A stretch of DNA of 64,000 nt, taken from Chryseobacterium indoltheticum. Its GTDB lineage: Bacteria > Bacteroidota > Bacteroidia > Flavobacteriales > Weeksellaceae. Below the pieces are notes generated by a model. It worked only from the letters and a program-made list of their open reading frames with translations, ran no database searches and had not been told where the DNA came from. The DNA lies in NCBI RefSeq assembly GCF_003815915.1, contig NZ_CP033929.1, forward strand, positions 806,001-870,000, read 5' to 3'. Below, one piece after another: positions 1 through 64,000 of the stretch (the stretch's first letter is position 1; each line of letters opens with the position of its first letter). Position numbers and translations under genes: made by a program.

Positions 1-461
1 AAATCTTCGGAGGATTGCTTCCCGAAAATAAACCCGGGATTTCTACCTTTTCAAATAAATATAAATACCGCCAGATGTTGGTGGAAAAAGATATTACAGT
101 TTACTCTTTCTGCGAACATCATTTTTTACCGATTATCGGAAGAGCGCATGTTGCCTATATTTCAAACGGTGATGTTATTGGCTTGTCGAAAATCAACAGA
201 ATTGTAGATTATTACGCAAAAAGACCGCAAGTTCAGGAAAGATTGACCATGCAGATTGTTGATGCGTTGAAAGATGCTTTGGGAACAAAAAATGTTGCCT
301 GTATTATCGATGCTAAACATCTTTGCGTAAATTGTAGAGGGATAAAAGATACAGCAAGTTCTACAATTACTGCAGAATTAAGCGGGATTTTTAGAACCAA
401 TCCTATTACAAGACAGGAGTTTCTGCATTATGTAGGAAGCCATGCAAAACTGGATTATTAA
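1..461 (+). CDS. folE: GTP cyclohydrolase I (FolE), 5' end outside window
   Basis: FolE opens and rearranges GTP to 7,8-dihydroneopterin triphosphate, the first step of tetrahydrofolate and pterin synthesis in the cytoplasm. The reading frame is open from base 3, giving I-F-G-G before the first possible internal start, so the gene begins upstream of the window and no start can be assigned. The visible C-terminal 153 codons hold the family signature: the zinc-site stretch SFCEHHFLP, the segment GLSKINRIVDYYAKRPQVQE, and the second cysteine in KHLCVNCRG. A cysteine-rich leader ORF begins 11 bp after the stop, so folE may be cotranscribed with cysS. Identification is secure; only the N-terminus is missing. 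Confidence 0.96.
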   Translation, partial: IFGGLLPENKPGISTFSNKYKYRQMLVEKDITVYSFCEHHFLPIIGRAHVAYISNGDVIGLSKINRIVDYYAKRPQVQERLTMQIVDALKDALGTKNVACIIDAKHLCVNCRGIKDTASSTITAELSGIFRTNPITRQEFLHYVGSHAKLDY

Positions 462-472
462 AATTTAAAATA

Positions 473-550
473 ATGATAAAATTTAAAAAAGTTTCAAATC
501 AGATTTTCATCACAACCATTATTTGTTGTTGCTGCGAATGCTGCTGTTAA
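473..550 (+). CDS. Cysteine-rich leader peptide upstream of cysS (25 aa)
   Basis: A short ORF starts at ATG 473 in the AT-rich context typical of starts in this group and stops at TAA 548-550. It encodes 25 residues: a basic N-terminus (MIKFKKVSNQ), a hydrophobic middle (IFITTII), then four Cys, one Glu and three Cys immediately before the stop. Seven of the last eight sense codons are Cys (TGT or TGC). The next gene, 67 bp downstream, is cysteinyl-tRNA synthetase. A run of codons for the amino acid charged by the downstream enzyme is the classic form of an attenuation leader peptide, and poly-Cys upstream ORFs that sense cysteine are known in mycobacteria. I see no intrinsic terminator between leader and cysS, only a weak A/T hairpin at about 549-565, so the mechanism is open: ribosome stalling, Rho or translational coupling. 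Regulatory function is inferred. Confidence 0.7.
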   Translation: MIKFKKVSNQIFITTIICCCCECCC

Positions 551-617
551 AAGATTATTTCTTTTGATATGTTTGAACAGTAAAATAAATTTTAAAATCA
601 TTAAATCAAATCAATAA

Positions 618-2084
618 ATGCAACTAAAAATATACAATTCGCTTACTGCGGAAAAAGAAATATTCAAACCAATTTTAGATGGAAATGTAGGAATGTACGT
701 TTGTGGGCCGACCGTTTACAGCAATGTACATTTAGGAAACGTACGAACTTTCCTTTCTTTCGATTTTATTTACAGAAGTTTGACCCATCTTGGGTACAAG
801 GTAAGATACGTAAGAAACATTACCGATGCAGGTCACCTTACCGATGATGGAGACGTCAATAATGACCGTTTTGTAAAGCAAACCCGTCTTGAAAAATTGG
901 AACCTATGGAAATTGTACAGAAATATACTGTAGATTTTCACAAGGTTTTAGATATGTTCAATTTATTACCTCCAAATATTGAACCCACAGCAACGGGTCA
1001 TATTGTAGAACAGATCGAATTAACTCAGAAATTAATCGATACAGGTTTTGCTTATGAAAGCAACGGTTCTGTTTATTTTGATGTTTTAGAATATAACGCA
1101 AGAGGTTTGAATTACGGCGAGCTTTCAAAACGTAATATCGAAGAGCTTTTTGCCAATACAAGAGATTTAGACGGTCAGGGTGAAAAGAAAAATCCTCAGG
1201 ATTTTGCATTGTGGAAAAAAGCTTCTCCTGCACATATCATGCGTTGGAATTCTCCTTGGGGCGAAGGTTTTCCGGGATGGCATCTTGAATGTACGGCGAT
1301 GAGCACTAAATATTTAGGTGAAACGTTTGATATTCACGGTGGTGGAATGGATTTGAAATTTCCACATCATGAATGTGAAATCGCCCAAGGAAAAGCTTGT
1401 AACGGAACTTCCCCGGTGAATTACTGGATGCATGCTAATATGTTGACAATGAATTCCCAACGTATGAGTAAGTCGACAGGAAATTACATTTTGCCGATGC
1501 AGTTGGTTTCTGGTGAGAATGATTTTTTTGAAAAATCTTTTCATCCGACGATTGTTCGTTTCTGCTTTTTACAGGCGCATTACAGAAGTGTTTTAGATAT
1601 TTCTAATGATGCGATGTTGGCGAGCGAAAAAGGCTTCACTCGATTAATGGAAGCATTAAAAATATTAAATTCAATTGCTCCGAATGATGAAAAACAATCT
1701 GGTTTTAGTCTGGAAGATTGGAAAACGAAATGTTATGATGCCTTAACAGATGACTTCAATTCGCCTGTTCTTATTGCTCATTTATTTGAAGCAGTGAAAT
1801 TTATTTTTGCTTTAAAAGATGAAAAGGAAACGATTTCTGCGAAAGATCTGGATGATTTAAAATCAACATTAAATGCTTTTGTTTTTGATGTTTTAGGATT
1901 GCAGAATATCGAAGAAAATAATAATGAAAAATTAGATCAGACCTTACAGGTTTTGATTGAATTGAGAAATCAGGCAAGAAAATCTAAAAACTTTGACCTT
2001 TCAGATCAGATCAGAGATAAGCTTCTGGCTGAAGGAATTGAGCTAAAAGATGGAAGAGAAGGTACAACCTATGTCCTGAATTGA
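618..2084 (+). CDS. cysS: Cysteine--tRNA ligase
   Basis: A class I aminoacyl-tRNA synthetase that charges tRNA-Cys. The 488-aa length is normal for bacterial CysRS. Visible motifs are the N-terminal zinc cysteine in MYVCGPTVY (Cys29), the HIGH-type motif HLGN (residues 38-41), further zinc ligands in WHLEC (about Cys225) and HHECE (about 250), and the KMSKS-type loop RMSKSTGN (about 282). The C-terminal part contains the helical anticodon-binding DALR-like region. It starts with ATG 618 after an A/T-rich leader. A Cys-rich 25-codon leader ORF lies just upstream and may tie expression to the supply of charged tRNA-Cys. A TAnnTTTG-like sequence at 568-575 could act as an internal promoter, but it has no -33 partner. 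Confidence 0.98.
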
Positions 2085-2101
2085 TTTAAAATAAATTTTA
2101 A

Positions 2102-2176
2102 TCTCCCGCAGATTACACCGATAATGCAGATTGATAATCAATATCATCTGCGATAATCCGTGAAATCTGCGGGATT
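2102..2176. repeat. Imperfect palindromic intergenic repeat
   Basis: The left arm, starting TCCCGCAGATTACACCGATA, and the right arm, ending ATCTGCGGGA, are complementary with a few mismatches over about 34 bp, which would give a long imperfect hairpin. It lies between cysS and the next gene and is followed by TTTTT, so it may also end cysS transcription. From general knowledge, CTGCGGGA/CAGATT-type palindromes are dispersed in Bacteroidota genomes. No second copy was recognised in this window. Confidence 0.75.
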
Positions 2177-2283
2177 TTTGATGGTGTTTTTTTATTTTAA
2201 TGAATAAGATTTTTTTTCAAAATTAAATTTAAAAATTGTTTAACTTAGTAAGGCTAAAACAATTACAAAATAAAAATTTACAC

Positions 2284-3447
2284 ATGAAAAAACATTTATT
2301 CCCTATTATCTTATTATTACTTGGAAATACAATCAGTGCACAGCAGGATTTTTTTGCGTTAGCAGGAAAGGATTCTCCAAGAATTGAGTTTAATGATTTC
2401 CGTTCGATGAATGCAGACGGAACTTCCGGTGAAAGTATCTTCGGAGTTTCTTCAGAGGCAAAAGTGGTTTCACAATCCAGAAAAACTGCAGTTACAGAAG
2501 ATAAAACTTCTTACAATCATGCTCAGTCGATGACTTTGGCAGCTTTAGCCTATGATTCTTCGGGTAATAATTTGGTGTACATGCCCATGTTTTCGTCTAA
2601 TATTTATGTTTTAAACCAAAAAACAAAAAAAATTACTTTAGTTGAAAATATAGTGGCGAGAGTTACATCGTGCGATATCAATTCGCATATTACAAGAATG
2701 GCAACCGGCTATGACGGAAATATTTATGCAATCAATAATGCAGGCACGCAGTTTATTCAAATCAGTAAAAAGAATAATCAATATGTTGTAAACGATCTTG
2801 GAATCATTAAAGATGATGCTTCGAACGGTAAAAATTCTTTTACAGCGATGGAAACTGGTTTTGGTGGCGACATGATCGCCGATGCAGATAATAATTTTTA
2901 CGTTTTTTCAGTGTCGGGAAATGTATTTAAAATTTCAACTAAAGAACTAAAGGCAAAATTTGTCGGAAAAATTACAGGTTTACCTGATGCGTATTCTGTA
3001 AATGGAGCCGCCGTAAATTCTAAAGGAAAAGTAGTGATTGCAAGTGCAAAAGGAGCAGCTTTGTATGAGTTAAACCTTAATAATCTGGAAGCAAAACAAC
3101 TTCCTGGTGAGCAGAATCTGCATATTTATGATTTGGCAAGTAAATATTTTGCGAACGATAGAATTTCTGCTGTAAATAGTTTAGCCAATGTTGATATTTA
3201 CCCAACGAAAGTTGATGAACAGACGATTACCGTGAATATAAATGACAAAGCTGTAAAAGGAAATATTAAAGTGAATATTTTTGATGTTTCCGGAAAATCG
3301 GTATTGAATACCAACTTGTCGGTAAAAGACGGAAATCTTAATCAACAGATTTATCTCAGAAATTTGGTAACCGGAACGTATGTGGTGAGTATCACAGGAG
3401 AATCGGGGAAAAGTTTATTATCAAAGAAAATTTTGATTACTAAGTAA
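2284..3447 (+). CDS. T9SS type A sorting domain-containing secreted protein
   Basis: A 387-aa exported protein. I chose ATG 2284 because it gives a clean signal peptide (MKKHLFPIILLLLGNTISAQ); an upstream in-frame ATG at 2236 adds 16 residues before it. The middle (about residues 70-290) has repeated short beta-strand patterns such as GNIYAINNAG and NNFYVFSVSGNVFKIS, suggestive of a beta-propeller-like fold, though I cannot assign a family. The last 80 or so residues form a type IX secretion C-terminal domain, with VNIFDVSGKSVL, LVTGTYVVSI and SKKILITK. Such domains direct proteins through the Por/Gld secretion machinery and are usually cleaved or anchored at the surface. The substrate or role is unknown. 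Confidence 0.85.
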   Translation: MKKHLFPIILLLLGNTISAQQDFFALAGKDSPRIEFNDFRSMNADGTSGESIFGVSSEAKVVSQSRKTAVTEDKTSYNHAQSMTLAALAYDSSGNNLVYMPMFSSNIYVLNQKTKKITLVENIVARVTSCDINSHITRMATGYDGNIYAINNAGTQFIQISKKNNQYVVNDLGIIKDDASNGKNSFTAMETGFGGDMIADADNNFYVFSVSGNVFKISTKELKAKFVGKITGLPDAYSVNGAAVNSKGKVVIASAKGAALYELNLNNLEAKQLPGEQNLHIYDLASKYFANDRISAVNSLANVDIYPTKVDEQTITVNINDKAVKGNIKVNIFDVSGKSVLNTNLSVKDGNLNQQIYLRNLVTGTYVVSITGESGKSLLSKKILITK

Positions 3448-3472
3448 AACTGACTTTTTTATAATATTGTAA

Positions 3473-3508
3473 GACCTTTTCTCTTTATTGAGAGAAGGTT
3501 TTTTAATA
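3473..3508 (+). terminator. Intrinsic terminator after the T9SS protein
   Basis: The stem CCTTTTCTC / GAGAGAAGG (one G-T pair) has loop TTTATT and is followed by TTTTTT. It lies 26 bp after the stop at 3447. Confidence 0.75.
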
Positions 3509-3574
3509 AAAATTTGATATTGCAACAGTTTGTTTTTCAATTTTTAAACGTATTTTTAAGAAAATTATACATCG

Positions 3575-6223
3575 ATGAAATTGTATTTTAATATTGAATA
3601 TCATACAAAACCGGGCGAGAAATTAGAATTGATCATTGATGAAAAAGATTCTGCTGCCCGAAGTTACGTGATGTTTCATACCCAAAATGGCTTATGGAAA
3701 TGTGAAGTAGATTTTTTTTCCAAATCAATTGCTTATAAATATCGGCTTACAGATGAAAGTGGAAATATTTTGCGCGAGGAATTTGTTTTGCATCGATTGG
3801 GGTTTCCTCACAATTACAAAGAATTTTTAATCTTTGATGAATGGAACAATAAGAATTTTCCTGAAAATTATCTTAATAATAAGATTCTTAGAAATAAACT
3901 CAGCCAATTCTCTCCACGAAAACTTTCGGTTTTAAAAAAGCATACTCATTTATTCAGAATCGAAGCACCGATTTATAATCCGGACTGGGAAATTGTTTTA
4001 ATAGGAAATACGCCTTTATTAGGCAATTGGGCTTATGATAACCCCATTCATTTATTACAGACAGATTTTGGAGTTTGGGAAGTATCTGTCGAGATTCCGG
4101 AAATTCAGTTTATTGAATATAAATACGCAATTTTTGATACAGCAAAAGGAAAGATAATTGATGTAGAAAGTGGTAGAAATAGATCAGCAATTCCTAATCC
4201 GCAAAAAGATGTTTTGCAGATTGTGGCAGACCATTATTTCAGGTTTAAGTCTTACCAAATGTACCACGATGCCGGTGTTGCAGTTCCCGTATTTTCTTTG
4301 AGAACCGAAAACGGTTTTGGTGTTGGTGAATTTTTTGACCTTAAAAAGCTTGCAGATTGGGCTAATGAAGCAGCATTAGGAATTATTCAGATTCTTCCGA
4401 TTAATGACACCACCGCCAATTATTCATGGACAGATTCATATCCGTATGCAGCGGTTTCTGTCTACGCATTACACCCTCAATATATTTCAATTGAAAACCT
4501 AGATTTTGATTTACCTAAAGAATTAGTTGAAGAATATCAGGCTGAAAAAATTGACTTAAATGCATTAGATTTAATTGATTACGAAAAGGTAATTTCTGCA
4601 AAATGGAAATATCTGAAAGCTGTTTTTAATACTGAAAAAGATAAAATTTACAAAGACAGAAATTTTAAAAAGTTCATTAAAGATAACGAAGAATGGCTGT
4701 TGCCTTATTCTGCATTTTGTGTTTTAAGGGATAAATATAAAACACCAAATTTCAATGAATGGAAAACACATAAAAAATATATTGCAGGAAAAATATCACC
4801 TTTTTTCTCGGTCAAAAATAAAGATTATGACGCTTCAATGCTTCACGCCTGGGTGCAGTTTCAGCTTCACAAACAATTAAAAGATGCTGTTGATTATATT
4901 CACGGTTTAGGGATTTCATTAAAAGGAGATTTGCCGATCGGAATTTACAGACATTCGGTAGAAGCGTGGACGGAGCCCGATTTATTCGGAATGGATTTTC
5001 AGGCAGGTGCACCGCCGGATCAATTTACAGAAATAGGGCAAAACTGGGAATTTCCAACATACAATTGGGAAGCGATGAAGGCCGATAATTACAGATGGTG
5101 GAAAAACAGATTCAAAGCATTGGAACAGTATTTTGATGCAATGAGAATCGATCATATTTTAGGGTTTTTCAGAATTTGGAGAATGCCAATTTCTGCGACT
5201 CAGGGAATTTTAGGATATTTTTATCCGGCAGTTCCGATTGTTTTGGATGAATTTAAAGCGAGACATATTCCATTCGATGTTGAGAGATATTGTAAGCCTT
5301 TTATCAATGATGAGATTTTGTGGAAATATTTTGGTGAAGAAAATTTTAAAGCTTTAGAATTTATCAATAAAAATTCTGACGGAACTTATCAATTCAAAGA
5401 AGAGTTTAATACTCAAAGAAAAATTGCCAATTATTTTAAAGATAGTCCGGATGATATTTCGGGAAAATTGATTTCACTTTGTGCAAACGTGTTGTTTCTG
5501 GAAGAAGAAAGAAACGGCGAAACGGTTTACCATCCTAGATTTTATGCTTTCAAAACTGAATCTTACCAATATCTTTCCGATTGGGAAAAAGAGTCTATTT
5601 ACGACCTTTATCAAGATTATTTCTTTAAAAGACAAGACTATTTATGGAAGACGAAAGCAATGGAAAAACTTCCGGTCATTTTGAACGCTACAGATATGCT
5701 TATTTGTGGTGAAGATCTGGGCTTGGTTCCGGATTGTGTACCAGAAGTGATGGATGAGTTGGCGATTATTGCATTGAAAGTTCAGCGTATGCCTTCCGGG
5801 AATATTCCATTTTATAATCCTAAAGATGCAGGGTATATGAACGTGGTGACTGCATCTTCTCACGACAGTTCTACGCTCCGTCAATGGTGGAAAGAGGATA
5901 TTGGATTAACGCAGGTTTATTTTAATCAACAATTGAATCAATATGGAAAAGCATTCGACGATCTGGAGCCTGCCATAGCTGAAATTATCATGAAGCAGCA
6001 TCTTTACAATGATGCTATGCTGGCAATTTTTCCCATTCAGGAATTCTTTGCAATAGACGAAAAAGTGGTTAATCAGGATATGACAGACGAGAGAATTAAC
6101 AATCCTGCAGTGTTTCCGCACTATTGGCGCTACAGAATGCATTTAAATATTGAAAATTTAACAAATAATTTAGAATTTAATCAAAAAATTTCAAATTGGA
6201 TTAATGAAAGTGGTAGAAGTTGA
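3575..6223 (+). CDS. malQ: 4-alpha-glucanotransferase, GH77 with N-terminal starch-binding domains (DPE2-like)
   Basis: Amylomaltase: transfers alpha-1,4-glucan segments between malto-oligosaccharides or glycogen-like acceptors in the cytoplasm. At 882 aa it is much longer than the roughly 500-700-aa classic MalQ, because two CBM20-like modules precede the catalytic domain: residues about 1-105 and about 125-225, the second with VLIGNTPLLGNWAYDN and VEIPEIQFIEYKYAIFD. The GH77 core shows MRIDHILGFFRIWRMP (nucleophile Asp, about residue 525), CGEDLGLVPDCVPEVM (acid/base Glu, about 712) and TASSHDSSTLRQWW. This architecture matches the plant cytosolic DPE2 and related bacterial enzymes. It starts with ATG 3575 and has no signal peptide. 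The gene appears monocistronic, with terminators on both sides. Confidence 0.94.
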   Translation: MKLYFNIEYHTKPGEKLELIIDEKDSAARSYVMFHTQNGLWKCEVDFFSKSIAYKYRLTDESGNILREEFVLHRLGFPHNYKEFLIFDEWNNKNFPENYLNNKILRNKLSQFSPRKLSVLKKHTHLFRIEAPIYNPDWEIVLIGNTPLLGNWAYDNPIHLLQTDFGVWEVSVEIPEIQFIEYKYAIFDTAKGKIIDVESGRNRSAIPNPQKDVLQIVADHYFRFKSYQMYHDAGVAVPVFSLRTENGFGVGEFFDLKKLADWANEAALGIIQILPINDTTANYSWTDSYPYAAVSVYALHPQYISIENLDFDLPKELVEEYQAEKIDLNALDLIDYEKVISAKWKYLKAVFNTEKDKIYKDRNFKKFIKDNEEWLLPYSAFCVLRDKYKTPNFNEWKTHKKYIAGKISPFFSVKNKDYDASMLHAWVQFQLHKQLKDAVDYIHGLGISLKGDLPIGIYRHSVEAWTEPDLFGMDFQAGAPPDQFTEIGQNWEFPTYNWEAMKADNYRWWKNRFKALEQYFDAMRIDHILGFFRIWRMPISATQGILGYFYPAVPIVLDEFKARHIPFDVERYCKPFINDEILWKYFGEENFKALEFINKNSDGTYQFKEEFNTQRKIANYFKDSPDDISGKLISLCANVLFLEEERNGETVYHPRFYAFKTESYQYLSDWEKESIYDLYQDYFFKRQDYLWKTKAMEKLPVILNATDMLICGEDLGLVPDCVPEVMDELAIIALKVQRMPSGNIPFYNPKDAGYMNVVTASSHDSSTLRQWWKEDIGLTQVYFNQQLNQYGKAFDDLEPAIAEIIMKQHLYNDAMLAIFPIQEFFAIDEKVVNQDMTDERINNPAVFPHYWRYRMHLNIENLTNNLEFNQKISNWINESGRS

Positions 6224-6268
6224 TAAAAATTATTGAGTTGATAATCAGTGTTTTGAAAATATTTTAAG

Positions 6269-6304
6269 AAGAAGTTTTATCTCAGGATTTAACTTCTTTT
6301 TTTT
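6269..6304 (+). terminator. Intrinsic terminator after malQ
   Basis: The stem AAGAAGTT (6269-6276) / AACTTCTT (6291-6298) continues directly into a run of eight T. Confidence 0.85.
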
Positions 6305-6364
6305 ATCTACATCAAAAAGACAAGAATGAAAGTTCTGATATTAACCCAATTAATGATTAACAAA

Positions 6365-7333
6365 ATGAAAAATATATTTATAGGATTTGCACTAAGTTTA
6401 GCAACTTTATCATTTGCTCAGCAATACCCAAATAACGGTTGGGGCAACGATGGATCTTATGGCAATAATGACGGATATTACAGTGATGATGACGACAGGA
6501 GCTATTTTCCGGATGATTATTACTACAATTACCCGCAAGATTATTACCCTTCAGATTATTACCAGAGCTACTACAATGATTATAGACAGAGTATCATCAA
6601 TATCAACTGGAACGGTTTTTTTGCACAGCATAGATTAAACCGTTGGCAAATTGATCAGATCTTATATCTGAATAATCTATATTCAAGTTTTGCTTCATGG
6701 AATAATTTCTACCGTTACAATCCAGACAGATGGTATTACGACAGATTTTATGCAATGGAAAGAATTTTAGGACCAAGAGTTTTTGTAGTTTTCCAAAATA
6801 ATTATTATCACGGTTCCAGCCCGATTGTATATTTCCAAAATTACAGAAGAACGCATTATGTTCCGAGATACAGAGTAATGCCTCGCTATAGAAATGTAAA
6901 TATCAATATCTATAAAGTTGACAGAGGCAGTTTCCGCAGAAATGATAATCCTACCTTGAATGTTGTAAGATCTACAAGAGCGGGAAGCATAAGAAATGGA
7001 AATTCTTCGGGCGGTTTTAGAAATTCAGATTCCAATAATGGCGTAAGAAACAACAACGGAAATAACGGGATCAGAAACAATAACGGAAATGGCGGAGTGA
7101 GAAGTAACGGAGGATTTAGAGATAATACCAGAAATGAGGGCGGACAAAGACAAAGAGAGGTTACGCCAAGATCTGAAAATAACGCTCCAAGAAATAACGG
7201 AAATGGTGGATTCAGAGCTCAGCCAAGAAAAGAAAATTCGAGCCCGCGACAGCAAAACAGTTCTCCAAGGCAGCAGAATAAATCTAATGAAGGAAGAAAT
7301 TCTGGCTTCAGAGGAAATTTAGTTAGAAATTAG
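6365..7333 (+). CDS. Exported Tyr/Asp-rich and Asn/Arg/Gly-rich low-complexity protein
   Basis: A 322-aa protein of unknown function. ATG 6365 was chosen because it gives a signal peptide (MKNIFIGFALSLATLSFAQQ); an earlier in-frame ATG at 6326 would add 13 residues. There are three zones. Residues 20-80 are rich in Tyr and Asp (DDYYYNYPQDYYPSDYYQSY). Residues 85-200 are more globular, with RWQIDQILYLNNLYSSFASW and an aromatic, basic segment. Residues 200-322 are strongly biased to Asn, Gly, Arg and Ser, with recurring GGFR, NGIRNNNG and SPRQQN motifs. The acidic/aromatic and basic halves could interact, or bind wall or extracellular polymers; that is inference only. No cysteines, membrane anchor or T9SS domain were seen. 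Confidence 0.8.
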   Translation: MKNIFIGFALSLATLSFAQQYPNNGWGNDGSYGNNDGYYSDDDDRSYFPDDYYYNYPQDYYPSDYYQSYYNDYRQSIININWNGFFAQHRLNRWQIDQILYLNNLYSSFASWNNFYRYNPDRWYYDRFYAMERILGPRVFVVFQNNYYHGSSPIVYFQNYRRTHYVPRYRVMPRYRNVNINIYKVDRGSFRRNDNPTLNVVRSTRAGSIRNGNSSGGFRNSDSNNGVRNNNGNNGIRNNNGNGGVRSNGGFRDNTRNEGGQRQREVTPRSENNAPRNNGNGGFRAQPRKENSSPRQQNSSPRQQNKSNEGRNSGFRGNLVRN

Positions 7334-7361
7334 TTTTCATATATTATATTTGAGTGGTGCT

Positions 7362-7395
7362 GAGAGTGGATTTTTTGTCTACTCTCTTTTTTATT
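7362..7395 (+). terminator. Intrinsic terminator
   Basis: Stem GAGAGT (7362-7367) / ACTCTC (7381-7386), followed by TTTTTTATTTT. Confidence 0.75.
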
Positions 7396-7513
7396 TTAAG
7401 TATTATTGAAAAGTTAATAATTAAATTTAACATTTTTTATGAATTTGACTTTTAACTTTCTGTAATATTTGGTATCAAAAAGATATAACAAAACAATTAA
7501 TTAATTTAAGAAT

Positions 7514-7957
7514 ATGAAAAAATTAGTACTAGCCGCAGCCTTTATCGTAACTGGAAGTTTTGCAATGGCACAACAGGTAAATCCTCAGGATAAAAAAATC
7601 AACAGAGAGGAAATGCACAAAAAAATGGAGATGAAACAGCAGGAGAGAATGGCTGAAATGCAGAAGGAATTAAACCTTAATGAATCTCAGGTTGCAAAAA
7701 TTAAAAATCTGCAAGAAAAACGTAAAGCTGATATGAAAGCTGAGTTTGAAAAAAACAAAGGTGAAAGACAAGCGAAAATGGAGCAGATGAAAGCCAAAAG
7801 ACAACAAATGGATAACGAAATGAAAAATATTATGTCTCCTGAACAATACGACAAATGGCAGGCTTCAAGAAAAGCTAAAATGGAACAGAGAAAATCTGCT
7901 ATGAAAGAAAGAGGGATGAAACATGACAGAAAAATGATGGTGAAACCTCAGTCTTGA
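7514..7957 (+). CDS. Periplasmic Spy/CpxP-like (DUF4890-type) helical protein
   Basis: A 147-aa exported protein with signal peptide MKKLVLAAAFIVTGSFAMAQ. The mature part is almost all charged helix, rich in Lys, Glu, Met and Gln. It has one clear LTxxQ-like element, LNLNESQVAKIKNLQEKRKA (about residues 55-75), and a second, IMSPEQYDKWQASRK (about 115-130), which is the two-motif pattern of the Spy/CpxP superfamily and of Bacteroidota DUF4890 proteins. Family members act as periplasmic chaperones or stress sensors; a specific role here is not shown. The Met-rich, basic C-terminus (GMKHDRKMMVKPQS) is unusual and could bind metal. A possible promoter, TTG (7448) with TAATATTTG (7462), precedes it. 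Confidence 0.8.
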   Translation: MKKLVLAAAFIVTGSFAMAQQVNPQDKKINREEMHKKMEMKQQERMAEMQKELNLNESQVAKIKNLQEKRKADMKAEFEKNKGERQAKMEQMKAKRQQMDNEMKNIMSPEQYDKWQASRKAKMEQRKSAMKERGMKHDRKMMVKPQS

Positions 7958-8008
7958 ACCTCAATTTAAGCTGATATAGAAGTTTATAATTTTGATTTTT
8001 AATGTTAG

Positions 8009-8036
8009 AAGGGCAGAAGTAATTCTGTCCTTTTTT
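8009..8036 (+). terminator. Intrinsic terminator
   Basis: Stem AAGGGCAGAA (8009-8018) / TTCTGTCCTT (8023-8032) with one G-T pair, followed by a run of T. Confidence 0.85.
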
Positions 8037-8091
8037 ATATTCAATCTAAATCTAAATTTTGTGAAAACTTTTCAATTCGCCTTTTAATGCG

Positions 8092-8099
8092 TAATTTTG
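8092..8099 (+). promoter_or_regulatory. Candidate -7 element of the ferritin promoter
   Basis: TAATTTTG is an exact match to the Bacteroidota -7 consensus TAnnTTTG, 16 bp before the ferritin ATG. No TTTG lies at the usual -33 spacing; the nearest is at 8058. Confidence 0.45.
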
Positions 8100-8115
8100 A
8101 ATATAAATTTTTATT

Positions 8116-8625
8116 ATGGTAAGTGAAAAAATTGCACAGCTAATAAACGAACAAATCGCTCACGAGCAATATGCGGCTCAATATTATCTTTCTATGTCTG
8201 CTTGGTTTTCAGCTAAAGACCTTGACGGAATTGCCAATTACTTCAGAGTTCAAAGCAAAGAAGAATTGATGCATGCCGATAAAATGTTTGATTACTTAAA
8301 CGATGTAGGAGGCGAAATTATCTTAGGCGAAATCGCTAAACCACCGCACCAGTTTGAAAGCGCAACAGATATTTTTGAAAAAGCTCTGGAACACGAAAAG
8401 AAAGTAACCAGAAGTATTTTTAATATCGTGAAAAATGCAAATGACGAAGGTGATTTTGCTACAACTTCATTTTTGCAATGGTTCATCAATGAGCAAGTAG
8501 AAGAGGAGGCAAGTGCTTCTCAGTATGTGACAAAAATAAAAATGGTTTGTGATAACCCGTCTGCTTTATATCTTTTTGATCAGGAATTGGCAAAAAGAGT
8601 TTTTGTAGCAGATCCTACAGCTTAA
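8116..8625 (+). CDS. ftnA: Ferritin (bacterial non-heme, FtnA type)
   Basis: A 169-aa iron-storage protein that forms 24-subunit cages and oxidises Fe(II) at a di-iron ferroxidase centre. Expected ligands are visible at the family positions: Glu17 in AHEQYAAQYY, Tyr24, Glu50 and His53 in SKEELMH, Glu94 within EKALEHEKK, and the EQVEEEASA segment (about residues 126-132). No heme-binding methionine pattern of bacterioferritin is seen. Start ATG 8116 is close behind an exact -7 promoter match. The gene is flanked by a terminator upstream and a strong GC-rich palindrome 24 bp downstream, so it is probably monocistronic. Confidence 0.96.
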   Translation: MVSEKIAQLINEQIAHEQYAAQYYLSMSAWFSAKDLDGIANYFRVQSKEELMHADKMFDYLNDVGGEIILGEIAKPPHQFESATDIFEKALEHEKKVTRSIFNIVKNANDEGDFATTSFLQWFINEQVEEEASASQYVTKIKMVCDNPSALYLFDQELAKRVFVADPTA

Positions 8626-8648
8626 AAAAATATTTTTTTGAAATTGTG

Positions 8649-8681
8649 AGTTTCGGCGGCACCAAAGGTGCCGCCGAAACT
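8649..8681. repeat. Perfect GC-rich palindrome (15-bp arms, 3-nt loop)
   Basis: Arms AGTTTCGGCGGCACC and GGTGCCGCCGAAACT are perfectly complementary around AAA. G+C content is far above the surroundings. It sits just after ferritin and may help end its transcripts, but there is no clean T-run (TGTTTTAACC follows), so it looks more like a REP-type element than a standard terminator. Confidence 0.8.
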
Positions 8682-8692
8682 GTTTTAACCTC

Positions 8693-8834
8693 AAAAAGTA
8701 TCAAAAGAAATAATTGAAAAAACAGAAATTCAAAAGTGTACAAAATGTAAAAGCCTCACTTGATCACTTGTTTTACTTGCTTTTGAAAAGCTTATATCAG
8801 ACTAAAATCTTTTGTCACTTTTGCGGTTAAAAAA
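8693..8834. repeat. Inverted-repeat element, copy 1 (MITE-like, degenerate left arm)
   Basis: The right end (8804-8834) matches 59186-59216 at 30 of 31 positions (core CTTTTGTCNCTTTTGCGG). The left end AAAAAGTATCAAAAG (8693-8707) is complementary to the right arm CTTTTGTCACTTTTG (8809-8823) at 12 of 15 positions. Total span is about 140 bp. No ORF lies inside. The element lies between ferritin and the end of the helicase-nuclease gene. Confidence 0.65.
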
Positions 8835-8859
8835 ATGTCATTTGATAAAAAAATATTTA

Positions 8860-11800
8860 TTAAAGATAAATCAGTTGCGTTTTAAGCACCTTCATTCCCA
8901 GATTTTCTAAAATAGATTTGTACGTTTCAATTTGTCTATCGTTCTTTTCGGTTTCCATTCCGGTTTTAAAATCTACAATAATATAACCCTCATCACTTTT
9001 TAAGATTCTGTCTGGACGGTAAATTTTACTGATTCCTCTTTCGGAAATCATAATATCTTTCTCGTTGATTACTTTCCATTTTTCATCAAAAAATTCTGAA
9101 TATTGATGGATTATTGTTTGAAGATCATTCTTGATATTTGCTTTTTCTTCGAGCGTAATCTGGCCTTCCAAAACATACGTTTCCAAAACCTTATCAATAT
9201 CTTTTTCGGTATTGATTTTAGAAAGTAATTCATGTACAAAAAGTCCTATTCGCACTTTCTCATTCCTTACCTGATAATTTTTTGAAGGTGTTGCAATTTT
9301 TATGGAACTTGTATTTTCATGCTCGTTTCTAAGGGTCTGTATGTTTTCAGTTTTAAATTCAGACTTTTTATGAGAAATCTGCTTTTTCAGCATTTCAGGA
9401 TGGGTTTCGTACAAATCAAATTCATCAAGACCTTGCAGGTTTTTCGACTGTACAAATTCTAAAATTTCCAAGTTATTTGAAGTCTTATTTTGTTTCTGAA
9501 GATAAAAAAACAACTGTTCAACAGGTCGCGTTGTCGCAACGTATTGCAGACACAATCGATCGACAAGATTCTTATAAGAATTTTCCTGATTAAACTTTTC
9601 TATTCCTTCATCATACGCCTCGAGGTTTTTGCTAAACTGATTGATGTTAACTGATTTTAAAGCTGATTTTTCCTCTGTTTCAAACCAGTTACTAAATTCA
9701 GAATCACGGTTTTTATTCATCATCGGAATAAAAACTACCGGAAATTCAAGTCCTTTTGCTTTGTGAATCGTCATGATCTGAATCGCGTCAATATTTTCGG
9801 AAGCCTGAATGGTATAGGTTGAAGCCTCTTCATCCCAATATTTTAAAAATTCTTTTGTACTTGCCCCTGCATTTTGGGTGAAATTGAAAAGCATTTCCAG
9901 AAAGTTGAGCAGGAAATCGGTTTCTTTATGTTCAATTGAAAACTCGTTGATGTAATATTCAATAAAATTATACAGATTAAATTTCGGGAAATGATCCTGC
10001 TTCAGTTTTACATGATATTTTTCTTCGATGAATTGAATAACGGTTTCATGCTGTTCCAAGGCAAGGATTTCTTTCATATCTAAAGTAAAATCGGGCATAC
10101 TGATTCTCCCGAGTCTGTTGAGATAAAACATCATCATAATGAGATGAGGTTTGTTTTTAGGATTCGTTTCCCATTTCAGAAATTCAATAACAGCTAATAA
10201 AGTATTCGATAATTCCAGAGTTAAACCTTTATCGGAAATCGTTTTAATATTGGTTTCTTCGCCATTATAATTGACTTTCAGATTTCCTAATTTTTGCGAG
10301 TAAGAGAAGATATCAAAGTTTCCCCGGCAGAGAATGGTAATGTCTGAAAATCTAAATCCGTTATCCAGACATTCCTGGATGTCTCTTTGCATTTTATCGG
10401 AAACATCGTTATAGAAATCTTCATTCGTTAAGTTTTCAATCAGATTTATTTTTACTCTTCCTTCAAGACTTGATTTAGGATTTTGTTCGCCATCGACTCC
10501 AAAAATATGTTGGTGTTCCTCTTCGAGATTTAGGGAATGAAAATGATACAGCTCATTATTGAACCGAACGATATTTTTAGCACTTCTCCAGTTGTCTTTC
10601 AGAACTAATAATTCGGCTTGCTTAGGTGAAAATTCTTTTTTATTGATAATATCCAGCATCAGTTTGCTTTCACCGCCACGAAATCTGTAAATACTCTGTT
10701 TGGGGTCGCCAACTAAAGTGAAAGACGTATTTTCTGTCGAAATACTGTGATCTCTCAAAGGGACAAAATTCTGCCATTGCAATTCTGATGTATCCTGAAA
10801 TTCATCAAAAAAATAGTGCTGAAATTGCGAGCCTACTTTTTCATAAATAAAAGCGGAAGGTTCATTTTTAAGATTTTCATTAATCAGAATATTAAATTTA
10901 GAAAGCAAAACCAGATCATTTTCTTCTTCTATTTTTCTTAGTTCATCCTGAATATCTTTATTTACTTTCAAAGGCAGCAATGCCGAAAGTATTTTTTCTT
11001 TTTTCTGGGTTTCGATGAATAAAAGTATAAGCTTCATTCGATTTTCAAGAAGTTGTTCCAGAATTTCTAGAATTTCAGATTCTTTATGTTTAGATTTTGT
11101 AGCCGGGCCTTTACGATACTTCTCAACAACAGACTCTTCAGTTGTGGTCGGAAAAGGAAATGCGGGTCTTTTTTTCTGATAAAAATCGACAACTTTGGTA
11201 AAAAATCCACCAATTCCGTTTTTTCCTTGCGCAAAATCATCAATTTCAATATTGCGTGATCTGAATAATTCTATTGAGCTTAATGCAAGCTCCAGAGATT
11301 GCTTTTTATTGGAAGAAATTTCCTTTCTTAATGTATTTTTGATGCTTTCATAATTCTCATCATCAAATTCTTTGTTTTCTTTCAGATGCTCATAATGAAT
11401 GTCTTTTACAAATTCTTTGGCAGAACCGTAAAGATTTTTGTTGAGATTAATTCTTTCATTATTCTCAAGACTGTAATCCACATAATCCATAAACGAGTTA
11501 GAAATATTCTCATTTTCTCCGATCTGATCAAGCATTTTGTCAACAGCTTCAATCAAAAATGGTTCTGCATCAATTTCAAGATTAAAATTTTTAGCCAAAC
11601 CCAGTTCATAAGAAAAACTTCGTACTAATCGAGAATTAAAACGGTCGATCGTTCCGATATTTAAAGTAGAATAATTATGAAGAATATAATCTAAAAGCTT
11701 TTTGGAACGGTGATGCAGTTCATCAATTGTTATTTTCAGACCTTCGTCTTCAAACGCTTTCTGAATGTTTTTAAGGTCATTGTTATCTGTATAATTGTCT

Positions 11801-12000
11801 GCGGTAAATTTGTCTAGCCACGAAAGAATTCTTTCTTTCATTTCGTTTGCTGCCTTATTTGTAAAAGTCAACGCCAAAATATTTCTGATCGCCTGATGCT
11901 GATTAGGATACCTAAGGCAAATCATCAGAAGTCTCTGTACAAGAGCGTAAGTTTTACCGGAACCTGCCGATGCATTGATTACCGTATAAGAGTTTGACAT
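8860..12000 (-). CDS. UvrD/Rep-type helicase with C-terminal PD-(D/E)XK nuclease (AddA/RecB-like)
   Basis: A 1046-aa superfamily 1A helicase-nuclease expected to resect double-strand DNA breaks for recombination. Walker A is ASAGSGKT at residues 10-17. LALTFTNKAANEMKERI is motif Ia. YFFDEFQDTSELQWQNF (about 395) is the Walker B/motif II. LVGDPKQSIYRFRGGE is motif III, and IMTIHKAKGLEFPVVFIP (about 745) is motif V. Near the C-terminus, YIIVDFKTGMETEKNDRQIE (about 1005-1025) has the Asp and D-x-K residues of a RecB-family nuclease. Length and order match the Bacteroidota AddA-like proteins. The usual AddB-like partner is not adjacent. The gene appears to be transcribed alone, with 181 bp separating it from a divergent operon. 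Confidence 0.92.
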   Translation of the reverse strand: MSNSYTVINASAGSGKTYALVQRLLMICLRYPNQHQAIRNILALTFTNKAANEMKERILSWLDKFTADNYTDNNDLKNIQKAFEDEGLKITIDELHHRSKKLLDYILHNYSTLNIGTIDRFNSRLVRSFSYELGLAKNFNLEIDAEPFLIEAVDKMLDQIGENENISNSFMDYVDYSLENNERINLNKNLYGSAKEFVKDIHYEHLKENKEFDDENYESIKNTLRKEISSNKKQSLELALSSIELFRSRNIEIDDFAQGKNGIGGFFTKVVDFYQKKRPAFPFPTTTEESVVEKYRKGPATKSKHKESEILEILEQLLENRMKLILLFIETQKKEKILSALLPLKVNKDIQDELRKIEEENDLVLLSKFNILINENLKNEPSAFIYEKVGSQFQHYFFDEFQDTSELQWQNFVPLRDHSISTENTSFTLVGDPKQSIYRFRGGESKLMLDIINKKEFSPKQAELLVLKDNWRSAKNIVRFNNELYHFHSLNLEEEHQHIFGVDGEQNPKSSLEGRVKINLIENLTNEDFYNDVSDKMQRDIQECLDNGFRFSDITILCRGNFDIFSYSQKLGNLKVNYNGEETNIKTISDKGLTLELSNTLLAVIEFLKWETNPKNKPHLIMMMFYLNRLGRISMPDFTLDMKEILALEQHETVIQFIEEKYHVKLKQDHFPKFNLYNFIEYYINEFSIEHKETDFLLNFLEMLFNFTQNAGASTKEFLKYWDEEASTYTIQASENIDAIQIMTIHKAKGLEFPVVFIPMMNKNRDSEFSNWFETEEKSALKSVNINQFSKNLEAYDEGIEKFNQENSYKNLVDRLCLQYVATTRPVEQLFFYLQKQNKTSNNLEILEFVQSKNLQGLDEFDLYETHPEMLKKQISHKKSEFKTENIQTLRNEHENTSSIKIATPSKNYQVRNEKVRIGLFVHELLSKINTEKDIDKVLETYVLEGQITLEEKANIKNDLQTIIHQYSEFFDEKWKVINEKDIMISERGISKIYRPDRILKSDEGYIIVDFKTGMETEKNDRQIETYKSILENLGMKVLKTQLIYL

Positions 12001-12129
12001 TTTTTAAAGAAGATTTTATGCAATTTAAATAAAATTTAATTGAAAAATTAACAATTTCAAGCTGATATTTTAACAGTTTCGAAGTTTAAAATCAAAAAAA
12101 ATACTAAAAGCCGTTAACTCTGGTTAAAC

Positions 12130-12162
12130 TTGTTTCGGGAATGAAAAATAACTTTAGTTTTG
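12130..12162 (+). promoter_or_regulatory. Candidate promoter of the three-paralog operon
   Basis: TTG (12130-12132) is separated by 22 bp from TAGTTTTG (12155-12162), an exact -7 match. This spacing fits the Bacteroidota primary sigma consensus TTTG-N17..23-TAnnTTTG. It lies 20 bp before the GTG start at 12182. It is one of the few sites in the window with both elements. Confidence 0.6.
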
Positions 12163-12181
12163 CTTAATAAAACCATAGTCT

Positions 12182-12928
12182 GTGAAATTTAAACTACTCT
12201 TTATTTTATTCTTCGTTTCTCTTATTCAAATGAATGCTCAAAACTATATTTTTGGGAAGATTTCGTCTGAAGATTTACATGAAGTTCCCAATGTGACTGT
12301 TATCAATATGCGTACGAATGAGCAGGCTCTTACCAACAGAGACGGCCATTTTATGGTGTCAGGAAGGGAAGGTGATATTCTTCGGTTTTTTAAAAACGGG
12401 TTTGAAAGAATAGACCGAAAAGTTTCTAAAGAAAATCTAGAATCTCCGATGAATGTACAGTTGAGGAGAGCTGCAGAATTGATTGCTGAAGTTGAAATCA
12501 AAAAAGGACTTAGCGGAGATTTGAAAATAGATTCTAAAACTTTGAATGCGCCAAGAAAAGTCGAAAAACTAAAAGCAGATATTAATAATTATCTCAAGCA
12601 GAACTCTGATCCCAGAATTTTGGCAGCAAGACCCGGTGAATTTGTACAGCCAAGAGGACAGGGTTTTTCTATAGGCAAAGTGAAAAACAAATGGGATGAT
12701 CTCGATCTCGCCAATTATCTTGCGTATGCTTTAGGAGATCAGTATTTCGCAGATTTAAAAATCGAAAAACCATTTATTAATCATTTTATCAATTACGTTC
12801 TTTCTGGTGGATATGAAAGAGCAAAGATTTTAAAATACGGTTTTGTAAGCGATGCAGATTTGATGAGATTTCAAAGTTTTGTCTTGATGCGGGTTTCTTC
12901 ATACCGAGCTCCGCAAACTCAAAAATAA
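12182..12928 (+). CDS. Exported carboxypeptidase-regulatory-like domain protein, paralog 1 of 3
   Basis: A 248-aa protein that starts with GTG 12182, which yields a signal peptide (MKFKLLFILFFVSLIQMNAQ) and follows a good promoter. Residues 21-100 form a CarboxypepD_reg-like beta-sandwich: NYIFGKISSEDLHEVPNVTV, then TNRDGHFMVSGREGDILRF, then KNGFERIDRKVS. The rest is a charged region with no family I recognise. Residues 100-115 (LIAEVEIKKGLSGDLKIDSK) resemble the same part of the next two genes. The domain is usually a module of TonB-linked receptors; here it stands with a short unknown C-terminal part and no barrel. Probably periplasmic. First gene of a three-gene operon. Confidence 0.82.
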   Translation: MKFKLLFILFFVSLIQMNAQNYIFGKISSEDLHEVPNVTVINMRTNEQALTNRDGHFMVSGREGDILRFFKNGFERIDRKVSKENLESPMNVQLRRAAELIAEVEIKKGLSGDLKIDSKTLNAPRKVEKLKADINNYLKQNSDPRILAARPGEFVQPRGQGFSIGKVKNKWDDLDLANYLAYALGDQYFADLKIEKPFINHFINYVLSGGYERAKILKYGFVSDADLMRFQSFVLMRVSSYRAPQTQK

Positions 12929-12942
12929 ACACATAAACACAA

Positions 12943-13728
12943 ATGATTAGAAAAATTTTTTATGTATTTTTCTTTCTTCTTACCCTCCATCTTTTTAGTC
13001 AACAGAAAATAACCGGAAAAACGTTGAGTGAAAATGATATGGTTGTCACCTGGGTTCTGGTCGTTAATATTTCTAATGATCAGAAAGTATACAGTAATTC
13101 TTCGGGTGAATTTTCTATTGAAGGTTCAGAAAATGATGAGCTCAGATTCATTAAAAAAGGATACGAAAGAACATCAAGAAAAGTCTCGGACGTAAAATCT
13201 GCAATGAATGTTGTTTTAGTAAGGATCCCTGAAGAAATAGAAGAAGTAGAAATAATTTCTACAACAGGAGATCTTTTTAAAGACTCTAAAAGACTGTCCA
13301 AAATCGATAAAAAAGATCAGCTTCAGAAAGCAATTGGTCTTCCGAAACCTCCTGAGAAACCTCGGGAAGTTCCGGCAGAAGTAAAGAAGGTGTTGCTGGG
13401 CGCTGCTTTTGGGAGTCTTGATGTACAGGGTACTTACGATCTGATAAGCGGAAAAGCACGAAGACAGAAAAGATGGTATAAATATGAAGATGTACAGCTT
13501 GATATTACCTGGATCAGGAAAAGGATTGATGATGAATATTTTGTAAAAGAAGGTATTCCTGCTGAAAGAATCTCAGAGTTTTTAGAATTTAGCTTTACCA
13601 TCAAACCGGAAATTAGAAAATATGTAAAAGCAAATAATATATCGAGAGTTATGTTTACTCTGGAAAGTGTTCTTCCCATTTATGTAGACCGTCTCAAGAA
13701 AAGCGACAACAATACTGAGCAAAAATGA
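12943..13728 (+). CDS. Exported carboxypeptidase-regulatory-like domain protein, paralog 2 of 3
   Basis: A 261-aa paralog of its neighbours, with signal peptide MIRKIFYVFFFLLTLHLFSQ. The N-terminal domain repeats the same design: KITGKTLSENDMVVTWVLVV, SNSSGEFSIEGSENDELRFI, KKGYERTSRKVS. The link region EIEEVEIISTTGDLFKDSKR follows. The C-terminal half differs from copy 1 but ends in a helical section (ISEFLEFSFTIKPEIRKYVK) comparable to the helical end of copy 3. It starts 14 bp after paralog 1 and overlaps paralog 3 by four bases (ATGA), which indicates translational coupling. Function unknown. Confidence 0.82.
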   Translation: MIRKIFYVFFFLLTLHLFSQQKITGKTLSENDMVVTWVLVVNISNDQKVYSNSSGEFSIEGSENDELRFIKKGYERTSRKVSDVKSAMNVVLVRIPEEIEEVEIISTTGDLFKDSKRLSKIDKKDQLQKAIGLPKPPEKPREVPAEVKKVLLGAAFGSLDVQGTYDLISGKARRQKRWYKYEDVQLDITWIRKRIDDEYFVKEGIPAERISEFLEFSFTIKPEIRKYVKANNISRVMFTLESVLPIYVDRLKKSDNNTEQK

Positions 13729-14531
13729 GAGCAGTTTCCAAGAGATATTTAATACTGATTGCTTTGCTGCAGATAATATTCACATTTTCGCAGCAGAATA
13801 TTTCAGGTAAAATTGTAGATGACGATCACAATAGTATGAATGCTGTTTTAGTTTTCAATAGTACTAAAAATATAAAATCGTACAGTAATATTTCAGGATA
13901 TTATTCGATTGAAGCACAAGAGAATGATGAAATAAGATTTATAAAAGAAGGCTTTTACCGAATCGATAAAATTGTTAAACAAGAAACATTCAATTCTCAA
14001 ACAGAGATACGATTGGTAAGAGCTGAAACCCTGATTCAGGAAGTGAAAATAGGCTATAAACCTTCGGGTAATTTAACTAAAGACAGCAAATATCTGGATG
14101 ATTCTAAAAAAGTAGCTTCCCTGAAATCTTCAATCAACGATTATATGAAATCTGAACTGAATGAGCCGCTTCCTAAAAGTGAAGTTCCAAAATCGTTTCA
14201 GGGTCACAACTTTTATGAAGGACAAGTTGATGTAGTAGAAGTTTTAGGTGCAGCTATCGGCTTAATAAAAAAAGCAACCGGTACTAAAATTACAACTCCC
14301 AATTACGTCGAAACTCAGGATTTTCTTGCAAAAGTAAAAACGGATGTAGATTTATCGATGTTTAAAAAATACGGAATGAGTGAAGAAAGAATCGACCATT
14401 TTCTGGCGTATGCCGAGAAAGTAAATCATCTTTCAAAAAAATACCGTAAAGATTTCAATGCAGCGACAATTTTGAGCGAACTTCAGACTGCATTTACAGA
14501 GTATTCTAAATTGAATAAATTAAGCGACTGA
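13725..14531 (+). CDS. Exported carboxypeptidase-regulatory-like domain protein, paralog 3 of 3
   Basis: A 268-aa paralog whose ATG overlaps the previous stop (ATGA). The signal peptide spans about residues 1-25 (LIALLQIIFTFSQQ). The regulatory-like domain shows NISGKIVDDDHNSMNAVLVF, YSNISGYYSIEAQENDEIRF and KEGFYRIDKIVK, followed by LIQEVKIGYKPSGNLTKDSK. The same linker theme, E-V-x-I with downstream D-S-K, occurs in all three proteins. The C-terminal 100 residues are helical (MSEERIDHFLAYAEKVNHLS). The three proteins may form a complex in the periplasm or at the outer membrane; that is inference from their arrangement and similarity only. Confidence 0.82.
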   Translation: MRAVSKRYLILIALLQIIFTFSQQNISGKIVDDDHNSMNAVLVFNSTKNIKSYSNISGYYSIEAQENDEIRFIKEGFYRIDKIVKQETFNSQTEIRLVRAETLIQEVKIGYKPSGNLTKDSKYLDDSKKVASLKSSINDYMKSELNEPLPKSEVPKSFQGHNFYEGQVDVVEVLGAAIGLIKKATGTKITTPNYVETQDFLAKVKTDVDLSMFKKYGMSEERIDHFLAYAEKVNHLSKKYRKDFNAATILSELQTAFTEYSKLNKLSD

Positions 14532-14605
14532 TTTTCATGATTTAAAATTGCAAATACTGTTGAAAGTTAGTACATTAGTTTTCACACAAATCATCCTTTA
14601 TTACA

Positions 14606-15340
14606 ATGAATAAATCAATTATTGCTATTACAATCGCAGCTTTAGGCTTCATTATCGGGCTCGGGCTTTTAGGAAATGCAATCAAAAATCGCAATCGGTC
14701 TGAAAATACGGTTTCGGTTACGGGGTTGGGTACCAAACAGTTTACTTCTGATCTGATTACCTGGTCGGGAAGTTTTTCTAAGAATAATGCGGATCTGAAA
14801 TCTGCGTATGACGAGCTTGCTTTAGACCGAAAAGTAATCAATGATTATCTTCTTTCGAAAGGGATCAAGCAGAACGAAATTGTTTTTTCGTCTGTAGACA
14901 TTCAGAAACAGTTCAGAAGTTACAATGATGCTAACGGAAATTATGTGCAGGGAGAATTTTCGGGATATAATCTGAAACAAATCGTTTCGATAGAAAGTAA
15001 GGAAGTCGCAAAAATTGAAAATCTGTCCAGAAATATTACTGAAATCATCAACCGCGGAATAGAATTTACATCTTCTTCGCCTTCTTATTTTTATACAAAA
15101 CTATCGAATGTAAAACAGGAAATGATTGCTTCAGCAACGAAAGATGCCAAAGAGCGTGCTGAAAAAATTGCCGAAAATTCAGGAAGCAGTCTGGGAAATC
15201 TTAAAAAAGCAACAATGGGAGTTATTCAGATTACGGCTCCGAATTCCAATGAAGATTATTCTTATGGCGGAACTTTCAATACTTCTTCCAAAGAAAAAGA
15301 AGCAAGTATTACGATTAAACTGGAATATGAAGTTGATTGA
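14606..15340 (+). CDS. SIMPL (DUF541) domain protein
   Basis: A 244-aa protein with an N-terminal signal or anchor segment (SIIAITIAALGFIIGLGLLG). The following domain starts NTVSVTGLGTKQFTSDLITW and includes SSVDIQKQFRSYNDANGNYV and ERAEKIAENSGSSLGNLKKA, the pattern of SIMPL/DUF541 (BP26-like) proteins. These are periplasmic or membrane-attached oligomers of poorly defined function. Starts with ATG 14606, 74 bp after the three-paralog operon; it may be a separate unit. It ends in a bidirectional terminator shared with the convergent GNAT gene. Confidence 0.88.
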   Translation: MNKSIIAITIAALGFIIGLGLLGNAIKNRNRSENTVSVTGLGTKQFTSDLITWSGSFSKNNADLKSAYDELALDRKVINDYLLSKGIKQNEIVFSSVDIQKQFRSYNDANGNYVQGEFSGYNLKQIVSIESKEVAKIENLSRNITEIINRGIEFTSSSPSYFYTKLSNVKQEMIASATKDAKERAEKIAENSGSSLGNLKKATMGVIQITAPNSNEDYSYGGTFNTSSKEKEASITIKLEYEVD

Positions 15341-15357
15341 TATTGAAGACTGTCACT

Positions 15358-15392
15358 ATAAATCCAAAGTTAATTGCTTTGGATTTATATTT
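15358..15392. terminator. Bidirectional terminator
   Basis: Perfect 12-bp arms ATAAATCCAAAG (15358-15369) / CTTTGGATTTAT (15377-15388), with T-rich sequence on both sides, lie between the convergent SIMPL and GNAT genes. The minus-strand gene's stop falls within this region. Confidence 0.8.
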
Positions 15393-15904
15393 TAATGATA
15401 AACAATATCATAAATTTCATCTTTTACTTCCTCTAGATTTTCGGGGGTATAATTAGCCAGAAGCCAAAGTTTGAGACTGTTTTTACCTTCGCCATAGCTT
15501 GGCTGTACATACATTTCGTCAATCAGAGTAAACCCGTTTCTTTGATAAAACGAAAAACGTCGTTTAGCATTGTCGTCTAAATGTTCCGGTTCTATTTCCA
15601 AGATAATTCGTGGATAATTTTTAAATAAATAATCTGTAATATGCGAACCCAGTTTTTGATTTCTGAATTCTGAGAACACTTCAAAATGCTCCACAAAAAC
15701 ATGGTTTTTCAGGTCCCAAATAATAAGGTAGCCAATGTTTTCAGAATTATTTAAAACAGAAATTACTTTTACATTAGGATGATCAAACAACTTTACAAAT
15801 TGAGACCACTCCCGTCTTTCATCTTCCGGAAAAGTTGTTGAATATGAATTAAAGATCTGCTGCACACGATAATCATCGGGTGATGTGATTTGTAGAAATT
15901 CCAT
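15392..15904 (-). CDS. GNAT family N-acetyltransferase
   Basis: A 170-aa acetyl-CoA-dependent acyltransferase of the GNAT fold. The strand pair NIGYLIIWDLKNHVFVEHFE is followed by the pyrophosphate-binding stretch FRNQKLGSHITDYLF (Q/R-x-x-G-x-G/A type), then the later strand PRIILEIEPE and RRFSFYQRNGFTLIDEMY, where the Tyr is near the usual catalytic position. The substrate cannot be inferred. It is the last gene of the minus-strand group DUF2851 - PspC-like - GNAT, 2 bp after the PspC-like gene. Confidence 0.88.
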   Translation of the reverse strand: MEFLQITSPDDYRVQQIFNSYSTTFPEDERREWSQFVKLFDHPNVKVISVLNNSENIGYLIIWDLKNHVFVEHFEVFSEFRNQKLGSHITDYLFKNYPRIILEIEPEHLDDNAKRRFSFYQRNGFTLIDEMYVQPSYGEGKNSLKLWLLANYTPENLEEVKDEIYDIVYH

Positions 15905-15906
15905 GC

Positions 15907-16128
15907 TTAAAGGTCAAAAACGCTTGGTCGTCTGGTGATAAAAATGTCTTTAATCCAAAGAGTAAAGGCCAGACCAAGATAAATTAAAAAGAAAAATCCT
16001 GCCGTTGCAAATGTAGAATAGATAAAGAAAACTCTCAGTTTAGAAACCGGAATTCCCAGCTTGGCACCCATTCTTGTGAGTACACCAAACCATTCGCGTT
16101 CCATTTTGTGGCGTAGATTATCAAACAT
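15907..16128 (-). CDS. PspC domain-containing small membrane protein
   Basis: 73 aa. The segment MGAKLGIPVSKLRVFFIYST, followed by one membrane helix (AGFFFLIYLGLAFTLWI), is the PspC pattern in which an amphipathic stretch precedes a transmembrane segment. PspC domains are found in envelope-stress (phage-shock) proteins, but no PspA/B homologues are nearby. It lies 3 bp after DUF2851 and 2 bp before GNAT, so cotranscription is likely. The basic C-terminus (ITRRPSVFDL) is probably cytoplasmic. Confidence 0.85.
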   Translation of the reverse strand: MFDNLRHKMEREWFGVLTRMGAKLGIPVSKLRVFFIYSTFATAGFFFLIYLGLAFTLWIKDIFITRRPSVFDL

Positions 16129-16131
16129 TTT

Positions 16132-17397
16132 TTAAGATTCTTTTAAAATTTTAAATCCGATACCGCAATTTAAGCAATTTTTTGCTTCGCAATAGTTTTT
16201 AAAATGATAAATCAGACTTTGGCTTTCTAAAGAATTTTTCACTTTCAGACCCAACTTTTTCCACTCCTGAACAATTGAATTTTTTTCTGAATGAATCTCA
16301 TTGTAATAAGACAAGATGTTATCACCGATATTTTCATCCAGATGTTTGTGATACGTATATTTTATGGGAAGAACTGTGTTTAAAATAATCAATTCAATGA
16401 AATCTTTCGTTAAGATTTTTGGCTGATCTATTGTAGAGATTTTAGTAAAATTAAAATGATTATTCCAATATTGTGAAGCTTCTACTTCTTTAAAAATTTC
16501 ATGTAAAGCATTTGTATTTGCTGCCGAAATTATCTTTGAGAATACATTCTGATGCTGAAAATAAAGATCAGCAAATTGTGATAACCGAATTGTCGGAAAG
16601 TTGGGCGGTCGCAACCGAAGGAACTTAGGACGAATTGTTATTTCGGGAATGTTATATTTGGCTTTAAGGAAATCGAACTCTCTTTTCCATATTTTCATTT
16701 GCGAATCTTTTGGATTTTCCAGCCAGCCTGAAATTCCAAAAAACAAGGCTTCAAGCTGTGTTTTGTGTTGGAGTATCTTATTAATAATGGTAAAATCAAT
16801 ACTTTCTGCAATTTGCTTAAATATTGAAGCATTTACTCTTAATCCGAAAGAGTAGGCGAGATGATGAAACATTACGGCTTCGTAATTATTTTTGTAAAGC
16901 TGTAGATCTGCTTCTATTTCTAAAGATTTTGCTTCCAGCTTTTTGAGTACATTTTCTTCATGAAAGTTGATGGGGATTTTCTTTATGCTAAATATTTTTT
17001 CGCAAGGGATAAACTGATTTTCCTTCAGTAGTTTCTCATATTTCTGAAAGATATTTTTGTCTATATGGTTTCTCAGTTCAAGTGTCGGAATATTCTGATC
17101 TTTGAACTCTTTGATGTCAGCATCATTCTGAAAAACGACATGCAGGATGATATTCTGATAAGCCGGGTCTTTTGAATGTTGATGAAAAATCCAGTCGGAA
17201 GATTTTACATGAAGCTCGATGTTTCCGGCAAGAATAATGTTTTTGATTTTAATCTGTGCCATCAGAAAATCTGGACCTGAATCTGTATTCCATTTACCAA
17301 AATTTAAAATTTCAACAGAATTTCCGTCGGTATCTGTAAAATTGAAATGGGTGAATACTTTGAAATTCCAAAGATATTGAAGCAATTTCTCGTTCAT
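16132..17397 (-). CDS. DUF2851 family protein
   Basis: A 421-aa cytoplasmic protein found throughout Bacteroidota. I place the start at ATG 17397 (MNEKLLQYLWNFKVF) because family members begin there; the frame stays open 16 codons further up. Conserved segments are LNFGKWNTDSGPDFLMAQIK, AGNIELHVKSSDWIFHQHSK and AYQNIILHVVFQNDAD. They contain Asp, Glu, His and Asp residues in an arrangement reminiscent of a metal-dependent nuclease, though I do not know of a proven activity. The C-terminus has two cysteine pairs (NYCEAKNCLNCGIGFKIL). First gene of the operon with the PspC-like and GNAT genes. Confidence 0.86.
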   Translation of the reverse strand: MNEKLLQYLWNFKVFTHFNFTDTDGNSVEILNFGKWNTDSGPDFLMAQIKIKNIILAGNIELHVKSSDWIFHQHSKDPAYQNIILHVVFQNDADIKEFKDQNIPTLELRNHIDKNIFQKYEKLLKENQFIPCEKIFSIKKIPINFHEENVLKKLEAKSLEIEADLQLYKNNYEAVMFHHLAYSFGLRVNASIFKQIAESIDFTIINKILQHKTQLEALFFGISGWLENPKDSQMKIWKREFDFLKAKYNIPEITIRPKFLRLRPPNFPTIRLSQFADLYFQHQNVFSKIISAANTNALHEIFKEVEASQYWNNHFNFTKISTIDQPKILTKDFIELIILNTVLPIKYTYHKHLDENIGDNILSYYNEIHSEKNSIVQEWKKLGLKVKNSLESQSLIYHFKNYCEAKNCLNCGIGFKILKES

Positions 17398-17535
17398 CAG
17401 TTGTGGTTTTGTGTTACAACGAATGTAGCGAAAATATTCATGCATTTATCATCTATTTTTGATGAAAAGTTGCTTCAATGGAGTTTAACCTAAGTTCGGG
17501 ATAAGAGATGCTGATAATAGTTTCTGAAATTTTTA

Positions 17536-17592
17536 AACGCAAAGATCTATACTTAAGACTTTATATAAACAAATGGAATTCATCTTTGCGTT
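17536..17592. repeat. Inverted repeat with AACGCAAAGAT arms
   Basis: AACGCAAAGAT (17536-17546) and ATCTTTGCGTT (17582-17592) are perfectly complementary 11-bp arms separated by 35 bp. The arm core (TTTGCGTTAAA) resembles the ends of the elements at 8693-8834 and 59087-59216, which carry TTTTGCGGTTAAA. The intervening and flanking sequence holds no gene. Confidence 0.6.
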
Positions 17593-17656
17593 AAATACAT
17601 AATGAACTCACGGTAAAATGGTTTATGCCTGTTGTTTAAACCGAACTGAGTTGCGT

Positions 17657-17848
17657 TGCAATGAAGTAATTGTTTCCGAAAACGTGCCGGCACTCTGCAG
17701 GAAGCTTTCGGGTTCTTCCGAAACGTTTACGCAAGACTGCAGGAGACTTTCGGGTCATATAGAAACCTTGTTGCACCTTAGTAAGAAGCTTTCCGGAAGT
17801 TCCGAAAGGCTGTCGCAGCACTGCAACAAACTTTCGGGAAAAGTTTAG
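17657..17848. repeat. 42-bp degenerate tandem repeat array, GC-rich
   Basis: Units begin at about 17657 (39 bp, most diverged), 17696, 17738 and 17780 (42 bp each) and 17822 (partial). Most begin TGCA and all but the first carry AA/GACTTTCSGG near the start; units 1 and 3 also carry TTCCGAAA. Units 1 and 3 can each fold, for example CTTTCGG with CCGAAA in unit 1, and CTTTCCGGAA with TTCCGAAAG in unit 3. Because 42 is a multiple of three, both strands stay open: plus strand 17618-17848 would encode 76 aa with a C-x-K-L-S-G-S-S-E motif, and minus strand 17821-17636 would encode 61 aa. I treat it as a repeat, not a confident gene. It lies between bshA and DUF2851. Confidence 0.75.
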
Positions 17849-17851
17849 TAT

Positions 17852-17880
17852 AAAAAAAGCCAGAGCAACCGCCCTGACTT
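17852..17880 (-). terminator. Intrinsic terminator after bshA
   Basis: Read on the minus strand, AGTCAGGGC pairs with GCTCTGGCT (two G-U pairs) around loop GGTT and is followed by seven T. Confidence 0.85.
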
Positions 17881-17905
17881 ATAATTTATTTTTAGAAAAA
17901 AGACC

Positions 17906-19054
17906 TTACGCTTTTGCCGGCTCCTTCACAAAATTTGCAATCGTTGTTTTGTACATTTCTTCATAGATTGGAAGAATGTTTTTCAAATCAAATTTTACAG
18001 CTTGTTCTTTAGCATTAATTTTCATCTGTGCTAAAAGTTCTTCGTTGCTCAAAAGCTTGATACAATAATTACTCATCGCTTCTACGTTACCGATTTCAGC
18101 TAAAAATCCGGTTTCACCTTGAATATTTACTTCCGGAATCCCACCCGCATTAGAGCTGATTACCGGAGTGTAAGCCGCCATCGCTTCTAAAGCAGCCAGA
18201 CCAAAGCTTTCCTGCTCAGACGGAAGTAAAAACACGTCTGAAAGCTGTAAAATTCTATATAAATCATTTACTTTTCCTAAAAGACGGATTTTTGAAATCA
18301 AATTCGGGTTTTCTTCTAAAAACTGATTGACTTTTTCCATATCCGGACCTTCACCAATGATAATCAGTTTAGATTTTACTTTCTTTTCTACATTTTTAAA
18401 AATTTGCAATACTTCATCTACACGTTTTACAGGACGTAAATTGGAAACGTGAATCAATATTTTTTCGTCTTCATTGGCAAACTGGGTTCGCTGACATTCA
18501 TTAAGTTCATCAAATTCAGAGTTATCAATGAAATTGGTAATCACCTGAATCTCTTTTTTAATATTAAAAAACTGTAGCGTATCCTTTTTCAGACTTTCGG
18601 AAACAGAAGTAATGGCATCCGATTTATTAATCGAAAATTCTACCGCATGTTTATAACTCGGATGTTGACCTACCAAAGTAATATCTGTTCCGTGAAGTGT
18701 TGTTACCAAAGGAATGTCGTTATTGTCTTCCTTCAACATTTGCTTTGCCGTAAAAGCCGCATAAGCATAAGGAATGGCGTAATGAGCGTGAAGTAGATCT
18801 AATTTATAAAGATTCACAACACGATAGATCATTGAGCTTAATGCAATATCATAAGGCTGATATTGAAAAAGCGGATACGTCTGAACATTTACTTTATGGA
18901 AAAAAATATTGGGATTGGTGATATCTAATCTTGCGGGAAGTGCCGAACTGATGAAGTGTACTTCATAGCCTTTGTTTGCCAAAGACATTCCTAGTTCTGT
19001 TGCCACGATTCCGCTTCCGCCGTATGTTGGGTAGCAAAGTATGCCTATTTTCAT
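17906..19054 (-). CDS. bshA: N-acetyl-alpha-D-glucosaminyl L-malate synthase (BshA)
   Basis: A GT4-family glycosyltransferase that joins UDP-GlcNAc and L-malate in the first step of bacillithiol synthesis. The 382-aa length is typical. The N-terminus MKIGILCYPTYGGSGIVATE, with HFISSALPARL next, is the BshA signature. HAHYAIPYAYAAFTAKQ and TTLHGTDITLVG give the acceptor-side motif. LIHVSNLRPVKRVDEVLQIF and SEQESFGLAALEAMA (E-x7-E nucleotide-sugar motif, about residues 277-287) complete the fold. It implies that this organism makes bacillithiol as its low-molecular-weight thiol; bshB and bshC are not in the window. Starts 10 bp after the GH3 gene, so both are probably one transcript. Confidence 0.95.
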   Translation of the reverse strand: MKIGILCYPTYGGSGIVATELGMSLANKGYEVHFISSALPARLDITNPNIFFHKVNVQTYPLFQYQPYDIALSSMIYRVVNLYKLDLLHAHYAIPYAYAAFTAKQMLKEDNNDIPLVTTLHGTDITLVGQHPSYKHAVEFSINKSDAITSVSESLKKDTLQFFNIKKEIQVITNFIDNSEFDELNECQRTQFANEDEKILIHVSNLRPVKRVDEVLQIFKNVEKKVKSKLIIIGEGPDMEKVNQFLEENPNLISKIRLLGKVNDLYRILQLSDVFLLPSEQESFGLAALEAMAAYTPVISSNAGGIPEVNIQGETGFLAEIGNVEAMSNYCIKLLSNEELLAQMKINAKEQAVKFDLKNILPIYEEMYKTTIANFVKEPAKA

Positions 19055-19064
19055 TGTACTGTTG

Positions 19065-20795
19065 TTATTTTGAAGTGGTGAATTCTGTTGATTTTGAAAA
19101 TTTTGGAGCTTCCAGATTTATTCCCATTCCGGGTTTTAATTGATCATTTACCAAAACGGGAAGTTTTCCTGAAATTTTGGTTTTTCCGTTGAGTGCATCT
19201 GCCGTTGCCGTCATAGAGTCATCATTATTTTCATAAGAAACTAAAACGGTAGAAACTTTAGATAGATCGATATCCTTCAACGCATAAGCGCTTCCAAAAA
19301 CATTAAGAATTACATTTTTATTTTTTGTTAAGTCCGATAAAATCTTTTTAGATTCTGCTGAAATTTTATAAGGTTTGTAAGCTGTAGAATTATCTTTATG
19401 GAAACCTACAATAACAGTTGAATTGGCAGGAATTGTATTGATTTCCGAAGCTTTTTTAACGATAACTTTTGAGCCTGATTTTAATCGATTTTCAAAAGTC
19501 TGATAAGGAGCTTCTTCCAAAGGAACATAATAGTATGTTGTATTTGAATTTAACGGAAGCAATTTCTTCTCATCTTTCAATAATGTTAAAGCATTTGAAT
19601 AAAGATTTTGAACCAGTTTTGTATGCGAATCATTATTGATGTCGTAGTTGATATTTTCAGGATTTTTTGGAGTGTATTGATTTAAGCCTAAAAAATATTT
19701 GGTTAATAAAATCTTCTTTACACTTTCTTCAACTCTTGATTGAGAAATTTCTCCTTGATCAATAGCTTTTTGAATGAGTTTTTTACCTTCTGAGACCCCT
19801 TGTGAAAAAAGCATAATATCATTTCCTGCTTTAAACGCTAAAGCATCTAGTTCGCCCGGCTTATATTTATTGGCTACAGCGCCCATATTCAAAGCGTCAG
19901 TGATGATTAAACCTTTGTAGCCAAGCTTTTCTTTTAATAACCCGGTTATAATGTTTTTTGAAATAGAAGCAGGAATACCTTTGCCAGATTCCAGACTTGG
20001 AACGTATAAATGAGCAACCATTACACCGCCAATTCCTTTATTCATTAAATCTTTGAAAGGTGCTAATTCTATTTTATTTAATCTTTGCAGGCTGTGAGAA
20101 ACTACGGGAAGATCGAGGTGAGAATCTGTATTGGTATCACCATGTCCCGGAAAATGTTTGATCGCTGCGAGAATATTGTTGTCTTGCAAACCGTTTGCAT
20201 ACGATAATGCAGATTGCGTGACATTAGAAACTTCTGAACCAAAGCTTCTGTTCCCAATAATCGGGTTGTTTGGATTGGTATTCACGTCAACGACAGGTGC
20301 GAAATCCCAGTTGACACCCATTCTTTTGCAGTCTTCGGCGATTTTGGCGGCCATCTGATAAATAAGATCTTTATCCTGAATAGCTCCCAAAGTCATTGCC
20401 CAAGGAAATTTGTGAGCGGTATTGATTCTTTGGTACAATCCCCATTCGGCATCCATACCAATCATCAAAGGCACTTTTGATTTTTGTTGAAATTCGTTCA
20501 CCAGATTAATTTCTCTTGCAGCATCATCCTGCATCAAAATCAATCCGCCGATTTTATCGTTTGTAACAATATTTCTTACCTGATTGATGTGGTTTTCATC
20601 TTTATTGGTGTAAAGAGCCACAATAAAAAGCTGACCCAGTTTTTCATCTTGAGAAAGACTGTTGTAAGTTTGGTCTACCCATTCTTCTGCTTTTTTGAGA
20701 TCATGCTTTGAAATTTCTTTTGGCTGGTATTGAGCCGAAAGATTTAAACTGAATAAAACGGTAATTAAGAGAAAATTAAAAACTAATTTCTTCAT
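19065..20795 (-). CDS. Exported glycoside hydrolase family 3 protein (NagZ-like)
   Basis: A 576-aa enzyme with signal peptide MKKLVFNFLLITVLFSLNLS, so it acts in the periplasm or outside. The GH3 catalytic domain has KHFPGHGDTNTDSHLDLP (about residues 212-230), which contains the Asp/His dyad typical of beta-N-acetylglucosaminidases of the NagZ branch. The nucleophile loop is LIITDALNMGAV (Asp about 300). VNWDFAPVVDVNTNPNNPII is also standard. A C-terminal alpha/beta domain (about 400-560) makes it longer than cytoplasmic NagZ. Likely substrates are GlcNAc-containing glycans such as peptidoglycan fragments. Upstream of bshA on the same strand. Confidence 0.9.
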   Translation of the reverse strand: MKKLVFNFLLITVLFSLNLSAQYQPKEISKHDLKKAEEWVDQTYNSLSQDEKLGQLFIVALYTNKDENHINQVRNIVTNDKIGGLILMQDDAAREINLVNEFQQKSKVPLMIGMDAEWGLYQRINTAHKFPWAMTLGAIQDKDLIYQMAAKIAEDCKRMGVNWDFAPVVDVNTNPNNPIIGNRSFGSEVSNVTQSALSYANGLQDNNILAAIKHFPGHGDTNTDSHLDLPVVSHSLQRLNKIELAPFKDLMNKGIGGVMVAHLYVPSLESGKGIPASISKNIITGLLKEKLGYKGLIITDALNMGAVANKYKPGELDALAFKAGNDIMLFSQGVSEGKKLIQKAIDQGEISQSRVEESVKKILLTKYFLGLNQYTPKNPENINYDINNDSHTKLVQNLYSNALTLLKDEKKLLPLNSNTTYYYVPLEEAPYQTFENRLKSGSKVIVKKASEINTIPANSTVIVGFHKDNSTAYKPYKISAESKKILSDLTKNKNVILNVFGSAYALKDIDLSKVSTVLVSYENNDDSMTATADALNGKTKISGKLPVLVNDQLKPGMGINLEAPKFSKSTEFTTSK

Positions 20796-20811
20796 GATTT
20801 TTGAATATGAA

Positions 20812-20819
20812 CAAAAATA
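20812..20819 (-). promoter_or_regulatory. Candidate -7 element for the GH3-bshA operon
   Basis: Minus-strand TATTTTTG is an exact TAnnTTTG match, 16 bp before the ATG at 20795. No convincing -33 TTTG was found. Confidence 0.4.
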
Positions 20820-20907
20820 CGATTAAAAAAATGATGAATACTAAAGTTTTTTTGATTTTTGGTATATGTTTTGATTCCGCCTTTAGTAATATTAAACTTA
20901 ATTTAAA

Positions 20908-21420
20908 ATGAAAAAAATTATTCCATTTTTAATGCTTGCATTTGTCAGCGTATTTACTGTAAGTTGTGATAACGATGATGATGTACAGTATGTAGATAAT
21001 GACACCTATGCTGGAGTTATCGAGATTACAAGAAATTTCCAATATAATACTGCAGAAGATGTTTATTTTATCAATCAGTCAATTAGTATGGAGCCTTCGG
21101 ATATGGCTTTAGTATATAGATTGAAAGATGGATCAAATAATGGTGATGTTTGGGAACAGATTCCTAGAACATTATATTTTTCTGGTGGAAGAGAGCTCGA
21201 TTATGACTTTGATTTTACTCAAAAAGATGTTCAGATTTTAGCGGGTGGAAACTATGACATTTCAACAACTCCGACTTATTTGAATAATCAGACTTTCAGA
21301 ATTGTTTTAGTTCCTGCAGGCTTTTTAAATAAAGGAGCTAAACCTCCGGTTGATTACAGTGACTATAATGCGGTGATTAAGTATTATAATATCAACGACT
21401 CAAAAGTTACTAAATATTAA
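20908..21420 (+). CDS. Probable surface-exposed lipoprotein of unknown function
   Basis: 170 aa. Signal peptide II MKKIIPFLMLAFVSVFTVSC is followed by DNDDD. An acidic run just after the lipid-modified cysteine resembles the lipoprotein export signal that sends Bacteroidota lipoproteins to the cell surface. The rest is mostly beta-strand with Asp/Tyr-rich segments such as PVDYSDYNAVIKYYNINDS. I recognise no enzymatic motif. It stands alone, divergent from the GH3-bshA operon and convergent with ribA. Confidence 0.8.
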   Translation: MKKIIPFLMLAFVSVFTVSCDNDDDVQYVDNDTYAGVIEITRNFQYNTAEDVYFINQSISMEPSDMALVYRLKDGSNNGDVWEQIPRTLYFSGGRELDYDFDFTQKDVQILAGGNYDISTTPTYLNNQTFRIVLVPAGFLNKGAKPPVDYSDYNAVIKYYNINDSKVTKY

Positions 21421-21450
21421 AAGTAGAATCTTTTCAAATTTTTATAATAA

Positions 21451-21482
21451 AAAAGCTCCGGAAAATATTTTTCGGAGCTTTT
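21451..21482. terminator. Bidirectional terminator
   Basis: Arms AAAAGCTCCG (21451-21460) / CGGAGCTTTT (21473-21482) are perfectly paired, with A- and T-runs on both sides, between convergent genes. Confidence 0.88.
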
Positions 21483-21503
21483 GATTTGTCTGTCAGAATA
21501 AAA

Positions 21504-22097
21504 CTATTTTTCGTCATCTAAAAAATGGCCGAAGAAATCTTTTTTAGTCTGCAAATATCCTTTACTGATGTCATTCGCAGGAATCTGCAACGGAACTCTC
21601 GAGTTGAGATTGATGTTGCTTTCTTCTACAAATTTCACTTTATCCGGATTATTGGTTAAAAGGTTAATATTTTCAATTTTCAACTGGTTTAGAATTTCGA
21701 TCGCAATACCGAAATTTCTATCATCTGCAGGTAAGCCAAGTTCTAGATTTGCCTGTACGGTATCAAAGCCTTTTTCCTGAAGAGAATATGCTTTAAGCTT
21801 ATTGATGATCCCGATATTTCTTCCTTCCTGACGAAGATAGATGATTAATCCACCGTTTTCGTGCATGTATTTCATTGCTGCATCAAGCTGTTGTCCGCAT
21901 TCACATTTTTTTGAATGGAATACTTCTCCGGTAATGCATTCAGAATGAAAACGTACATTTACAGGCTTAGAAAAATCTGTATTTTCTGCAAGTATCGCCA
22001 TGTGTGGCATCCAGTCATTTTCATCTTCCGAAAAAGCAATCATTCGGAAATTACCGTGCTCTGTAGGAACATTAGCTTCCGCCTGAATTTTAATCAT
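21504..22097 (-). CDS. ribA: GTP cyclohydrolase II (RibA)
   Basis: Converts GTP to 2,5-diamino-6-ribosylamino-4(3H)-pyrimidinone 5'-phosphate, the first step of riboflavin synthesis. The 197-aa, single-domain form is not fused to RibB. Zinc cysteines are Cys54, Cys65 and Cys67 in ECITGEVFHSKKCECGQQL. YLRQEGRNIGIINKLKAYSL contains the catalytic Arg and neighbouring residues, and LTNNPDKVKFVEES is the expected GTP-binding end motif. It is the last gene of the operon that begins with DUF4292, and 13 bp separate it from the upstream lipoprotein gene. Confidence 0.96.
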   Translation of the reverse strand: MIKIQAEANVPTEHGNFRMIAFSEDENDWMPHMAILAENTDFSKPVNVRFHSECITGEVFHSKKCECGQQLDAAMKYMHENGGLIIYLRQEGRNIGIINKLKAYSLQEKGFDTVQANLELGLPADDRNFGIAIEILNQLKIENINLLTNNPDKVKFVEESNINLNSRVPLQIPANDISKGYLQTKKDFFGHFLDDEK

Positions 22098-22110
22098 TGA
22101 ATTGTTTTGT

Positions 22111-22566
22111 TTATTTTTTTCCGTTTACAGAATCCTCTATCACGGTAACGTTTGTTTTTAATCTTACCAAATATCTGTTTAATACTTCATCTTCATCTTT
22201 CTTAAGATATCTTCTAAGCTTTTGAATGTTTTTGTAAGATTTTTCCAGATTCTTAATGGTTTTGTTTTTTCCTGAAGTATTGCCTGCTGCTATAGCATAA
22301 AGGTAATTTTGAAGCGTGTACTTTAAAGTAATTACTTCATTATTAACAGCAGAATTGGTAAATTTAGGAAAAGTGGAAATCAGATTAGTGATTTCTGAGG
22401 CATTTACATTTTCGGTAATATTAATACTTATACTTTTTGAATCTTCAGAATCAACAGATTTTGAATCACTTGAAAAAGTGTTTGATAAAGGTGATAGATT
22501 CAGCTTTTCAGTAGCACAGGAAGAAGTGATTAATAATAGTGTTCCAAGAAAAAGTAGTCGTCTCAT
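22111..22566 (-). CDS. Small lipoprotein of unknown function
   Basis: 151 aa. MRRLLFLGTLLLITSSC is a lipoprotein signal peptide with the lipobox TSSC. A Ser/Asp-rich linker follows, and the C-terminal 90 residues look helical and basic (KTIKNLEKSYKNIQKLRRYL). No family is recognised. The ATG overlaps the stop of the DUF4254 gene by four bases, so the two are translationally coupled and may work together. Confidence 0.75.
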   Translation of the reverse strand: MRRLLFLGTLLLITSSCATEKLNLSPLSNTFSSDSKSVDSEDSKSISINITENVNASEITNLISTFPKFTNSAVNNEVITLKYTLQNYLYAIAAGNTSGKNKTIKNLEKSYKNIQKLRRYLKKDEDEVLNRYLVRLKTNVTVIEDSVNGKK

Positions 22567-23174
22567 TTTTGATCCTTTTGGTAAAGGATTGGGTTAAGAC
22601 TTTCATCATTGTACATTTTCATTTGTTTGTACACTTTCATCTTAACATCACCGTTTTCAATATCTGTAAGTAATTGAGTTATTGAAGTCGACAAATCTTC
22701 TTTTTGAGTAAGTAGCACATCCAATTTTGCCTGGCAATTTTGACGGTGCTCTTCTGAAGCAGATTCTCTGTTGGCTTCTAACGACATATGATAAACCTTT
22801 AGTGCTAAAATAGATAATCTGTCAACAGCCCAAGCTGGAGTTTCAGTATTTATTTTTGCATCAGATTTAGGCGTAATATTTTTGTATTTATCTAAAAACC
22901 AACTGTCTATATATTCTACCAAATCGGTTCTCTTTTGATTTGAAGAATCTATTGTCCTCTTTAGTTGCAGAGCATCAGTTGGATCTATATTTTCATCTCT
23001 AATAATATCTTCCAAATGCCATTGAACGGTATCAATCCAGTTTTTAGCATACAAAATCCGTTCCAAAGTCTCGGTTTCAAAAGGATTTTTTACAGGTGTA
23101 TCAACGCTGTCTAATACATGATAATCTTCAATTGATTGGTTGAAGATCTTCCAGGCAGTATCGGTGAAGTTCAT
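22563..23174 (-). CDS. DUF4254 domain-containing protein
   Basis: A 203-aa, all-helical, soluble protein with no signal peptide. NPFETETLERILYAKNWIDT, VQWHLEDIIRDENIDPTDAL and SNQKRTDLVEYIDSWFL match the conserved blocks of DUF4254, found widely in Bacteroidota next to LPS or envelope genes. The molecular function is unknown. It follows tatA by 12 bp and overlaps the next gene. Confidence 0.85.
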   Translation of the reverse strand: MNFTDTAWKIFNQSIEDYHVLDSVDTPVKNPFETETLERILYAKNWIDTVQWHLEDIIRDENIDPTDALQLKRTIDSSNQKRTDLVEYIDSWFLDKYKNITPKSDAKINTETPAWAVDRLSILALKVYHMSLEANRESASEEHRQNCQAKLDVLLTQKEDLSTSITQLLTDIENGDVKMKVYKQMKMYNDESLNPILYQKDQK

Positions 23175-23186
23175 TGAAATGAAAAA

Positions 23187-23405
23187 TTATAAGTTGCTGT
23201 TTGGGTTGTTACTTGAAGGATGATTTTCCGTAGTTTTTGCTTCCGGTTTATCTTCTTCTTTGATAGCATCTTTAAATTCTTTGATTCCAGAACCCATACC
23301 TCTCATCAATTCAGGGATTTTTTTACCTCCGAAAAGCAATAAAAGGATGATAGCAACGATAAGGATGTGCTGCCAAGATAACGCGAGTATTGTTAATGTA
23401 TACAT
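23187..23405 (-). CDS. tatA: Sec-independent (Tat) translocase subunit TatA/TatE
   Basis: A 72-aa subunit of the twin-arginine translocase that forms the export pore for folded proteins. One N-terminal membrane helix (about residues 8-24, LSWQHILIVAIILLLLF) is followed by the signature GGKKIPELMRGMGSGIKEFK, an amphipathic helix, and then an acidic/Asn-rich tail. TatC is not in the window. The gene lies 31 bp after envC in the same operon, an envelope-linked context. Confidence 0.94.
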   Translation of the reverse strand: MYTLTILALSWQHILIVAIILLLLFGGKKIPELMRGMGSGIKEFKDAIKEEDKPEAKTTENHPSSNNPNSNL

Positions 23406-23436
23406 TTCTTAATGTTTTTGCAAAGTTAATCTTTTT

Positions 23437-24996
23437 TTAATATGAAACCCAACCTAAAGGGTCAACTGCATTATTTCCATTCCAAATCTGGAAATCAAGC
23501 GTGTAAGTGCCATCAAAATCCTGAGCCACTGCCCCAACTACCGTACCTGCAGAAACCTGCTGGTTTTTAGAAACGGTGGTGCTGCTAAGATTTGAATAAA
23601 TGGTGAAATAATCACCATGTTTTATCATCACCGTCCTTGTACCGTCTGCTGAAGGAATTACCTGTGATACTGTTCCCGGGAAAACTGCTCTTGCAGAAGT
23701 TCCTTTTGCGACAGATATTTTTATTCCGTTATTCTCTTCCCAAATCGATTTAAAGACCGGATGTTGCTGTCTCCCGAATCTATGAGTGATCGTTCCTTGT
23801 GCAGGCATAGAAATTCTTCCTTTGCTTGATGCAAAATTACTTCCCGCTGCAGGAGCAGATACCCCATAATTGGTCATTGCTTTTGTCTCTGCGGCTTTTT
23901 TATCGCTGTCTTTTTTCTTTTCTAAAGCTTCCTCTGCTGCTTTTGCGGCATTTAGTTTTGCAGTGGCCTCTCGAGATCGCAATGCTGCTTCTTCAGATGC
24001 TTTTTTAGCTGCAAGTTTTCTGGCTTCATCTTTTGCATTGGCCTCACTTCTTGCGGCTTCCTCATTCCTTTTTCTTTCTTCATCTGCTCTTTTTGCAGCC
24101 AGTTCAGATGCTTTTTTAGCTTCAGCTTCGGCTAATTTTCTCTCTTTTTCAAGGGCTTCGGCACGAGCTTTTGATTCTGCTTCAATTCTTGCTTTCTCTC
24201 TGTCTGCAGCCAATTTTGCTAAACGAATTTTTTCGGCTTCAGCTTTTCTTCTGCTTTCTTCCTCAGCTTTTGCAATTCTTATTTCTTCAGCAATTATGGC
24301 TCTTATTTGTCCTTCTAAAGCTTTAGACTGAGTTTGTTTTTGTCTAAGATCAGCAGTAAGTTTAGTTTCATTTTTCTTAAAGTCTGTTACCAGCTGTTCT
24401 TTTTGACTACGTTCAACGCTAATGGTTGTTAAATCTTTTTTCTGGTTGGCTAACAGATTTTCTTTCTCAGTTGCCGATTTTCTTTTCTGTTCAACAGATT
24501 TTTTAAGCGCAACTGCAGCGTTTGTGATTTCAGCAGCCTTTTTATCCTGATAATCCGAATATTGTTTTAAATACTGTACTCTTCGTAATGCTTCTCCCAA
24601 ACTTTTTGATGAAAGAATGAAAGTCACCTTATTCTGTACTCCTTTATTTTTGTAAGCGTTTACTAAGACATGAGCATAATTTTTTCTTAAAACTGCCAAT
24701 TCTCGGTTTTGCCTGTTGATTTCCAATTGACGAAGATAAATTTCATCTTCAATGAATCTTTTTTCTTTTTGTGTATTGTTGTAGACCTTTTCTCTAAGCG
24801 CTAATTTTTTATTAACGTTATTCAAATATGATATAGACAATTTAGATTCGTTTCTAGTTTTCGCCAAATCTGAATTTATCTGAGCTATCTGTTTTTTTAG
24901 ATCAGCATTTTGCTTTTGCAACTGTTCTTTGTTTTGTTGGCCAAATTGTAAACCGAACAGCAAAATGCCTATTAAAAAGCTAATTTTTTTAATCAT
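23437..24996 (-). CDS. envC: EnvC-type murein hydrolase activator with degenerate M23 (LytM) domain
   Basis: A 519-aa exported protein: signal peptide (about residues 1-20), a long coiled coil (about 22-360, extremely rich in Ala, Glu, Lys and Arg), a linker, and a C-terminal M23-like domain (about 395-519). Catalytic zinc ligands of true LytM enzymes look replaced: the H-x3-D site reads NNGIKIS, the usual Y-x-H-L reads YSNL, and the H-x-H region reads LDFQIW. The protein therefore probably activates amidases rather than cutting peptidoglycan itself, as established for EnvC/NlpD in enterobacteria. Overlaps DUF4292 by four bases. Ala-rich frames on the other strand here are coiled-coil shadows. 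Confidence 0.92.
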   Translation of the reverse strand: MIKKISFLIGILLFGLQFGQQNKEQLQKQNADLKKQIAQINSDLAKTRNESKLSISYLNNVNKKLALREKVYNNTQKEKRFIEDEIYLRQLEINRQNRELAVLRKNYAHVLVNAYKNKGVQNKVTFILSSKSLGEALRRVQYLKQYSDYQDKKAAEITNAAVALKKSVEQKRKSATEKENLLANQKKDLTTISVERSQKEQLVTDFKKNETKLTADLRQKQTQSKALEGQIRAIIAEEIRIAKAEEESRRKAEAEKIRLAKLAADREKARIEAESKARAEALEKERKLAEAEAKKASELAAKRADEERKRNEEAARSEANAKDEARKLAAKKASEEAALRSREATAKLNAAKAAEEALEKKKDSDKKAAETKAMTNYGVSAPAAGSNFASSKGRISMPAQGTITHRFGRQQHPVFKSIWEENNGIKISVAKGTSARAVFPGTVSQVIPSADGTRTVMIKHGDYFTIYSNLSSTTVSKNQQVSAGTVVGAVAQDFDGTYTLDFQIWNGNNAVDPLGWVSY

Positions 24997-25835
24997 TTAA
25001 TATCAATTTTCTTATAATTGGCTGGAACAGAATAAGGTGTTTCCATCCTCGAAAAGTCAAATTTCGTGTTTTCCATTAAAATCTGGCTTGTTTTGGAACC
25101 TTTTATAATTATTTTAACATTTTTTGGTAGCTTTACTTCATTCGGAAAGGTCTCCCAGTTTTCATATACGATTTCAATGGCATCATTGGATTTCACATCT
25201 TGTAATTTTACCCAATTTAAATTGAAATCTTCAGTGTATTGCATTTCTACTTTGTATTCTCTTGTCACTTCATTAGTAACAATTTTCTGATTCGTAATTG
25301 AAGTCAGTTGATATCCGTCAGTGTTTTTTACAATTTTTGAATTGCTGTTGGTAATGTGCATAAATGTACGCCCCATCAACAGTTTTTCTAAAGTTTTATA
25401 ATCAATAAAATTAACGTTCAAAAGATTGTTGAGATAGTCAAAATCTGAGTCGATATAATTTTTATTGTATCTATCCATTGCCTTAATGCCTTCCGGAGTA
25501 ATAATCGCTCTGGCTGCAGGGATGATTAAAAAAGTAATATTAGACCATATTTTTTTGTCGCTTTCAATGTAAATTATTGCGTCAAGCGGGCTTACTCTCA
25601 AATCACTTGCTGTAATTTTACTGCTGATTTTTACATGCTCAAATTTAGGATGAATCAATATCTTTTCGTAAAAATTCAAACGATCCTGAATGTTTTTGGG
25701 GTCTTTAGGATCATTCTGATTTGAATTCTGTATCTGGATACTGTCATTTTCAGAAGCATTTTGATTAAGCGCTTTTCTGCTTTTGCAGGAAAGTACAGTC
25801 ATTGTAAGAATCAGGAAGAGTGCCCATTTTTTCAT
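24993..25835 (-). CDS. DUF4292 domain lipoprotein
   Basis: A 280-aa lipoprotein. I chose ATG 25835 because it gives a clean signal peptide (MKKWALFLILTMTVLSC, Cys17); the frame is open 17 codons upstream. Segments such as HVKISSKITASDLRVSPLDA, KLLMGRTFMHITNSNSK and EIVYENWETFPNEVKLPKNV match DUF4292. The fold of this family resembles LolA/LolB-type lipoprotein carriers, so a role in lipoprotein or lipid transport is possible but unproven. First visible gene of the operon DUF4292-envC-tatA-DUF4254-lipoprotein-ribA, overlapping envC by four bases. Confidence 0.86.
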   Translation of the reverse strand: MKKWALFLILTMTVLSCKSRKALNQNASENDSIQIQNSNQNDPKDPKNIQDRLNFYEKILIHPKFEHVKISSKITASDLRVSPLDAIIYIESDKKIWSNITFLIIPAARAIITPEGIKAMDRYNKNYIDSDFDYLNNLLNVNFIDYKTLEKLLMGRTFMHITNSNSKIVKNTDGYQLTSITNQKIVTNEVTREYKVEMQYTEDFNLNWVKLQDVKSNDAIEIVYENWETFPNEVKLPKNVKIIIKGSKTSQILMENTKFDFSRMETPYSVPANYKKIDIK

Positions 25836-25919
25836 ATGAATTTGTATTATTTTTAGCAAATGTAATCGTTTCGATTTTACCTGCAATTTTTAATAATCTT
25901 TTGCAATATTAACGCCAAA

Positions 25920-25942
25920 CCACACAATATCATATTGTGTGG
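25920..25942 (-). terminator. Palindromic hairpin after the nucleotidyltransferase
   Basis: Perfect 11-bp arms CCACACAATAT / ATATTGTGTGG surround a single base, 26 bp downstream of the minus-strand stop at 25968. No strong T-run follows (GTTTGGCG), so terminator function is moderate at best. Confidence 0.5.
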
Positions 25943-25967
25943 CTTCTCAACGTTATTTTATATAAAT

Positions 25968-26984
25968 TTATTTTGATAAAAAATCCAAAACTGAAAAATC
26001 TCCCAAAGAAATTTCTCTGGCAACTCCAAAGTATTGAGCGGAGCTTCCGATCATTGAGTTGGAAAGATTTCCGTGATCGATCACTGTTTTCTCCTGAATT
26101 AATGAGTTGTCAATATTTGAATTGATTACTTTCGTTCCTTTTCCTAATGAAACGTAAGGTCCGATTTTCGAGTTTGAAATTTCAACTCCTTCGCCAATAT
26201 AGCAAGGCTGAATAATCAACGAGTTTTGAATATTAGCAGACTGAGGAAACTCTGTAAACTCATCTTTTTCGTATTCTAAAATCTTCCCATTGGTCTCTAC
26301 AGTTGCGTTTTTGTTTCCGCAATCCATCCAGTCGTCGACTTTTCCTAAAGAAAATTTTGCTCCGGCTTGACGAAGGTTTTCCAAAGCAGTTGTCAACTGA
26401 TATTCGCCACTTACTTTAATATTGTTATCCATGATATGGTTGATCTCAGACATCAGTTTTTCTGCAGAATTAAAGTAGTAAATACCAATAATCGCCAAAT
26501 CTGAAACAAAAGTCGCAGGTTTTTCAACAAAATCTGTGATAAAACCGTAATCATCCAATTTTACAACACCAAAAGCTGAAGGATCTTCTACTTTTTTCAC
26601 CCAGATTACACCATCAGAATTGGTATCTAAAGTGAAATCTGCTCTGAAAAGTGTATCTGCATAAGCGATCACAACATTTCCCTGCATAGATTCTTCGGCG
26701 CATTTTATTGAATGGGCTGTCCCAAGAGGTTCAAGCTGGTGGTAAATAGTTCCTTTTGCGCCTAGTTTTTCTGCTATTTTAAGTAATGATGCTTCTACTT
26801 CTGCTCCAAAATCTCCAATAATAAATGCTACCTCTTCAATTTTTTCACCTGCCACTTTAGCGATATCTTCCACTAATCTCTGTACGATTGGTTTTCCTGC
26901 AATGGGAATCAACGGCTTAGGAACTGTTAATGTATGCGGTCTCAATCTTGAGCCCTTTCCTGCCATTGGAACAATAATTTTCAT
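25968..26984 (-). CDS. Sugar-1-phosphate nucleotidyltransferase
   Basis: A 338-aa, GT-A-like nucleotidylyltransferase that would activate a sugar-1-phosphate to an NDP-sugar. The N-terminal signature MKIIVPMAGKGSRLRPHTLT with VPKPLIPIAGKPIVQ (about residues 1-35) is the nucleotide-binding loop and the PKP lysine. VIAYADTLF carries the metal-binding Asp, and DFVEKPATF the sugar-binding EKP. The C-terminus (about 240-338) has hexapeptide-type left-handed helix repeats (NSLIQPCYIGEGVEISNSKIG pattern). Glucose-1-phosphate is the most likely substrate type, dTTP or UTP undecided. It follows the flippase gene by 33 bp, so a role in surface polysaccharide is likely. Confidence 0.88.
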   Translation of the reverse strand: MKIIVPMAGKGSRLRPHTLTVPKPLIPIAGKPIVQRLVEDIAKVAGEKIEEVAFIIGDFGAEVEASLLKIAEKLGAKGTIYHQLEPLGTAHSIKCAEESMQGNVVIAYADTLFRADFTLDTNSDGVIWVKKVEDPSAFGVVKLDDYGFITDFVEKPATFVSDLAIIGIYYFNSAEKLMSEINHIMDNNIKVSGEYQLTTALENLRQAGAKFSLGKVDDWMDCGNKNATVETNGKILEYEKDEFTEFPQSANIQNSLIIQPCYIGEGVEISNSKIGPYVSLGKGTKVINSNIDNSLIQEKTVIDHGNLSNSMIGSSAQYFGVAREISLGDFSVLDFLSK

Positions 26985-27017
26985 ATATGAATGTTTGTTT
27001 TATTTATAAAGTTTAAT

Positions 27018-28472
27018 TTAAGATCTTCTTAGAATTTTATTAATCATTGTTCTTTCGTTATACGCCAAAAACGCAATGAAGAAAAGAAACAATCCGTTTC
27101 CAATTAAATAATTGTGCCGGAAATAATAAAATGATATCATCGAAATTGCAATAGACAGCGATAGATAAATTGCTATTTTGGATGTGTTATAATGAATCGG
27201 GTATTGTGATTTCCCCCAAAGGTAGGAAATAATCATCATACTTGTATACGTAATTAATGCTGCAAAAGCACTTGCCCAATATCCGTATGTAGGAATAAAT
27301 GTGAAGTTGATAAAAATGGTAATTGCAGCTCCGATTAAAGAAATGTACAACCCGACTCTTGTTTGATCTGAAAGTTTGTACCAGATCGATAGATTGAGAT
27401 AAATCCCTAGAAATAAGGCGCCTAACATTACAAAAGGTATAATCTCAATTCCTTCATAATAAAGTGGATTTTTTAAATATTTTTCGGAAATCCATTGTAG
27501 ATTTACCATCAATCCGATGTATATTAAACAATTGCAGATCACAAAAATATCCATTAAAACGGCGTAAGTTTTATGATTGCTTTTGTCTTTAAAACTTGAG
27601 AAAAAATAAGGTTCAATTCCTAATTGATAGGCCTGTCTGAAAACCGTGATGAAAGTTGCAATTTTGTAAACTGCACCATAAACTCCGATCTGATGCTTTG
27701 CTTCTTCTTTAGGAAGTAGATATTTTAAAAACTGTCGGTCTAAAGTCTGATTGATAATTCCTGCCAATCCTGCAATCATTACCGGCCAGGAATAGTTCAT
27801 GATTCTTTTCCAAAGCTTAAAGTCGAACTTTTTAAAGCTGAAATTCACAAATTCTTTTCCTACAATCGCTAAAGTGATGATGCTCTGTACCAAATTGGCG
27901 ATGAAAACATAGCCGACCCCAATTTCAGGATTATATTTAATTCCTAAAATTCCATTAGGATAAGTAGGAAGCCATTTAATGAAAAATACGACTAAAAAGT
28001 AATACGCTAAAGAACCAATCACCTTTGAAAGCATATACTGAACAGGTTTTCCTTCAAGCCTTAAAACAGCAGAAGGAATGGTAGAAAACGCATCGAAGGA
28101 TAAAATAAAAAGGAAAATAATTAAATAATTAACCTGATCCGGAGTTTCGAAAGCATTTGCAAGATCCTGCCTGAAAACATATCCTAAAATCAAATAAATA
28201 AAACCTGTTCCTAATATACTTAGAGCACAGGTAGACACTAAAGTTTTCTTATCAATATCACCTTCCTGCGCAAAACGGAAAAAAGAAGTTTCCATCCCAT
28301 GAGTCAGGAAAACGGTGATCACTCCGGCAATAGAATACCAATCTACGAAAGGTGACGAAGCAGAAGGTCCGAAAGCTTTTGTTACGATGGGTGCAATAAG
28401 AAATGGGAAAATTCTTACCAATACTGAACTGAGCCCGTAAACAGCGGTTTGTCCAAATAGTTTCTTATACAA
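27018..28472 (-). CDS. Polysaccharide flippase (Wzx/MATE-like membrane protein)
   Basis: A polytopic inner-membrane protein with about 12-14 hydrophobic helices along its length, in the oligosaccharide-flippase group (N-terminus YKKLFGQTAVYGLSSVLVRI; NYSWPVMIAGLAGIINQTLD in the middle). It probably moves lipid-linked sugars across the membrane. There is no ATG at the start. The frame allows TTG 28493 or TTG 28472; I prefer 28472 (484 aa) because an exact minus-strand -7 element occupies 28491-28498 and would exclude the upstream codon from the transcript. In operon with the sugar nucleotidyltransferase. Confidence 0.82.
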   Translation of the reverse strand: MYKKLFGQTAVYGLSSVLVRIFPFLIAPIVTKAFGPSASSPFVDWYSIAGVITVFLTHGMETSFFRFAQEGDIDKKTLVSTCALSILGTGFIYLILGYVFRQDLANAFETPDQVNYLIIFLFILSFDAFSTIPSAVLRLEGKPVQYMLSKVIGSLAYYFLVVFFIKWLPTYPNGILGIKYNPEIGVGYVFIANLVQSIITLAIVGKEFVNFSFKKFDFKLWKRIMNYSWPVMIAGLAGIINQTLDRQFLKYLLPKEEAKHQIGVYGAVYKIATFITVFRQAYQLGIEPYFFSSFKDKSNHKTYAVLMDIFVICNCLIYIGLMVNLQWISEKYLKNPLYYEGIEIIPFVMLGALFLGIYLNLSIWYKLSDQTRVGLYISLIGAAITIFINFTFIPTYGYWASAFAALITYTSMMIISYLWGKSQYPIHYNTSKIAIYLSLSIAISMISFYYFRHNYLIGNGLFLFFIAFLAYNERTMINKILRRS

Positions 28473-28490
28473 TTTTAGGTTTTTAAAATG

Positions 28491-28498
28491 CAAATGTA
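28491..28498 (-). promoter_or_regulatory. Candidate -7 element of the flippase promoter
   Basis: Minus-strand TACATTTG, an exact consensus match. It overlaps the upstream TTG codon of the flippase frame and so supports the later TTG start at 28472. A TTG lies about 14 bp further upstream (28513-28515), slightly close for a -33 element. Confidence 0.5.
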
Positions 28499-28553
28499 AA
28501 TATTAGAATTCACAATTTTCTGATTGATGTTTAAAAATCACTTTGGAAAATAT

Positions 28554-28561
28554 TAAATTTG
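28554..28561 (+). promoter_or_regulatory. Candidate -7 element of the dihydroorotase promoter
   Basis: TAAATTTG is an exact TAnnTTTG match, 31 bp before ATG 28593. A clear -33 element is lacking. Confidence 0.42.
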
Positions 28562-28592
28562 TGCAATATCAATCTTATATATAAAAGTAAAA

Positions 28593-29930
28593 ATGAAAAT
28601 TCTTATAAAAAATGCTCAAATCGTCAACGAAGGTCAAATCATCAAAAGTGATATTCTGATTGAAAACGATGTGATTTCTAAAATTGATTCTCAAATTTCT
28701 GAAGATGCTGACCAAATTATTGATGCTGAAGGAAAATACCTTTTACCCGGAGTTATTGATGATCAGGTGCATTTCCGTGAACCCGGTTTAACACATAAAG
28801 GTGAAATAGAAACTGAATCCCGTGCAGCAATTGCAGGCGGAACCACAAGTTTCATTGACCAACCCAATACGGTTCCAAATGCGGTTACGCAGGAATTATT
28901 AGCCGATAAATACGAAATAGCATCGCAAAAAGCTTACGCAAACTACGGTTTTATGATGGGCGGAACGAATGATAATTTGGAGGAAGTATTAAAAACGAAT
29001 CCTAGAAATGTTCCCGGAATTAAGCTGTTTTTAGGTTCGTCAACAGGGAATATGTTGGTTGATAATCCTGAAACATTAGAAAATATTTTCAGCAATACAA
29101 AAATGCTGATTGCTGTTCACTGTGAAGATGAAGCAACGATAAAAGCCAATACTCAAAAATATCTTGATGAATATGGTGAAGATATCCCTGTGAAATTCCA
29201 TCATTTGATAAGAAGCGAAGAAGCCTGTTGTAAATCTTCTTCAAAAGCAGTTGAACTGGCGAAAAAAACAGGAGCAAGACTTCACGTTTTTCATCTTTCG
29301 ACGGCAAAAGAGATGGAACTTTTCAGAAATGATATTCCTTTAAAAGATAAAAAAATTACCGCAGAAGTTTGTGTTCATCATTTGACATTTACCAATGAAG
29401 ATTATGATACAAAAGGCGGATTAATCAAATGGAATCCTGCAGTAAAAACTCAAAAAGACAAAGATGCACTTTGGGAAGCGTTGCTGGATGACAGAATCGA
29501 TGTGATTGCAACCGATCATGCGCCTCACACTTGGGAAGAAAAACAAAATGTGTATACAAAATGCCCTTCCGGAGCGCCTTTGGTTCAGCATTCTTTGGTT
29601 GTGATGCTTGAAAACTATAAAAATGGAAAAATTTCTTTAGAAAAAATCGTTGAAAAAATGTCTCATAATCCTGCAATTCTTTTCAGAGTTGAGAAAAGAG
29701 GTTTCGTAAGAGAAGGATACAAAGCAGATTTGGTTTTGGTTGATTTAAATGAAAACTGGACGGTTGCCAAAGAAAATATCCTTTACAAGTGCGGTTGGAG
29801 CCCGTTGGAAGGTATGAATTTCCATTCTAAAGTCACGCATACTTTTGTCAACGGAAATCTGGTTTATGACAATGGAAAAATTAATGAGCAAAAATTCGGA
29901 GAGCGTTTGCTTTTTGAAGTTCAGGAATAA
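28593..29930 (+). CDS. pyrC: Dihydroorotase (amidohydrolase family)
   Basis: A 445-aa metal-dependent amidohydrolase; dihydroorotase closes carbamoyl-aspartate to dihydroorotate in pyrimidine synthesis. Visible sites are GVIDDQVHFREPGLTHKGE (metal/substrate loop), the carboxylated-lysine segment GIKLFLGSSTGN, AVHCEDE, RLHVFHLSTAKE and the late Asp in VIATDHAPHTWEEK. The usual H-x-H at the first site reads Q-V-H here, so one canonical ligand is replaced by Gln. I believe this form is common in the Bacteroidota branch, but it deserves a check. Substrate could also be a hydantoin; dihydroorotate is favoured because EPGLTHK is typical of PyrC. Confidence 0.87.
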   Translation: MKILIKNAQIVNEGQIIKSDILIENDVISKIDSQISEDADQIIDAEGKYLLPGVIDDQVHFREPGLTHKGEIETESRAAIAGGTTSFIDQPNTVPNAVTQELLADKYEIASQKAYANYGFMMGGTNDNLEEVLKTNPRNVPGIKLFLGSSTGNMLVDNPETLENIFSNTKMLIAVHCEDEATIKANTQKYLDEYGEDIPVKFHHLIRSEEACCKSSSKAVELAKKTGARLHVFHLSTAKEMELFRNDIPLKDKKITAEVCVHHLTFTNEDYDTKGGLIKWNPAVKTQKDKDALWEALLDDRIDVIATDHAPHTWEEKQNVYTKCPSGAPLVQHSLVVMLENYKNGKISLEKIVEKMSHNPAILFRVEKRGFVREGYKADLVLVDLNENWTVAKENILYKCGWSPLEGMNFHSKVTHTFVNGNLVYDNGKINEQKFGERLLFEVQE

Positions 29931-29940
29931 ATAAACTCAT

Positions 29941-29975
29941 AATAAAGGCTTTTCAAATTTTGAAAAGCCTTTATT
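29941..29975. terminator. Perfect bidirectional terminator hairpin
   Basis: 17-bp arms AATAAAGGCTTTTCAAA / TTTGAAAAGCCTTTATT around one T lie between convergent dihydroorotase and azoreductase genes. Confidence 0.85.
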
Positions 29976-29999
29976 ATGTACTAACAATGAATTTAAAAA

Positions 30000-30602
30000 C
30001 TAATCAATCACAATACTTTCAATCGCCTTTTGCAAAGAAGATTCCATAATTCCCGGAATTGCCAAACCTTCTGCACGGAATACGCTTACATCTTTAACGC
30101 CATAAAAACCAAAAACATTCTTTATATAAGGAACATTGGAATCATACACTTGATAAGGACCTTCCGAATAAATATTTCCGGATGTAAAAGCAATGTATAA
30201 TTTTTTGTCATTCAGCAAACCTTGAGGTCCGTTTTCATCATATTTAAAAGTGTATCCTGCTCTTGAAGTAAAATCAAAATACGCTCGCAGTGTAGCCGGA
30301 ACGGAAAAATTATACATCGGAGAATCGATAACAATAATATCGGATTCCTGCAATTCTGAAATTAAATTTTCAGAATATGTATTTATTAACTGCTGTTCGG
30401 GAGAATGACTTTCTGCTGGAGAAAAAAAAGTGTTGATGTGTATTTCTTCCAAAAGCGGTATAAGGTTTTTTGTAAGGTCACGCTCCTTCACAATGCTGCC
30501 AGGATATTTTTCCTGAATCTTTTCTATGACACTATTGCCTAATTTTCTGCTTGCAGATACTTCTGTTCTCGGACTTGAGATGATATGCAAAATTTGTTTC
30601 AT
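30000..30602 (-). CDS. azoR: FMN-dependent NADH:quinone/azo reductase
   Basis: A 200-aa flavodoxin-fold oxidoreductase of the AzoR/Fmn_red_2 type that reduces quinones and azo compounds with NADH. SSPRTEVSASRKLGNSVIEK is the FMN phosphate-binding loop (about residues 10-29), and DSPMYNFSVPATLRAYFDF (about 93-112) is the characteristic second FMN segment. AFTSGNIYSEGPYQVYDSN is the third. It is divergent from an HxlR-family regulator, a common arrangement for quinone- or electrophile-responsive reductases, and a palindrome that could be the operator lies in the shared intergenic region. Confidence 0.93.
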   Translation of the reverse strand: MKQILHIISSPRTEVSASRKLGNSVIEKIQEKYPGSIVKERDLTKNLIPLLEEIHINTFFSPAESHSPEQQLINTYSENLISELQESDIIVIDSPMYNFSVPATLRAYFDFTSRAGYTFKYDENGPQGLLNDKKLYIAFTSGNIYSEGPYQVYDSNVPYIKNVFGFYGVKDVSVFRAEGLAIPGIMESSLQKAIESIVID

Positions 30603-30626
30603 GTTTTAAATTTTAAATTTCTTTGA

Positions 30627-30690
30627 CAAAATTATGTACATTTGCTTATCAAAAGTTAGTAGTGAACAAAAGGTTAGCAGTAACCTTTTG
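30627..30690. promoter_or_regulatory. Divergent azoR/hxlR promoter region with palindromic operator
   Basis: A perfect palindrome has 10-bp arms, CAAAAGGTTA (30667-30676) and TAACCTTTTG (30681-30690), around GCAG. A related half-site, CAAAAGTTAGTAGT (30650-30663), lies just left. A minus-strand -7 match for azoR (TAATTTTG) is at 30627-30634, and a plus-strand -7 match for hxlR (TACATTTG) is at 30637-30644. Binding at these sites would cover the upstream part of the azoR promoter and the start of the hxlR transcript, consistent with autoregulation by the HxlR protein. Confidence 0.7.
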
Positions 30691-30708
30691 GTTAGTTAAA
30701 ATCTGTTT

Positions 30709-31086
30709 ATGGAAAAAAGTCTTGAATTAGAAGAACCCATTACCGCTCAAAGATGCTCCGAAAGTCTCTCTTCCGTGGAAGATGCCATTTACGTAATCGG
30801 TGGAAAATGGAAGCTGAAAATTATTATTGCGTTACAGGAAAACGGAAATATTCGGTTCAATGAGCTTCAGAGAATCGTTGTTGGAATATCTGCAAGGGTA
30901 CTTTCAAATGAGCTGAAAGATTTAGAATTAAATGGTTTTGTCAAAAGAATTGTACATTCAGAACAGACGCCTGTGATTGTAGAATATATTTCTACAGATT
31001 ACAGCAAGACTTTGAAAACTGTGATTATGGCGCTTTCTGAATGGGGAAGAGCACATAAAAATAATATTAAGCAAGATTTATTTTAA
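30709..31086 (+). CDS. HxlR family transcriptional regulator
   Basis: A 125-aa winged-helix regulator. The HxlR signature is visible: a conserved Cys (RCSESLSSVEDAIYVIGGKW, Cys about residue 16), GGKWKLKIIIALQENGNIRF, the recognition helix region GISARVLSNELKDLELNGFV, and the wing VKRIVHSEQTPVIVEYIST. Members sense electrophiles, quinones or formaldehyde by cysteine chemistry and usually control a divergent reductase. Here that partner is azoR, with a strong palindrome between. Its 3' end overlaps that of the convergent AraC-type gene by four bases. Confidence 0.92.
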   Translation: MEKSLELEEPITAQRCSESLSSVEDAIYVIGGKWKLKIIIALQENGNIRFNELQRIVVGISARVLSNELKDLELNGFVKRIVHSEQTPVIVEYISTDYSKTLKTVIMALSEWGRAHKNNIKQDLF

Positions 31087-31979
31087 TTAAAAGACTGCCT
31101 AAATTCCAAAGGCGACATATTGGTTTTCTTCTTAAAAAGCGTACTGAAGGATTGAGAATGTTCAAATCCCAATTCGTATGCAATTTCACTTACCGAAAGT
31201 TCAGTGGTTGAAAGCTTTTCTTTCGCTTTACTGATCAGCTTTTCATGGATATGCTGCTGCGTGTTTTGTCCGGTTTGAATTCTCAAAAGATCACTTAAAT
31301 AATTAGCAGAAAGATTCATCGCTTCTGCAATTTGATGAACGGTCAAAAGTCCTTTTTCAGATGATTCTGTATTAAAATAAACGTTTAAATAAGATTCAAA
31401 TTTTGTCAAAAGCTGATGGCTTCCACTTTTTCTGGTGATAAACTGTCTCTCATAAAAACGCTTCGAATAATTCAACAACAATTCAATTTGCGATAAAATA
31501 ATTTCCTGCGTATGATGGTCGATATGTTGACATTCTTTATCAATTTTATATAAAATTTCGAGCAAATCATTCTCTTCATCTTCAGATAAATGTAAAGCTT
31601 CATTCACGGCATACGAGAAAAATCCATAAGAAGAAATCGTCTTTGCCAAAGAATGTTTCAGCAAAAAATCTTCATGAAAAATTAGAAGATAACCTGTATT
31701 TTCACAATCCATTGTCTTCAGATCAAGATACTGAACTTGGTTTGGTGCCGTAAAACTCAAGACACCTTTATCATAATCGTAATGTTGTTGTCCGTATTTT
31801 ATTTTTCCGGTTGCATTCCGTTTCAGGGCGACACAATAATATCTGCTTACAAAACCTTTCCATACCTCATCTTCTATAAAAACACTTTCATGAAGATTGA
31901 TAACACTTACCATCGGATGTTTAGGTTCGGGCAGCGAAAGCAGTTTGTGAAATGCAGAAATAGATTGTATGGTGTTCAT
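31083..31979 (-). CDS. AraC family transcriptional regulator
   Basis: 298 aa. An N-terminal cupin-like ligand domain (about residues 20-150) is followed by a C-terminal double helix-turn-helix (about 195-295): LTVHQIAEAMNLSANYLSDL and LSVSEIAYELGFEHSQSFST, then LFKKKTNMSPLEFR, which is the AraC/XylS signature. It lies upstream of an aldo/keto reductase gene on the other side of a 186-bp repeat-rich gap, in the same orientation but downstream of it. That, and the nearby redox enzymes, make oxidoreductase genes plausible targets, but this is not shown. Confidence 0.92.
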   Translation of the reverse strand: MNTIQSISAFHKLLSLPEPKHPMVSVINLHESVFIEDEVWKGFVSRYYCVALKRNATGKIKYGQQHYDYDKGVLSFTAPNQVQYLDLKTMDCENTGYLLIFHEDFLLKHSLAKTISSYGFFSYAVNEALHLSEDEENDLLEILYKIDKECQHIDHHTQEIILSQIELLLNYSKRFYERQFITRKSGSHQLLTKFESYLNVYFNTESSEKGLLTVHQIAEAMNLSANYLSDLLRIQTGQNTQQHIHEKLISKAKEKLSTTELSVSEIAYELGFEHSQSFSTLFKKKTNMSPLEFRQSFN

Positions 31980-32004
31980 GATTTTTAAGCTTTAATAATA
32001 ATTT

Positions 32005-32090
32005 TTGGGCGCCTATTTCCGTCTTCCACTCCCGCTTTTTTGCTTCACAAAAAGAGCTCCGTTCAAGCCGGGGCGCAACAGTATTGCGTT
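32005..32090. repeat. GC-rich dispersed-repeat-like segment
   Basis: A G+C-rich block within an AT-rich gap, from TTGGGCGCCTATTTCC through CCGCTTTTTTGCTTCACAAA to GCCGGGGCGCAACAG. It has no ORF and no clear hairpin of its own. The style (GGGCG ends with a CTTCACAAAAAGAGCTCCG core) resembles dispersed elements that I associate with Bacteroidota chromosomes. The attribution is from memory, and no second copy was recognised here. Confidence 0.45.
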
Positions 32091-32101
32091 TTAAGATCTA
32101 T

Positions 32102-32135
32102 AAACCTCATAGGTTTTCAAAAACCTATGAGGTTT
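32102..32135. repeat. Perfect palindrome with 16-bp arms
   Basis: AAACCTCATAGGTTTT / AAAACCTATGAGGTTT around CA, 31 bp past the stop of the aldo/keto reductase (minus strand). It could act as a terminator or be a REP-like element; T/A content on both sides is modest. Confidence 0.75.
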
Positions 32136-32165
32136 GAGTTGTTTTTTAACAATTAAAGGTACAAA

Positions 32166-33173
32166 TTAATAATCCAGCAATCCCATACTAAATTCATCAT
32201 AAGGCTTTCCGGTATACGTTCCCAATGGGACAATACTTTCCAGCTTCTGAAGATCAGATTCACTTAAAACAATTTTACTTGCTTCAATATTTTGTTCAAC
32301 ATATTTTCTGCGTTTCGTACCCGGAATTGGTATAATTCCTTTGCTGATAATCCAAGCTAATGCTAATTGTGACGAAGTGATTTCTTTTTCCTTTGCCAAA
32401 TTCTCAATCGCTTCAACCAGTTCAATGTTTTTATGAAAATGTTGCTCCTGGAAGCGTGGAATTCCTCTTCGGAAATCATTTTCTGGTAAGTCATTAATTG
32501 TTTTGATGTTGCCAGACAAAAATCCTCTTCCCAACGGTGAATAAGCGACAAAACCAATTCCTAATTCATTCAATGTTTTGATAACACCTTTTTCTTCAAC
32601 TGTTCTTTCAAAAAGAGAATATTCACTCTGAACTGCCGAAACAGGATGAACTGCATGTGCCCTTTTCACCGTTTCAGAAGAAACTTCAGACAAACCGATA
32701 TAACCGATCTTGCCTTCTTTCACCAAATCGCTCATTGCTCCGACAGTCTCTTCAACGGGAACATTTTTATCGAGGCGATGCATGTAATACAGGTCGATAT
32801 AATCAGTTTTCAGATTTTTCAGAGAACGTTCAATCGATTTTTTTACATAATCTTTCGTTCCGTTAATTTTCCAGGTTATTTGTTCGTTGTCATCAATTTC
32901 CCAAGCGAATTTTGTTGCGATGATATATTGGTCACGGTTTCCTTCAATGGCTTTGGCAATCAGCTGCTCATTTTTGAAAGGTCCGTACAAATCTGCCGTG
33001 TCGAGAAAATTACCACCCAATTCTAAAGAACGGTGAATGGTTGCAATTGCTTCTTTTTCATCGCTTTTACCGTACATATCTGCATCTCCAAAACCCGTCA
33101 TTCCCATACAGCCCAAACCGATATTCGGAATGATTAAACCCTGATTTCCTAATTTTACTTGATTCAATTTCAT
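32166..33173 (-). CDS. Aldo/keto reductase
   Basis: A 335-aa NAD(P)H-dependent TIM-barrel oxidoreductase. Start ATG 33173 (MKLNQVKLGNQGLIIPNIGL) is chosen because family similarity begins there; the frame is open further upstream through a dispersed repeat. The catalytic tetrad is visible: Asp and Tyr in NFLDTADLYGPFKNE, Lys in YIIATKFAW, and His in DLYYMHRLD. The cofactor-binding C-terminal segment reads IPIPGTKRRKYVEQNIEA. The closest described group is the YajO/Tas-like AKRs acting on aldehydes; the real substrate is unknown. Confidence 0.92.
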   Translation of the reverse strand: MKLNQVKLGNQGLIIPNIGLGCMGMTGFGDADMYGKSDEKEAIATIHRSLELGGNFLDTADLYGPFKNEQLIAKAIEGNRDQYIIATKFAWEIDDNEQITWKINGTKDYVKKSIERSLKNLKTDYIDLYYMHRLDKNVPVEETVGAMSDLVKEGKIGYIGLSEVSSETVKRAHAVHPVSAVQSEYSLFERTVEEKGVIKTLNELGIGFVAYSPLGRGFLSGNIKTINDLPENDFRRGIPRFQEQHFHKNIELVEAIENLAKEKEITSSQLALAWIISKGIIPIPGTKRRKYVEQNIEASKIVLSESDLQKLESIVPLGTYTGKPYDEFSMGLLDY

Positions 33174-33273
33174 AACGTTAAATTTTATTGATACAAAATT
33201 GATCAGAAATTCAGGATTGGATGTATGCAAAACGAAGATTGTCGTATGCAAATTACAGATTAATCCAATATTT

Positions 33274-33370
33274 GTCATTCTGACGAAGGAAGAATCTTTA
33301 CGCATAAAGTAGATTCCACGCTCCACTTCTGAACTCCGTTCGCAGACCTTCAGTCTGTGCTCTGAATGGC
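33274..33370. repeat. Dispersed repeat-like element with short inverted ends
   Basis: It begins GTCATTCTGACGAAGGAAGA and ends CTCTGAATGGC; the ends CATTC / GAATG are complementary. It includes AATCTTTACGC and AGATTCCACGC. The region upstream of the aldo/keto reductase is otherwise non-coding. CATTCTGACGAAGGAAGAATC-type sequences recur in many Bacteroidota genomes according to general knowledge; only one copy was noticed here. Confidence 0.5.
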
Positions 33371-33381
33371 AAAATAGATGT

Positions 33382-35676
33382 TTATTTCTTCGGTTTAGCA
33401 CTCATATAAAAACTCAATTTCCCGCCATTCGTAATATCAGAATGCTTCAATGTAAAGTTCTTAATTTCTTTTCCATTTAATAGAATTTTTTCAACATATA
33501 CATTCTTCGGACCTTGGTTAATCGCTTCAATCTCAAATGTTTTTCCGTTTTCTAAATTCAAAACAGCTTGATCAATTGCCGGACTTCCAATTGCATAATC
33601 TTCCGAGCCCGGAGCAACAGGATAAAAACCAAGCGAACTCAAAATATACCACGCACTCATTTGACCTGCATCGTCGTTTCCGCCCAATCCATCCGGACTT
33701 GCTTTGTATTGCATCTCCAAAATACGTCTGATTTGTGCCTGAGTTTTCCAAGGTTGTCCCGCCCAATTGTAGAAATAGGCAACATGATGAGCAGGCTCAT
33801 TTCCGTGAACATAACCGCCAATAATTCCTTCTCGTGTAATGTCTTCTGTGTCTGCAAAAAACTCGTCTGGTAAATGCATGGTGAATAATTCATCCAATTT
33901 TGAAGCGAATTTTTTCTTTCCGCCCAACATTTTAATTAACTCATCCGGATTGTGAGGAACGAAGAAACTATAATTCCAAGAATTCCCTTCAATGAAACCT
34001 TGTCCGTGCGTGCTTAATGCATTAAAATCTTTCTTAAAGCTTCCATCAGCCAAACGTGGACGCATAAATCCTATAGTTTTATCGAAATTATTTTTCCAGT
34101 TTTCAGAACGTTTGATGAATTGATTATAAATTTCCGTTTCACCCAAATGCTTCGCCAATTGAGCAATTGCCCAGTCGTCATAAGCATATTCTAGGGTATT
34201 TGAAACCGAAGTTCCACTTTTATCGGCAGGAATGTATCCTTTATCGATATAATATCCGATGCCTTCATAATTTCTTTTGTTAGCAGTTTCAACACAAGCT
34301 TTTAAAGCTTCTCTTGCATCTCCGGTATAATTTCCTTTAATAATTGCATCTGCGACCACACTCACGCTGTGATAACCGCTCATACACCAATTTTCATTCG
34401 CATAATGCGACCAGATTGGCAACATTTTCATTGAATACTGATTGTAATGCGTCATCATCGATTTCACCATATCATTATTTCGCTTCGGTTGAATAATGTT
34501 AAAAAACGGATGAAGGGCACGATATGTATCCCAAATTGAGAAGGTTGTATAATTGATAAAACCTTCCGCTTTGTGAATGTTTTGGTCTAAACCTTTATAT
34601 TCTCCGTTGACATCGGTGTAAGTTGTCGGATTGATAAAAGTATGATACATCGCTGTATAAAAATTGATTTTTTCAGTTTCAGAACCTTTAATGACAATTT
34701 TATTTAATTCTTTATTCCAGTTTTCCTGTGTTTGAGCTTTTACTTGGTCGAAAGATAAGTTTCCTGCTTCTTTTTCTAGATTTTCTACAGCATTGGCTTG
34801 ACTTACAGGAGAAATAGCTAATTTAATTTCAATCGCTTCATTTTCATTAGTGTCAAAATCAAAATACATTTTCAGATTTTTTCCGGCGATTTCGGGGAAG
34901 TTTTTTGTCTGGTCAAATTTTCTCCAAAATCCTTTATAAACCTGTTTTTCATCATAATTTTTCTGACCGTAAGATTTAAATGGCTTTGAAAACTTCATGG
35001 CAAAATAAACCGTTCTTGTTCTTGCCCAGCCGTTTGTCTGTCTGTAACCTGTAACCGTATTTTCGTTTTCTACACGAAGGTAGGTCCATACATTTTTACC
35101 ATCGTAATTGTAAATTCCGGCCATTAAATCCAGAATAATATGGGCTTGATCAGATTTCGGAAAAGTATAGCGGTGAACTCCAACTCTTGTTGTCGCCGTC
35201 AATTCTGCCAAAATATTATGATCGTCTAATTTTACTTTGTAATATCCGGCTTCTGCTTTTTCGTTTTGATGCGAAAATCTACTTCTGTAACCGCCTTCAG
35301 GATGGGTTGCGGTTCCTGGATTTAATTGTAATTTTCCTACAGTCGGCATGATCAAAAAATCTCCCAGATCAGAATGTCCCGTTCCACTAAAATGGGTTGA
35401 ACTAAAACCGGTAATGGTTTTGTCTTCATAACGATATCCTGCACAATATTTATACACTTCTCCATTGTATTTTCCATTGACTTCAAAGGGAATTGAATCT
35501 GTTTCAGGGCTCAATTGTACCGCTCCGAAAGGTGCTGTTGCGCCGGGATAGGTGTGTCCCATTTTTTCAGTTCCGATCAACGGGTTTATATATTGATGAA
35601 GTTTTTCGAATTTTTGTGCTTTATTTAAACTAAAAATTAAAGTAAATATAAAAATAAGAGTTACGGAATTTTTCAT
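33382..35676 (-). CDS. GH92 family alpha-mannosidase, exported
   Basis: A 764-aa calcium-dependent exo-alpha-mannosidase of GH92, acting on host- or yeast-type N-glycan mannose. Signal peptide about residues 1-20 (MKNSVTLIFIFTLIFSLNKA). GH92 landmarks include YINPLIGTEKMGHTYPGATA, PFGAVQLSPETDS, TGFSSTHFSGTGHSDLGDF, MLPIWSHYANENWCMSGYHS, GYVHGNEPAHHVAYFYNW (calcium/active site) and GGNDDAGQMSAWYILSSLGF, which contains the catalytic base Asp pair. The C-terminal beta domain is complete. No SusC/SusD pair is adjacent, so it is not inside a typical polysaccharide utilisation locus here. Confidence 0.95.
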   Translation of the reverse strand: MKNSVTLIFIFTLIFSLNKAQKFEKLHQYINPLIGTEKMGHTYPGATAPFGAVQLSPETDSIPFEVNGKYNGEVYKYCAGYRYEDKTITGFSSTHFSGTGHSDLGDFLIMPTVGKLQLNPGTATHPEGGYRSRFSHQNEKAEAGYYKVKLDDHNILAELTATTRVGVHRYTFPKSDQAHIILDLMAGIYNYDGKNVWTYLRVENENTVTGYRQTNGWARTRTVYFAMKFSKPFKSYGQKNYDEKQVYKGFWRKFDQTKNFPEIAGKNLKMYFDFDTNENEAIEIKLAISPVSQANAVENLEKEAGNLSFDQVKAQTQENWNKELNKIVIKGSETEKINFYTAMYHTFINPTTYTDVNGEYKGLDQNIHKAEGFINYTTFSIWDTYRALHPFFNIIQPKRNNDMVKSMMTHYNQYSMKMLPIWSHYANENWCMSGYHSVSVVADAIIKGNYTGDAREALKACVETANKRNYEGIGYYIDKGYIPADKSGTSVSNTLEYAYDDWAIAQLAKHLGETEIYNQFIKRSENWKNNFDKTIGFMRPRLADGSFKKDFNALSTHGQGFIEGNSWNYSFFVPHNPDELIKMLGGKKKFASKLDELFTMHLPDEFFADTEDITREGIIGGYVHGNEPAHHVAYFYNWAGQPWKTQAQIRRILEMQYKASPDGLGGNDDAGQMSAWYILSSLGFYPVAPGSEDYAIGSPAIDQAVLNLENGKTFEIEAINQGPKNVYVEKILLNGKEIKNFTLKHSDITNGGKLSFYMSAKPKK

Positions 35677-35742
35677 AAGATTTAAATAGTAAAGTTATGT
35701 TAAATATAAAAAAGTATCTGCCTGTAAATTACAGGATTGAAT

Positions 35743-37395
35743 CTAATCTATCTTATAAAAAAAGCGATTTAAGAAATCATAAACAAAATTTCTATCCTGC
35801 TTTTTAAAATTATCGTCAATGATTATGGAGCCTTTTGGCTGAAATCTAATAATAGGTTTATAATCATCAGCAATTTTTATTTGTTTATAGGGTATTCCGT
35901 GTTCTTCAAGTCTGTCGAGATTACTAGGAAAATACCTTGCGTCAATTTTTACTGTTTTTTCAGAATCTTTGAGCATGTCTAAAATATAATAGGTCTTTTC
36001 GGTTCCATAAATATTTAATACGGCAACTGATGAAAAGAAGAATAAAATATTAACAATTAAAATTCCTTTTAAAATAAAAAGGTTTTTGATTTTAGTATTA
36101 TTTACCTCCAATATAAGCAGCAATATTAGTGGGATCAGATAAAATTGGGGAATATACCGTACCCACCAAGGATCAGAAATAATCAATACAGACGCTAAGA
36201 TTGGAAGAATGCTAATAAAAAGTATTTTTTGCTGATGATTGAGATTTTTAAAACGTTTATAATTGACGATAAAGAATATTAATAAAACAAACAAAAAGCC
36301 ACTATAAAATATACCAAATCCTCCGACGCCAATATCTGCATCAGCCAACCGATTCAGCTCTTTTTGGGAAATGCTGAATGGAATTTTATAAGACATATTA
36401 TCTTTATCAAAAGAACCTGTTTTGGTAAATAATGTAAATGCAAGTTTTTCTATTCGATTATTATTTCTTACAAATCCTTCTGGTGCAAAGCGCTCAAGAA
36501 TATCGATTGACCCTTCTCCTTTTAATGGATAAAATACATGCTTTCCTTCTTTCAAATTTGTAATATATGGGTTGTAATTACAGAATATTAATAAAAAAGA
36601 AGCGCATAGTAATGGTAATATTAAGGTTTTAAGCGATGATATTTTTTTCAAAAACAACAAAATAACCAATATACAAACAGTCAATACACCCAATGTTGGC
36701 ATTGAAGTAAACTTTAAACTTCCACCAATCGTTAAGGTTGTTATAATCAATGCGATATAAATTCTTTCTTTTGTTTTGATAAAAAGAAAAAGAGAACTCA
36801 AAAAGCAAATGATAAACGAATAACTAAGTCCGTCTACATAAAAAGTTAAAATTTGTGAAATTACAACTGGATTGGAAGCTATTAGAATAGCAAAGATCCA
36901 TTGTTGTTTAAGATCAATGCTAAAGGATTCCAAAGCTTTTTTTGTAATCAGTAGTGAAGAGATAAAAAGAAAAATATTGATGGCTTTCCCAGTTTCTATT
37001 TTGCTAAAGAAAGAATAGATACAAGATTGTATTATTTCGGCTCCTTTTGGATAATGCTCCGTCCACACTTTCATTGTACGAGAATGAGATTCACCGTAAA
37101 TAGGATTCCAGCCATTTTTCAACTGAATAATACTTTCCTGATGATAGCTTTGTCCGTCTGCAGAGAGATCAAAAAAATAACCGCTGATTAAAAAACCAAA
37201 TAATAAAATGAGCGCTGTGATAGCCCCTGAAATAAAATTAACTCTACAAATCAAAAGAGAAATGGTTACCGATAGCGGATAATAGAATCTTGTTACATGA
37301 AAGTTTAAAAAAAGGCCAAGCTGACAAATAAGCAAGCAAATGAAAAGATGGAAAATAACAATAAATACTATTTTTTCGAGATAAATTTTATTCAT
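35743..37395 (-). CDS. Polytopic membrane protein, possibly GT-C-type glycosyltransferase
   Basis: A 550-aa inner-membrane protein with about 10-12 hydrophobic helices and a soluble C-terminal tail of about 80 residues (from about 470). After the second or third helix, a loop with FFDLSADGQSYHQESIIQLK and NGWNPIYGESHSRTMKVWTE is rich in Asp, Glu and His, which resembles the catalytic first loop of GT-C enzymes that use lipid-linked sugars. I cannot assign a specific family. It is transcribed alone between GH92 and a two-component system. Confidence 0.7.
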   Translation of the reverse strand: MNKIYLEKIVFIVIFHLFICLLICQLGLFLNFHVTRFYYPLSVTISLLICRVNFISGAITALILLFGFLISGYFFDLSADGQSYHQESIIQLKNGWNPIYGESHSRTMKVWTEHYPKGAEIIQSCIYSFFSKIETGKAINIFLFISSLLITKKALESFSIDLKQQWIFAILIASNPVVISQILTFYVDGLSYSFIICFLSSLFLFIKTKERIYIALIITTLTIGGSLKFTSMPTLGVLTVCILVILLFLKKISSLKTLILPLLCASFLLIFCNYNPYITNLKEGKHVFYPLKGEGSIDILERFAPEGFVRNNNRIEKLAFTLFTKTGSFDKDNMSYKIPFSISQKELNRLADADIGVGGFGIFYSGFLFVLLIFFIVNYKRFKNLNHQQKILFISILPILASVLIISDPWWVRYIPQFYLIPLILLLILEVNNTKIKNLFILKGILIVNILFFFSSVAVLNIYGTEKTYYILDMLKDSEKTVKIDARYFPSNLDRLEEHGIPYKQIKIADDYKPIIRFQPKGSIIIDDNFKKQDRNFVYDFLNRFFYKID

Positions 37396-37481
37396 ATTCT
37401 GTATTTATACAAATATAAAATATTGTAAGAATAAAAGATCACTTTAAAAAAACGAAATTGAAAATAACAAGCCGATAAAGG

Positions 37482-38162
37482 TTATTTTTCAGAAAATCGA
37501 AATCCAATGCCGTGAAGATTTTCAATGATAATGTTTTGTTCGTCTGCAAAAACTTTTCGGAGTCTTGAAATAAAGACATCAAGACTTCTACCCATAAAAT
37601 AATCATCATCGCCCCAAACTGCTTTTAAAATATCTTGTCTTTTTAGAACCGTGTTTTTATGAAGAATGAAATATAGAAGCAATTCAGATTCTCTTTGAGT
37701 AAGAGTAATTTTATTGTCAGACGCTTGTAAAGTATAATTTTTAGGATCAAAATTGTATCTCCCAACTGTATGTTTTTGTGGATAAGATTCTGATTTTTTT
37801 GAACGTTTCAGGAAAACTTCAATCTTCAAAATAAGTTCTTCAATACTGAAAGGCTTTACGAGATAATCGTCGGCGCCAATTTTTAAACCTTTAATTCTGT
37901 CTTCTTTGAGAGCTTTTGCAGAAATAAAAATAATAGGAATTTCTGAGTTTTTTTGACGGATGCTTTTTGCGAGATCAAATCCGTTCATCTCAGGCATCAT
38001 AATATCTAAAAGGCAAATGTCGAAAGTTTGACTGTTGAAAGCTTGAAGAGCAGATTTCCCATCCGAATAATGATTAATTTCATAATAATTTTCCAAACTG
38101 TCCTGAATTAGAAAAGCTATCGTTTGGTCATCTTCGGCATATAAAATTCTGGATTTTTCCAT
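37482..38162 (-). CDS. OmpR/PhoB-type response regulator (system A)
   Basis: 226 aa. Receiver domain: acidic pair in LYAEDDQT, phospho-acceptor Asp in DICLLDIMMPEMNGFDLA (Asp about residue 53), Lys in DDYLVKPF. The C-terminal winged helix (about 130-226) has a recognition region GRSLDVFISRLRKVF, and the segment GRSLDVFISRLRK is identical to that of the regulator at 42140. It is the partner of the kinase 18 bp upstream. TTAAC repeats upstream of the kinase gene are its probable binding sites. Confidence 0.94.
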   Translation of the reverse strand: MEKSRILYAEDDQTIAFLIQDSLENYYEINHYSDGKSALQAFNSQTFDICLLDIMMPEMNGFDLAKSIRQKNSEIPIIFISAKALKEDRIKGLKIGADDYLVKPFSIEELILKIEVFLKRSKKSESYPQKHTVGRYNFDPKNYTLQASDNKITLTQRESELLLYFILHKNTVLKRQDILKAVWGDDDYFMGRSLDVFISRLRKVFADEQNIIIENLHGIGFRFSEK

Positions 38163-38180
38163 TGTTATACAGTATTAAAT

Positions 38181-39428
38181 TTAAAACGGAAAAAATAGAG
38201 TAGTGGTAATTCCCTGATCTTTGTTATTGTCAACTGAAATTTTCCAATTATGTTGCTGAACAATTTTTTTTACATAAAATAAACCCAAGCCAAAACCATT
38301 GATTTCTTCACTTTTATTAGTATTTACTCTGTAAAATTTATCAAAAATATGAGCCAGATTCTTAGCTGGAATACCCATTCCGTTGTCTTTAAATTTTAAA
38401 TATAAACCTTTTGAATCTTTATCTGATGAAATAAGAATCTCTGATTTTGTTTCACAGTATTTAATCGAGTTGTCCAAAAGATTGTAAATGATATTGGTAA
38501 AGTGAAATTCGTCGGCCAAAATGGAGATATTATTCTCAATTTCTATCTGGATTGATATGTTTTCGTTTTTCTGCTTTATGGTATCGGCAATCTCCTGAAT
38601 AAACGGAAGCAAAATAATTTTTTGAGGTTTTAAAGACAATCCTGAAGCATCATTTTTAGCAATATTCAATATTTTTTCAATATGGTTATTGAGTTTATAA
38701 CTTTGATTGATGATAATAGAAGTATAGGTTTGCAACTTTGAATTTCCCTGTACCAATTCTTGTTTATTAAGCGCCTCAGAAGCTAATAAAATAGAGGATA
38801 ACGGAGTTTTAAACTCGTGGGTCATATTATTAATAAAATCCCGTTGCAATTCTGAGAACTTTTTTTGCTGAATGATTGTATAAATTGAATATACATACAC
38901 CAAAAGAATAATAATCAGCGCAAAAGTAAGAAGATACCAAAAACGCAAAGAGCTGATGAGATAAGTTGTTTTGTCCGGAAAACGTATGGAAAAATAATAA
39001 GTAAGATTTTTATGTTTCGGAAACTGAATTACCTTTTCACTGGGCTCTTCCTGATGACTGCTCATGTATTTTCCATAAATCATCTGGTCGCTGTGGCAAT
39101 TGTATAAAGCGTAAACATAATCTGTATTAATTTGAAATCTCGTAAATTCTGTTTTCAGATAATGCTCAAGAACTGCCGGGTGAAATTCGTTATTGATATT
39201 CACCACGTAATAATCATTTGCGATGATTTGAACAGGGTTTTCGGTAAAGGAGGCTTTTCCTTCAGTCATTTTGTCGACAACCTCCATCAGAGCAATATTT
39301 ACTTTCTGATTAAATTTTCTGTCCTCAAGATTATACGCTTGCTTCGTCCACAACAATTGTGCTATCAAAATTCCGATAATAGCAACCAAGCCAAGGCTTA
39401 TAATAATATTGAGTTTCTTAATTCTCAT
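38181..39428 (-). CDS. Sensor histidine kinase (system A)
   Basis: 415 aa from ATG 39428 (MRIKKLNIIISLGLVAIIGI); the frame is open to a TTG four codons further up. Topology: N-terminal membrane helix, periplasmic sensor of about 120 residues, second helix (LLTFALIIILLVYVYSIYTI). The cytoplasmic part has the H-box NNMTHEFKTPLSS (His about residue 210), N-box NLLDNSIKYCE, G1 FKDNGMGIP and G2 NGFGLGLFYV. The signal is unknown. Divergent from a DUF1573 gene with three to four TTAAC-like boxes between. Confidence 0.94.
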   Translation of the reverse strand: MRIKKLNIIISLGLVAIIGILIAQLLWTKQAYNLEDRKFNQKVNIALMEVVDKMTEGKASFTENPVQIIANDYYVVNINNEFHPAVLEHYLKTEFTRFQINTDYVYALYNCHSDQMIYGKYMSSHQEEPSEKVIQFPKHKNLTYYFSIRFPDKTTYLISSLRFWYLLTFALIIILLVYVYSIYTIIQQKKFSELQRDFINNMTHEFKTPLSSILLASEALNKQELVQGNSKLQTYTSIIINQSYKLNNHIEKILNIAKNDASGLSLKPQKIILLPFIQEIADTIKQKNENISIQIEIENNISILADEFHFTNIIYNLLDNSIKYCETKSEILISSDKDSKGLYLKFKDNGMGIPAKNLAHIFDKFYRVNTNKSEEINGFGLGLFYVKKIVQQHNWKISVDNNKDQGITTTLFFPF

Positions 39429-39473
39429 TTTCAAAAGCAATATTATCTAAAAATATCTATATTTTTTTGATCA

Positions 39474-39540
39474 TTAACAACTCGTTAACAAATGTTTGGT
39501 AACGGTTAACAACTTACAATCGTTTTCCGCTCTACATTTG
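39474..39540. promoter_or_regulatory. TTAAC direct repeats and -7 element between system A kinase and DUF1573 gene
   Basis: TTAAC occurs at 39474-39478, 39485-39489 and 39506-39510, i.e. 11 bp and then 21 bp apart, with a GTAAC at 39499-39503. The repeat style (one helical turn) fits PhoB/OmpR-family binding sites. An exact -7 element TACATTTG (39533-39540) follows 22 bp after the last box and lacks a -33 TTTG, so the boxes may replace it, with the regulator acting as activator for the DUF1573 gene at 39595. Confidence 0.6.
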
Positions 39541-39594
39541 TTAAAACAAAAAATAATTATTATTTGATTTCATAATTACTAAAAATTTATACAC

Positions 39595-40005
39595 ATGAAA
39601 AATTTAAAAATTACAGCGCTTCTTGCTGTTTTGGCATTCTCTCCGTTTTATGCAAACGTATTTCCGGTAACTCCGGCTTCAATTGTTAAAAAAGTAGCAG
39701 AAGCTGCAAAATGGAAATCAGAAACTATCGATGTGGGAAAAATTCCTCAGGGAAAACCGAAATTGATCAGATTTGAGTTTACAAACACTTCGTCACAGCC
39801 AATTATGATCGATAAAGTTGCACCATCATGCGGATGTACGACAGCTGATTATACAAAAACTAAAATTTTACCTGGAAAGACAGGATTTGTTGAAGCAAGT
39901 TACAATGCTGCTGCTGAAGGTGCGTTTTCAAAATCAATTACGGTTACGATGAGTGACAACCAAAACCCGAAAGTACTTTCTTTTAAAGGGACTGTTGTGA
40001 AGTAA
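39595..40005 (+). CDS. DUF1573 domain-containing exported protein
   Basis: A 136-aa protein with signal peptide MKNLKITALLAVLAFSPFYA and a single Ig-like DUF1573 domain: FEFTNTSSQPIMIDKVAPSC, GCTTADYTKTKILPGKTGFV, EASYNAAAEGAFSKSITVTM. The pair of Cys in APSCGCTTADY is the family signature. Role unknown; DUF1573 proteins are common periplasmic or surface proteins in Bacteroidota. It is divergent from two-component system A, with repeated boxes upstream, so it is the likely target. It ends in a terminator. Confidence 0.9.
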   Translation: MKNLKITALLAVLAFSPFYANVFPVTPASIVKKVAEAAKWKSETIDVGKIPQGKPKLIRFEFTNTSSQPIMIDKVAPSCGCTTADYTKTKILPGKTGFVEASYNAAAEGAFSKSITVTMSDNQNPKVLSFKGTVVK

Positions 40006-40027
40006 TTAATTTAATTTTGTTCAATAT

Positions 40028-40070
40028 AAAAAACAGTCTGTCAATTATTTGTCAGGCTGTTTTTGTTTTT
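40028..40070 (+). terminator. Intrinsic terminator after the DUF1573 gene
   Basis: Stem AAAACAG-T-CTG / CAG-G-CTGTTTT (one mismatch) is followed by TTGTTTTT. Confidence 0.75.
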
Positions 40071-40110
40071 AAGCCTAAATGTTAGATATAAAGATACAAA
40101 CTCAATTTAA

Positions 40111-40206
40111 AAATAGTTATTTAAGCTTTATGCTTTACAACAATTGAAGAGTAATTTTTACGTATTTGCGCCTATCCAAAATGCTTTTATTTTTAAATAG
40201 CTATTT
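40111..40206. repeat. Inverted repeat in the DUF1573-SDR gap
   Basis: AAATAGTTATTTAA (40111-40124) and TTAAATAGCTATTT (40193-40206) are complementary at 13 of 14 positions. About 70 bp between them holds no ORF. The 274-bp gap has nothing else that I recognise apart from the terminator. Confidence 0.45.
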
Positions 40207-40279
40207 GTAGCATTATTTATCAAACTATTTTGAAGGATAACGTTTTAATATTTGTTATTTTTAAGAAAAAATAAAACGT

Positions 40280-41161
40280 ATGAATCTTTATACACAACCG
40301 ATGTTGCGTGAAGACGCTCTGAAAGATAAAGTGGCCATTGTTACAGGAGGCGGAAGCGGGCTTGGAAAAGCAATGACTAAATATTTTCTTCAATTAGGCG
40401 CAAAAGTGGTCATCACTTCCAGAAATTTGGAAAAACTTCAGGTCACTGCAAAAGAATTGGAAGATGAAACCGGCGGAAAAGTACTTTGTGTTGCCTGTGA
40501 CGTGAGAAATTGGGATGAGGTTGAAGCTATGAAAGAAGCGACTTTGAAAGAGTTCGGCAAAATTGATATTTTATTGAACAATGCTGCCGGGAATTTTATT
40601 TCGCCAACAGAAAGATTAACACATTCTGCTTTCGATTCTATTTTGGATATCGTTTTAAAAGGAACAAAAAACTGTACACTTTCTATCGGAAAACACTGGA
40701 TCGATTCAAAAACTCCGGGAACGGTTTTAAATATTGTAACAACTTATGCCTGGACGGGCTCGGCTTATGTCGTTCCCTCGGCTTGTGCAAAAGCAGGAGT
40801 TTTGGCAATGACAAGAAGTTTGGCAGTAGAATGGGGGAAATATAATATTAGATTTAATGCAATTGCTCCAGGTCCGTTTCCTACAAAAGGAGCTTGGGAT
40901 AGATTGCTTCCCGGTGATATGAAAGATCAATTTGATTTGGCAAAGAAAAATCCACTGAAAAGAGTTGGCGAACATCAGGAATTGGCAAATCTGGCAGCAT
41001 ATCTGGTTTCTGATTTTTCATCTTTTGTAAATGGTGAAGTCGTAACAATTGACGGTGGAGAATGGCTTCAGGGAGCAGGAGAATTTAATATGCTTGAAGA
41101 TATTCCGCAGGAAATGTGGGATACTCTGGAGGCAATGATCAAAGCAAAAAAATCCAATTAG
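40280..41161 (+). CDS. Short-chain dehydrogenase, 2,4-dienoyl-CoA reductase-like
   Basis: A 293-aa Rossmann-fold oxidoreductase. The cofactor loop is VTGGGSGLGKAMTKYF (about residues 20-35) and the NNAAGNF motif is present. The catalytic region VTTYAWTGSAYVVPSACAKA lacks the standard Y-x-x-x-K and instead matches the V-V-P-S-A-x-A-K-A-G form of mitochondrial DECR1, with the following RSLAVEWGKYNIRFNAIAPG and PFPTKGAWDRL also in line. DECR enzymes reduce 2,4-dienoyl-CoA with NADPH during beta-oxidation of unsaturated fatty acids, so that is the best guess. Cytoplasmic; apparently monocistronic. Confidence 0.88.
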   Translation: MNLYTQPMLREDALKDKVAIVTGGGSGLGKAMTKYFLQLGAKVVITSRNLEKLQVTAKELEDETGGKVLCVACDVRNWDEVEAMKEATLKEFGKIDILLNNAAGNFISPTERLTHSAFDSILDIVLKGTKNCTLSIGKHWIDSKTPGTVLNIVTTYAWTGSAYVVPSACAKAGVLAMTRSLAVEWGKYNIRFNAIAPGPFPTKGAWDRLLPGDMKDQFDLAKKNPLKRVGEHQELANLAAYLVSDFSSFVNGEVVTIDGGEWLQGAGEFNMLEDIPQEMWDTLEAMIKAKKSN

Positions 41162-41183
41162 TTATAAATTATTAATTATGAAT

Positions 41184-41242
41184 GATGAGTTTTTAGTTTC
41201 TGGTGATTTAATTTTACTAACAACTAATAACTAAAAAACATC
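41184..41242. repeat. Imperfect inverted repeat
   Basis: GATGAGTTTTTAGTT (41184-41198) and AACTAAAAAACATC (41229-41242) pair with one mismatch and one bulge. It lies in the 146-bp gap between the SDR and nuclease-like genes. AT-rich, no ORF. Confidence 0.5.
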
Positions 41243-41274
41243 ACCAATAATGCTTCTCTATGAAACATAAGTTT

Positions 41275-41282
41275 TATTTTTG
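41275..41282 (+). promoter_or_regulatory. Candidate -7 element
   Basis: TATTTTTG, an exact TAnnTTTG match, 25 bp before ATG 41308. No -33 partner seen. Confidence 0.42.
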
Positions 41283-41307
41283 TTCTTTAATTTAAATTAG
41301 AACCCTA

Positions 41308-42135
41308 ATGAATTTCAGATTTTCAACTTTATTACTATTTGTTTTTGCATGGAGCTTTTCTCAAAATTTAAAAGTAATGTCTTTCAACATCAGACTCAAT
41401 GTAGATTCTGATAAAGAAAACTCATGGACGAACAGGAAACAGGATGCGGTAGATTTATTAAGCTATTACCATCCGGATTATTTCGGCGTTCAGGAAGCGC
41501 TTCCGGAGCAGATGAAAGATATTAAAAATGGTTTAAAAAACTACGATTATGTAGGCGTAGGTAGAGACGATGGGAAAGAAAAAGGTGAATTCTCTGCAAT
41601 ATTTTATGATACCGAAAGGCTGCAAGTGATAAAATCGGGGACATTCTGGCTTTCTGAAACTCCTGAAAAGCCATCAAGAGGATGGGATGCCGACTACAAC
41701 AGAGTTTGTACATATGCAGTTTTTAAAGATAAAAAATCGAAAAAGGAATTCTTGGCAATGAATCTTCATTTTGATCATGTAGGAAATGTGGCAAGAGTGA
41801 AATCTGCAGATTTGATCTTAAAGAAAATTAAAGAAATCAACCCCAAAAATTTACCTTTAACATTAAGCGGAGATTTTAATTTGACGGACGATACAGAACC
41901 AATAAAAATAATCTCTCAAAACCTGAAAGACAGCTTTTATAATTCTGAGAAAAAACATTACGGGCCGAAAGGAACATTTACAGCATTCAATGTAACTGAA
42001 GTTCCGCAGGACAGAATTGATTATATTTTTGTAAAAGGTTTTAAGATAAAATCTAACAGACACATTAACGACAGAAGGGAAAATCTGTTGTATCCGTCGG
42101 ATCATTTCCCAGTTCTGACAGAGCTGCAGTTTTAA
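41308..42135 (+). CDS. Exported endonuclease/exonuclease/phosphatase family protein
   Basis: A 275-aa protein with signal peptide MNFRFSTLLLFVFAWSFSQ. EEP-fold motifs: KVMSFNIRLN (Asn), FGVQEALPEQMKDI (Glu), MNLHFDHVGN, LSGDFNLTDD (Asp-Asn) and YPSDHFPVL (the Asp-His pair). This is the catalytic set of DNase I-like phosphoesterases. Secreted Bacteroidota members of this group have been annotated as nucleases or phosphatases; the substrate (nucleic acid, lipid phosphate or sugar phosphate) cannot be told. The stop is 4 bp from the convergent regulator gene end. Confidence 0.9.
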   Translation: MNFRFSTLLLFVFAWSFSQNLKVMSFNIRLNVDSDKENSWTNRKQDAVDLLSYYHPDYFGVQEALPEQMKDIKNGLKNYDYVGVGRDDGKEKGEFSAIFYDTERLQVIKSGTFWLSETPEKPSRGWDADYNRVCTYAVFKDKKSKKEFLAMNLHFDHVGNVARVKSADLILKKIKEINPKNLPLTLSGDFNLTDDTEPIKIISQNLKDSFYNSEKKHYGPKGTFTAFNVTEVPQDRIDYIFVKGFKIKSNRHINDRRENLLYPSDHFPVLTELQF

Positions 42136-42139
42136 AATA

Positions 42140-42826
42140 TTAATTCTCCGGAAAATCAATTTCAAATCCAATTCCTCGCAGGGATTGGATTTTTATTTCA
42201 GCATCATGCTGAAAATATTTTCGCAATCGGCTGATAAAAACATCAAGACTCCTTCCGGTAAAATAATCGTTGGTTTCCCAAAGATTATCGAGTATGTCGT
42301 CTCGCTTTATTGTTTTATGATTGAATTTCAAAAGATAAAGCAAAAGATCTTTTTCACGAATTGTTAATCTTATTTTTTCTTTTGGATGAGAAAGCAAAAG
42401 CTTATCCGTATCTAAAATATAGCTTCCGATTTTGTATTGGGTAATGGTTTCTGAAGATAAAGTTCTTTTCAGAATATTTTTAATTCTTAAAATTAATTCT
42501 TCAGGATCGCAAGGTTTTGAAATGTAATCATCGGCTCCGATTTTCAGTCCGGTAAGGCGATCTATTTTTTGGTTTTTCGCTGTCAAAAATAAGATTGGAA
42601 AATCAGGTTTGGCTTTTAAAATTACTTTTGCCAAAGAAAACCCATCAAGATTAGGCATCATAATATCTAAAATTCCAATATGGAAATTGAAATCTGATTG
42701 TAAAACAGGTAAAATATCTTCAGGATTCTGAAACCAGGTAACTACAAAATCTTCCAGCTCGAGATATTGTTTCAGGATCATTCCAAAATCTGAATCGTCT
42801 TCTGCCAATAAAATCTTAATCTTCAT
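42140..42826 (-). CDS. OmpR/PhoB-type response regulator (system B)
   Basis: 228 aa. Receiver: LLAEDDSDFG, phospho-Asp in HIGILDIMMPNLDGFSLA (about residue 54), Lys in DDYISKPC. The winged helix (about 130-225) contains NDYFTGRSLDVFISRLRKYF, whose GRSLDVFISRLRK is the same as in system A. It overlaps the kinase gene by 11 bp, so the two are translationally coupled. The same binding motif is expected as for system A, and TTAACC boxes are indeed present upstream of the kinase. Confidence 0.94.
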   Translation of the reverse strand: MKIKILLAEDDSDFGMILKQYLELEDFVVTWFQNPEDILPVLQSDFNFHIGILDIMMPNLDGFSLAKVILKAKPDFPILFLTAKNQKIDRLTGLKIGADDYISKPCDPEELILRIKNILKRTLSSETITQYKIGSYILDTDKLLLSHPKEKIRLTIREKDLLLYLLKFNHKTIKRDDILDNLWETNDYFTGRSLDVFISRLRKYFQHDAEIKIQSLRGIGFEIDFPEN

Positions 42827-44135
42827 AAGGAATTGAAATTTTAAAAGTTGTTCCTACATTCACTTCGCTTGTAATCTCGGTTTTCCCGTTATATTTTTCA
42901 ATAATTTTTTTCACGAAAAATAATCCCAAACCTAAACCTTTGCTGTTGTGAATATTATTGGATTGTATTCTGTAAAATTTCTCAAAAATATTTGTCAATT
43001 CATTTTGTTCCATTCCGTTTCCGTTGTCTGCAACAATAATTTCAAGATTATTATGAATAGTTTTAATATCAATTTTAATTTTTGAAGCGCCGTATTTTAC
43101 ACTGTTTTCACAAAGATTTTTGATCACAGTTTCCATCAGTTTTCTGTCAAAAGGAAGTTCTTTTGAAACAGAATTGTTGAGTTTAAAATCTGTATTCTCA
43201 TAAGTAAAAGCTAGATCATGAATGAAAAAATCCCAGTTTTCAGGTAGTATTGTTGAGTTTTTTTCATCAAAATCTTCAGGATGAAGTTGCAATATCAAGT
43301 CTTCAAGCCTTAAAATCTGTCGGTCAATCAATGGTAAAATTTCTGGAGTACATTCTTTTTTCAATGTTTTTGAAGCGATCTTTAATGTTGCAATCGGCGT
43401 TTTAAATTCGTGTGAAATATTGTCTACAACGGTATGCAAAACTTCAACCTGTTTTTGTTGGATGATCAAGTTTTTAATGGTAAAAATATATAAAATCAAG
43501 ACGCTCAGTAAAATTGCTATACAACATAAAATAAGCAATGTGAGATCCTGAAAAACAGCAGAATTGATATTTAAAATTTCAAAATCTGTCTGGCTTTTTA
43601 CAAAAAAAGAGTCATTTCTTTCAGGTTGATCGCTTTTATCAGATTTTGAAGTGGAAGAGGTTTCCCATTTTCCGGTATTAGAAATTCCGGCTTTTGTGAT
43701 CTTATTTCGAGTTTCGAATAAAGTGACAGGTTGATCAATAAGATTTAGATTTTTGGGAACAGAAACAATTGATAAATATTGAGTTCTTATGGCCACTTTG
43801 TAACCTTCTTTTGCAAAATGACGGTCTATATAATCGCTTATTTGGTCTCGTGTGCGCTTTCTGTTTTCCTCAAAATAATGTAAAAACTCTTTTTTGCTTA
43901 TTTTTTTATTGCTGTAATCGGCAAATACTTTTCTTGCCTTCTCATCACCCAAATTACTTGCTCCGCCAATGCTTTCCAGATTATCAATATAACCATCAAT
44001 TCTATTATGAACATCGCTATAAATTTCTTTCTTTTTTACCTGAGAAGTTTTGTACATGAAATATACCTGAATACCCAATAAAAGCAGGAACAAAGCTGCA
44101 AAAAGAGAGATAAGATATTTGCTTTTAGAAATCAT
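42816..44135 (-). CDS. Sensor histidine kinase (system B)
   Basis: 439 aa. An N-terminal helix (YLISLFAALFLLLLGIQVYF), a periplasmic sensor of about 170 residues, and a second helix (LTLLILCCIAILLSVLILYI) are followed by the kinase core: DNISHEFKTPIATLK (His about residue 240), N-box NLCENSVKYGA, G1 VADNGNGMEQ, G2 SKGLGLGLFFV. The sensor domain is unlike that of system A, so the two probably respond to different signals but bind similar DNA. Divergent from a TonB-linked barrel gene. Confidence 0.94.
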   Translation of the reverse strand: MISKSKYLISLFAALFLLLLGIQVYFMYKTSQVKKKEIYSDVHNRIDGYIDNLESIGGASNLGDEKARKVFADYSNKKISKKEFLHYFEENRKRTRDQISDYIDRHFAKEGYKVAIRTQYLSIVSVPKNLNLIDQPVTLFETRNKITKAGISNTGKWETSSTSKSDKSDQPERNDSFFVKSQTDFEILNINSAVFQDLTLLILCCIAILLSVLILYIFTIKNLIIQQKQVEVLHTVVDNISHEFKTPIATLKIASKTLKKECTPEILPLIDRQILRLEDLILQLHPEDFDEKNSTILPENWDFFIHDLAFTYENTDFKLNNSVSKELPFDRKLMETVIKNLCENSVKYGASKIKIDIKTIHNNLEIIVADNGNGMEQNELTNIFEKFYRIQSNNIHNSKGLGLGLFFVKKIIEKYNGKTEITSEVNVGTTFKISIPYED

Positions 44136-44174
44136 TTAAGCAAATATATACATTTCGGGAATGCGTTTTTACCA

Positions 44175-44231
44175 TTAACCTCGCATTAACCTTCCGTTAA
44201 CCGAAATTCTCAGTAGCAATATAGACTTTTG
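44175..44231. promoter_or_regulatory. Three TTAACC direct repeats at exact 11-bp spacing
   Basis: TTAACC lies at 44175-44180, 44186-44191 and 44197-44202, each one helical turn apart. A degenerate -7-like sequence TAGACTTTTG (44222-44231) follows at about the same distance (20 bp) as in the system A region (22 bp). The array lies between the kinase start (44135) and the barrel gene start (44274). Tandem direct repeats at 11 bp are typical of OmpR/PhoB-family regulators, so this is the likely operator of system B. Confidence 0.68.
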
Positions 44232-44273
44232 TAACAATAAAATATTTTCATACTAATTCTAAAACTACGTTCA

Positions 44274-46640
44274 ATGTATAAATATCTTCTCTTTTTTCTC
44301 TTTCCGGCTTTTATGTTTTCGCAATCGCAGAAAATTTCCGGAACCGTTTTTAACGCTGATAAAGAAAAGCTCGATTCTGTGAAAGTGGAATTGTTTGATA
44401 ATCAAAATACCTTGATTAAATCTTTTTTCACTGATTCTGAAGGTAAATTCTCGTTTAACGATCTTGCATCAGCGTCATTCAAGCTAAAAATTAATGATGA
44501 AAATTATCTTTCGTTTGAAAAAAATATTGAGGCTAAAAATGAGAATTTAAATATCATCTTAAAAAACAATCAGAAAGATATTGAAGCAGTAACGATTACG
44601 AAGAAAAAGCCATTGGTGAGAAGGAAAGTAGACCGTTTGGAATTTAATGTAGAAAACAGCAATATTTCTTCACTCAATGCTTGGGAAATTCTTAAAAAGA
44701 CACCTCAGGTTACTATTAATAATGATGTTTTGGCAGTGAAAGGCGGAACGTCGGTTTTAATAACCATTAATGATAAGAAAGTAATGATGTCGGGCGAAGA
44801 GCTCAAAAATTTTCTTGAAAATACACAAGGCGATGATGTAAAATCTGTAGAAGTAATTACCAATCCGCCTGCGAAATATGAAGCACAAGGTGGTGCTGTT
44901 CTGAATATTGTGATGAAGAAAAACAAAATTGAAGGCTATCGTGGAATTCTTTCTTCTAAATACATTCAAACTCAATATGCTAAAGGCGTTGCGGGGATTT
45001 CGCAATATTACAAAAAAGATAAGCTTTCGGTAATGGCAAGCTATTTTCGGGGAGGAGGAACGTATTATAGAGAAGGAACAGATTATGTAAATTATCCCGA
45101 AGACGGCACAACCTGGATCAGCACGATGAATAGAAAAGATCAGAATAAAAGCCAGAATACCGTAAACTTTAATGTAGAATATGAAATCGATAGTCTTACA
45201 ACAGCAAGTCTCAATTATTCAGGTTTTTTTGCCCCGAGATCTTTTGGAACTTATATTGTGCCGACTTTGATTTATAACTCACAGAATGTGGCAGAATCTA
45301 ATTATACAACAATAAACGATCATCATTCGAGAACAATTAATAATTCTTTGAGTTTCCAAATTGACAGAAAGCTGAATAAAAAAAGCAGCCTTTCGTGGAT
45401 TAGTTATTTCACTGGAAATAATACAAGCAAATTTCAAAATGTTCTTACCTATCTGAATTTTGCCAACCAAAATCCAGGCGAAACCAATTTTATGACCAAT
45501 AATAAAAGCGACGTTCAGCTGTATTCTACACAATTGGATTACCAATGGAAAAATGATAAATTGGAATTGGAATCGGGTGCAAAATATAGCTTTGTAAAAA
45601 CAAACAGCTTACTTGATTTTTCAGATAACGAAAATGGTAAATTTCAATACAGACCAGAAAAAAGCAGTCTTTTTGATTATAAAGAACACAACTTTGGTAT
45701 TTATACATCGATGGCTTATAATCTCGGAAAATGGAATTTTAAAGGTGGACTTCGTGCTGAAATGACCGATTTGGAAGGTGTGGTTTCGGAGCCTTATGAA
45801 GTGAATAAAAATAATTACTGGAGCCTATTTCCTACATTTTTTGCACAATATACCACAGAAAATAAGCATGAATTTGGCTTCTCTTACGGAAAAAGAATCA
45901 GCAGGCCGTTTTATTCATGGTTAAATCCTGCAAAATCATACTACAATTTGTTTTCTTATTATCAGGGAGATCCAAAATTGAAAGCGACTATTATTCATAA
46001 TCTGAACTTTACGTATTCATTCAAAAACTGGAACTTAGATTTTTATTACCGAAAAGAAATTTTCCCGTCAATGGAAATCTCTTATCAACAGCATGAAAAC
46101 AACAATTTGATCTATTATTTTACCAATATTGAAAAAGGTGAAGCTTACGGAGTGAATCTTTACAAAAGCTTTGAAATAAAACCTTGGTGGAGTTTGATTG
46201 TTTCTGAAAACTTAGAGCACAACGAAAATTATTTCAAAGGAATTGACGGAGCTTTAAATAAAAATCAGGTCTGGAATTGGGTTTCAAATATCTCAACAAG
46301 TTTTACTTTAGATAAAAATTCCGACTGGAAAATGGAAGCCGGACACAAATATTATTCACCGGGAATTCAAGGGACATTCAGAATTTCGAGCCAATGGTCG
46401 GCTTATTTTGTAATGAACAGAAAGTTTTTTAATAAAAAATTAGAAGCTGCATTTATTTTTAATGACATCTTTAGATCTACAAAACAAAAAGTAAGCACCA
46501 AATATGGTAATCAGGACAATTACTTTTTAGATTATCAGGATACACAAGGTTTTACTTTTTCTCTAAAATATAATTTCGGAAATCAGTCTGTGAAAAATTC
46601 CAAGACGATTAAAAAAGCGGATGAACAGGAAAGGTTATAA
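44274..46640 (+). CDS. TonB-dependent-receptor-like outer-membrane beta-barrel protein
   Basis: 788 aa. Signal peptide MYKYLLFFLFPAFMFSQ. The N-terminal carboxypeptidase-regulatory domain (about residues 20-95) contains KISGTVFNADKEKLDSVKVE. A plug-like region (about 115-220) includes SSLNAWEILKKTPQVTINND and VEVITNPPAKYEAQGGAVLN. The C-terminal barrel (about 230-770) belongs to the outer-membrane beta-barrel family 3. I see no obvious TonB box, so energy coupling is uncertain. The substrate is unknown. Divergent from two-component system B, with an 11-bp-spaced repeat array in between, so it is probably controlled by it. Confidence 0.9.
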   Translation: MYKYLLFFLFPAFMFSQSQKISGTVFNADKEKLDSVKVELFDNQNTLIKSFFTDSEGKFSFNDLASASFKLKINDENYLSFEKNIEAKNENLNIILKNNQKDIEAVTITKKKPLVRRKVDRLEFNVENSNISSLNAWEILKKTPQVTINNDVLAVKGGTSVLITINDKKVMMSGEELKNFLENTQGDDVKSVEVITNPPAKYEAQGGAVLNIVMKKNKIEGYRGILSSKYIQTQYAKGVAGISQYYKKDKLSVMASYFRGGGTYYREGTDYVNYPEDGTTWISTMNRKDQNKSQNTVNFNVEYEIDSLTTASLNYSGFFAPRSFGTYIVPTLIYNSQNVAESNYTTINDHHSRTINNSLSFQIDRKLNKKSSLSWISYFTGNNTSKFQNVLTYLNFANQNPGETNFMTNNKSDVQLYSTQLDYQWKNDKLELESGAKYSFVKTNSLLDFSDNENGKFQYRPEKSSLFDYKEHNFGIYTSMAYNLGKWNFKGGLRAEMTDLEGVVSEPYEVNKNNYWSLFPTFFAQYTTENKHEFGFSYGKRISRPFYSWLNPAKSYYNLFSYYQGDPKLKATIIHNLNFTYSFKNWNLDFYYRKEIFPSMEISYQQHENNNLIYYFTNIEKGEAYGVNLYKSFEIKPWWSLIVSENLEHNENYFKGIDGALNKNQVWNWVSNISTSFTLDKNSDWKMEAGHKYYSPGIQGTFRISSQWSAYFVMNRKFFNKKLEAAFIFNDIFRSTKQKVSTKYGNQDNYFLDYQDTQGFTFSLKYNFGNQSVKNSKTIKKADEQERL

Positions 46641-46697
46641 TAAATTTAGAATTAACAGAGGTATAAAATAAGTAAGTTTACGCCTCTGTATTTTAAT

Positions 46698-46735
46698 AAT
46701 AACAATAGCGGTGACTACTCACCGCTATTGTTATT
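46698..46735. terminator. Perfect bidirectional terminator hairpin
   Basis: 17-bp arms AATAACAATAGCGGTGA / TCACCGCTATTGTTATT around CTAC, with T-rich flanks on both strands, between the convergent barrel gene and the small peptide gene. A second small hairpin (ACAGAGG / CCTCTGT, about 46657-46690) precedes it. Confidence 0.9.
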
Positions 46736-46752
46736 TTGAATTTTATTTAAGA

Positions 46753-46935
46753 TTAAACAATCTCAAGAGAAGGTCTGCATTCTGGTTGCCCACAGCTAAA
46801 ACTTATTTCTGAACATTCTGTTGTGGCACATGGTCCACCGCTTGTAGAACCATCATAATAAGTAATCATACGGCATGAACAATCTAGTTTTCCGCCCATA
46901 ATGGTTTTCAATGCTTTTCTTTTTAATTTTTTCAT
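46753..46935 (-). CDS. Double-glycine-leader, cysteine-rich peptide (bacteriocin-like)
   Basis: A 60-aa precursor-like peptide. Residues 1-15 (MKKLKRKALKTIMGG) form a basic leader ending in L-K-x-I-x-G-G, the cleavage motif for C39-type ABC transporter peptidases. The predicted 45-residue core has six cysteines (19, 21, 36, 41, 48, 53) and a Gly/Ser/Thr-rich centre (YYDGSTSGGPC). Small GG-leader 'bacteriocin-like' peptides are frequent in Chryseobacterium. No modification enzyme, transporter or immunity gene is adjacent. It could be an antibacterial peptide, a signalling peptide, or cargo for a distant exporter. Coding is supported by a strong terminator 18 bp downstream. Confidence 0.72.
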   Translation of the reverse strand: MKKLKRKALKTIMGGKLDCSCRMITYYDGSTSGGPCATTECSEISFSCGQPECRPSLEIV

Positions 46936-47315
46936 GATAATTTAATTTTTGTTGATAAATATTTGGTAATCATAAAGATAAAAATTATTTTTTACATAAT
47001 TAATAATATTTAAAAAAATAAAAAAAAGAGTGGAGGGAAATATTTACTTGTTTCTTCGAAGATATGAGAACTGCCTAATTTCCTCGAAATAAATTAAAGT
47101 ATCATGCTATTTTCTGCAACAACTTTAAAATAAAGTATACCTTCGAAAATGGGTATTTTAAAAATTTAAAAAACAGATAACAGGGATAATTCTAATTCTG
47201 TTCAACTGAAATTTTTTTAACATAAAAAATTAAAGTACAACAGGGAAATTTCTGTAATTAATGATAGATTTGCAGCAATTATGTAATTCGTAAATAGTAA
47301 TAATAAAATTATCAA
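46936..47315. other. 380-bp AT-rich intergenic region
   Basis: No ORF above about 10 codons on either strand. It contains the upstream region of the divergent peptide gene (minus) and of the FKBP gene (plus). A short inverted pair ATACC/GGTAT (about 47138-47157) and TTCGAAGA-type motifs are seen, but nothing I can name. An exact -7 element for the FKBP gene lies at 47265. Confidence 0.5.
47265..47272 (+). promoter_or_regulatory. Candidate -7 element of the FKBP gene
   Basis: TAGATTTG, an exact TAnnTTTG match, 43 bp before ATG 47316. No -33 TTTG at normal spacing. Confidence 0.45.
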
Positions 47316-48020
47316 ATGAAAAAACAGACTATTGCATTATTTTGCATAGCAATATTTAGTATTTCGTGCGCTCAGAAAAACGATGGACAAGGTGATAGCA
47401 AATATACCGATGACCAAAAAGCATCATATTATATAGGTCTGAATATAGCCAAAAATATGAAACAGGAAGGCTTCAAAGTAGATGCTGATCTTCTGGCTCA
47501 GGCTATTAAAGAAGAGATGGAGGGAAAAAAGAAACTGATGCCTGAAGAAGAAATGAATACTTTTATGCAGGACTTTATGCAGAAGCAGAGTGAAAAAAAG
47601 CAATCTGAAGCGTTAGTACAAGCAGGTGAGAATAAGAAAAAAGGTATTGATTTTCTTACGAAAAATAAAAGTAATCCCAAGGTGAAAACTACAGCGTCAG
47701 GTTTGCAGTACGAGGTATTGCAGGAAGGTGACGGCAAAACAAAACCAAAAGCATCAGATGTTGTACAGGTAAAATATACCGGAAAACTTCTGGATGGAAC
47801 TGTTTTCGATTCTACCGACAAAAATGGTGGTGCACCAATGGATATTAATTTGGGTAGCGTAATCAAAGGTTGGACGGAAGGTATTCAACTCATGAGCAAA
47901 GGATCAAAATACAGATTTTATATTCCTTCGGATCTGGCTTATGGAGATCGTGGAGCAGGAGCTGCAATTCCGGCAGGTTCTACAATCATCTTTGATGTGG
48001 AATTGGTAAATGTAAAATAA
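47316..48020 (+). CDS. FKBP-type peptidyl-prolyl isomerase lipoprotein
   Basis: A 234-aa prolyl isomerase that helps protein folding in the periplasm. Lipoprotein signal MKKQTIALFCIAIFSISC (Cys18). Residues about 25-115 are the FKBP-N helical dimerisation domain (KYTDDQKASYYIGLNIAKNM). Residues about 125-234 are the FKBP-C catalytic domain: QVKYTGKLLDGTVFDST, VIKGWTEGIQLMSKGSKYRF and SDLAYGDRGAGAAIPAGSTI, with the conserved Tyr, Asp, Trp and aromatic active-site residues. This is a FkpA/MIP-like architecture. Transcribed alone, with a strong terminator. Confidence 0.95.
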   Translation: MKKQTIALFCIAIFSISCAQKNDGQGDSKYTDDQKASYYIGLNIAKNMKQEGFKVDADLLAQAIKEEMEGKKKLMPEEEMNTFMQDFMQKQSEKKQSEALVQAGENKKKGIDFLTKNKSNPKVKTTASGLQYEVLQEGDGKTKPKASDVVQVKYTGKLLDGTVFDSTDKNGGAPMDINLGSVIKGWTEGIQLMSKGSKYRFYIPSDLAYGDRGAGAAIPAGSTIIFDVELVNVK

Positions 48021-48031
48021 ATATGATATTT

Positions 48032-48076
48032 TTCGCATAAAAAAAAGAAGCTGAAAAGCTTCTTTTTTTATGCGAA
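48032..48076. terminator. Bidirectional terminator
   Basis: TTCGCATAAAAAAAAGAAGC pairs with GCTTCTTTTTTTATGCGAA around a 6-nt loop, between convergent FKBP and regulator genes. Confidence 0.88.
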
Positions 48077-48117
48077 ATTCTGATTAAATTATATTCAATA
48101 TAGCAGCAGATTATTAG

Positions 48118-48762
48118 CTACGATTTTGCAAACCCGTTTTTGATCGCAAAAACAGCTAAGCCAACTCTTGTTTTAAGATCAAACTTTTCACAAAGCTGAT
48201 CGCGGTAGCTTTCTACTGTTCTTGGGCTGCAGCACATTTTTTCTGCAATTTCTTTATAGCTGAGTTCTGTTACGGTATAGGTAAGAAATTCTTTTTCTCT
48301 TTCGGAAATTTTCTTTTTTTTCTCGTTATTTTTCTCATCGGCCATATTAGAAAAAATGACTTTTGATGCCCAATCGGGATAAAAGAAACCGTCACTGCTC
48401 AGTTTTATTAGGGCTGTTTCGAGATCTTTGGGATGTGTGTTTTTTAGCAGATATCCTTTGGCTCCGTTTTTAATCATTTTGATAACACTGTTGTCATCGC
48501 CCTGCATGCTAAGAGCCATAACTTTGATGTTTGGATGATTTTTTTTGAGCCATAAAGCGGTTTCAAAACCGTCCATAATCGGCATGCTGATGTCTAGAAG
48601 AATAATATCCGGAATTTTTTTGTCCCTTTCAAACTTATCGATCATGTCTTTTCCGTTTTCGGCCACATCAATTACTTCAAAATCTTCGAAATTACTTATG
48701 ATTCCTTCAATTGCTTTGGCAATCAATAAATGATCATCGACTATTACAATGGTCTTTTTCAT
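48118..48762 (-). CDS. NarL/LuxR-type response regulator
   Basis: A 214-aa regulator. Receiver: IVDDHLLIAKAI, phospho-Asp in PDIILLDISMPIMDGFETAL (about residue 56), Lys in GAKGYLLKN. The C-terminal LuxR helix-turn-helix (about 150-210) contains LSYKEIAEKMCCSPRTVESY and REKEFLTYTVTE. It overlaps the kinase gene by four bases. The family responds to a phosphate signal from HisKA_3-type kinases; the neighbouring membrane gene suggests a link to envelope or small-molecule sensing, but targets are unknown. Confidence 0.94.
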   Translation of the reverse strand: MKKTIVIVDDHLLIAKAIEGIISNFEDFEVIDVAENGKDMIDKFERDKKIPDIILLDISMPIMDGFETALWLKKNHPNIKVMALSMQGDDNSVIKMIKNGAKGYLLKNTHPKDLETALIKLSSDGFFYPDWASKVIFSNMADEKNNEKKKKISEREKEFLTYTVTELSYKEIAEKMCCSPRTVESYRDQLCEKFDLKTRVGLAVFAIKNGFAKS

Positions 48763-49544
48763 GGTCGTTTTTTTAGTTTTATTTCAATTAAAGTGCCAGC
48801 GTTTTCGTTGCTTTCAAGATTAAATTCGGCACCGATAATGGCTGTTCTGTTTTTCATATTGGTAAGCCCGATTCCGTTTGAGAGAATTTTGTCGATGTCA
48901 AAACCAATTCCGTCATCATTGATTTTTAGTTCCCAAAGATTTTCTTCTGTAGTATTGAGTCTGATGAAAATATTCTTACACTGAGAATGCTTAATACTGT
49001 TTTGAATAAACTCTTGTGTAATCCTCAATAAAACATTTTTATGAACAAAATCGAGATCAAGACATTTAAAATTATACTCAAAATGAATTTTACATTTTTT
49101 TATTACACTTGCAATATCTACTTCTTCCTGAATTAACTTTATGATATCTTTTTGGTTAATATTATCATCAGTTAATGTTTTTGAAAGACTCCTTAAATCC
49201 TGTAAAGACTGATTGATAATTTGCGAAACCTGTTCTATTCTTTCACTTTCCGTGGTCACTTTATTTTCATAAAGTAGCTGTTGGGTATAAAGACTTGCTA
49301 AAGTGAGTTTCTGCCCTATATTATCGTGCAGTTCACGGCCAATTTGCTGCATAGTCGCCTGCTGAATTTCCAGCTGGGTTGCCAAAAGCTCTTTCTGATG
49401 AATTTCATTTTTAAGCTGAATCTCATTGATATGCTCTATTTTCCTCTGCTTATATTTCCGGATGTAAATCATCACGGCAACCAGAAATAAGACGAAAAAA
49501 ATATTAAATAAAATAACGGTTAAGTATAATTCTGTTTTCCCCAT
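48759..49544 (-). CDS. Sensor histidine kinase, HisKA_3 (NarX-like core)
   Basis: 261 aa. One N-terminal membrane helix (ILFNIFFVLFLVAVMIYI), a short coiled linker, then the H-box IGRELHDNIGQKLTLASLYT (His about residue 76) and the ATP-binding part with N-box QEFIQNSIKHSQC, G1 INDDGIGFD and G2 NGIGLTNMKN. It has no visible sensory domain, so the signal may come from the membrane protein encoded just upstream, with which it overlaps by 25 bp. That overlap is unusually long. Confidence 0.92.
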   Translation of the reverse strand: MGKTELYLTVILFNIFFVLFLVAVMIYIRKYKQRKIEHINEIQLKNEIHQKELLATQLEIQQATMQQIGRELHDNIGQKLTLASLYTQQLLYENKVTTESERIEQVSQIINQSLQDLRSLSKTLTDDNINQKDIIKLIQEEVDIASVIKKCKIHFEYNFKCLDLDFVHKNVLLRITQEFIQNSIKHSQCKNIFIRLNTTEENLWELKINDDGIGFDIDKILSNGIGLTNMKNRTAIIGAEFNLESNENAGTLIEIKLKKRP

Positions 49545-50170
49545 ATGAATGAACTTGCAAATAACAGGTACATCATAATTCCAGACAAAAGGAAATAGCT
49601 ATAATAGAGACTCCAGATATCCATATGCTCCAAAAGCTGGAAATAAAATGCCCAAAACGGGAGTGTACCTATATAAAATAGAGTTACGCCAAGATTAATA
49701 TAAAACATTCTGTTTTTAAAAAAGTTGAGAATATTCTCCGAATTTACCTGCTTATAATATTCCATAATAACTAAAAACATCATCAGCAGACTTCCAAATG
49801 TATAGTTGAAAGAAAAAATATGCTTGTTTTTTACAAAATAAAGCTCATTTGGAATGAATGCTAAAAGAAATAATGCAGAAAATAAGAAAAACAATTTTTT
49901 ATTTTTTAGTGACTGATATGCGTAAAGCCAATAGAAAAATATAAATTCTATCGGGATTACGAAGTAGTTGAAAAATAAGTTTTTCGGATAAGAAATATAG
50001 TTTTCAGCAAATTTTCCGAACATTTCACAACAGAAAATAAAAATCAGGAATATTGAAAAATATATATAGTGACTTCCTTTTATTTTTTTAAAGAAAACAA
50101 TTGATGCAAGTGCAGCAAGACCTTCTGCGAAGATCATACAGCTCTGTAAAAAAAGTTGGAAGTCACTCAT
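49520..50170 (-). CDS. Multi-pass membrane protein of unknown function, linked to a histidine kinase
   Basis: 216 aa with about six or seven membrane helices spread along the whole length (for example FSIFLIFIFCCEMF and FFLFSALFLLAFIPNEL) and no large soluble part. I recognise no family. Its 3' end overlaps the kinase start by 25 bp, so it is very likely cotranslated. Because the kinase has only one helix and no sensor domain, this protein may be its sensory or input partner. That is inference from arrangement. Confidence 0.72.
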   Translation of the reverse strand: MSDFQLFLQSCMIFAEGLAALASIVFFKKIKGSHYIYFSIFLIFIFCCEMFGKFAENYISYPKNLFFNYFVIPIEFIFFYWLYAYQSLKNKKLFFLFSALFLLAFIPNELYFVKNKHIFSFNYTFGSLLMMFLVIMEYYKQVNSENILNFFKNRMFYINLGVTLFYIGTLPFWAFYFQLLEHMDIWSLYYSYFLLSGIMMYLLFASSFIWGKQNYT

Positions 50171-50179
50171 AATGCTTAA

Positions 50180-50623
50180 TTAATAAGACTGTACTATTGA
50201 TGTGCTTGGTGGAACCAGAGTTCCGTGATTCAATGCCAATGCATCGATTGATACTCCTGTAACTGCCAGACTTACACTGTTATTATCAAAAGGATTGAAG
50301 TCATAATTAAGATCATTCAGTTTTTTAGTCGGGATCATTACCAAGGTATGTCTCTTAGCGTAATTTGCTGGAACAGATGATTGTGGTACTGCAGGATATG
50401 CTGCGTAATAAAAACGGATTCCAAGATCTGAATCTTTAACGGTCAGATCAATTAATTTCGCTTGCGCTTCAATTTCTGCAACAAAGTTTTTTAATGTCGG
50501 AAGATCAAACCACACAGAATGTGAATCTTGTATACTGAGATCCTGATTGATCGCCAAAAGCTGATTTGAACGGTAATTGTCTACTAAATTCTGAATAAGT
50601 GATGTAGGGATAATGTTGCTCAT
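50180..50623 (-). CDS. Conserved hypothetical protein
   Basis: 147 aa, soluble, no signal peptide and no cysteine. It starts MSNIIPTSLIQNLVDNYRSN, contains DSHSVWFDLPTLKNFVAEIE and GIRFYYAAYPAVP, and has a P/N-rich end. I do not recognise a domain. It lies 9 bp upstream of the membrane-protein gene, as first gene of the operon with the NarL-type system. The position hints at a sensing or effector role, but no function can be stated. Confidence 0.65.
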   Translation of the reverse strand: MSNIIPTSLIQNLVDNYRSNQLLAINQDLSIQDSHSVWFDLPTLKNFVAEIEAQAKLIDLTVKDSDLGIRFYYAAYPAVPQSSVPANYAKRHTLVMIPTKKLNDLNYDFNPFDNNSVSLAVTGVSIDALALNHGTLVPPSTSIVQSY

Positions 50624-50733
50624 GTTATTAAGTTTTATTGGTTATTTGTACAAATTTGCAAAAAAAACTCCTTAAAACCTCCCGTTTTTTACTGTAAATG
50701 CTGTCTTTTCAGTTGATTTTTTCGCTTATAAAA

Positions 50734-50769
50734 AATAAGTACCACAGAACGAGATCTGTGGTACTTATT
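50734..50769. terminator. Terminator hairpin after clpB
   Basis: Perfect 15-bp arms AATAAGTACCACAGA / TCTGTGGTACTTATT around a 6-nt loop, 28 bp past the clpB stop. The minus strand continues with TTTTTA, fitting clpB termination. Confidence 0.8.
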
Positions 50770-50797
50770 AAAAATAATATATATGAAAAAAAACTAC

Positions 50798-53392
50798 TTA
50801 TTTTTCAGCTGGTCTGAAAACCAAACCTGTTTCTTCGAAATAATCAAGCGTTATTCTGTCGCCGTCATTCACCGTTCCTGCGAGAATTTCTCGTGATAAT
50901 TTGTTTAAAACTTCCTGTTGTATAACTCTTTTCAAAGGTCTTGCTCCAAAAACAGGATCATAACCTTTGTTGGTCAAATAATTCAAAGCATCTTGCGTTG
51001 CAGTCATAATAATATTTCTTTTTGCAAGCATATCATTAAATCCTCTCAACTGATACTGAACGATTTTCCCGATTTCTTTTTTTCTTAAAGGCTGGAACAG
51101 CACCGTTTCATCAATTCTGTTCAAAAATTCCGGACGAAGCGTTTGTTTCAACAAATCAAAAACCTCAATTTTGGTTTTATCAACGATTTCGTCTTGGTTT
51201 TCTTCGGTAATATTCTCAAAATTCTCCTGAATGATATGTGAACCCAAATTCGAAGTCATAATGATAATCGAATTTTTGAAATTAACGACACGACCTTTAT
51301 TATCAGTCAATCTACCGTCATCCAAAACCTGTAACAACGTGTTGAAAACGTCAGGATGTGCTTTTTCAATTTCATCTAGAAGCACCACTGAATAAGGTCT
51401 TCTTCTCACCGCTTCCGTCAATTGTCCGCCTTCATCATAACCCACATATCCCGGAGGGGCACCAACCAATCTTGAAACTGAATGACGCTCTTGATATTCA
51501 CTCATATCTATTCTTGTCATATTGTTTTCGTCATCGAATAGAAACTCAGCTAAGGCTTTTGCAAGTTCGGTTTTACCTACACCAGTTGTTCCTAAAAACA
51601 AGAAACTTCCGATGGGTTTTTTCTCGTCACTCAATCCGGCTCGGTTTCTTCTGATAGCATCCGCAACAGCCTGGATTGCCTCTTCCTGACCGACAACTCT
51701 GTGATGAAGTTCGGTTTCAAGATGCAATAATTTTTCTCTTTCAGACTGAAGAAGCTTGGTCACGGGAATTCCGGTCCATTTTCCGATCACTTCAGAGATG
51801 TTGTCTGCGGTTACTTCTTCCTTAATTAGTTCATTCTGATGGTTTTGCATCTCCAGTTCAAGTTTCTGCAAAGCATCTTCTTTTTCCTTTATTTTCCCGT
51901 ACTGAATTTCAGCCACTTTTGCGTAATCTCCTGCTCTTGAGGCTCTTTCAGCTTCTAATTTCAGAGATTCTATATCTTTTTTGATGGATGTTAAATCCTC
52001 AGATTTTTGCTTTTCTTTCAGCCATTTAGCGTTAATTTCGTTTCTTTCTTCAGAAATTTTCGAAATATCTTCCTTTAAATGGTCAATTTTTGTCTGGTTG
52101 CCTTCTCTTGAAATGGCTGCCAATTCAATTTCCATCTGCATCAATTTTCTGTCTAAAACATCGAGTTCTTCAGGTTTTGAATTGATTTCCATTCTCAACT
52201 TTGCTGAAGCTTCATCAATCAAATCGATTGCTTTATCCGGTAAAAATCTATCCGAAATATATCTTTGAGACATTTCTACCGCGGCAATAATCGCCTCGTC
52301 TTTGATTCTTACTTTGTGATGTGCTTCGTATTTATCTTTAATTCCACGAAGAATTGAGATGGCTGATTCAGTATCCGGTTCTTCCACCATCACTTTCTGG
52401 AAACGTCTTTCTAATGCTTTATCCTTTTCAAAATACTTTTGATATTCATTTAAAGTGGTTGCACCGATCGCTCTTAATTCTCCTCTTGCCAAAGCAGGTT
52501 TCAGGATATTTGCAGCATCCATTGCGCCTTCGCCACCTCCAGCTCCTACCAAAGTGTGAATTTCATCAATGAAAAGAATGATTTGTCCGTCAGATTTTAT
52601 TACTTCATTTACAACGGACTTTAAACGCTCTTCGAATTCGCCTTTATATTTGGCACCTGCGATCAATGCTCCCATATCCAATGAATAAAGGGTCTTATCC
52701 ATCAAATTTTCAGGAATATCTCCGCTGATAATTCTGTGTGCAATTCCTTCCGCAATGGCTGTTTTACCAACACCGGGTTCACCAATCAGGATCGGGTTGT
52801 TCTTCGTTCTTCTTGAAAGAATCTGTAAAACTCTTCTGATTTCCTCATCACGACCGATAACCGGATCTAATTTTCCCTCGGCAGCTAGTTCATTAAAGTT
52901 TTTAGCATATTTATTTAAGGATTGATAAGTTTCTTCCGAGCTTGCAGAAGTCGCCTTGCTTCCTTTTCTTAATTCTTTAATTCCGCCCTCCAAAAGACTT
53001 TTGGTCACGCCCATATCTTTCAACATCTTCGAAACTTCTGAACTGGTTTCTAAAAGCGAGAGCCATAAATGTTCGATCGTTACGAATTCATCACCCATTT
53101 TTTTAGCGATGTTTGGCGCATCAAGCAAAACTTTATTTGCTGATTGTGAAAGATAAATATTCCCGCCTTGTACTTTTGGAAGTTTTTCTAAATTTTCACG
53201 GTTGCGCTCTCTTACCAAATTGGAATCAGCTTCAGATTTTTTTAATAGGAAAGGCGATATATTTTCATCAACCTGAAAAATTCCTTCCAATAAATGTTGA
53301 GGTTCTATGCTTTGATTGCCAAATTCCATTGCAACTTGTTGAGCAGCTTGGATGGCTTCTTGTGATTTTACAGTATATTGATTTAAGTTCAT
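50798..53392 (-). CDS. clpB: Chaperone disaggregase ClpB
   Basis: An 864-aa Hsp100 protein that, with DnaK, extracts polypeptides from aggregates. Domain order: Clp N-domain (about residues 1-145), AAA-1 with [13 protein letters not shown] (Walker A, about 205) and [13 protein letters not shown] (Walker B), coiled-coil M-domain (about 405-525), AAA-2 with [17 protein letters not shown] (about 605) and [14 protein letters not shown] (about 675), and the C-terminal small domain. The M-domain separates it from ClpA/ClpX. Full length. No close regulator is seen; the 396-bp upstream region has no recognised heat-shock element. Confidence 0.97.
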
Positions 53393-53431
53393 ATTATGTA
53401 TTTTTGGTTTAATTATTTTTGCTTGTATTTA

Positions 53432-53510
53432 CAGATTTCAGACATCAGATTTCAGACCATAAAGACTTGAATAAATATTATTTTTTAAATCTAATCTAAA
53501 GTCTGATGTC
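53432..53510. repeat. Palindromic repeat of GATTTCAGACATCAGA type
   Basis: The left segment contains GATTTCAGACATCAGATTTC (from 53434); the right arm TCTAAAGTCTGATGTC (53495-53510) is complementary to its GACATCAGATTTCAGA core at about 14 of 16 positions. The left arm also carries a direct duplication of CAGATTTCAGAC. It looks like a dispersed palindromic element. Confidence 0.55.
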
Positions 53511-53770
53511 CTTCAATCTGATTCAATCATTTAATTCGGGAAGTATATCTCAAAAACTGTTCAATTATTAAATTTTTAAAAATAATGGACAAAATTTCCG
53601 AAATATTCATTTCTGCATCTGTTTTGAGAAGACAAAATTTCCGATTTCAAATCATTCAAGTGAAAATTAAGAAATACGAGTCAATTACAAATAGAATATG
53701 AAATGTTTTAAACTTTCGCAGGAATTTATAAATGATTATATGAAAATCAGAATATTAAAATCAGAATAAT

Positions 53771-53778
53771 TACTTTTG
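53771..53778 (+). promoter_or_regulatory. Candidate -7 element of the TetR gene
   Basis: TACTTTTG, an exact TAnnTTTG match, only 10 bp before ATG 53789, which would give an almost leaderless mRNA. No -33 element. Confidence 0.4.
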
Positions 53779-53788
53779 CACTCAACCT

Positions 53789-54364
53789 ATGGAGTTAAAA
53801 GAAAAACAGATCAAAATACTTGAAGTCGCAGTAGAACTTTTCAAAGAGAAAGGGTATATGGGCAGCTCGGTAAGAGATCTTGCCACAAAATTAAATATAA
53901 AAGCGGCGTCATTATATGCGCACATCCGTTCTAAAGAAGAGATTCTTGAGTGGATTTGCTTTGGGGTTGCGCATGAGTTTTTTGAAGAACTGCAGGAAGT
54001 AAAAAACACACAAGTTTCTCCAAAGGAAAAGCTTAATTTATTTTTAGATAAACATTTATCGGTTGTTCTGAAAAACCGTGATGTTACTCACATTTATTCC
54101 AATGAATGGAAGCATTTGGAAGAAAGATTACCCGAGTTTATTGAATTAAGAAAAAATTATCAGCAAGAAGTTGAGCAATTAATTTCTGAAATTTATCAGG
54201 CTGAAAACTGGGAACTGAAATCTTCTGCTTTTACCACACGATTTATTCTTCATACCCTTAATAATTCTTATTTCTGGTTTAAAAGAAATATAGAATCCAC
54301 CTCCGAAATTACTGATGAAATAAGAGATAAACTGCTTTTTGGTCTCTTGGGAAATCAAAAATAA
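53789..54364 (+). CDS. TetR/AcrR family transcriptional regulator
   Basis: 191 aa. The N-terminal helix-turn-helix (about residues 8-55) shows ILEVAVELFKEKGYMGSSVR and LATKLNIKAASLYAHIRSKE, the TetR signature. The C-terminal ligand domain is helical and contains EWKHLEERLPEFIELRKNYQ. The ligand is unknown. The next gene in the same direction, 101 bp later, is a flavin-dependent oxidoreductase that could be the target, but a promoter-like element lies between them. Confidence 0.93.
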   Translation: MELKEKQIKILEVAVELFKEKGYMGSSVRDLATKLNIKAASLYAHIRSKEEILEWICFGVAHEFFEELQEVKNTQVSPKEKLNLFLDKHLSVVLKNRDVTHIYSNEWKHLEERLPEFIELRKNYQQEVEQLISEIYQAENWELKSSAFTTRFILHTLNNSYFWFKRNIESTSEITDEIRDKLLFGLLGNQK

Positions 54365-54436
54365 TTTAAAAATCAGCAAGAATTTTTAAAATCGTCAATC
54401 TTATCATTCATCAATGTTTTTAAATTTTTGATCCAC

Positions 54437-54444
54437 TAATTTTG
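54437..54444 (+). promoter_or_regulatory. Candidate -7 element of the LLM oxidoreductase gene
   Basis: TAATTTTG, an exact match, 21 bp before ATG 54466. It supports the ATG start over the upstream TTG at 54442, which lies inside the element. Confidence 0.5.
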
Positions 54445-54465
54445 TCTTATCTAAAAATCAAAAAT

Positions 54466-55485
54466 ATGGAATTAGGAATAGGAATGTTTGGCGACTTGGC
54501 TTTTGACCAGACTACCGGAAAATATAGAAACGCAGGAATTAAAATCAGAGAAATTCTTGAGCAGGTAAAATTGATGGATGAGCTGGGAATTGATGTTTTT
54601 GCAATGGGAGAACATCACCGTGCAGATTACGCAGTTTCTTCTCCTGAAATCGTTTTGGCAGCAGCGGCAAGTATCACAAAAAATATAAAATTAGCGAGTG
54701 GAGTAACTGTTTTGAGTTCTTCAGAACCGGTTAAAGTCTATGAAGATTTTGCAACATTAGATTTAATTTCTGATGGAAGAGCCGAAATTTTCGTTGGACG
54801 AGGAAGTTTTATAGAATCTTTTCCGCTTTACGGATATTCTCTGAACGATTATGAAGAGCTTTTTGACGAAAAATTAGAATTATTACTCAAAATTAATGCT
54901 GAAGAAAACGTTTCATGGTCTGGAAAACTTCGTGCACCAATGCAAAATCAGACGGTTTATCCAAGAGCAAAAAATAATGGAAAAATTCCAATATGGCGAG
55001 CGGTTGGCGGGACTCCGCAATCGGTTTTGAGTGCTGCACAACTGGGAATGCCTTTAGTAGTTGCTATTATTGGAGGAATGCCAATTCAGTTTAAAAATTT
55101 AATCGAATTTTACAAACAGGAATATCTTAAGGCAGGACATGATGAAGCCACAATGCAGATTGCCATTCATTCACATACTTTTGTAAGTGATGAAAAAGAG
55201 GTTGTGGACGGATATTTTCATAATTATAAATCTCAGATGGATAGAATTGGTTCTTCCCGAGGTTGGGCTCCTTATACCAAAATGCAATACGAAGGTGGAA
55301 GAGTCAAAGATGGTGCTTTATTTATCGGAAATGCCAATGAAGTTGCCGACAAAATCAATTATATGAAAGAAATTTTCGGGATCACAAGATTTATAGGACA
55401 TATGGATGTTGGTGACCCTGCGCATGATGTGATGATGAAATCTATTGAGCTATTTGGTGAAAAAACAGCGCCACAGGTAAGATAA
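54466..55485 (+). CDS. LLM class flavin-dependent oxidoreductase
   Basis: A 339-aa luciferase-like monooxygenase using FMN or F420-type flavin. Start ATG 54466 (MELGIGMFGDLAFDQTTGKY) fits the promoter and family. Landmarks are DVFAMGEHHRADYAVSSPEI (about residues 45-64), IKLASGVTVLSSSEPVKVYE, LISDGRAEIFVGRGSF and FPLYGYSL. Substrate unknown; members act on alkanes, nitriloacetate or sulfonates. It is possibly regulated by the TetR protein encoded upstream. Followed by a terminator. Confidence 0.93.
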   Translation: MELGIGMFGDLAFDQTTGKYRNAGIKIREILEQVKLMDELGIDVFAMGEHHRADYAVSSPEIVLAAAASITKNIKLASGVTVLSSSEPVKVYEDFATLDLISDGRAEIFVGRGSFIESFPLYGYSLNDYEELFDEKLELLLKINAEENVSWSGKLRAPMQNQTVYPRAKNNGKIPIWRAVGGTPQSVLSAAQLGMPLVVAIIGGMPIQFKNLIEFYKQEYLKAGHDEATMQIAIHSHTFVSDEKEVVDGYFHNYKSQMDRIGSSRGWAPYTKMQYEGGRVKDGALFIGNANEVADKINYMKEIFGITRFIGHMDVGDPAHDVMMKSIELFGEKTAPQVR

Positions 55486-55490
55486 AATAC

Positions 55491-55524
55491 AAGCCTCCTT
55501 TGAAATATTTCAACGGAGGCTTTT
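55491..55524. terminator. Bidirectional terminator
   Basis: AAGCCTCCTTTGAA pairs with TTCAACGGAGGCTT (one mismatch), with T-run TTTT and an AT-rich flank, between convergent genes. Confidence 0.85.
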
Positions 55525-55528
55525 AAAT

Positions 55529-55975
55529 TTAAATCCTTTCAAACTTGGCTTTATATTCATTCAGAAGATTGGCGAGATTGTTCGCAGACATTCCGTAAGT
55601 ATCAGGAAATGCTCCGGTTTTTCCTTTCATTTTGGAGTTTTCCAGGAGTTTTTCATCGATAGTAAAAGTGACCAATTTATTAACGAATATCAATTTGGTT
55701 TTAAAACCACTCACGGCCCGCCATGGAATAAATGTTGTTCTGAAAAGGTTCTTCATTTCAATTCCTTTTTCATCGATTGTAAGATAAGACGAATTGGGAA
55801 TCATATTGATGATGAAAATAATAAGACAGATCCCGAAAAAGAAAATATTTAAAACTGCAATGAGCATATTTTTTTCTAAAAGTGATATTCCCAGACTGAT
55901 AAAGCCAACGCTGATAAGAATCAGGATGATATTTTTTATTTTTGAAGGCTTCAAGATAAGAGGTAAATTTTGCAT
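55529..55975 (-). CDS. STM3941-type small membrane protein
   Basis: 148 aa with two adjacent membrane helices (NIILILISVGFISLGISLL and LIAVLNIFFFGICLIIFIIN), then a C-terminal soluble part with a beta-rich PH-like pattern: SYLTIDEKGIEMKNLFRTTF, IPWRAVSGFKTK, LVTFTIDEKLLENSK. This matches proteins annotated as STM3941 family in NCBI. No function is known. It is convergent with the LLM gene and 44 bp from the sbcC end. Confidence 0.8.
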   Translation of the reverse strand: MQNLPLILKPSKIKNIILILISVGFISLGISLLEKNMLIAVLNIFFFGICLIIFIINMIPNSSYLTIDEKGIEMKNLFRTTFIPWRAVSGFKTKLIFVNKLVTFTIDEKLLENSKMKGKTGAFPDTYGMSANNLANLLNEYKAKFERI

Positions 55976-56019
55976 GATAATTAATGATTAAAATATAAAT
56001 AAAGTAAGGTGAAGTTTTT

Positions 56020-59000
56020 TTAAACAATTTCAATTATGCTTCCCCGTTCCTCATCTTTTGTAATGTTCAGCGAAACCGGAATTTTTTCTTTCAGTTCTTC
56101 AACGTGCGAAATAATCCCCACGATTCTGTTCTCTTTTTGAAGATTCATCAATGTTTCAAATACGATATTTACCGACTCCAGATCTTGGGTTCCGAAGCCT
56201 TCATCGATGAAAAAGAAGTTTTTCTCAGACTGCGCATGAGTTTGTACACTTTCTGCCAATGCCAAAGCGAGACTCAGCGAAACCTGAAAAGATTGTCCTC
56301 CAGAAAGCGTTTTTACACTTCTGCTTCGGCCTTCATTTAGGTAATCGATGATTTCAAAATCATGATTTTCGTTCAGTTGCAAACTCAGTTGGTTTCGGGT
56401 CATTCGATGAAAACGTACATTCGCATGATCACACAATTGACGAAGATAAATAGATGAAATATACTGCACAAAACCAGCTCCTTTAAAGAGATTGGTCATG
56501 ATTTTCAGATTTTCGCCACGTTTTTGAAGGCTGGCTAAATCTTTTAAAAGATCTTCTTTTTTCTTAAATTCTTTTTCCAGTCTTTCAATTTCGGTGGCAA
56601 TTTTTACGACAGAATCATTGGCGGTTTTCAAATCATTTTCAAAACTTTTGAGCTGGTTTTCAAGGGTTAAAAATTCTTCCCGATCGAAAGAGAGATCTTT
56701 CAGTTTGGCTTCAAGTTCAAGAATGCTGTTTTTTAAAATCTCAAAAGTAATTCTGAATTGCTGAATTTTATTTCTTGTTTCCTGAACATTAATTTCCAGT
56801 ATGAGAATTTCCTGAATTTCTTCTAAAGTGCTGAATTTCTGTTCGGATAAAGCTTTTTTAATCAGATTTTCATTTTCTGAAATTTCTTTTTCAAGTTCAG
56901 AGATTCGTGTTTCCAGCTGATTGGCGATTGTTTTTTGTTCAGCTAATTTTGGCGAAATTTCTTCTTTTTCCTTATTTAGTTTTTGATAATTCTCTTCAGT
57001 TTCACGATTCGATTGTGATAATTTATTGTAGATTTTTTCGGTTTCAGCGATTGGTTTTTTCTCGTAATCAAGCCAGCTTAAAAGTTTTAAATTGGCTTCA
57101 TTTGTTTTGATTTGCTCTTCTTTTTTCGCTTCATCAAGCTTAAATTTTTCTAAAGCTTTATTGTAATTATCAAGATTTTCTCGCTCTTTCTTCAGGTTTT
57201 TTTGTTCCAGACCGATTTGCTGATTGAGTTCATCGATCTGTTTTTCAATAGTAAAAGATTGCTGTCGTTTTTCTTCAAAATCATTTTGATTTTCTGCATT
57301 AAATTCTTTCCAATTAAAGTTTTTTAAATGCTCTTCAATGTTGATTTGAATCTGCTTTAAGCTCTCTTCTTCCGATTTTAATTGTTCCTCGAAAATCTTT
57401 TTGCGGTCAAGAATTTTTTCTATTTCTAAAGATTGTTTTTGAATCTGATCTTTTTGAATTTCAATTTGCTCAATCTGTTTTTGAATTTCGTTTAATTCAG
57501 AATTCACATCATCAAATTCTACAATATTCGGATGTTCTAAAGCACCACAAAGCGGGCAAGATTCTCCGTCGTGCAATTCGTTGGCAAAATGAGCTAGTTT
57601 TTGCTGAACTTCCAATTGATTGCGTTTGTCAGAGAGTACTTTTTTCTGATTTTCTAAATTTTCAATCTGAGTTTTAAAATCATTTCTAAAAGTTTCAGGA
57701 TTGATATTGAAAGGTTTTAACTCCTCAGAGATTCTGGTAATTTCAGCTTTTTTAGTATTGGTCTTTTCAAATTGTATTTGCTTGGTTTCAACTAATTTTT
57801 TCTTTTCAGAAAACCAATTTCCGACATGTAATAATAAACTGGAATCTAATTTTTTAGGTTTTAAAAGTTCTGCATTTTTAGAAAATTCTTCAACTTTTTG
57901 CTGAATTAATTTCTGATTGCCTTCAACTTCTTTTACTTTTTCCGAACCTTTTTTTGTTCGTTCTTTTAAGGTTTCAATTTCTCCAGAAAATCTCTGCATT
58001 TGTAAGATCAAACCCAAATCATTTTCCTGAATTTTAGACTGATTTAATGCTTCATATTGAGGTTGAATTGCCGAAAGTTTAATTTTTATATCTTCAAACC
58101 GAATTTCAGTTTCCTGTACAATTTTAAGTTGGTCTTCTTTACTTTTCTGCTGCTCAGAAATTTCTTTTGCAAGCTTATTTTTTTCGGAAATCAGTGGCGT
58201 GAAGATTCTGAAAATTTTGTCGAATAATTCAGTTTTTGCTTCTAAAATATCGATTTCAGTTTTCTGTTGATTCAGTTTTTCAAACTCAGTTTTTTTATGA
58301 TTAAAAACTTCAAAATCTTCTTTCAGACCTTTTAGTTTTAGATACTTTTCTTCTGTTTTTTTGAATGTTTTATTTGCCTCATCAAATTTCTGTTGTTCCA
58401 GTTTTAAATGTTCCTTTTGAGCTGAAACCTGCTCTTCATTCACTTCTTCAAAACCTTTTAGCTGACCTTCTAATTGGTCGAGTTCAGATTTGTTTTTAGC
58501 ATTTAAAGCTGATACATTATTCTGCAGATCAAAACGCTGGAGGCTGAAAATTTCCTTCATCATATTCGTTCTGTCTGTTGCTCCCAATTCCAGAAATTCT
58601 TTAAACTGACCTTGTGGAATGATGATGGTTCGCTTAAAATTCGCATAACTCAAACCAATGAGTTTTTCAGCATCGGAATGTTCTAGCGGAATCCAATTTT
58701 CATTTTTCCATCCATAGAAAGTGACGGTCGGAGTTTTTACATCTTCAAAGTTTTTAGAATTACGTTTGAACTCTCTTGTAGCACGGAATTTTTTATTTTC
58801 AAAATTGATGAAATCAAACTCAATGTAAGATTTATTCGATTTCAAATTCATCATATTATAGGCACGCTTGTCTCTGGAATTGAGGCGCTCCGTTTCGCCG
58901 TACAAAGCAAACGAAATGGCTTCCAAAATAGAAGATTTCCCGGAACCAACCGAACCAAAAATGCCGAAAAGACCAGCTTGCGTAAGGTTTTCAAAATCGA

Positions 59001-59058
59001 TCTTCTGACGTTCCTGATAAGAATAAAGACCTTCTAAAGTCAATTGAATTGGAATCAT
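56020..59058 (-). CDS. sbcC: SbcC-like SMC-type ATPase of the SbcCD nuclease
   Basis: A 1012-aa subunit of the Rad50/Mre11-type complex that opens DNA hairpins and palindromes and processes protein-blocked ends. Walker A is GSVGSGKSSILEAISFALYG (about residues 34-54). Long coiled-coil arms surround the zinc hook GESCPLCGALEHPN (Cys-x-x-Cys, about 500). The C-terminal half has the ABC signature TLSGGQSFQVSLSLALALAE and Walker B FFFIDEGFGTQ. Length is normal. It is preceded by sbcD on the same strand, but with 158 bp of repeat sequence between them rather than the usual overlap. Confidence 0.94.
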   Translation of the reverse strand: MIPIQLTLEGLYSYQERQKIDFENLTQAGLFGIFGSVGSGKSSILEAISFALYGETERLNSRDKRAYNMMNLKSNKSYIEFDFINFENKKFRATREFKRNSKNFEDVKTPTVTFYGWKNENWIPLEHSDAEKLIGLSYANFKRTIIIPQGQFKEFLELGATDRTNMMKEIFSLQRFDLQNNVSALNAKNKSELDQLEGQLKGFEEVNEEQVSAQKEHLKLEQQKFDEANKTFKKTEEKYLKLKGLKEDFEVFNHKKTEFEKLNQQKTEIDILEAKTELFDKIFRIFTPLISEKNKLAKEISEQQKSKEDQLKIVQETEIRFEDIKIKLSAIQPQYEALNQSKIQENDLGLILQMQRFSGEIETLKERTKKGSEKVKEVEGNQKLIQQKVEEFSKNAELLKPKKLDSSLLLHVGNWFSEKKKLVETKQIQFEKTNTKKAEITRISEELKPFNINPETFRNDFKTQIENLENQKKVLSDKRNQLEVQQKLAHFANELHDGESCPLCGALEHPNIVEFDDVNSELNEIQKQIEQIEIQKDQIQKQSLEIEKILDRKKIFEEQLKSEEESLKQIQINIEEHLKNFNWKEFNAENQNDFEEKRQQSFTIEKQIDELNQQIGLEQKNLKKERENLDNYNKALEKFKLDEAKKEEQIKTNEANLKLLSWLDYEKKPIAETEKIYNKLSQSNRETEENYQKLNKEKEEISPKLAEQKTIANQLETRISELEKEISENENLIKKALSEQKFSTLEEIQEILILEINVQETRNKIQQFRITFEILKNSILELEAKLKDLSFDREEFLTLENQLKSFENDLKTANDSVVKIATEIERLEKEFKKKEDLLKDLASLQKRGENLKIMTNLFKGAGFVQYISSIYLRQLCDHANVRFHRMTRNQLSLQLNENHDFEIIDYLNEGRSRSVKTLSGGQSFQVSLSLALALAESVQTHAQSEKNFFFIDEGFGTQDLESVNIVFETLMNLQKENRIVGIISHVEELKEKIPVSLNITKDEERGSIIEIV

Positions 59059-59086
59059 TTTTATGAATATATTTTTTAATTAACTT

Positions 59087-59216
59087 CAAAAGAGACAAAA
59101 GAAAATATTGAAAATAAGTGAGCCAAAAGTCAACAGAATGTATGAAACTTAGTTTTGGGAACTTTTGAACATCTCATAAAGAATTAAAATCTTTTGTCTC
59201 TTTTGCGGTTAAAAAA
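59087..59216. repeat. Inverted-repeat element, copy 2, between sbcD and sbcC
   Basis: CAAAAGAGACAAAAG (59087-59101) and CTTTTGTCTCTTTTG (59191-59205) are perfect 15-bp inverted arms enclosing 89 bp. The right end and its continuation (59186-59216) match the element at 8804-8834 at 30 of 31 positions. No ORF inside. It behaves like a small non-autonomous (MITE-like) or REP-type element; no transposase-specific feature or target duplication was found. Confidence 0.72.
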
Positions 59217-60428
59217 TTATGAATTATTTGAAGCAATTTCGTTAAACAAATTAAGGAGCTCTTCATTGGCTTCCTGACCGCCATTTTTAGATTTAAAATA
59301 ATCATTGAATAAAGTTTGAATATCCTGATTCAGGTTAATTTCACTCAATTGGTTTTCATTAAAATCCTGATTTTTCACTTTTGGAATGAGATGTATAATT
59401 CCGTTGTGAGATCGATAGATGAGTTTTCTCTCTTCGGCTTTTAAAAAGGTTTCACTTTCCAAGGTCAATTCAACTAAAGTATTTGGATTTTCATTTAGCC
59501 ATCCAATAGTATTTTCAATGGAATCAAAAGTTTTCCTGAATAGTTTTTTACCGTTTTGTAACGCTATTTTTTCAAATGAAACGTTTTTATTAGGTTCTGC
59601 TTCAATAATGGAAATATATTTGGTTTGTCCGGCCTCACTAAAACTGTAACACAAAGGCGAAGAAGAATAAACAACGGGTTTTTCTTCAGTTCCTATATTT
59701 TGAAAACCATGCAAATGTCCTAAAGCTGTATATTGAATCTGATGCGGAATAATATCTGAAAAAACAAGGTCTGCATTTCCTATTTTAATGGGTTTTTCGC
59801 CTTCCGGTTCTTCCAAAATCGGAGCACCTTTTTTGTTCATATACAAATGCGTTATCAAAAGATTAATACCATTTTGATCACAAAATTCATCAGCAGTTTT
59901 TCTCCAGTTTTCAGCTAAAACTCTATTAAGTTCTTCTTCTTTGTTTTCCCCAAAATATTCTTTCAAACGAATTTCATTGGCATAAGGAGTATGCAAAATT
60001 CTGACAGGGAAATCTTGATTTTTAAATTCCAGTTCAATAAATCCTTCTGCTGATTTTGAAATTTTAAAATGTTTCAGCTCAAAAGGATGAACTCTAGCTT
60101 TTGGGTGTCCGATTAAAATAATTCCGCATTCGCGAGCGAGAGGATCGGGCGCGTCAATCAAACTTGGCGAATCGTGATTTCCGGAAATTGCGATAACCGG
60201 ACGTTTCCCGTTTAATGATAAACGTTTTAAAGTTTTATAAAAAAGTTCTGTCGCTTCAACACTCGGATTGAAATTGTCGAATAAATCTCCGGCAACCAGA
60301 ACCAAGTCAACATTTTCACGATCTGCGATATCAACAATTTCGTTCATCACCAAAACCTGTTCTTCTAATCTAGAAAAACGGTCGAGACGTTTACCCAAAT
60401 GCCAATCGGCGGTGTGGAGGACTTTCAT
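59217..60428 (-). CDS. sbcD: SbcD-like exonuclease subunit (Mre11 type)
   Basis: A 403-aa calcineurin-like metallo-nuclease that is the active subunit of SbcCD. The phosphoesterase motifs are all present: HTADWHLGKRLD (I), LVAGDLFDNFNPS (II), AISGNHDSPS (III), LLITHLYMNKKG (IV) and YTALGHLHGFQNIG (V). The C-terminal capping domain is complete. Its stop falls 158 bp before sbcC, with a repeat element between. Starts at ATG 60428; the upstream small gene overlaps by four bases. Confidence 0.95.
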   Translation of the reverse strand: MKVLHTADWHLGKRLDRFSRLEEQVLVMNEIVDIADRENVDLVLVAGDLFDNFNPSVEATELFYKTLKRLSLNGKRPVIAISGNHDSPSLIDAPDPLARECGIILIGHPKARVHPFELKHFKISKSAEGFIELEFKNQDFPVRILHTPYANEIRLKEYFGENKEEELNRVLAENWRKTADEFCDQNGINLLITHLYMNKKGAPILEEPEGEKPIKIGNADLVFSDIIPHQIQYTALGHLHGFQNIGTEEKPVVYSSSPLCYSFSEAGQTKYISIIEAEPNKNVSFEKIALQNGKKLFRKTFDSIENTIGWLNENPNTLVELTLESETFLKAEERKLIYRSHNGIIHLIPKVKNQDFNENQLSEINLNQDIQTLFNDYFKSKNGGQEANEELLNLFNEIASNNS

Positions 60429-60577
60429 AGTTTGTTATCGGCTTCTTTTGCTTTAAAATCTTCACGAATTTGTTTCAAACGTGCTTTTCTTTCTGCTTCC
60501 GCATTTTGTATTTTGCGCTTTTTCTGATCGATTTGCTTTTTATTTTTTTTCCTGTTCGCTTCGTTATTCTTGCTCAT
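60425..60577 (-). CDS. Small basic protein upstream of sbcD
   Basis: 50 aa from ATG 60577 (MSKNNEANRKKNKKQIDQKK); an upstream in-frame start at 60625 is possible but less likely. It is very basic and helical, nearly half Lys and Arg, with Ala/Glu interspersed (AEAERKARLKQIREDFKAKE). It overlaps the sbcD start by four bases (ATGA on the minus strand), which is strong evidence for cotranslation. Proteins like this might bind nucleic acid or be part of the ribosome-associated fraction. Function unknown. Confidence 0.62.
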   Translation of the reverse strand: MSKNNEANRKKNKKQIDQKKRKIQNAEAERKARLKQIREDFKAKEADNKL

Positions 60578-60695
60578 GTTTTTTCGGAATGATTGATTTT
60601 TATAAGTGAGAAATACCTTCATCAAAAATACTAAAGATTAAGAGTATAAACAATTTTAGTATTAAGTCTGATAAAATATTTAATTTTACTGCGTT

Positions 60696-60947
60696 ATGGA
60701 AGAAAAATCAAAAGATCCTTTACACGGAAAACGTCTCGATGCCATTCTCGAAGAGCTGGTAGAATATTATCAGGGTTTTGAGGAATTGGGGAAACAAATC
60801 AATATCAAATGCTTTACAGATAATCCAAGCATTAATTCTTCATTGAAGTTTTTGAGAAAGACAGATTGGGCAAGAGCAAAAGTAGAGAGTTTGTATTTGT
60901 ATGTTTTAAGACAGAAAAAGAAGGCGGAATCAAAAAACAGGAAATAG
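60696..60947 (+). CDS. VF530 family small DNA-binding-like protein
   Basis: 83 aa. It matches the VF530 (DUF2132) family: DPLHGKRLDAILEELVEYYQ, GFEELGKQINIKCFTDNPSI and SSLKFLRKTDWARAKVESLY, ending in a basic tail (RQKKKAESKNRK). The family is built of a compact helical domain that is suggested to bind DNA. ATG 60696 is divergent from the small gene-sbcD unit. Function in the cell is not known. Confidence 0.88.
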   Translation: MEEKSKDPLHGKRLDAILEELVEYYQGFEELGKQINIKCFTDNPSINSSLKFLRKTDWARAKVESLYLYVLRQKKKAESKNRK

Positions 60948-61001
60948 TATGTTTAAGATTCTTTCTTTACATGCATTTCCTTAATCAATCATTTCAAAAA
61001 C

Positions 61002-61009
61002 AGTATCTT
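61002..61009 (+). promoter_or_regulatory. Candidate -7 element of the slyD-like gene
   Basis: TATCTTTG, an exact TAnnTTTG match, 43 bp before ATG 61052. No -33 TTTG. Confidence 0.45.
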
Positions 61010-61051
61010 TGTGCCGTTTAATCGTGAAAAAAATCACGCAAAAAAAGAAAT

Positions 61052-61552
61052 ATGACTATTGATAACAATCATGTGGTAGCTGTAAAGTACATTCTTCACA
61101 CTATCGAAGAGGATGGAAGCAAAATCCTTGTAGAAGAAACAACTGCAGAAAATCCGCTTACATTTTTATACGGTATGGGAATGATGATCCCAAAATTTGA
61201 ACAAAATATCCTTGGATTGAAAGCTGGTGATAAAGCTGCTTTTGTAATTCAGCCGGAAGAAGCTTATGGCGAAAAGCAAGACGATGCTATCGCACAATTG
61301 CCAATCGATATGTTTGCAGAATCTGGAGTTCCACCAATCGGAGCTATTTTGCCTTTATCTGATAACCAAGGGAACAATTTCCAGGCTTTTGTAGTAGAAG
61401 TTACTCCGGAAGTTGTTGTGGCAGATCTTAATCACCCAATGGCTGGGAAAGTTTTAGATTTCCAGGTGGAAATTTTAAATACTCGACCTGCAACAGAAGA
61501 GGAGTTGTCTCACGGTCACGCTCATGGAATTGACGGAAACGAGGCTCACTAA
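61052..61552 (+). CDS. slyD: SlyD-type FKBP peptidyl-prolyl isomerase
   Basis: A 166-aa cytoplasmic prolyl isomerase/chaperone. FKBP core split by an insert-in-flap domain: EETTAENPLTFLYGMGMMIP, KFEQNILGLKAGDKAAFVIQ and PEEAYGEKQDDAI; the insert runs from about residue 75 to 125. ADLNHPMAGKVLDFQVEIL is the typical second strand group. The tail has three closely spaced His (SHGHAHGIDGNEAH), a short version of the metal-binding tail of SlyD, which supplies nickel to hydrogenases or urease in other bacteria. Confidence 0.93.
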   Translation: MTIDNNHVVAVKYILHTIEEDGSKILVEETTAENPLTFLYGMGMMIPKFEQNILGLKAGDKAAFVIQPEEAYGEKQDDAIAQLPIDMFAESGVPPIGAILPLSDNQGNNFQAFVVEVTPEVVVADLNHPMAGKVLDFQVEILNTRPATEEELSHGHAHGIDGNEAH

Positions 61553-61573
61553 AAAATATTTACATACAATATG

Positions 61574-61603
61574 AAATGTCCGATTTTTTCGGACATTTTT
61601 TTT
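61574..61603 (+). terminator. Intrinsic terminator after slyD
   Basis: AAATGTCCGA (61574-61583) / TCGGACATTT (61589-61598), followed by a run of T. Confidence 0.88.
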
Positions 61604-61645
61604 GATTAAAATAGGAAGAGCTTTTTAACGCAAAAGTTTTTTTGG

Positions 61646-62023
61646 TTAGTCTAAAAACTCTCCGCTCACATAAAACCAGCGGTTCTGTATCGTTTTAAAT
61701 GTTGATAATTCGTGATGCATTTGTTTTTGCCCGTCTTCATCAGTGTAATATGCTTTAAATTCTACTTTATTCATTGATGGTTTATTCACAATTTCCAACT
61801 TCGTCCATTCGTTGATTTCGCCCCATTCCTGCAAATCTTTTGTATTGTGGAATTGCCTTTTCCCGGGAGAAGTTGTTTCCATTAAATATTTTCCATTGGG
61901 AATAGCAAATGCAGAAAATCTCGAGCGCATCAAAGCTTCAGCCGTTGGAGCGTATTTTTCTCCAGTATGGTAAGGTTTACAACATTCTTCGTATGGTTTT
62001 CCTGAGCAGCAAGGACAGATCAT
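61646..62023 (-). CDS. YchJ-family (UPF0225) protein with SEC-C motif
   Basis: A 125-aa protein whose N-terminus is a zinc-binding SEC-C motif (CPCCSGKPYEECCKPYHTG), followed by EALMRSRFSAFAIPNGKYLM, the YchJ/NTF2-like domain. Domain end WFYVSGEFLD. The family is widespread; the SEC-C motif also occurs on SecA and other proteins but the cell function here is unknown. ATG 62023 is supported by the early zinc motif. Convergent with slyD. Confidence 0.9.
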   Translation of the reverse strand: MICPCCSGKPYEECCKPYHTGEKYAPTAEALMRSRFSAFAIPNGKYLMETTSPGKRQFHNTKDLQEWGEINEWTKLEIVNKPSMNKVEFKAYYTDEDGQKQMHHELSTFKTIQNRWFYVSGEFLD

Positions 62024-62142
62024 TTTTTTGAAATTTTAAAATACAAATGTACACGAATATTTTTGCGCTAATTTCATAAAGCTTTATCTCTCGTTGATTT
62101 TGCACGTTTTATAAATTGGGCACTCTTAAAAATATTTGCGTT

Positions 62143-62175
62143 TAAAAAAAAAGAAGCAATTCTTAGAATGCTTCT
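62143..62175 (-). terminator. Intrinsic terminator for the 62188-63452 genes
   Basis: On the minus strand, AGAAGCATTC pairs with GAATTGCTTCT (one bulge) and continues into nine T. Confidence 0.8.
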
Positions 62176-62187
62176 CACTTGTTTTTA

Positions 62188-62610
62188 TTAATTTTCATCT
62201 TCAATTTTTGTATCAACAAAAGAATATTCGTTATTTATCATATCCATTGACATGTTTTTTGATTTAAACTTTATATGTGATTTGTCAGGAACTTCGTAAG
62301 TATAAACATCTGTATTCCCTGAATTAAAATGAAGTTCATGAAATTCGCCATTTTCTACCCACCATTGTCCTTTCTCAATGTGCTGATTTATTTCACAGTT
62401 CTGAACTGTAGTAAAAATAAGGGTGAAAGTTCCGTCTTCTTTTCTGTCCATTACCCACAGTTTTTCCATTCCATCAATCTGTTGGTCTTTTTCGCTACCT
62501 TTCCACAATCCGACGAGTTTTTTGTCAATTTTATTGGATTGCGGCTTGGTTTTTTGTGCATAAATAGTCCCAAATACTAAAATTAGTGTGCTTAAAATAA
62601 TTTTTTTCAT
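62188..62610 (-). CDS. Small exported protein of unknown function
   Basis: 140 aa. Signal peptide MKKIILSTLILVFGTIYAQ. The mature part has alternating beta-strand segments: KLVGLWKGSEKDQQIDGMEK, LWVMDRKEDGTFTLIFTTVQ and GQWWVENGEFHELHFNSG. This G-x-W near the start followed by a small beta barrel resembles lipocalin-like proteins, but I cannot prove membership. It lies 2 bp from the gene that precedes it on the same strand. Confidence 0.7.
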   Translation of the reverse strand: MKKIILSTLILVFGTIYAQKTKPQSNKIDKKLVGLWKGSEKDQQIDGMEKLWVMDRKEDGTFTLIFTTVQNCEINQHIEKGQWWVENGEFHELHFNSGNTDVYTYEVPDKSHIKFKSKNMSMDMINNEYSFVDTKIEDEN

Positions 62611-62612
62611 AT

Positions 62613-63452
62613 TTATTTAAAATGTATTGTCATTCTCATCTCGCTGTTTACTGGTATTCCTGAACTTTTTGCTGGAATCCATTTTGTTTTCTGAACGAAT
62701 TCTTTTAATTCATTTATGAAATAAGACGAATATCTGTAGTTTTTTTTATTTTGAAAGGTAATATCAATTTTAGTGTCTGAAATTTTCCCGGTTTTATATA
62801 AGATGAAACCCGCAGACATAGAGGAATAAAGTTCATTATCTTTTCTAAATTCAAAATCATTGGGATACTCTACATTTTGCCAGAAATGTTTTTTGCTAGT
62901 GGTGAAAAAGTCATTATAATCCTTATCGCCAGGATATCGGGAAACCCAGTCACATTCTTCAAATCTGTAAATTTTATCAGGATTTGTCTTTACAAACTGA
63001 ATTTCTGCTATTGATCGCAGTGAATCAATAAATGTTGAACCGTATTTTATATCAATCTCTTCCTGCATTATGCGAGCGTAACAATTTTGAATATTTGAAG
63101 GAACGGTACAATAGCTTAATGTAGTATCAACTTCAATATTATATTTTTTTAATAATTCGTTCATTTCTGCATTCCCTTTATGTTCTTCTACCATTCCAAA
63201 ATAGTGAAAGAAAACCAATTTGTTTTTTTCAATATCTGCTGCTGCTCTCTTGGTTTCCGATTGACATGTTGAATCCCAATATTTTTTTTCGTCGCTAAAA
63301 ATTTTGGCTAATTCTTTATAGGGTATCGTATCATATATGACATAATAAAAAGATTCTGACTTGTTTTCAAATCTTTTATTTTTCATTGTGAAACAAGTCA
63401 GAATAATTATGGATGAAAAGAAGGTTGCTTTTACACCAATATTTGATATCAT
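62613..63452 (-). CDS. Membrane-anchored or secreted protein with a TonB-C-like end, unknown
   Basis: 279 aa with an N-terminal hydrophobic segment (GVKATFFSSIIILTCFTM). The C-terminal 80 residues resemble the end of TonB-type energy transducers: GFILYKTGKISDTKIDITFQ, LKEFVQKTKWIPAKSSGIPV and NSEMRMTIHFK, i.e. the W-x-P-A...G-x-P-V pattern seen in such domains. There is no proline-rich spacer, so it is probably not a real TonB. The upstream half, with four Cys, is unfamiliar. Very probably one transcript with the next gene. Confidence 0.68.
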   Translation of the reverse strand: MISNIGVKATFFSSIIILTCFTMKNKRFENKSESFYYVIYDTIPYKELAKIFSDEKKYWDSTCQSETKRAAADIEKNKLVFFHYFGMVEEHKGNAEMNELLKKYNIEVDTTLSYCTVPSNIQNCYARIMQEEIDIKYGSTFIDSLRSIAEIQFVKTNPDKIYRFEECDWVSRYPGDKDYNDFFTTSKKHFWQNVEYPNDFEFRKDNELYSSMSAGFILYKTGKISDTKIDITFQNKKNYRYSSYFINELKEFVQKTKWIPAKSSGIPVNSEMRMTIHFK

Positions 63453-63464
63453 TTATGATATTTT

Positions 63465-64000
63465 TTATTTAATAAAACCTCTGTTTCTCAACAACGGCTT
63501 AATATCCGGATCGTGACCTGTAAAATCTCTGAATGCCTGATTTAGATCTACAGAATTTCCTACAGAAAGAATGTATTTTCTGAAACGGTCACCGTTTTCT
63601 CTTGTAAGACCACCATTATTTTTAATCCATTCCCAAGCGTCATTATCTAAAGTTTCAGACCATAAATAAGCGTAATATCCTGCAGAATATCCACCGCCCC
63701 AAATGTGTGCAAAATAAGGGGTATGATATCTCGGAGGAACAGTTGCCAAAGTAAATCCGTGGCTAGCTAAAGACTGTTTTTCAAAATCTAAAACAGAAAG
63801 CAATTGATTTTCGCTGGTTACCGAATGCCAATCCATATCTAAAGCAGCTGCAGAAACCAATTCTGTCGTCATATAGCCTTGGTTAAATGTAGATGCTTTT
63901 TTAATTTTATCAACCAAAGCCTGTGGAATGGGTTGTTTTGTTTCGTAATGAATTGCATAATTTTTCAGAACTACAGGATCTAAAGCCCAATGTTCGTTAA
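63465..64000 (-). CDS. dcp: M3 family metallopeptidase (peptidyl-dipeptidase Dcp type), 5' part outside window
   Basis: The C-terminal 178 or so codons of an oligopeptidase. The frame is open to the window edge, reading NEHWALDPVVLKNYAIHYET there, so the N-terminal part and the HEXGH zinc site lie beyond it. The visible region contains LASHGFTLATVPPRYHTPYF, AHIWGGGYSAGYYAYLWSET and GDRFRKYILSVGNS, which are typical of M3 dipeptidyl carboxypeptidases; YSAGYYAYLWSE is a substrate-binding signature of the family. Cytoplasmic or periplasmic location cannot be told without the start. Confidence 0.92.
   Translation of the reverse strand, partial: NEHWALDPVVLKNYAIHYETKQPIPQALVDKIKKASTFNQGYMTTELVSAAALDMDWHSVTSENQLLSVLDFEKQSLASHGFTLATVPPRYHTPYFAHIWGGGYSAGYYAYLWSETLDNDAWEWIKNNGGLTRENGDRFRKYILSVGNSVDLNQAFRDFTGHDPDIKPLLRNRGFIK

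Follow-up and report, generated by a model that had tools for sequence, protein, structure and literature searches.

A Cys-Cys leader peptide gene proposed to read tRNA-Cys charging upstream of cysS in Chryseobacterium and related genera

Does a 25-codon reading frame that ends in a run of cysteines, lying directly in front of the gene for cysteinyl-tRNA synthetase, report the supply of charged tRNA-Cys to that gene, and if so, which of its parts would do the sensing? The frame was noticed in a 64,000-nucleotide stretch of the Chryseobacterium indoltheticum genome (contig NZ_CP033929.1, positions 806,001 to 870,000 of the forward strand), referred to here as the window, whose own numbering is used throughout.

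The leader frame and its neighborhood

The leader ORF (473..550, + strand) opens with ATG and encodes MIKFKKVSNQIFITTIICCCCECCC in 25 codons plus a stop, with Cys at seven of the last eight sense codons; its annotation is supported by conserved relatives and by the coding selection described below. It is separated by 11 nt (stop codon ending at 461, leader ATG at 473) from its upstream neighbor, the 3' part of an ORF cut by the window edge (3..461, +), and is followed by a 67-nt spacer (551..617, +) that is G-poor and A/U-rich, and then by the presumed regulated gene (618..2084, +). We take these two flanking ORFs to be folE and cysS (cysteinyl-tRNA synthetase), the latter from its reading frame and relatives; both names are carried over from the preliminary description of this DNA and from general knowledge of the genes. 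That description had placed a Cys-ended 25-codon ORF between folE and cysS with a gap of 67 bp, all of which was correct, and its statement that no intrinsic terminator follows the ORF was borne out by a scan of the window, which returned no site.

Two elements can be distinguished within the Cys run: the tandem Cys codons 18-19 (TGT TGT, 524..529, +), which are conserved and form the proposed stall site, and a poly-Cys tail of codons 20-25 (CCECCC, 530..547, +), which is lineage-specific and present in a minority of relatives. Folding predicts hairpin P1 (512..529, +), in which ACAAC at 512-516 (Thr14-Thr15) pairs with GUUGU at 525-529 (Cys18-Cys19), and hairpin P2 (547..567, +), in which UUAAAAGA pairs with UCUUUUGA across the leader stop codon, mainly in the poly-Cys lineage.

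A search of the organism's own genome with the leader peptide returned a single match, the leader itself. The pattern TGYTGYTGYTGY matched 54 times in this genome, with overlapping matches counted, and among the 30 of these sites that were read the window's leader was the sole short ATG-started ORF ending in a Cys run. A short frame near 603,851 on the minus strand (L212) ends in CCCCYTTCC; GTG or TTG are the only starts available to it, a long open frame runs on the opposite strand, and L212 may be meaningless. A similar search with ATHATHTGYTGY gave 87 sites, 30 of which were read, and was uninformative. The -7 promoter consensus of Bacteroidota is TAnnTTTG, and TATGTTTG in the spacer (568-575) fits it; this site is not conserved, as the nearest relative (L002) has TATGTGAA there. 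Downstream of cysS, at 2096-2185, lies an inverted-repeat element (CCCGCAGATT...AATCTGCGGGATTTTT) with five more matches in the same genome besides itself, one being its own reverse complement and the rest partial; it looks like a terminator or a repeat family.

The genes upstream vary across relatives, while the leader and cysS remain paired. By a mechanical reading, 65 of 86 distinct contexts have a same-strand ORF of at least 80 codons whose end is no more than 25 nt from the leader ATG, and this ORF is mostly folE or a second gene. There is thus often little room for a promoter between the two, so the leader probably works inside a longer transcript. In many Chryseobacterium loci (L004, L005, L008 and others) the leader is preceded, usually by 2 nt, by a gene ending in DYVDHLQHHLKAI or similar, which may be DinB-like.

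Conservation of the peptide and its linkage to cysS

A profile built from 20 peptides and run against 320 genomes of the family gave 211 matches, reduced to 208 by the removal of three weak ones (G255, G317 and G319; E 0.008-0.01, with no cysS within the ~3 kb fetched). The 208 genomes belong to six genera and are a lower bound, because the profile misses the divergent leaders held by G003 (L344) and probably G197 (L345); ten family genomes missed by the profile were inspected with CysS. Within the window's genus, 171 of 173 genomes matched. The two misses are G056, which has cysS without a leader just upstream (L338), and G157, in whose 93% complete genome no CysS was found.

All 72 leader loci fetched from among the 208 contained cysS by tblastn; the pattern placed the leader upstream of cysS and on its strand in 70 of them, and inspection did so in the remaining two, L154 and L200. 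A further 86 short stretches from the same set all carried a cysS-like start pattern (86/86), and locus checks cover these 72 and 86 of the 208 matching genomes. When named genomes were scanned with CysS instead, and the best 80 of at least 584 cysS loci were taken, the leader pattern was found at most 420 nt upstream of cysS in 27 of the 80. These 27 are all named Chryseobacterium or Epilithonimonas, and the other 53 come mostly from Flavobacteriaceae and other Weeksellaceae. Five loci named Chryseobacterium lack the leader (L025, L028, L029, L032 and L037), and the CysS tree puts them outside the clade to which the window belongs; this tree scores L154, L200, L344 and L345 as leaderless, although divergent leaders were present in them on inspection, and its change counts are therefore left aside. 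An order-level search of 395 genomes drawn from a larger group gave 53 matches and no convincing member outside the family, the three matches outside it having E values of 0.0016 to 0.009. Second copies of the peptide were sought in 18 chosen genomes, where the extra matches were weak (E values no better than 0.001) and no cysS accompanied the ones that were fetched.

The spacer between leader and cysS is 33-75 nt long in 178 of 184 leaders. The longest spacers found with an intact core are those of L310 (110 nt), L121 (159 nt) and L197 (277 nt), which offer natural tests of whether distance matters. In Flavobacterium, the Flavo-1 RNA (RF01705) can replace the leader upstream of cysS in either orientation: it was detected at the Rfam threshold in three of 10 loci scanned, or three of the five Flavobacterium among them (L057:2703-2791, L061:2851-2940 and, in reverse, L080:2850-2927), and visual inspection picked out Flavo-1-like sequence at roughly a dozen further loci, including L068 and L072, which were scanned and fell below the threshold.

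The leaders compared number 184, made up of 97 found by pattern, the window's own and the 86 stretches, with some genomes represented twice. They reduce to 151 distinct ORFs, 150 of which have at least 19 codons and yield 138 distinct 19-codon cores; L154, L200, L344, L345 and the 17-codon L036/L152 stand outside these cores. The selection pattern demanded F/Y-K/R-K/R and I/V-F/Y, and in the 86 stretches also CC or TII. Because leaders were picked by a profile and a pattern that demand some conserved residues, the conservation counts that follow are somewhat inflated.

The usual core reads M-x-x-F-K-K-x3-K/Q-I-F-x-T-T-I-I-C-C. Counting changes along a minimum spanning tree, pN/pS is 0.171 over codons 2-19 and 0.101 over codons 11-19, against values of 1.24 and 0.97 for the remaining two frames of this strand, which are broken by stops in 127 and 138 of the 138 cores. 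One antisense frame, interrupted by stops in 22 of 138 cores, also has a low pN/pS, of 0.31; the probable cause is that its third positions fall on the third positions of the true frame. Taken across these relatives, the leader ORF bears the mark of a translated frame and is more than a chance occurrence. Cys18 is found in 138 and Cys19 in 137 of the 138 distinct cores. The pair is also present in 26 of the 27 leaders from CysS-chosen loci, the least biased sample, and in 94 of the 97 leaders whose selection was not conditioned on CC or TII. Nearly as constant are I16 (138/138), T15 (137/138), at which silent changes are free, and I17 (135/138), together with I11 (138/138) and F12 (135/138), both of the latter partly demanded by the search pattern; position 13 varies among I, V, L and T.

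The sequence after codon 19 is free, being highly variable in length and composition: of 150 distinct ORFs, 19 have their stop codon right there and 18 add only G, and other tails read DRFLF, DRIIF and the like. At least three Cys follow codon 19 in 32 of the 150, and Cys makes up 158 of the 575 tail residues in the 146 distinct ORFs counted. Viewed against these relatives, the window's CCCCECCC run is best read as a lineage-specific elaboration of the Cys-Cys core. Some relatives depart from the core: L153 and L200 have Cys-Trp at codons 18-19, having lost the second Cys, a stop codon has removed both Cys in L036/L152, and L338 has lost the leader, so the leader is dispensable. L154, L200 and L344 lack F12, and L345, MIKLRKFSRRCFSYCCRELRIGNRCCRKLGFYHFNF, has two CC pairs and no TTII. 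L345 comes from a fragmented assembly of genus g9, and a long hairpin of -16.2 kcal/mol spans its whole ORF. The preliminary description had named an ORF that is absent, frameshifted or free of Cys codons in close relatives as grounds for abandoning the idea of a leader; checked on these points, the ORF passed.

A hairpin in the reading frame and candidate routes to cysS

In the core, the Thr14-Thr15 codons (ACN ACN) are complementary to the Cys18-Cys19 codons (TGT TGT), and Ile16-Ile17 form the loop. Cys18 is encoded by TGT in 137 of 138 cores, as compared to 87 of 146 Cys codons in the cysS genes of the same group. Codons 12-21 of 141 distinct segments fold to a mean of -7.68 kcal/mol, against -3.77 kcal/mol for recodings that keep the same peptides at background codon usage (z -17.6, 0 of 200 as low), and 30 spread representatives at least 9 nt apart gave z -7.9 (0 of 300). 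Control codons 2-11 were less folded than their recodings (-0.06 versus -0.31). These comparisons indicate that P1 is kept by selection at synonymous sites.

In most relatives P1 extends to codons 13 and 20. Position 13.2 (codon and position) pairs with 20.2 in 141 of 141 segments (T-G 80, T-A 54, C-G 7), although 29.5 of the 30 representatives would pair here even with independent columns. Position 13.3 pairs with 20.1 in 110 of 138, as compared to a mean of 67.6 and a maximum of 84 in 2000 shuffles, and the pair types C-G, A-T and T-A represent covariation between codons 13 and 20. Among slid controls for 13.3, the constant columns 18.1 and 19.1 gave 43 against 43.0, and 21.1 exceeded its shuffles, 43 against 33.1. 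Along the edges of the spanning tree, 13 double changes keep the 13.3-20.1 pair and three do not; six single changes keep it, and another 21 have an unformed pair on at least one side of the edge. P1 in the window itself is a short and weak example, with five pairs and a C-T mismatch at 13.3-20.1, and the leader region there is no more stably folded than shuffled sequence (z -0.12). Lineage consensus sequences fold below column shuffles in five lineages (z -4.2 to -8.0), and L200, L344 and L345 have a hairpin in another register or sequence. P2 is found at the stop codon in 36 of the 41 rows with at least two Cys after codon 19 (some genomes twice), and a candidate long-range pairing of the poly-Cys lineage, P0, appears in the consensus fold. 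Since Thr-Thr codons are complementary to Cys-Cys codons, some of the constraint on Cys could come from the stem and not from tRNA sensing.

Adjacency to cysS, a near-invariant Cys-Cys pair, a frame that appears to be translated and a stem lead us to consider it likely that this gene encodes a leader peptide acting in cis on cysS, with ribosome stalling as its means of sensing tRNA-Cys charging. Two features typical of attenuation leaders are present: a short ORF, translated by comparative evidence, upstream of a gene for the same amino acid, and conserved control codons for that amino acid (Cys18 and Cys19). A third, a mutually exclusive terminator or RBS-occluding hairpin, was not found. The proposal that a Cys-rich leader regulates cysS stands as the best explanation, with the qualification that the conserved sensor would be Cys-Cys at codons 18-19 together with the peptide and hairpin, and not the poly-Cys run on which the proposal had been built. 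When Cys-tRNA is short, the ribosome would halt with codon 18 or 19 in its A site and keep P1 open, and cysS output would rise; when Cys-tRNA is plentiful, the ribosome would read through and be released.

Several ways in which a halted ribosome could act on cysS were considered. Only 20 of 179 leader-to-cysS regions pass a loose terminator test, mostly in one lineage, where CAGA and U-rich sequence come after P1, so there is no common terminator, and intrinsic termination was rejected as a general output. The preliminary description had named Rho-dependent and translational mechanisms instead. Rho-dependent output is not supported by the sequence of the spacer, because it contains 11.7% C and 4.5% G and is mostly shorter than 80 nt. 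Initiation in Bacteroidota is largely independent of Shine-Dalgarno pairing. In modelling of 66 representatives, the mean energy needed to open the cysS start was 3.13 kcal/mol with no ribosome, 2.97 with a ribosome at codon 18, 2.85 at the stop and 2.62 at the leader start. A ribosome placed over codon 18 thus shifts the opening energy by an average of only -0.16 kcal/mol (lower in 14 of 66, higher in four of 66). Since a stalled ribosome barely alters the modelled access to the cysS start, RBS occlusion was rejected, and the translational route is not supported in this form. With intrinsic termination and occlusion of the cysS start disfavored, the candidate output steps left are pausing of RNA polymerase with polarity, decay of the mRNA or the delivery of ribosomes to cysS. 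A more detailed scheme, which we put forward tentatively and with some doubt, is that within an operon the stalled ribosome controls only the distal cysS, by an output that is neither intrinsic termination nor RBS occlusion; opening of the small hairpin could, for example, govern how RNA polymerase pauses or how the mRNA decays. In this scheme the nascent chain would reinforce the stall, and the poly-Cys tail would adjust its sensitivity.

Alternative readings and known leader systems

Plain attenuation leaders need control codons only, and the constancy of I16, of I17 and of T15, whose silent changes are free, as well as of I11 and F12 insofar as the pattern did not demand them, could instead mark a nascent-chain arrest peptide, in which I11, F12, T15, I16 and I17 act in the ribosome tunnel and arrest takes place at Cys-Cys, whether this pair also senses tRNA or not. 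We regard this as unlikely, given that T14, T15, C18 and C19 are also held by P1, that position 13 varies, that F12 is missing from L154, L200 and L344, and that L345 keeps its CC pairs without IF-x-TTII. The strong constraint at the protein level would also suit a small protein with a function in trans, whose position next to cysS is incidental. This is highly improbable for a peptide with no second copy found in its own genome, with cysS in 72 of 72 loci, with silent sites selected for a hairpin and with so variable a C-terminal tail.

The symmetry of ACAACA-ATTATT-TGTTGT as DNA raises the thought of an operator for a dimeric regulator, with the Cys codons incidental, yet paired positions co-change (C-G, A-T, T-A), unlike a fixed half-site, the hairpin persists in another register in L200 and L344, and the reading frame is under strong protein-level constraint, making this equally improbable. 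Very unlikely too is that leader translation only delivers ribosomes to cysS by reinitiation, with no sensing. Such a role has been proposed for leader genes across bacteria (PMC4833913), but a spacer of 33-75 nt in most leaders is far from the 11-14 bp peak given there for Bacteroidetes, the leaders with the longest spacers (L310, L121 and L197) keep their core intact, and Cys-Cys would be left unexplained.

As a leader that reads tRNA-Cys charging, the gene can be set beside several known systems. Like a T-box, it would sense tRNA charging upstream of a synthetase gene; T-boxes are RNA-only sensors without a leader peptide, and none was found at positions 1-3000 of the window with Rfam at E values up to 1. 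The trp and his attenuators carry their control codons in a leader peptide and within a stem, as here, but no alternative terminator hairpin was found for this leader. Poly-Cys leader peptides of mycobacterial cys operons are reportedly also treated in work by Canestrari from 2020. Cys-run leader peptides precede cysteine metabolism genes in Actinobacteria (PMC1262725, PMC4633059), and PMC1262725 describes them as lacking conserved terminators. The leaders of mycobacterial cys operons and of B. longum cbs resemble the present one in having a Cys run near the stop and no conserved terminator. They differ in that their targets are cysteine metabolism genes rather than cysS, in that the mycobacterial ones sit on leaderless mRNAs (PMC1262725, PMC4633059), and in that most forms here have two Cys codons only, within a hairpin. 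For Flavobacterium psychrophilum, amino-acid biosynthesis operons are reported to show strong signs of attenuation by leader peptides located upstream (PMC9723704), in a source whose main text is without cysS.

The closest published counterpart by target is the uORFC-8-2 motif (PMC8632094), with 145 examples in Rhodobacterales, found only upstream of cysS. Its tandem conserved Cys codons are usually at positions 14-15 with UGC dominating, the first stem holds these codons, and a second stem with a 3' U-run fits an intrinsic terminator. Going by this published description, the two share the cysS target, tandem Cys codons and a codon-bearing first stem. The leader here has its codons at positions 18-19 with UGU dominating, has no second stem with a 3' U-run and no common terminator, and lies in another phylum, between folE (or another gene) and cysS. 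By this analogy it is a putative terminator-less Bacteroidota variant of cysS leaders with tandem Cys codons. The preliminary description knew of no cysS case in Bacteroidota, and none was found in the literature searched, which mostly leaves out subscription journals, though the principle had already been described in Rhodobacterales (PMC8632094). Judging from this likeness, a hairpin enclosing tandem Cys codons may have arisen more than once. If the proposed reading is true, a very small unit (25 codons here), present in nearly all genomes of the window's genus, would report tRNA charging to a synthetase gene in a phylum in which no terminator was seen at these leaders, and its output step would be informative.
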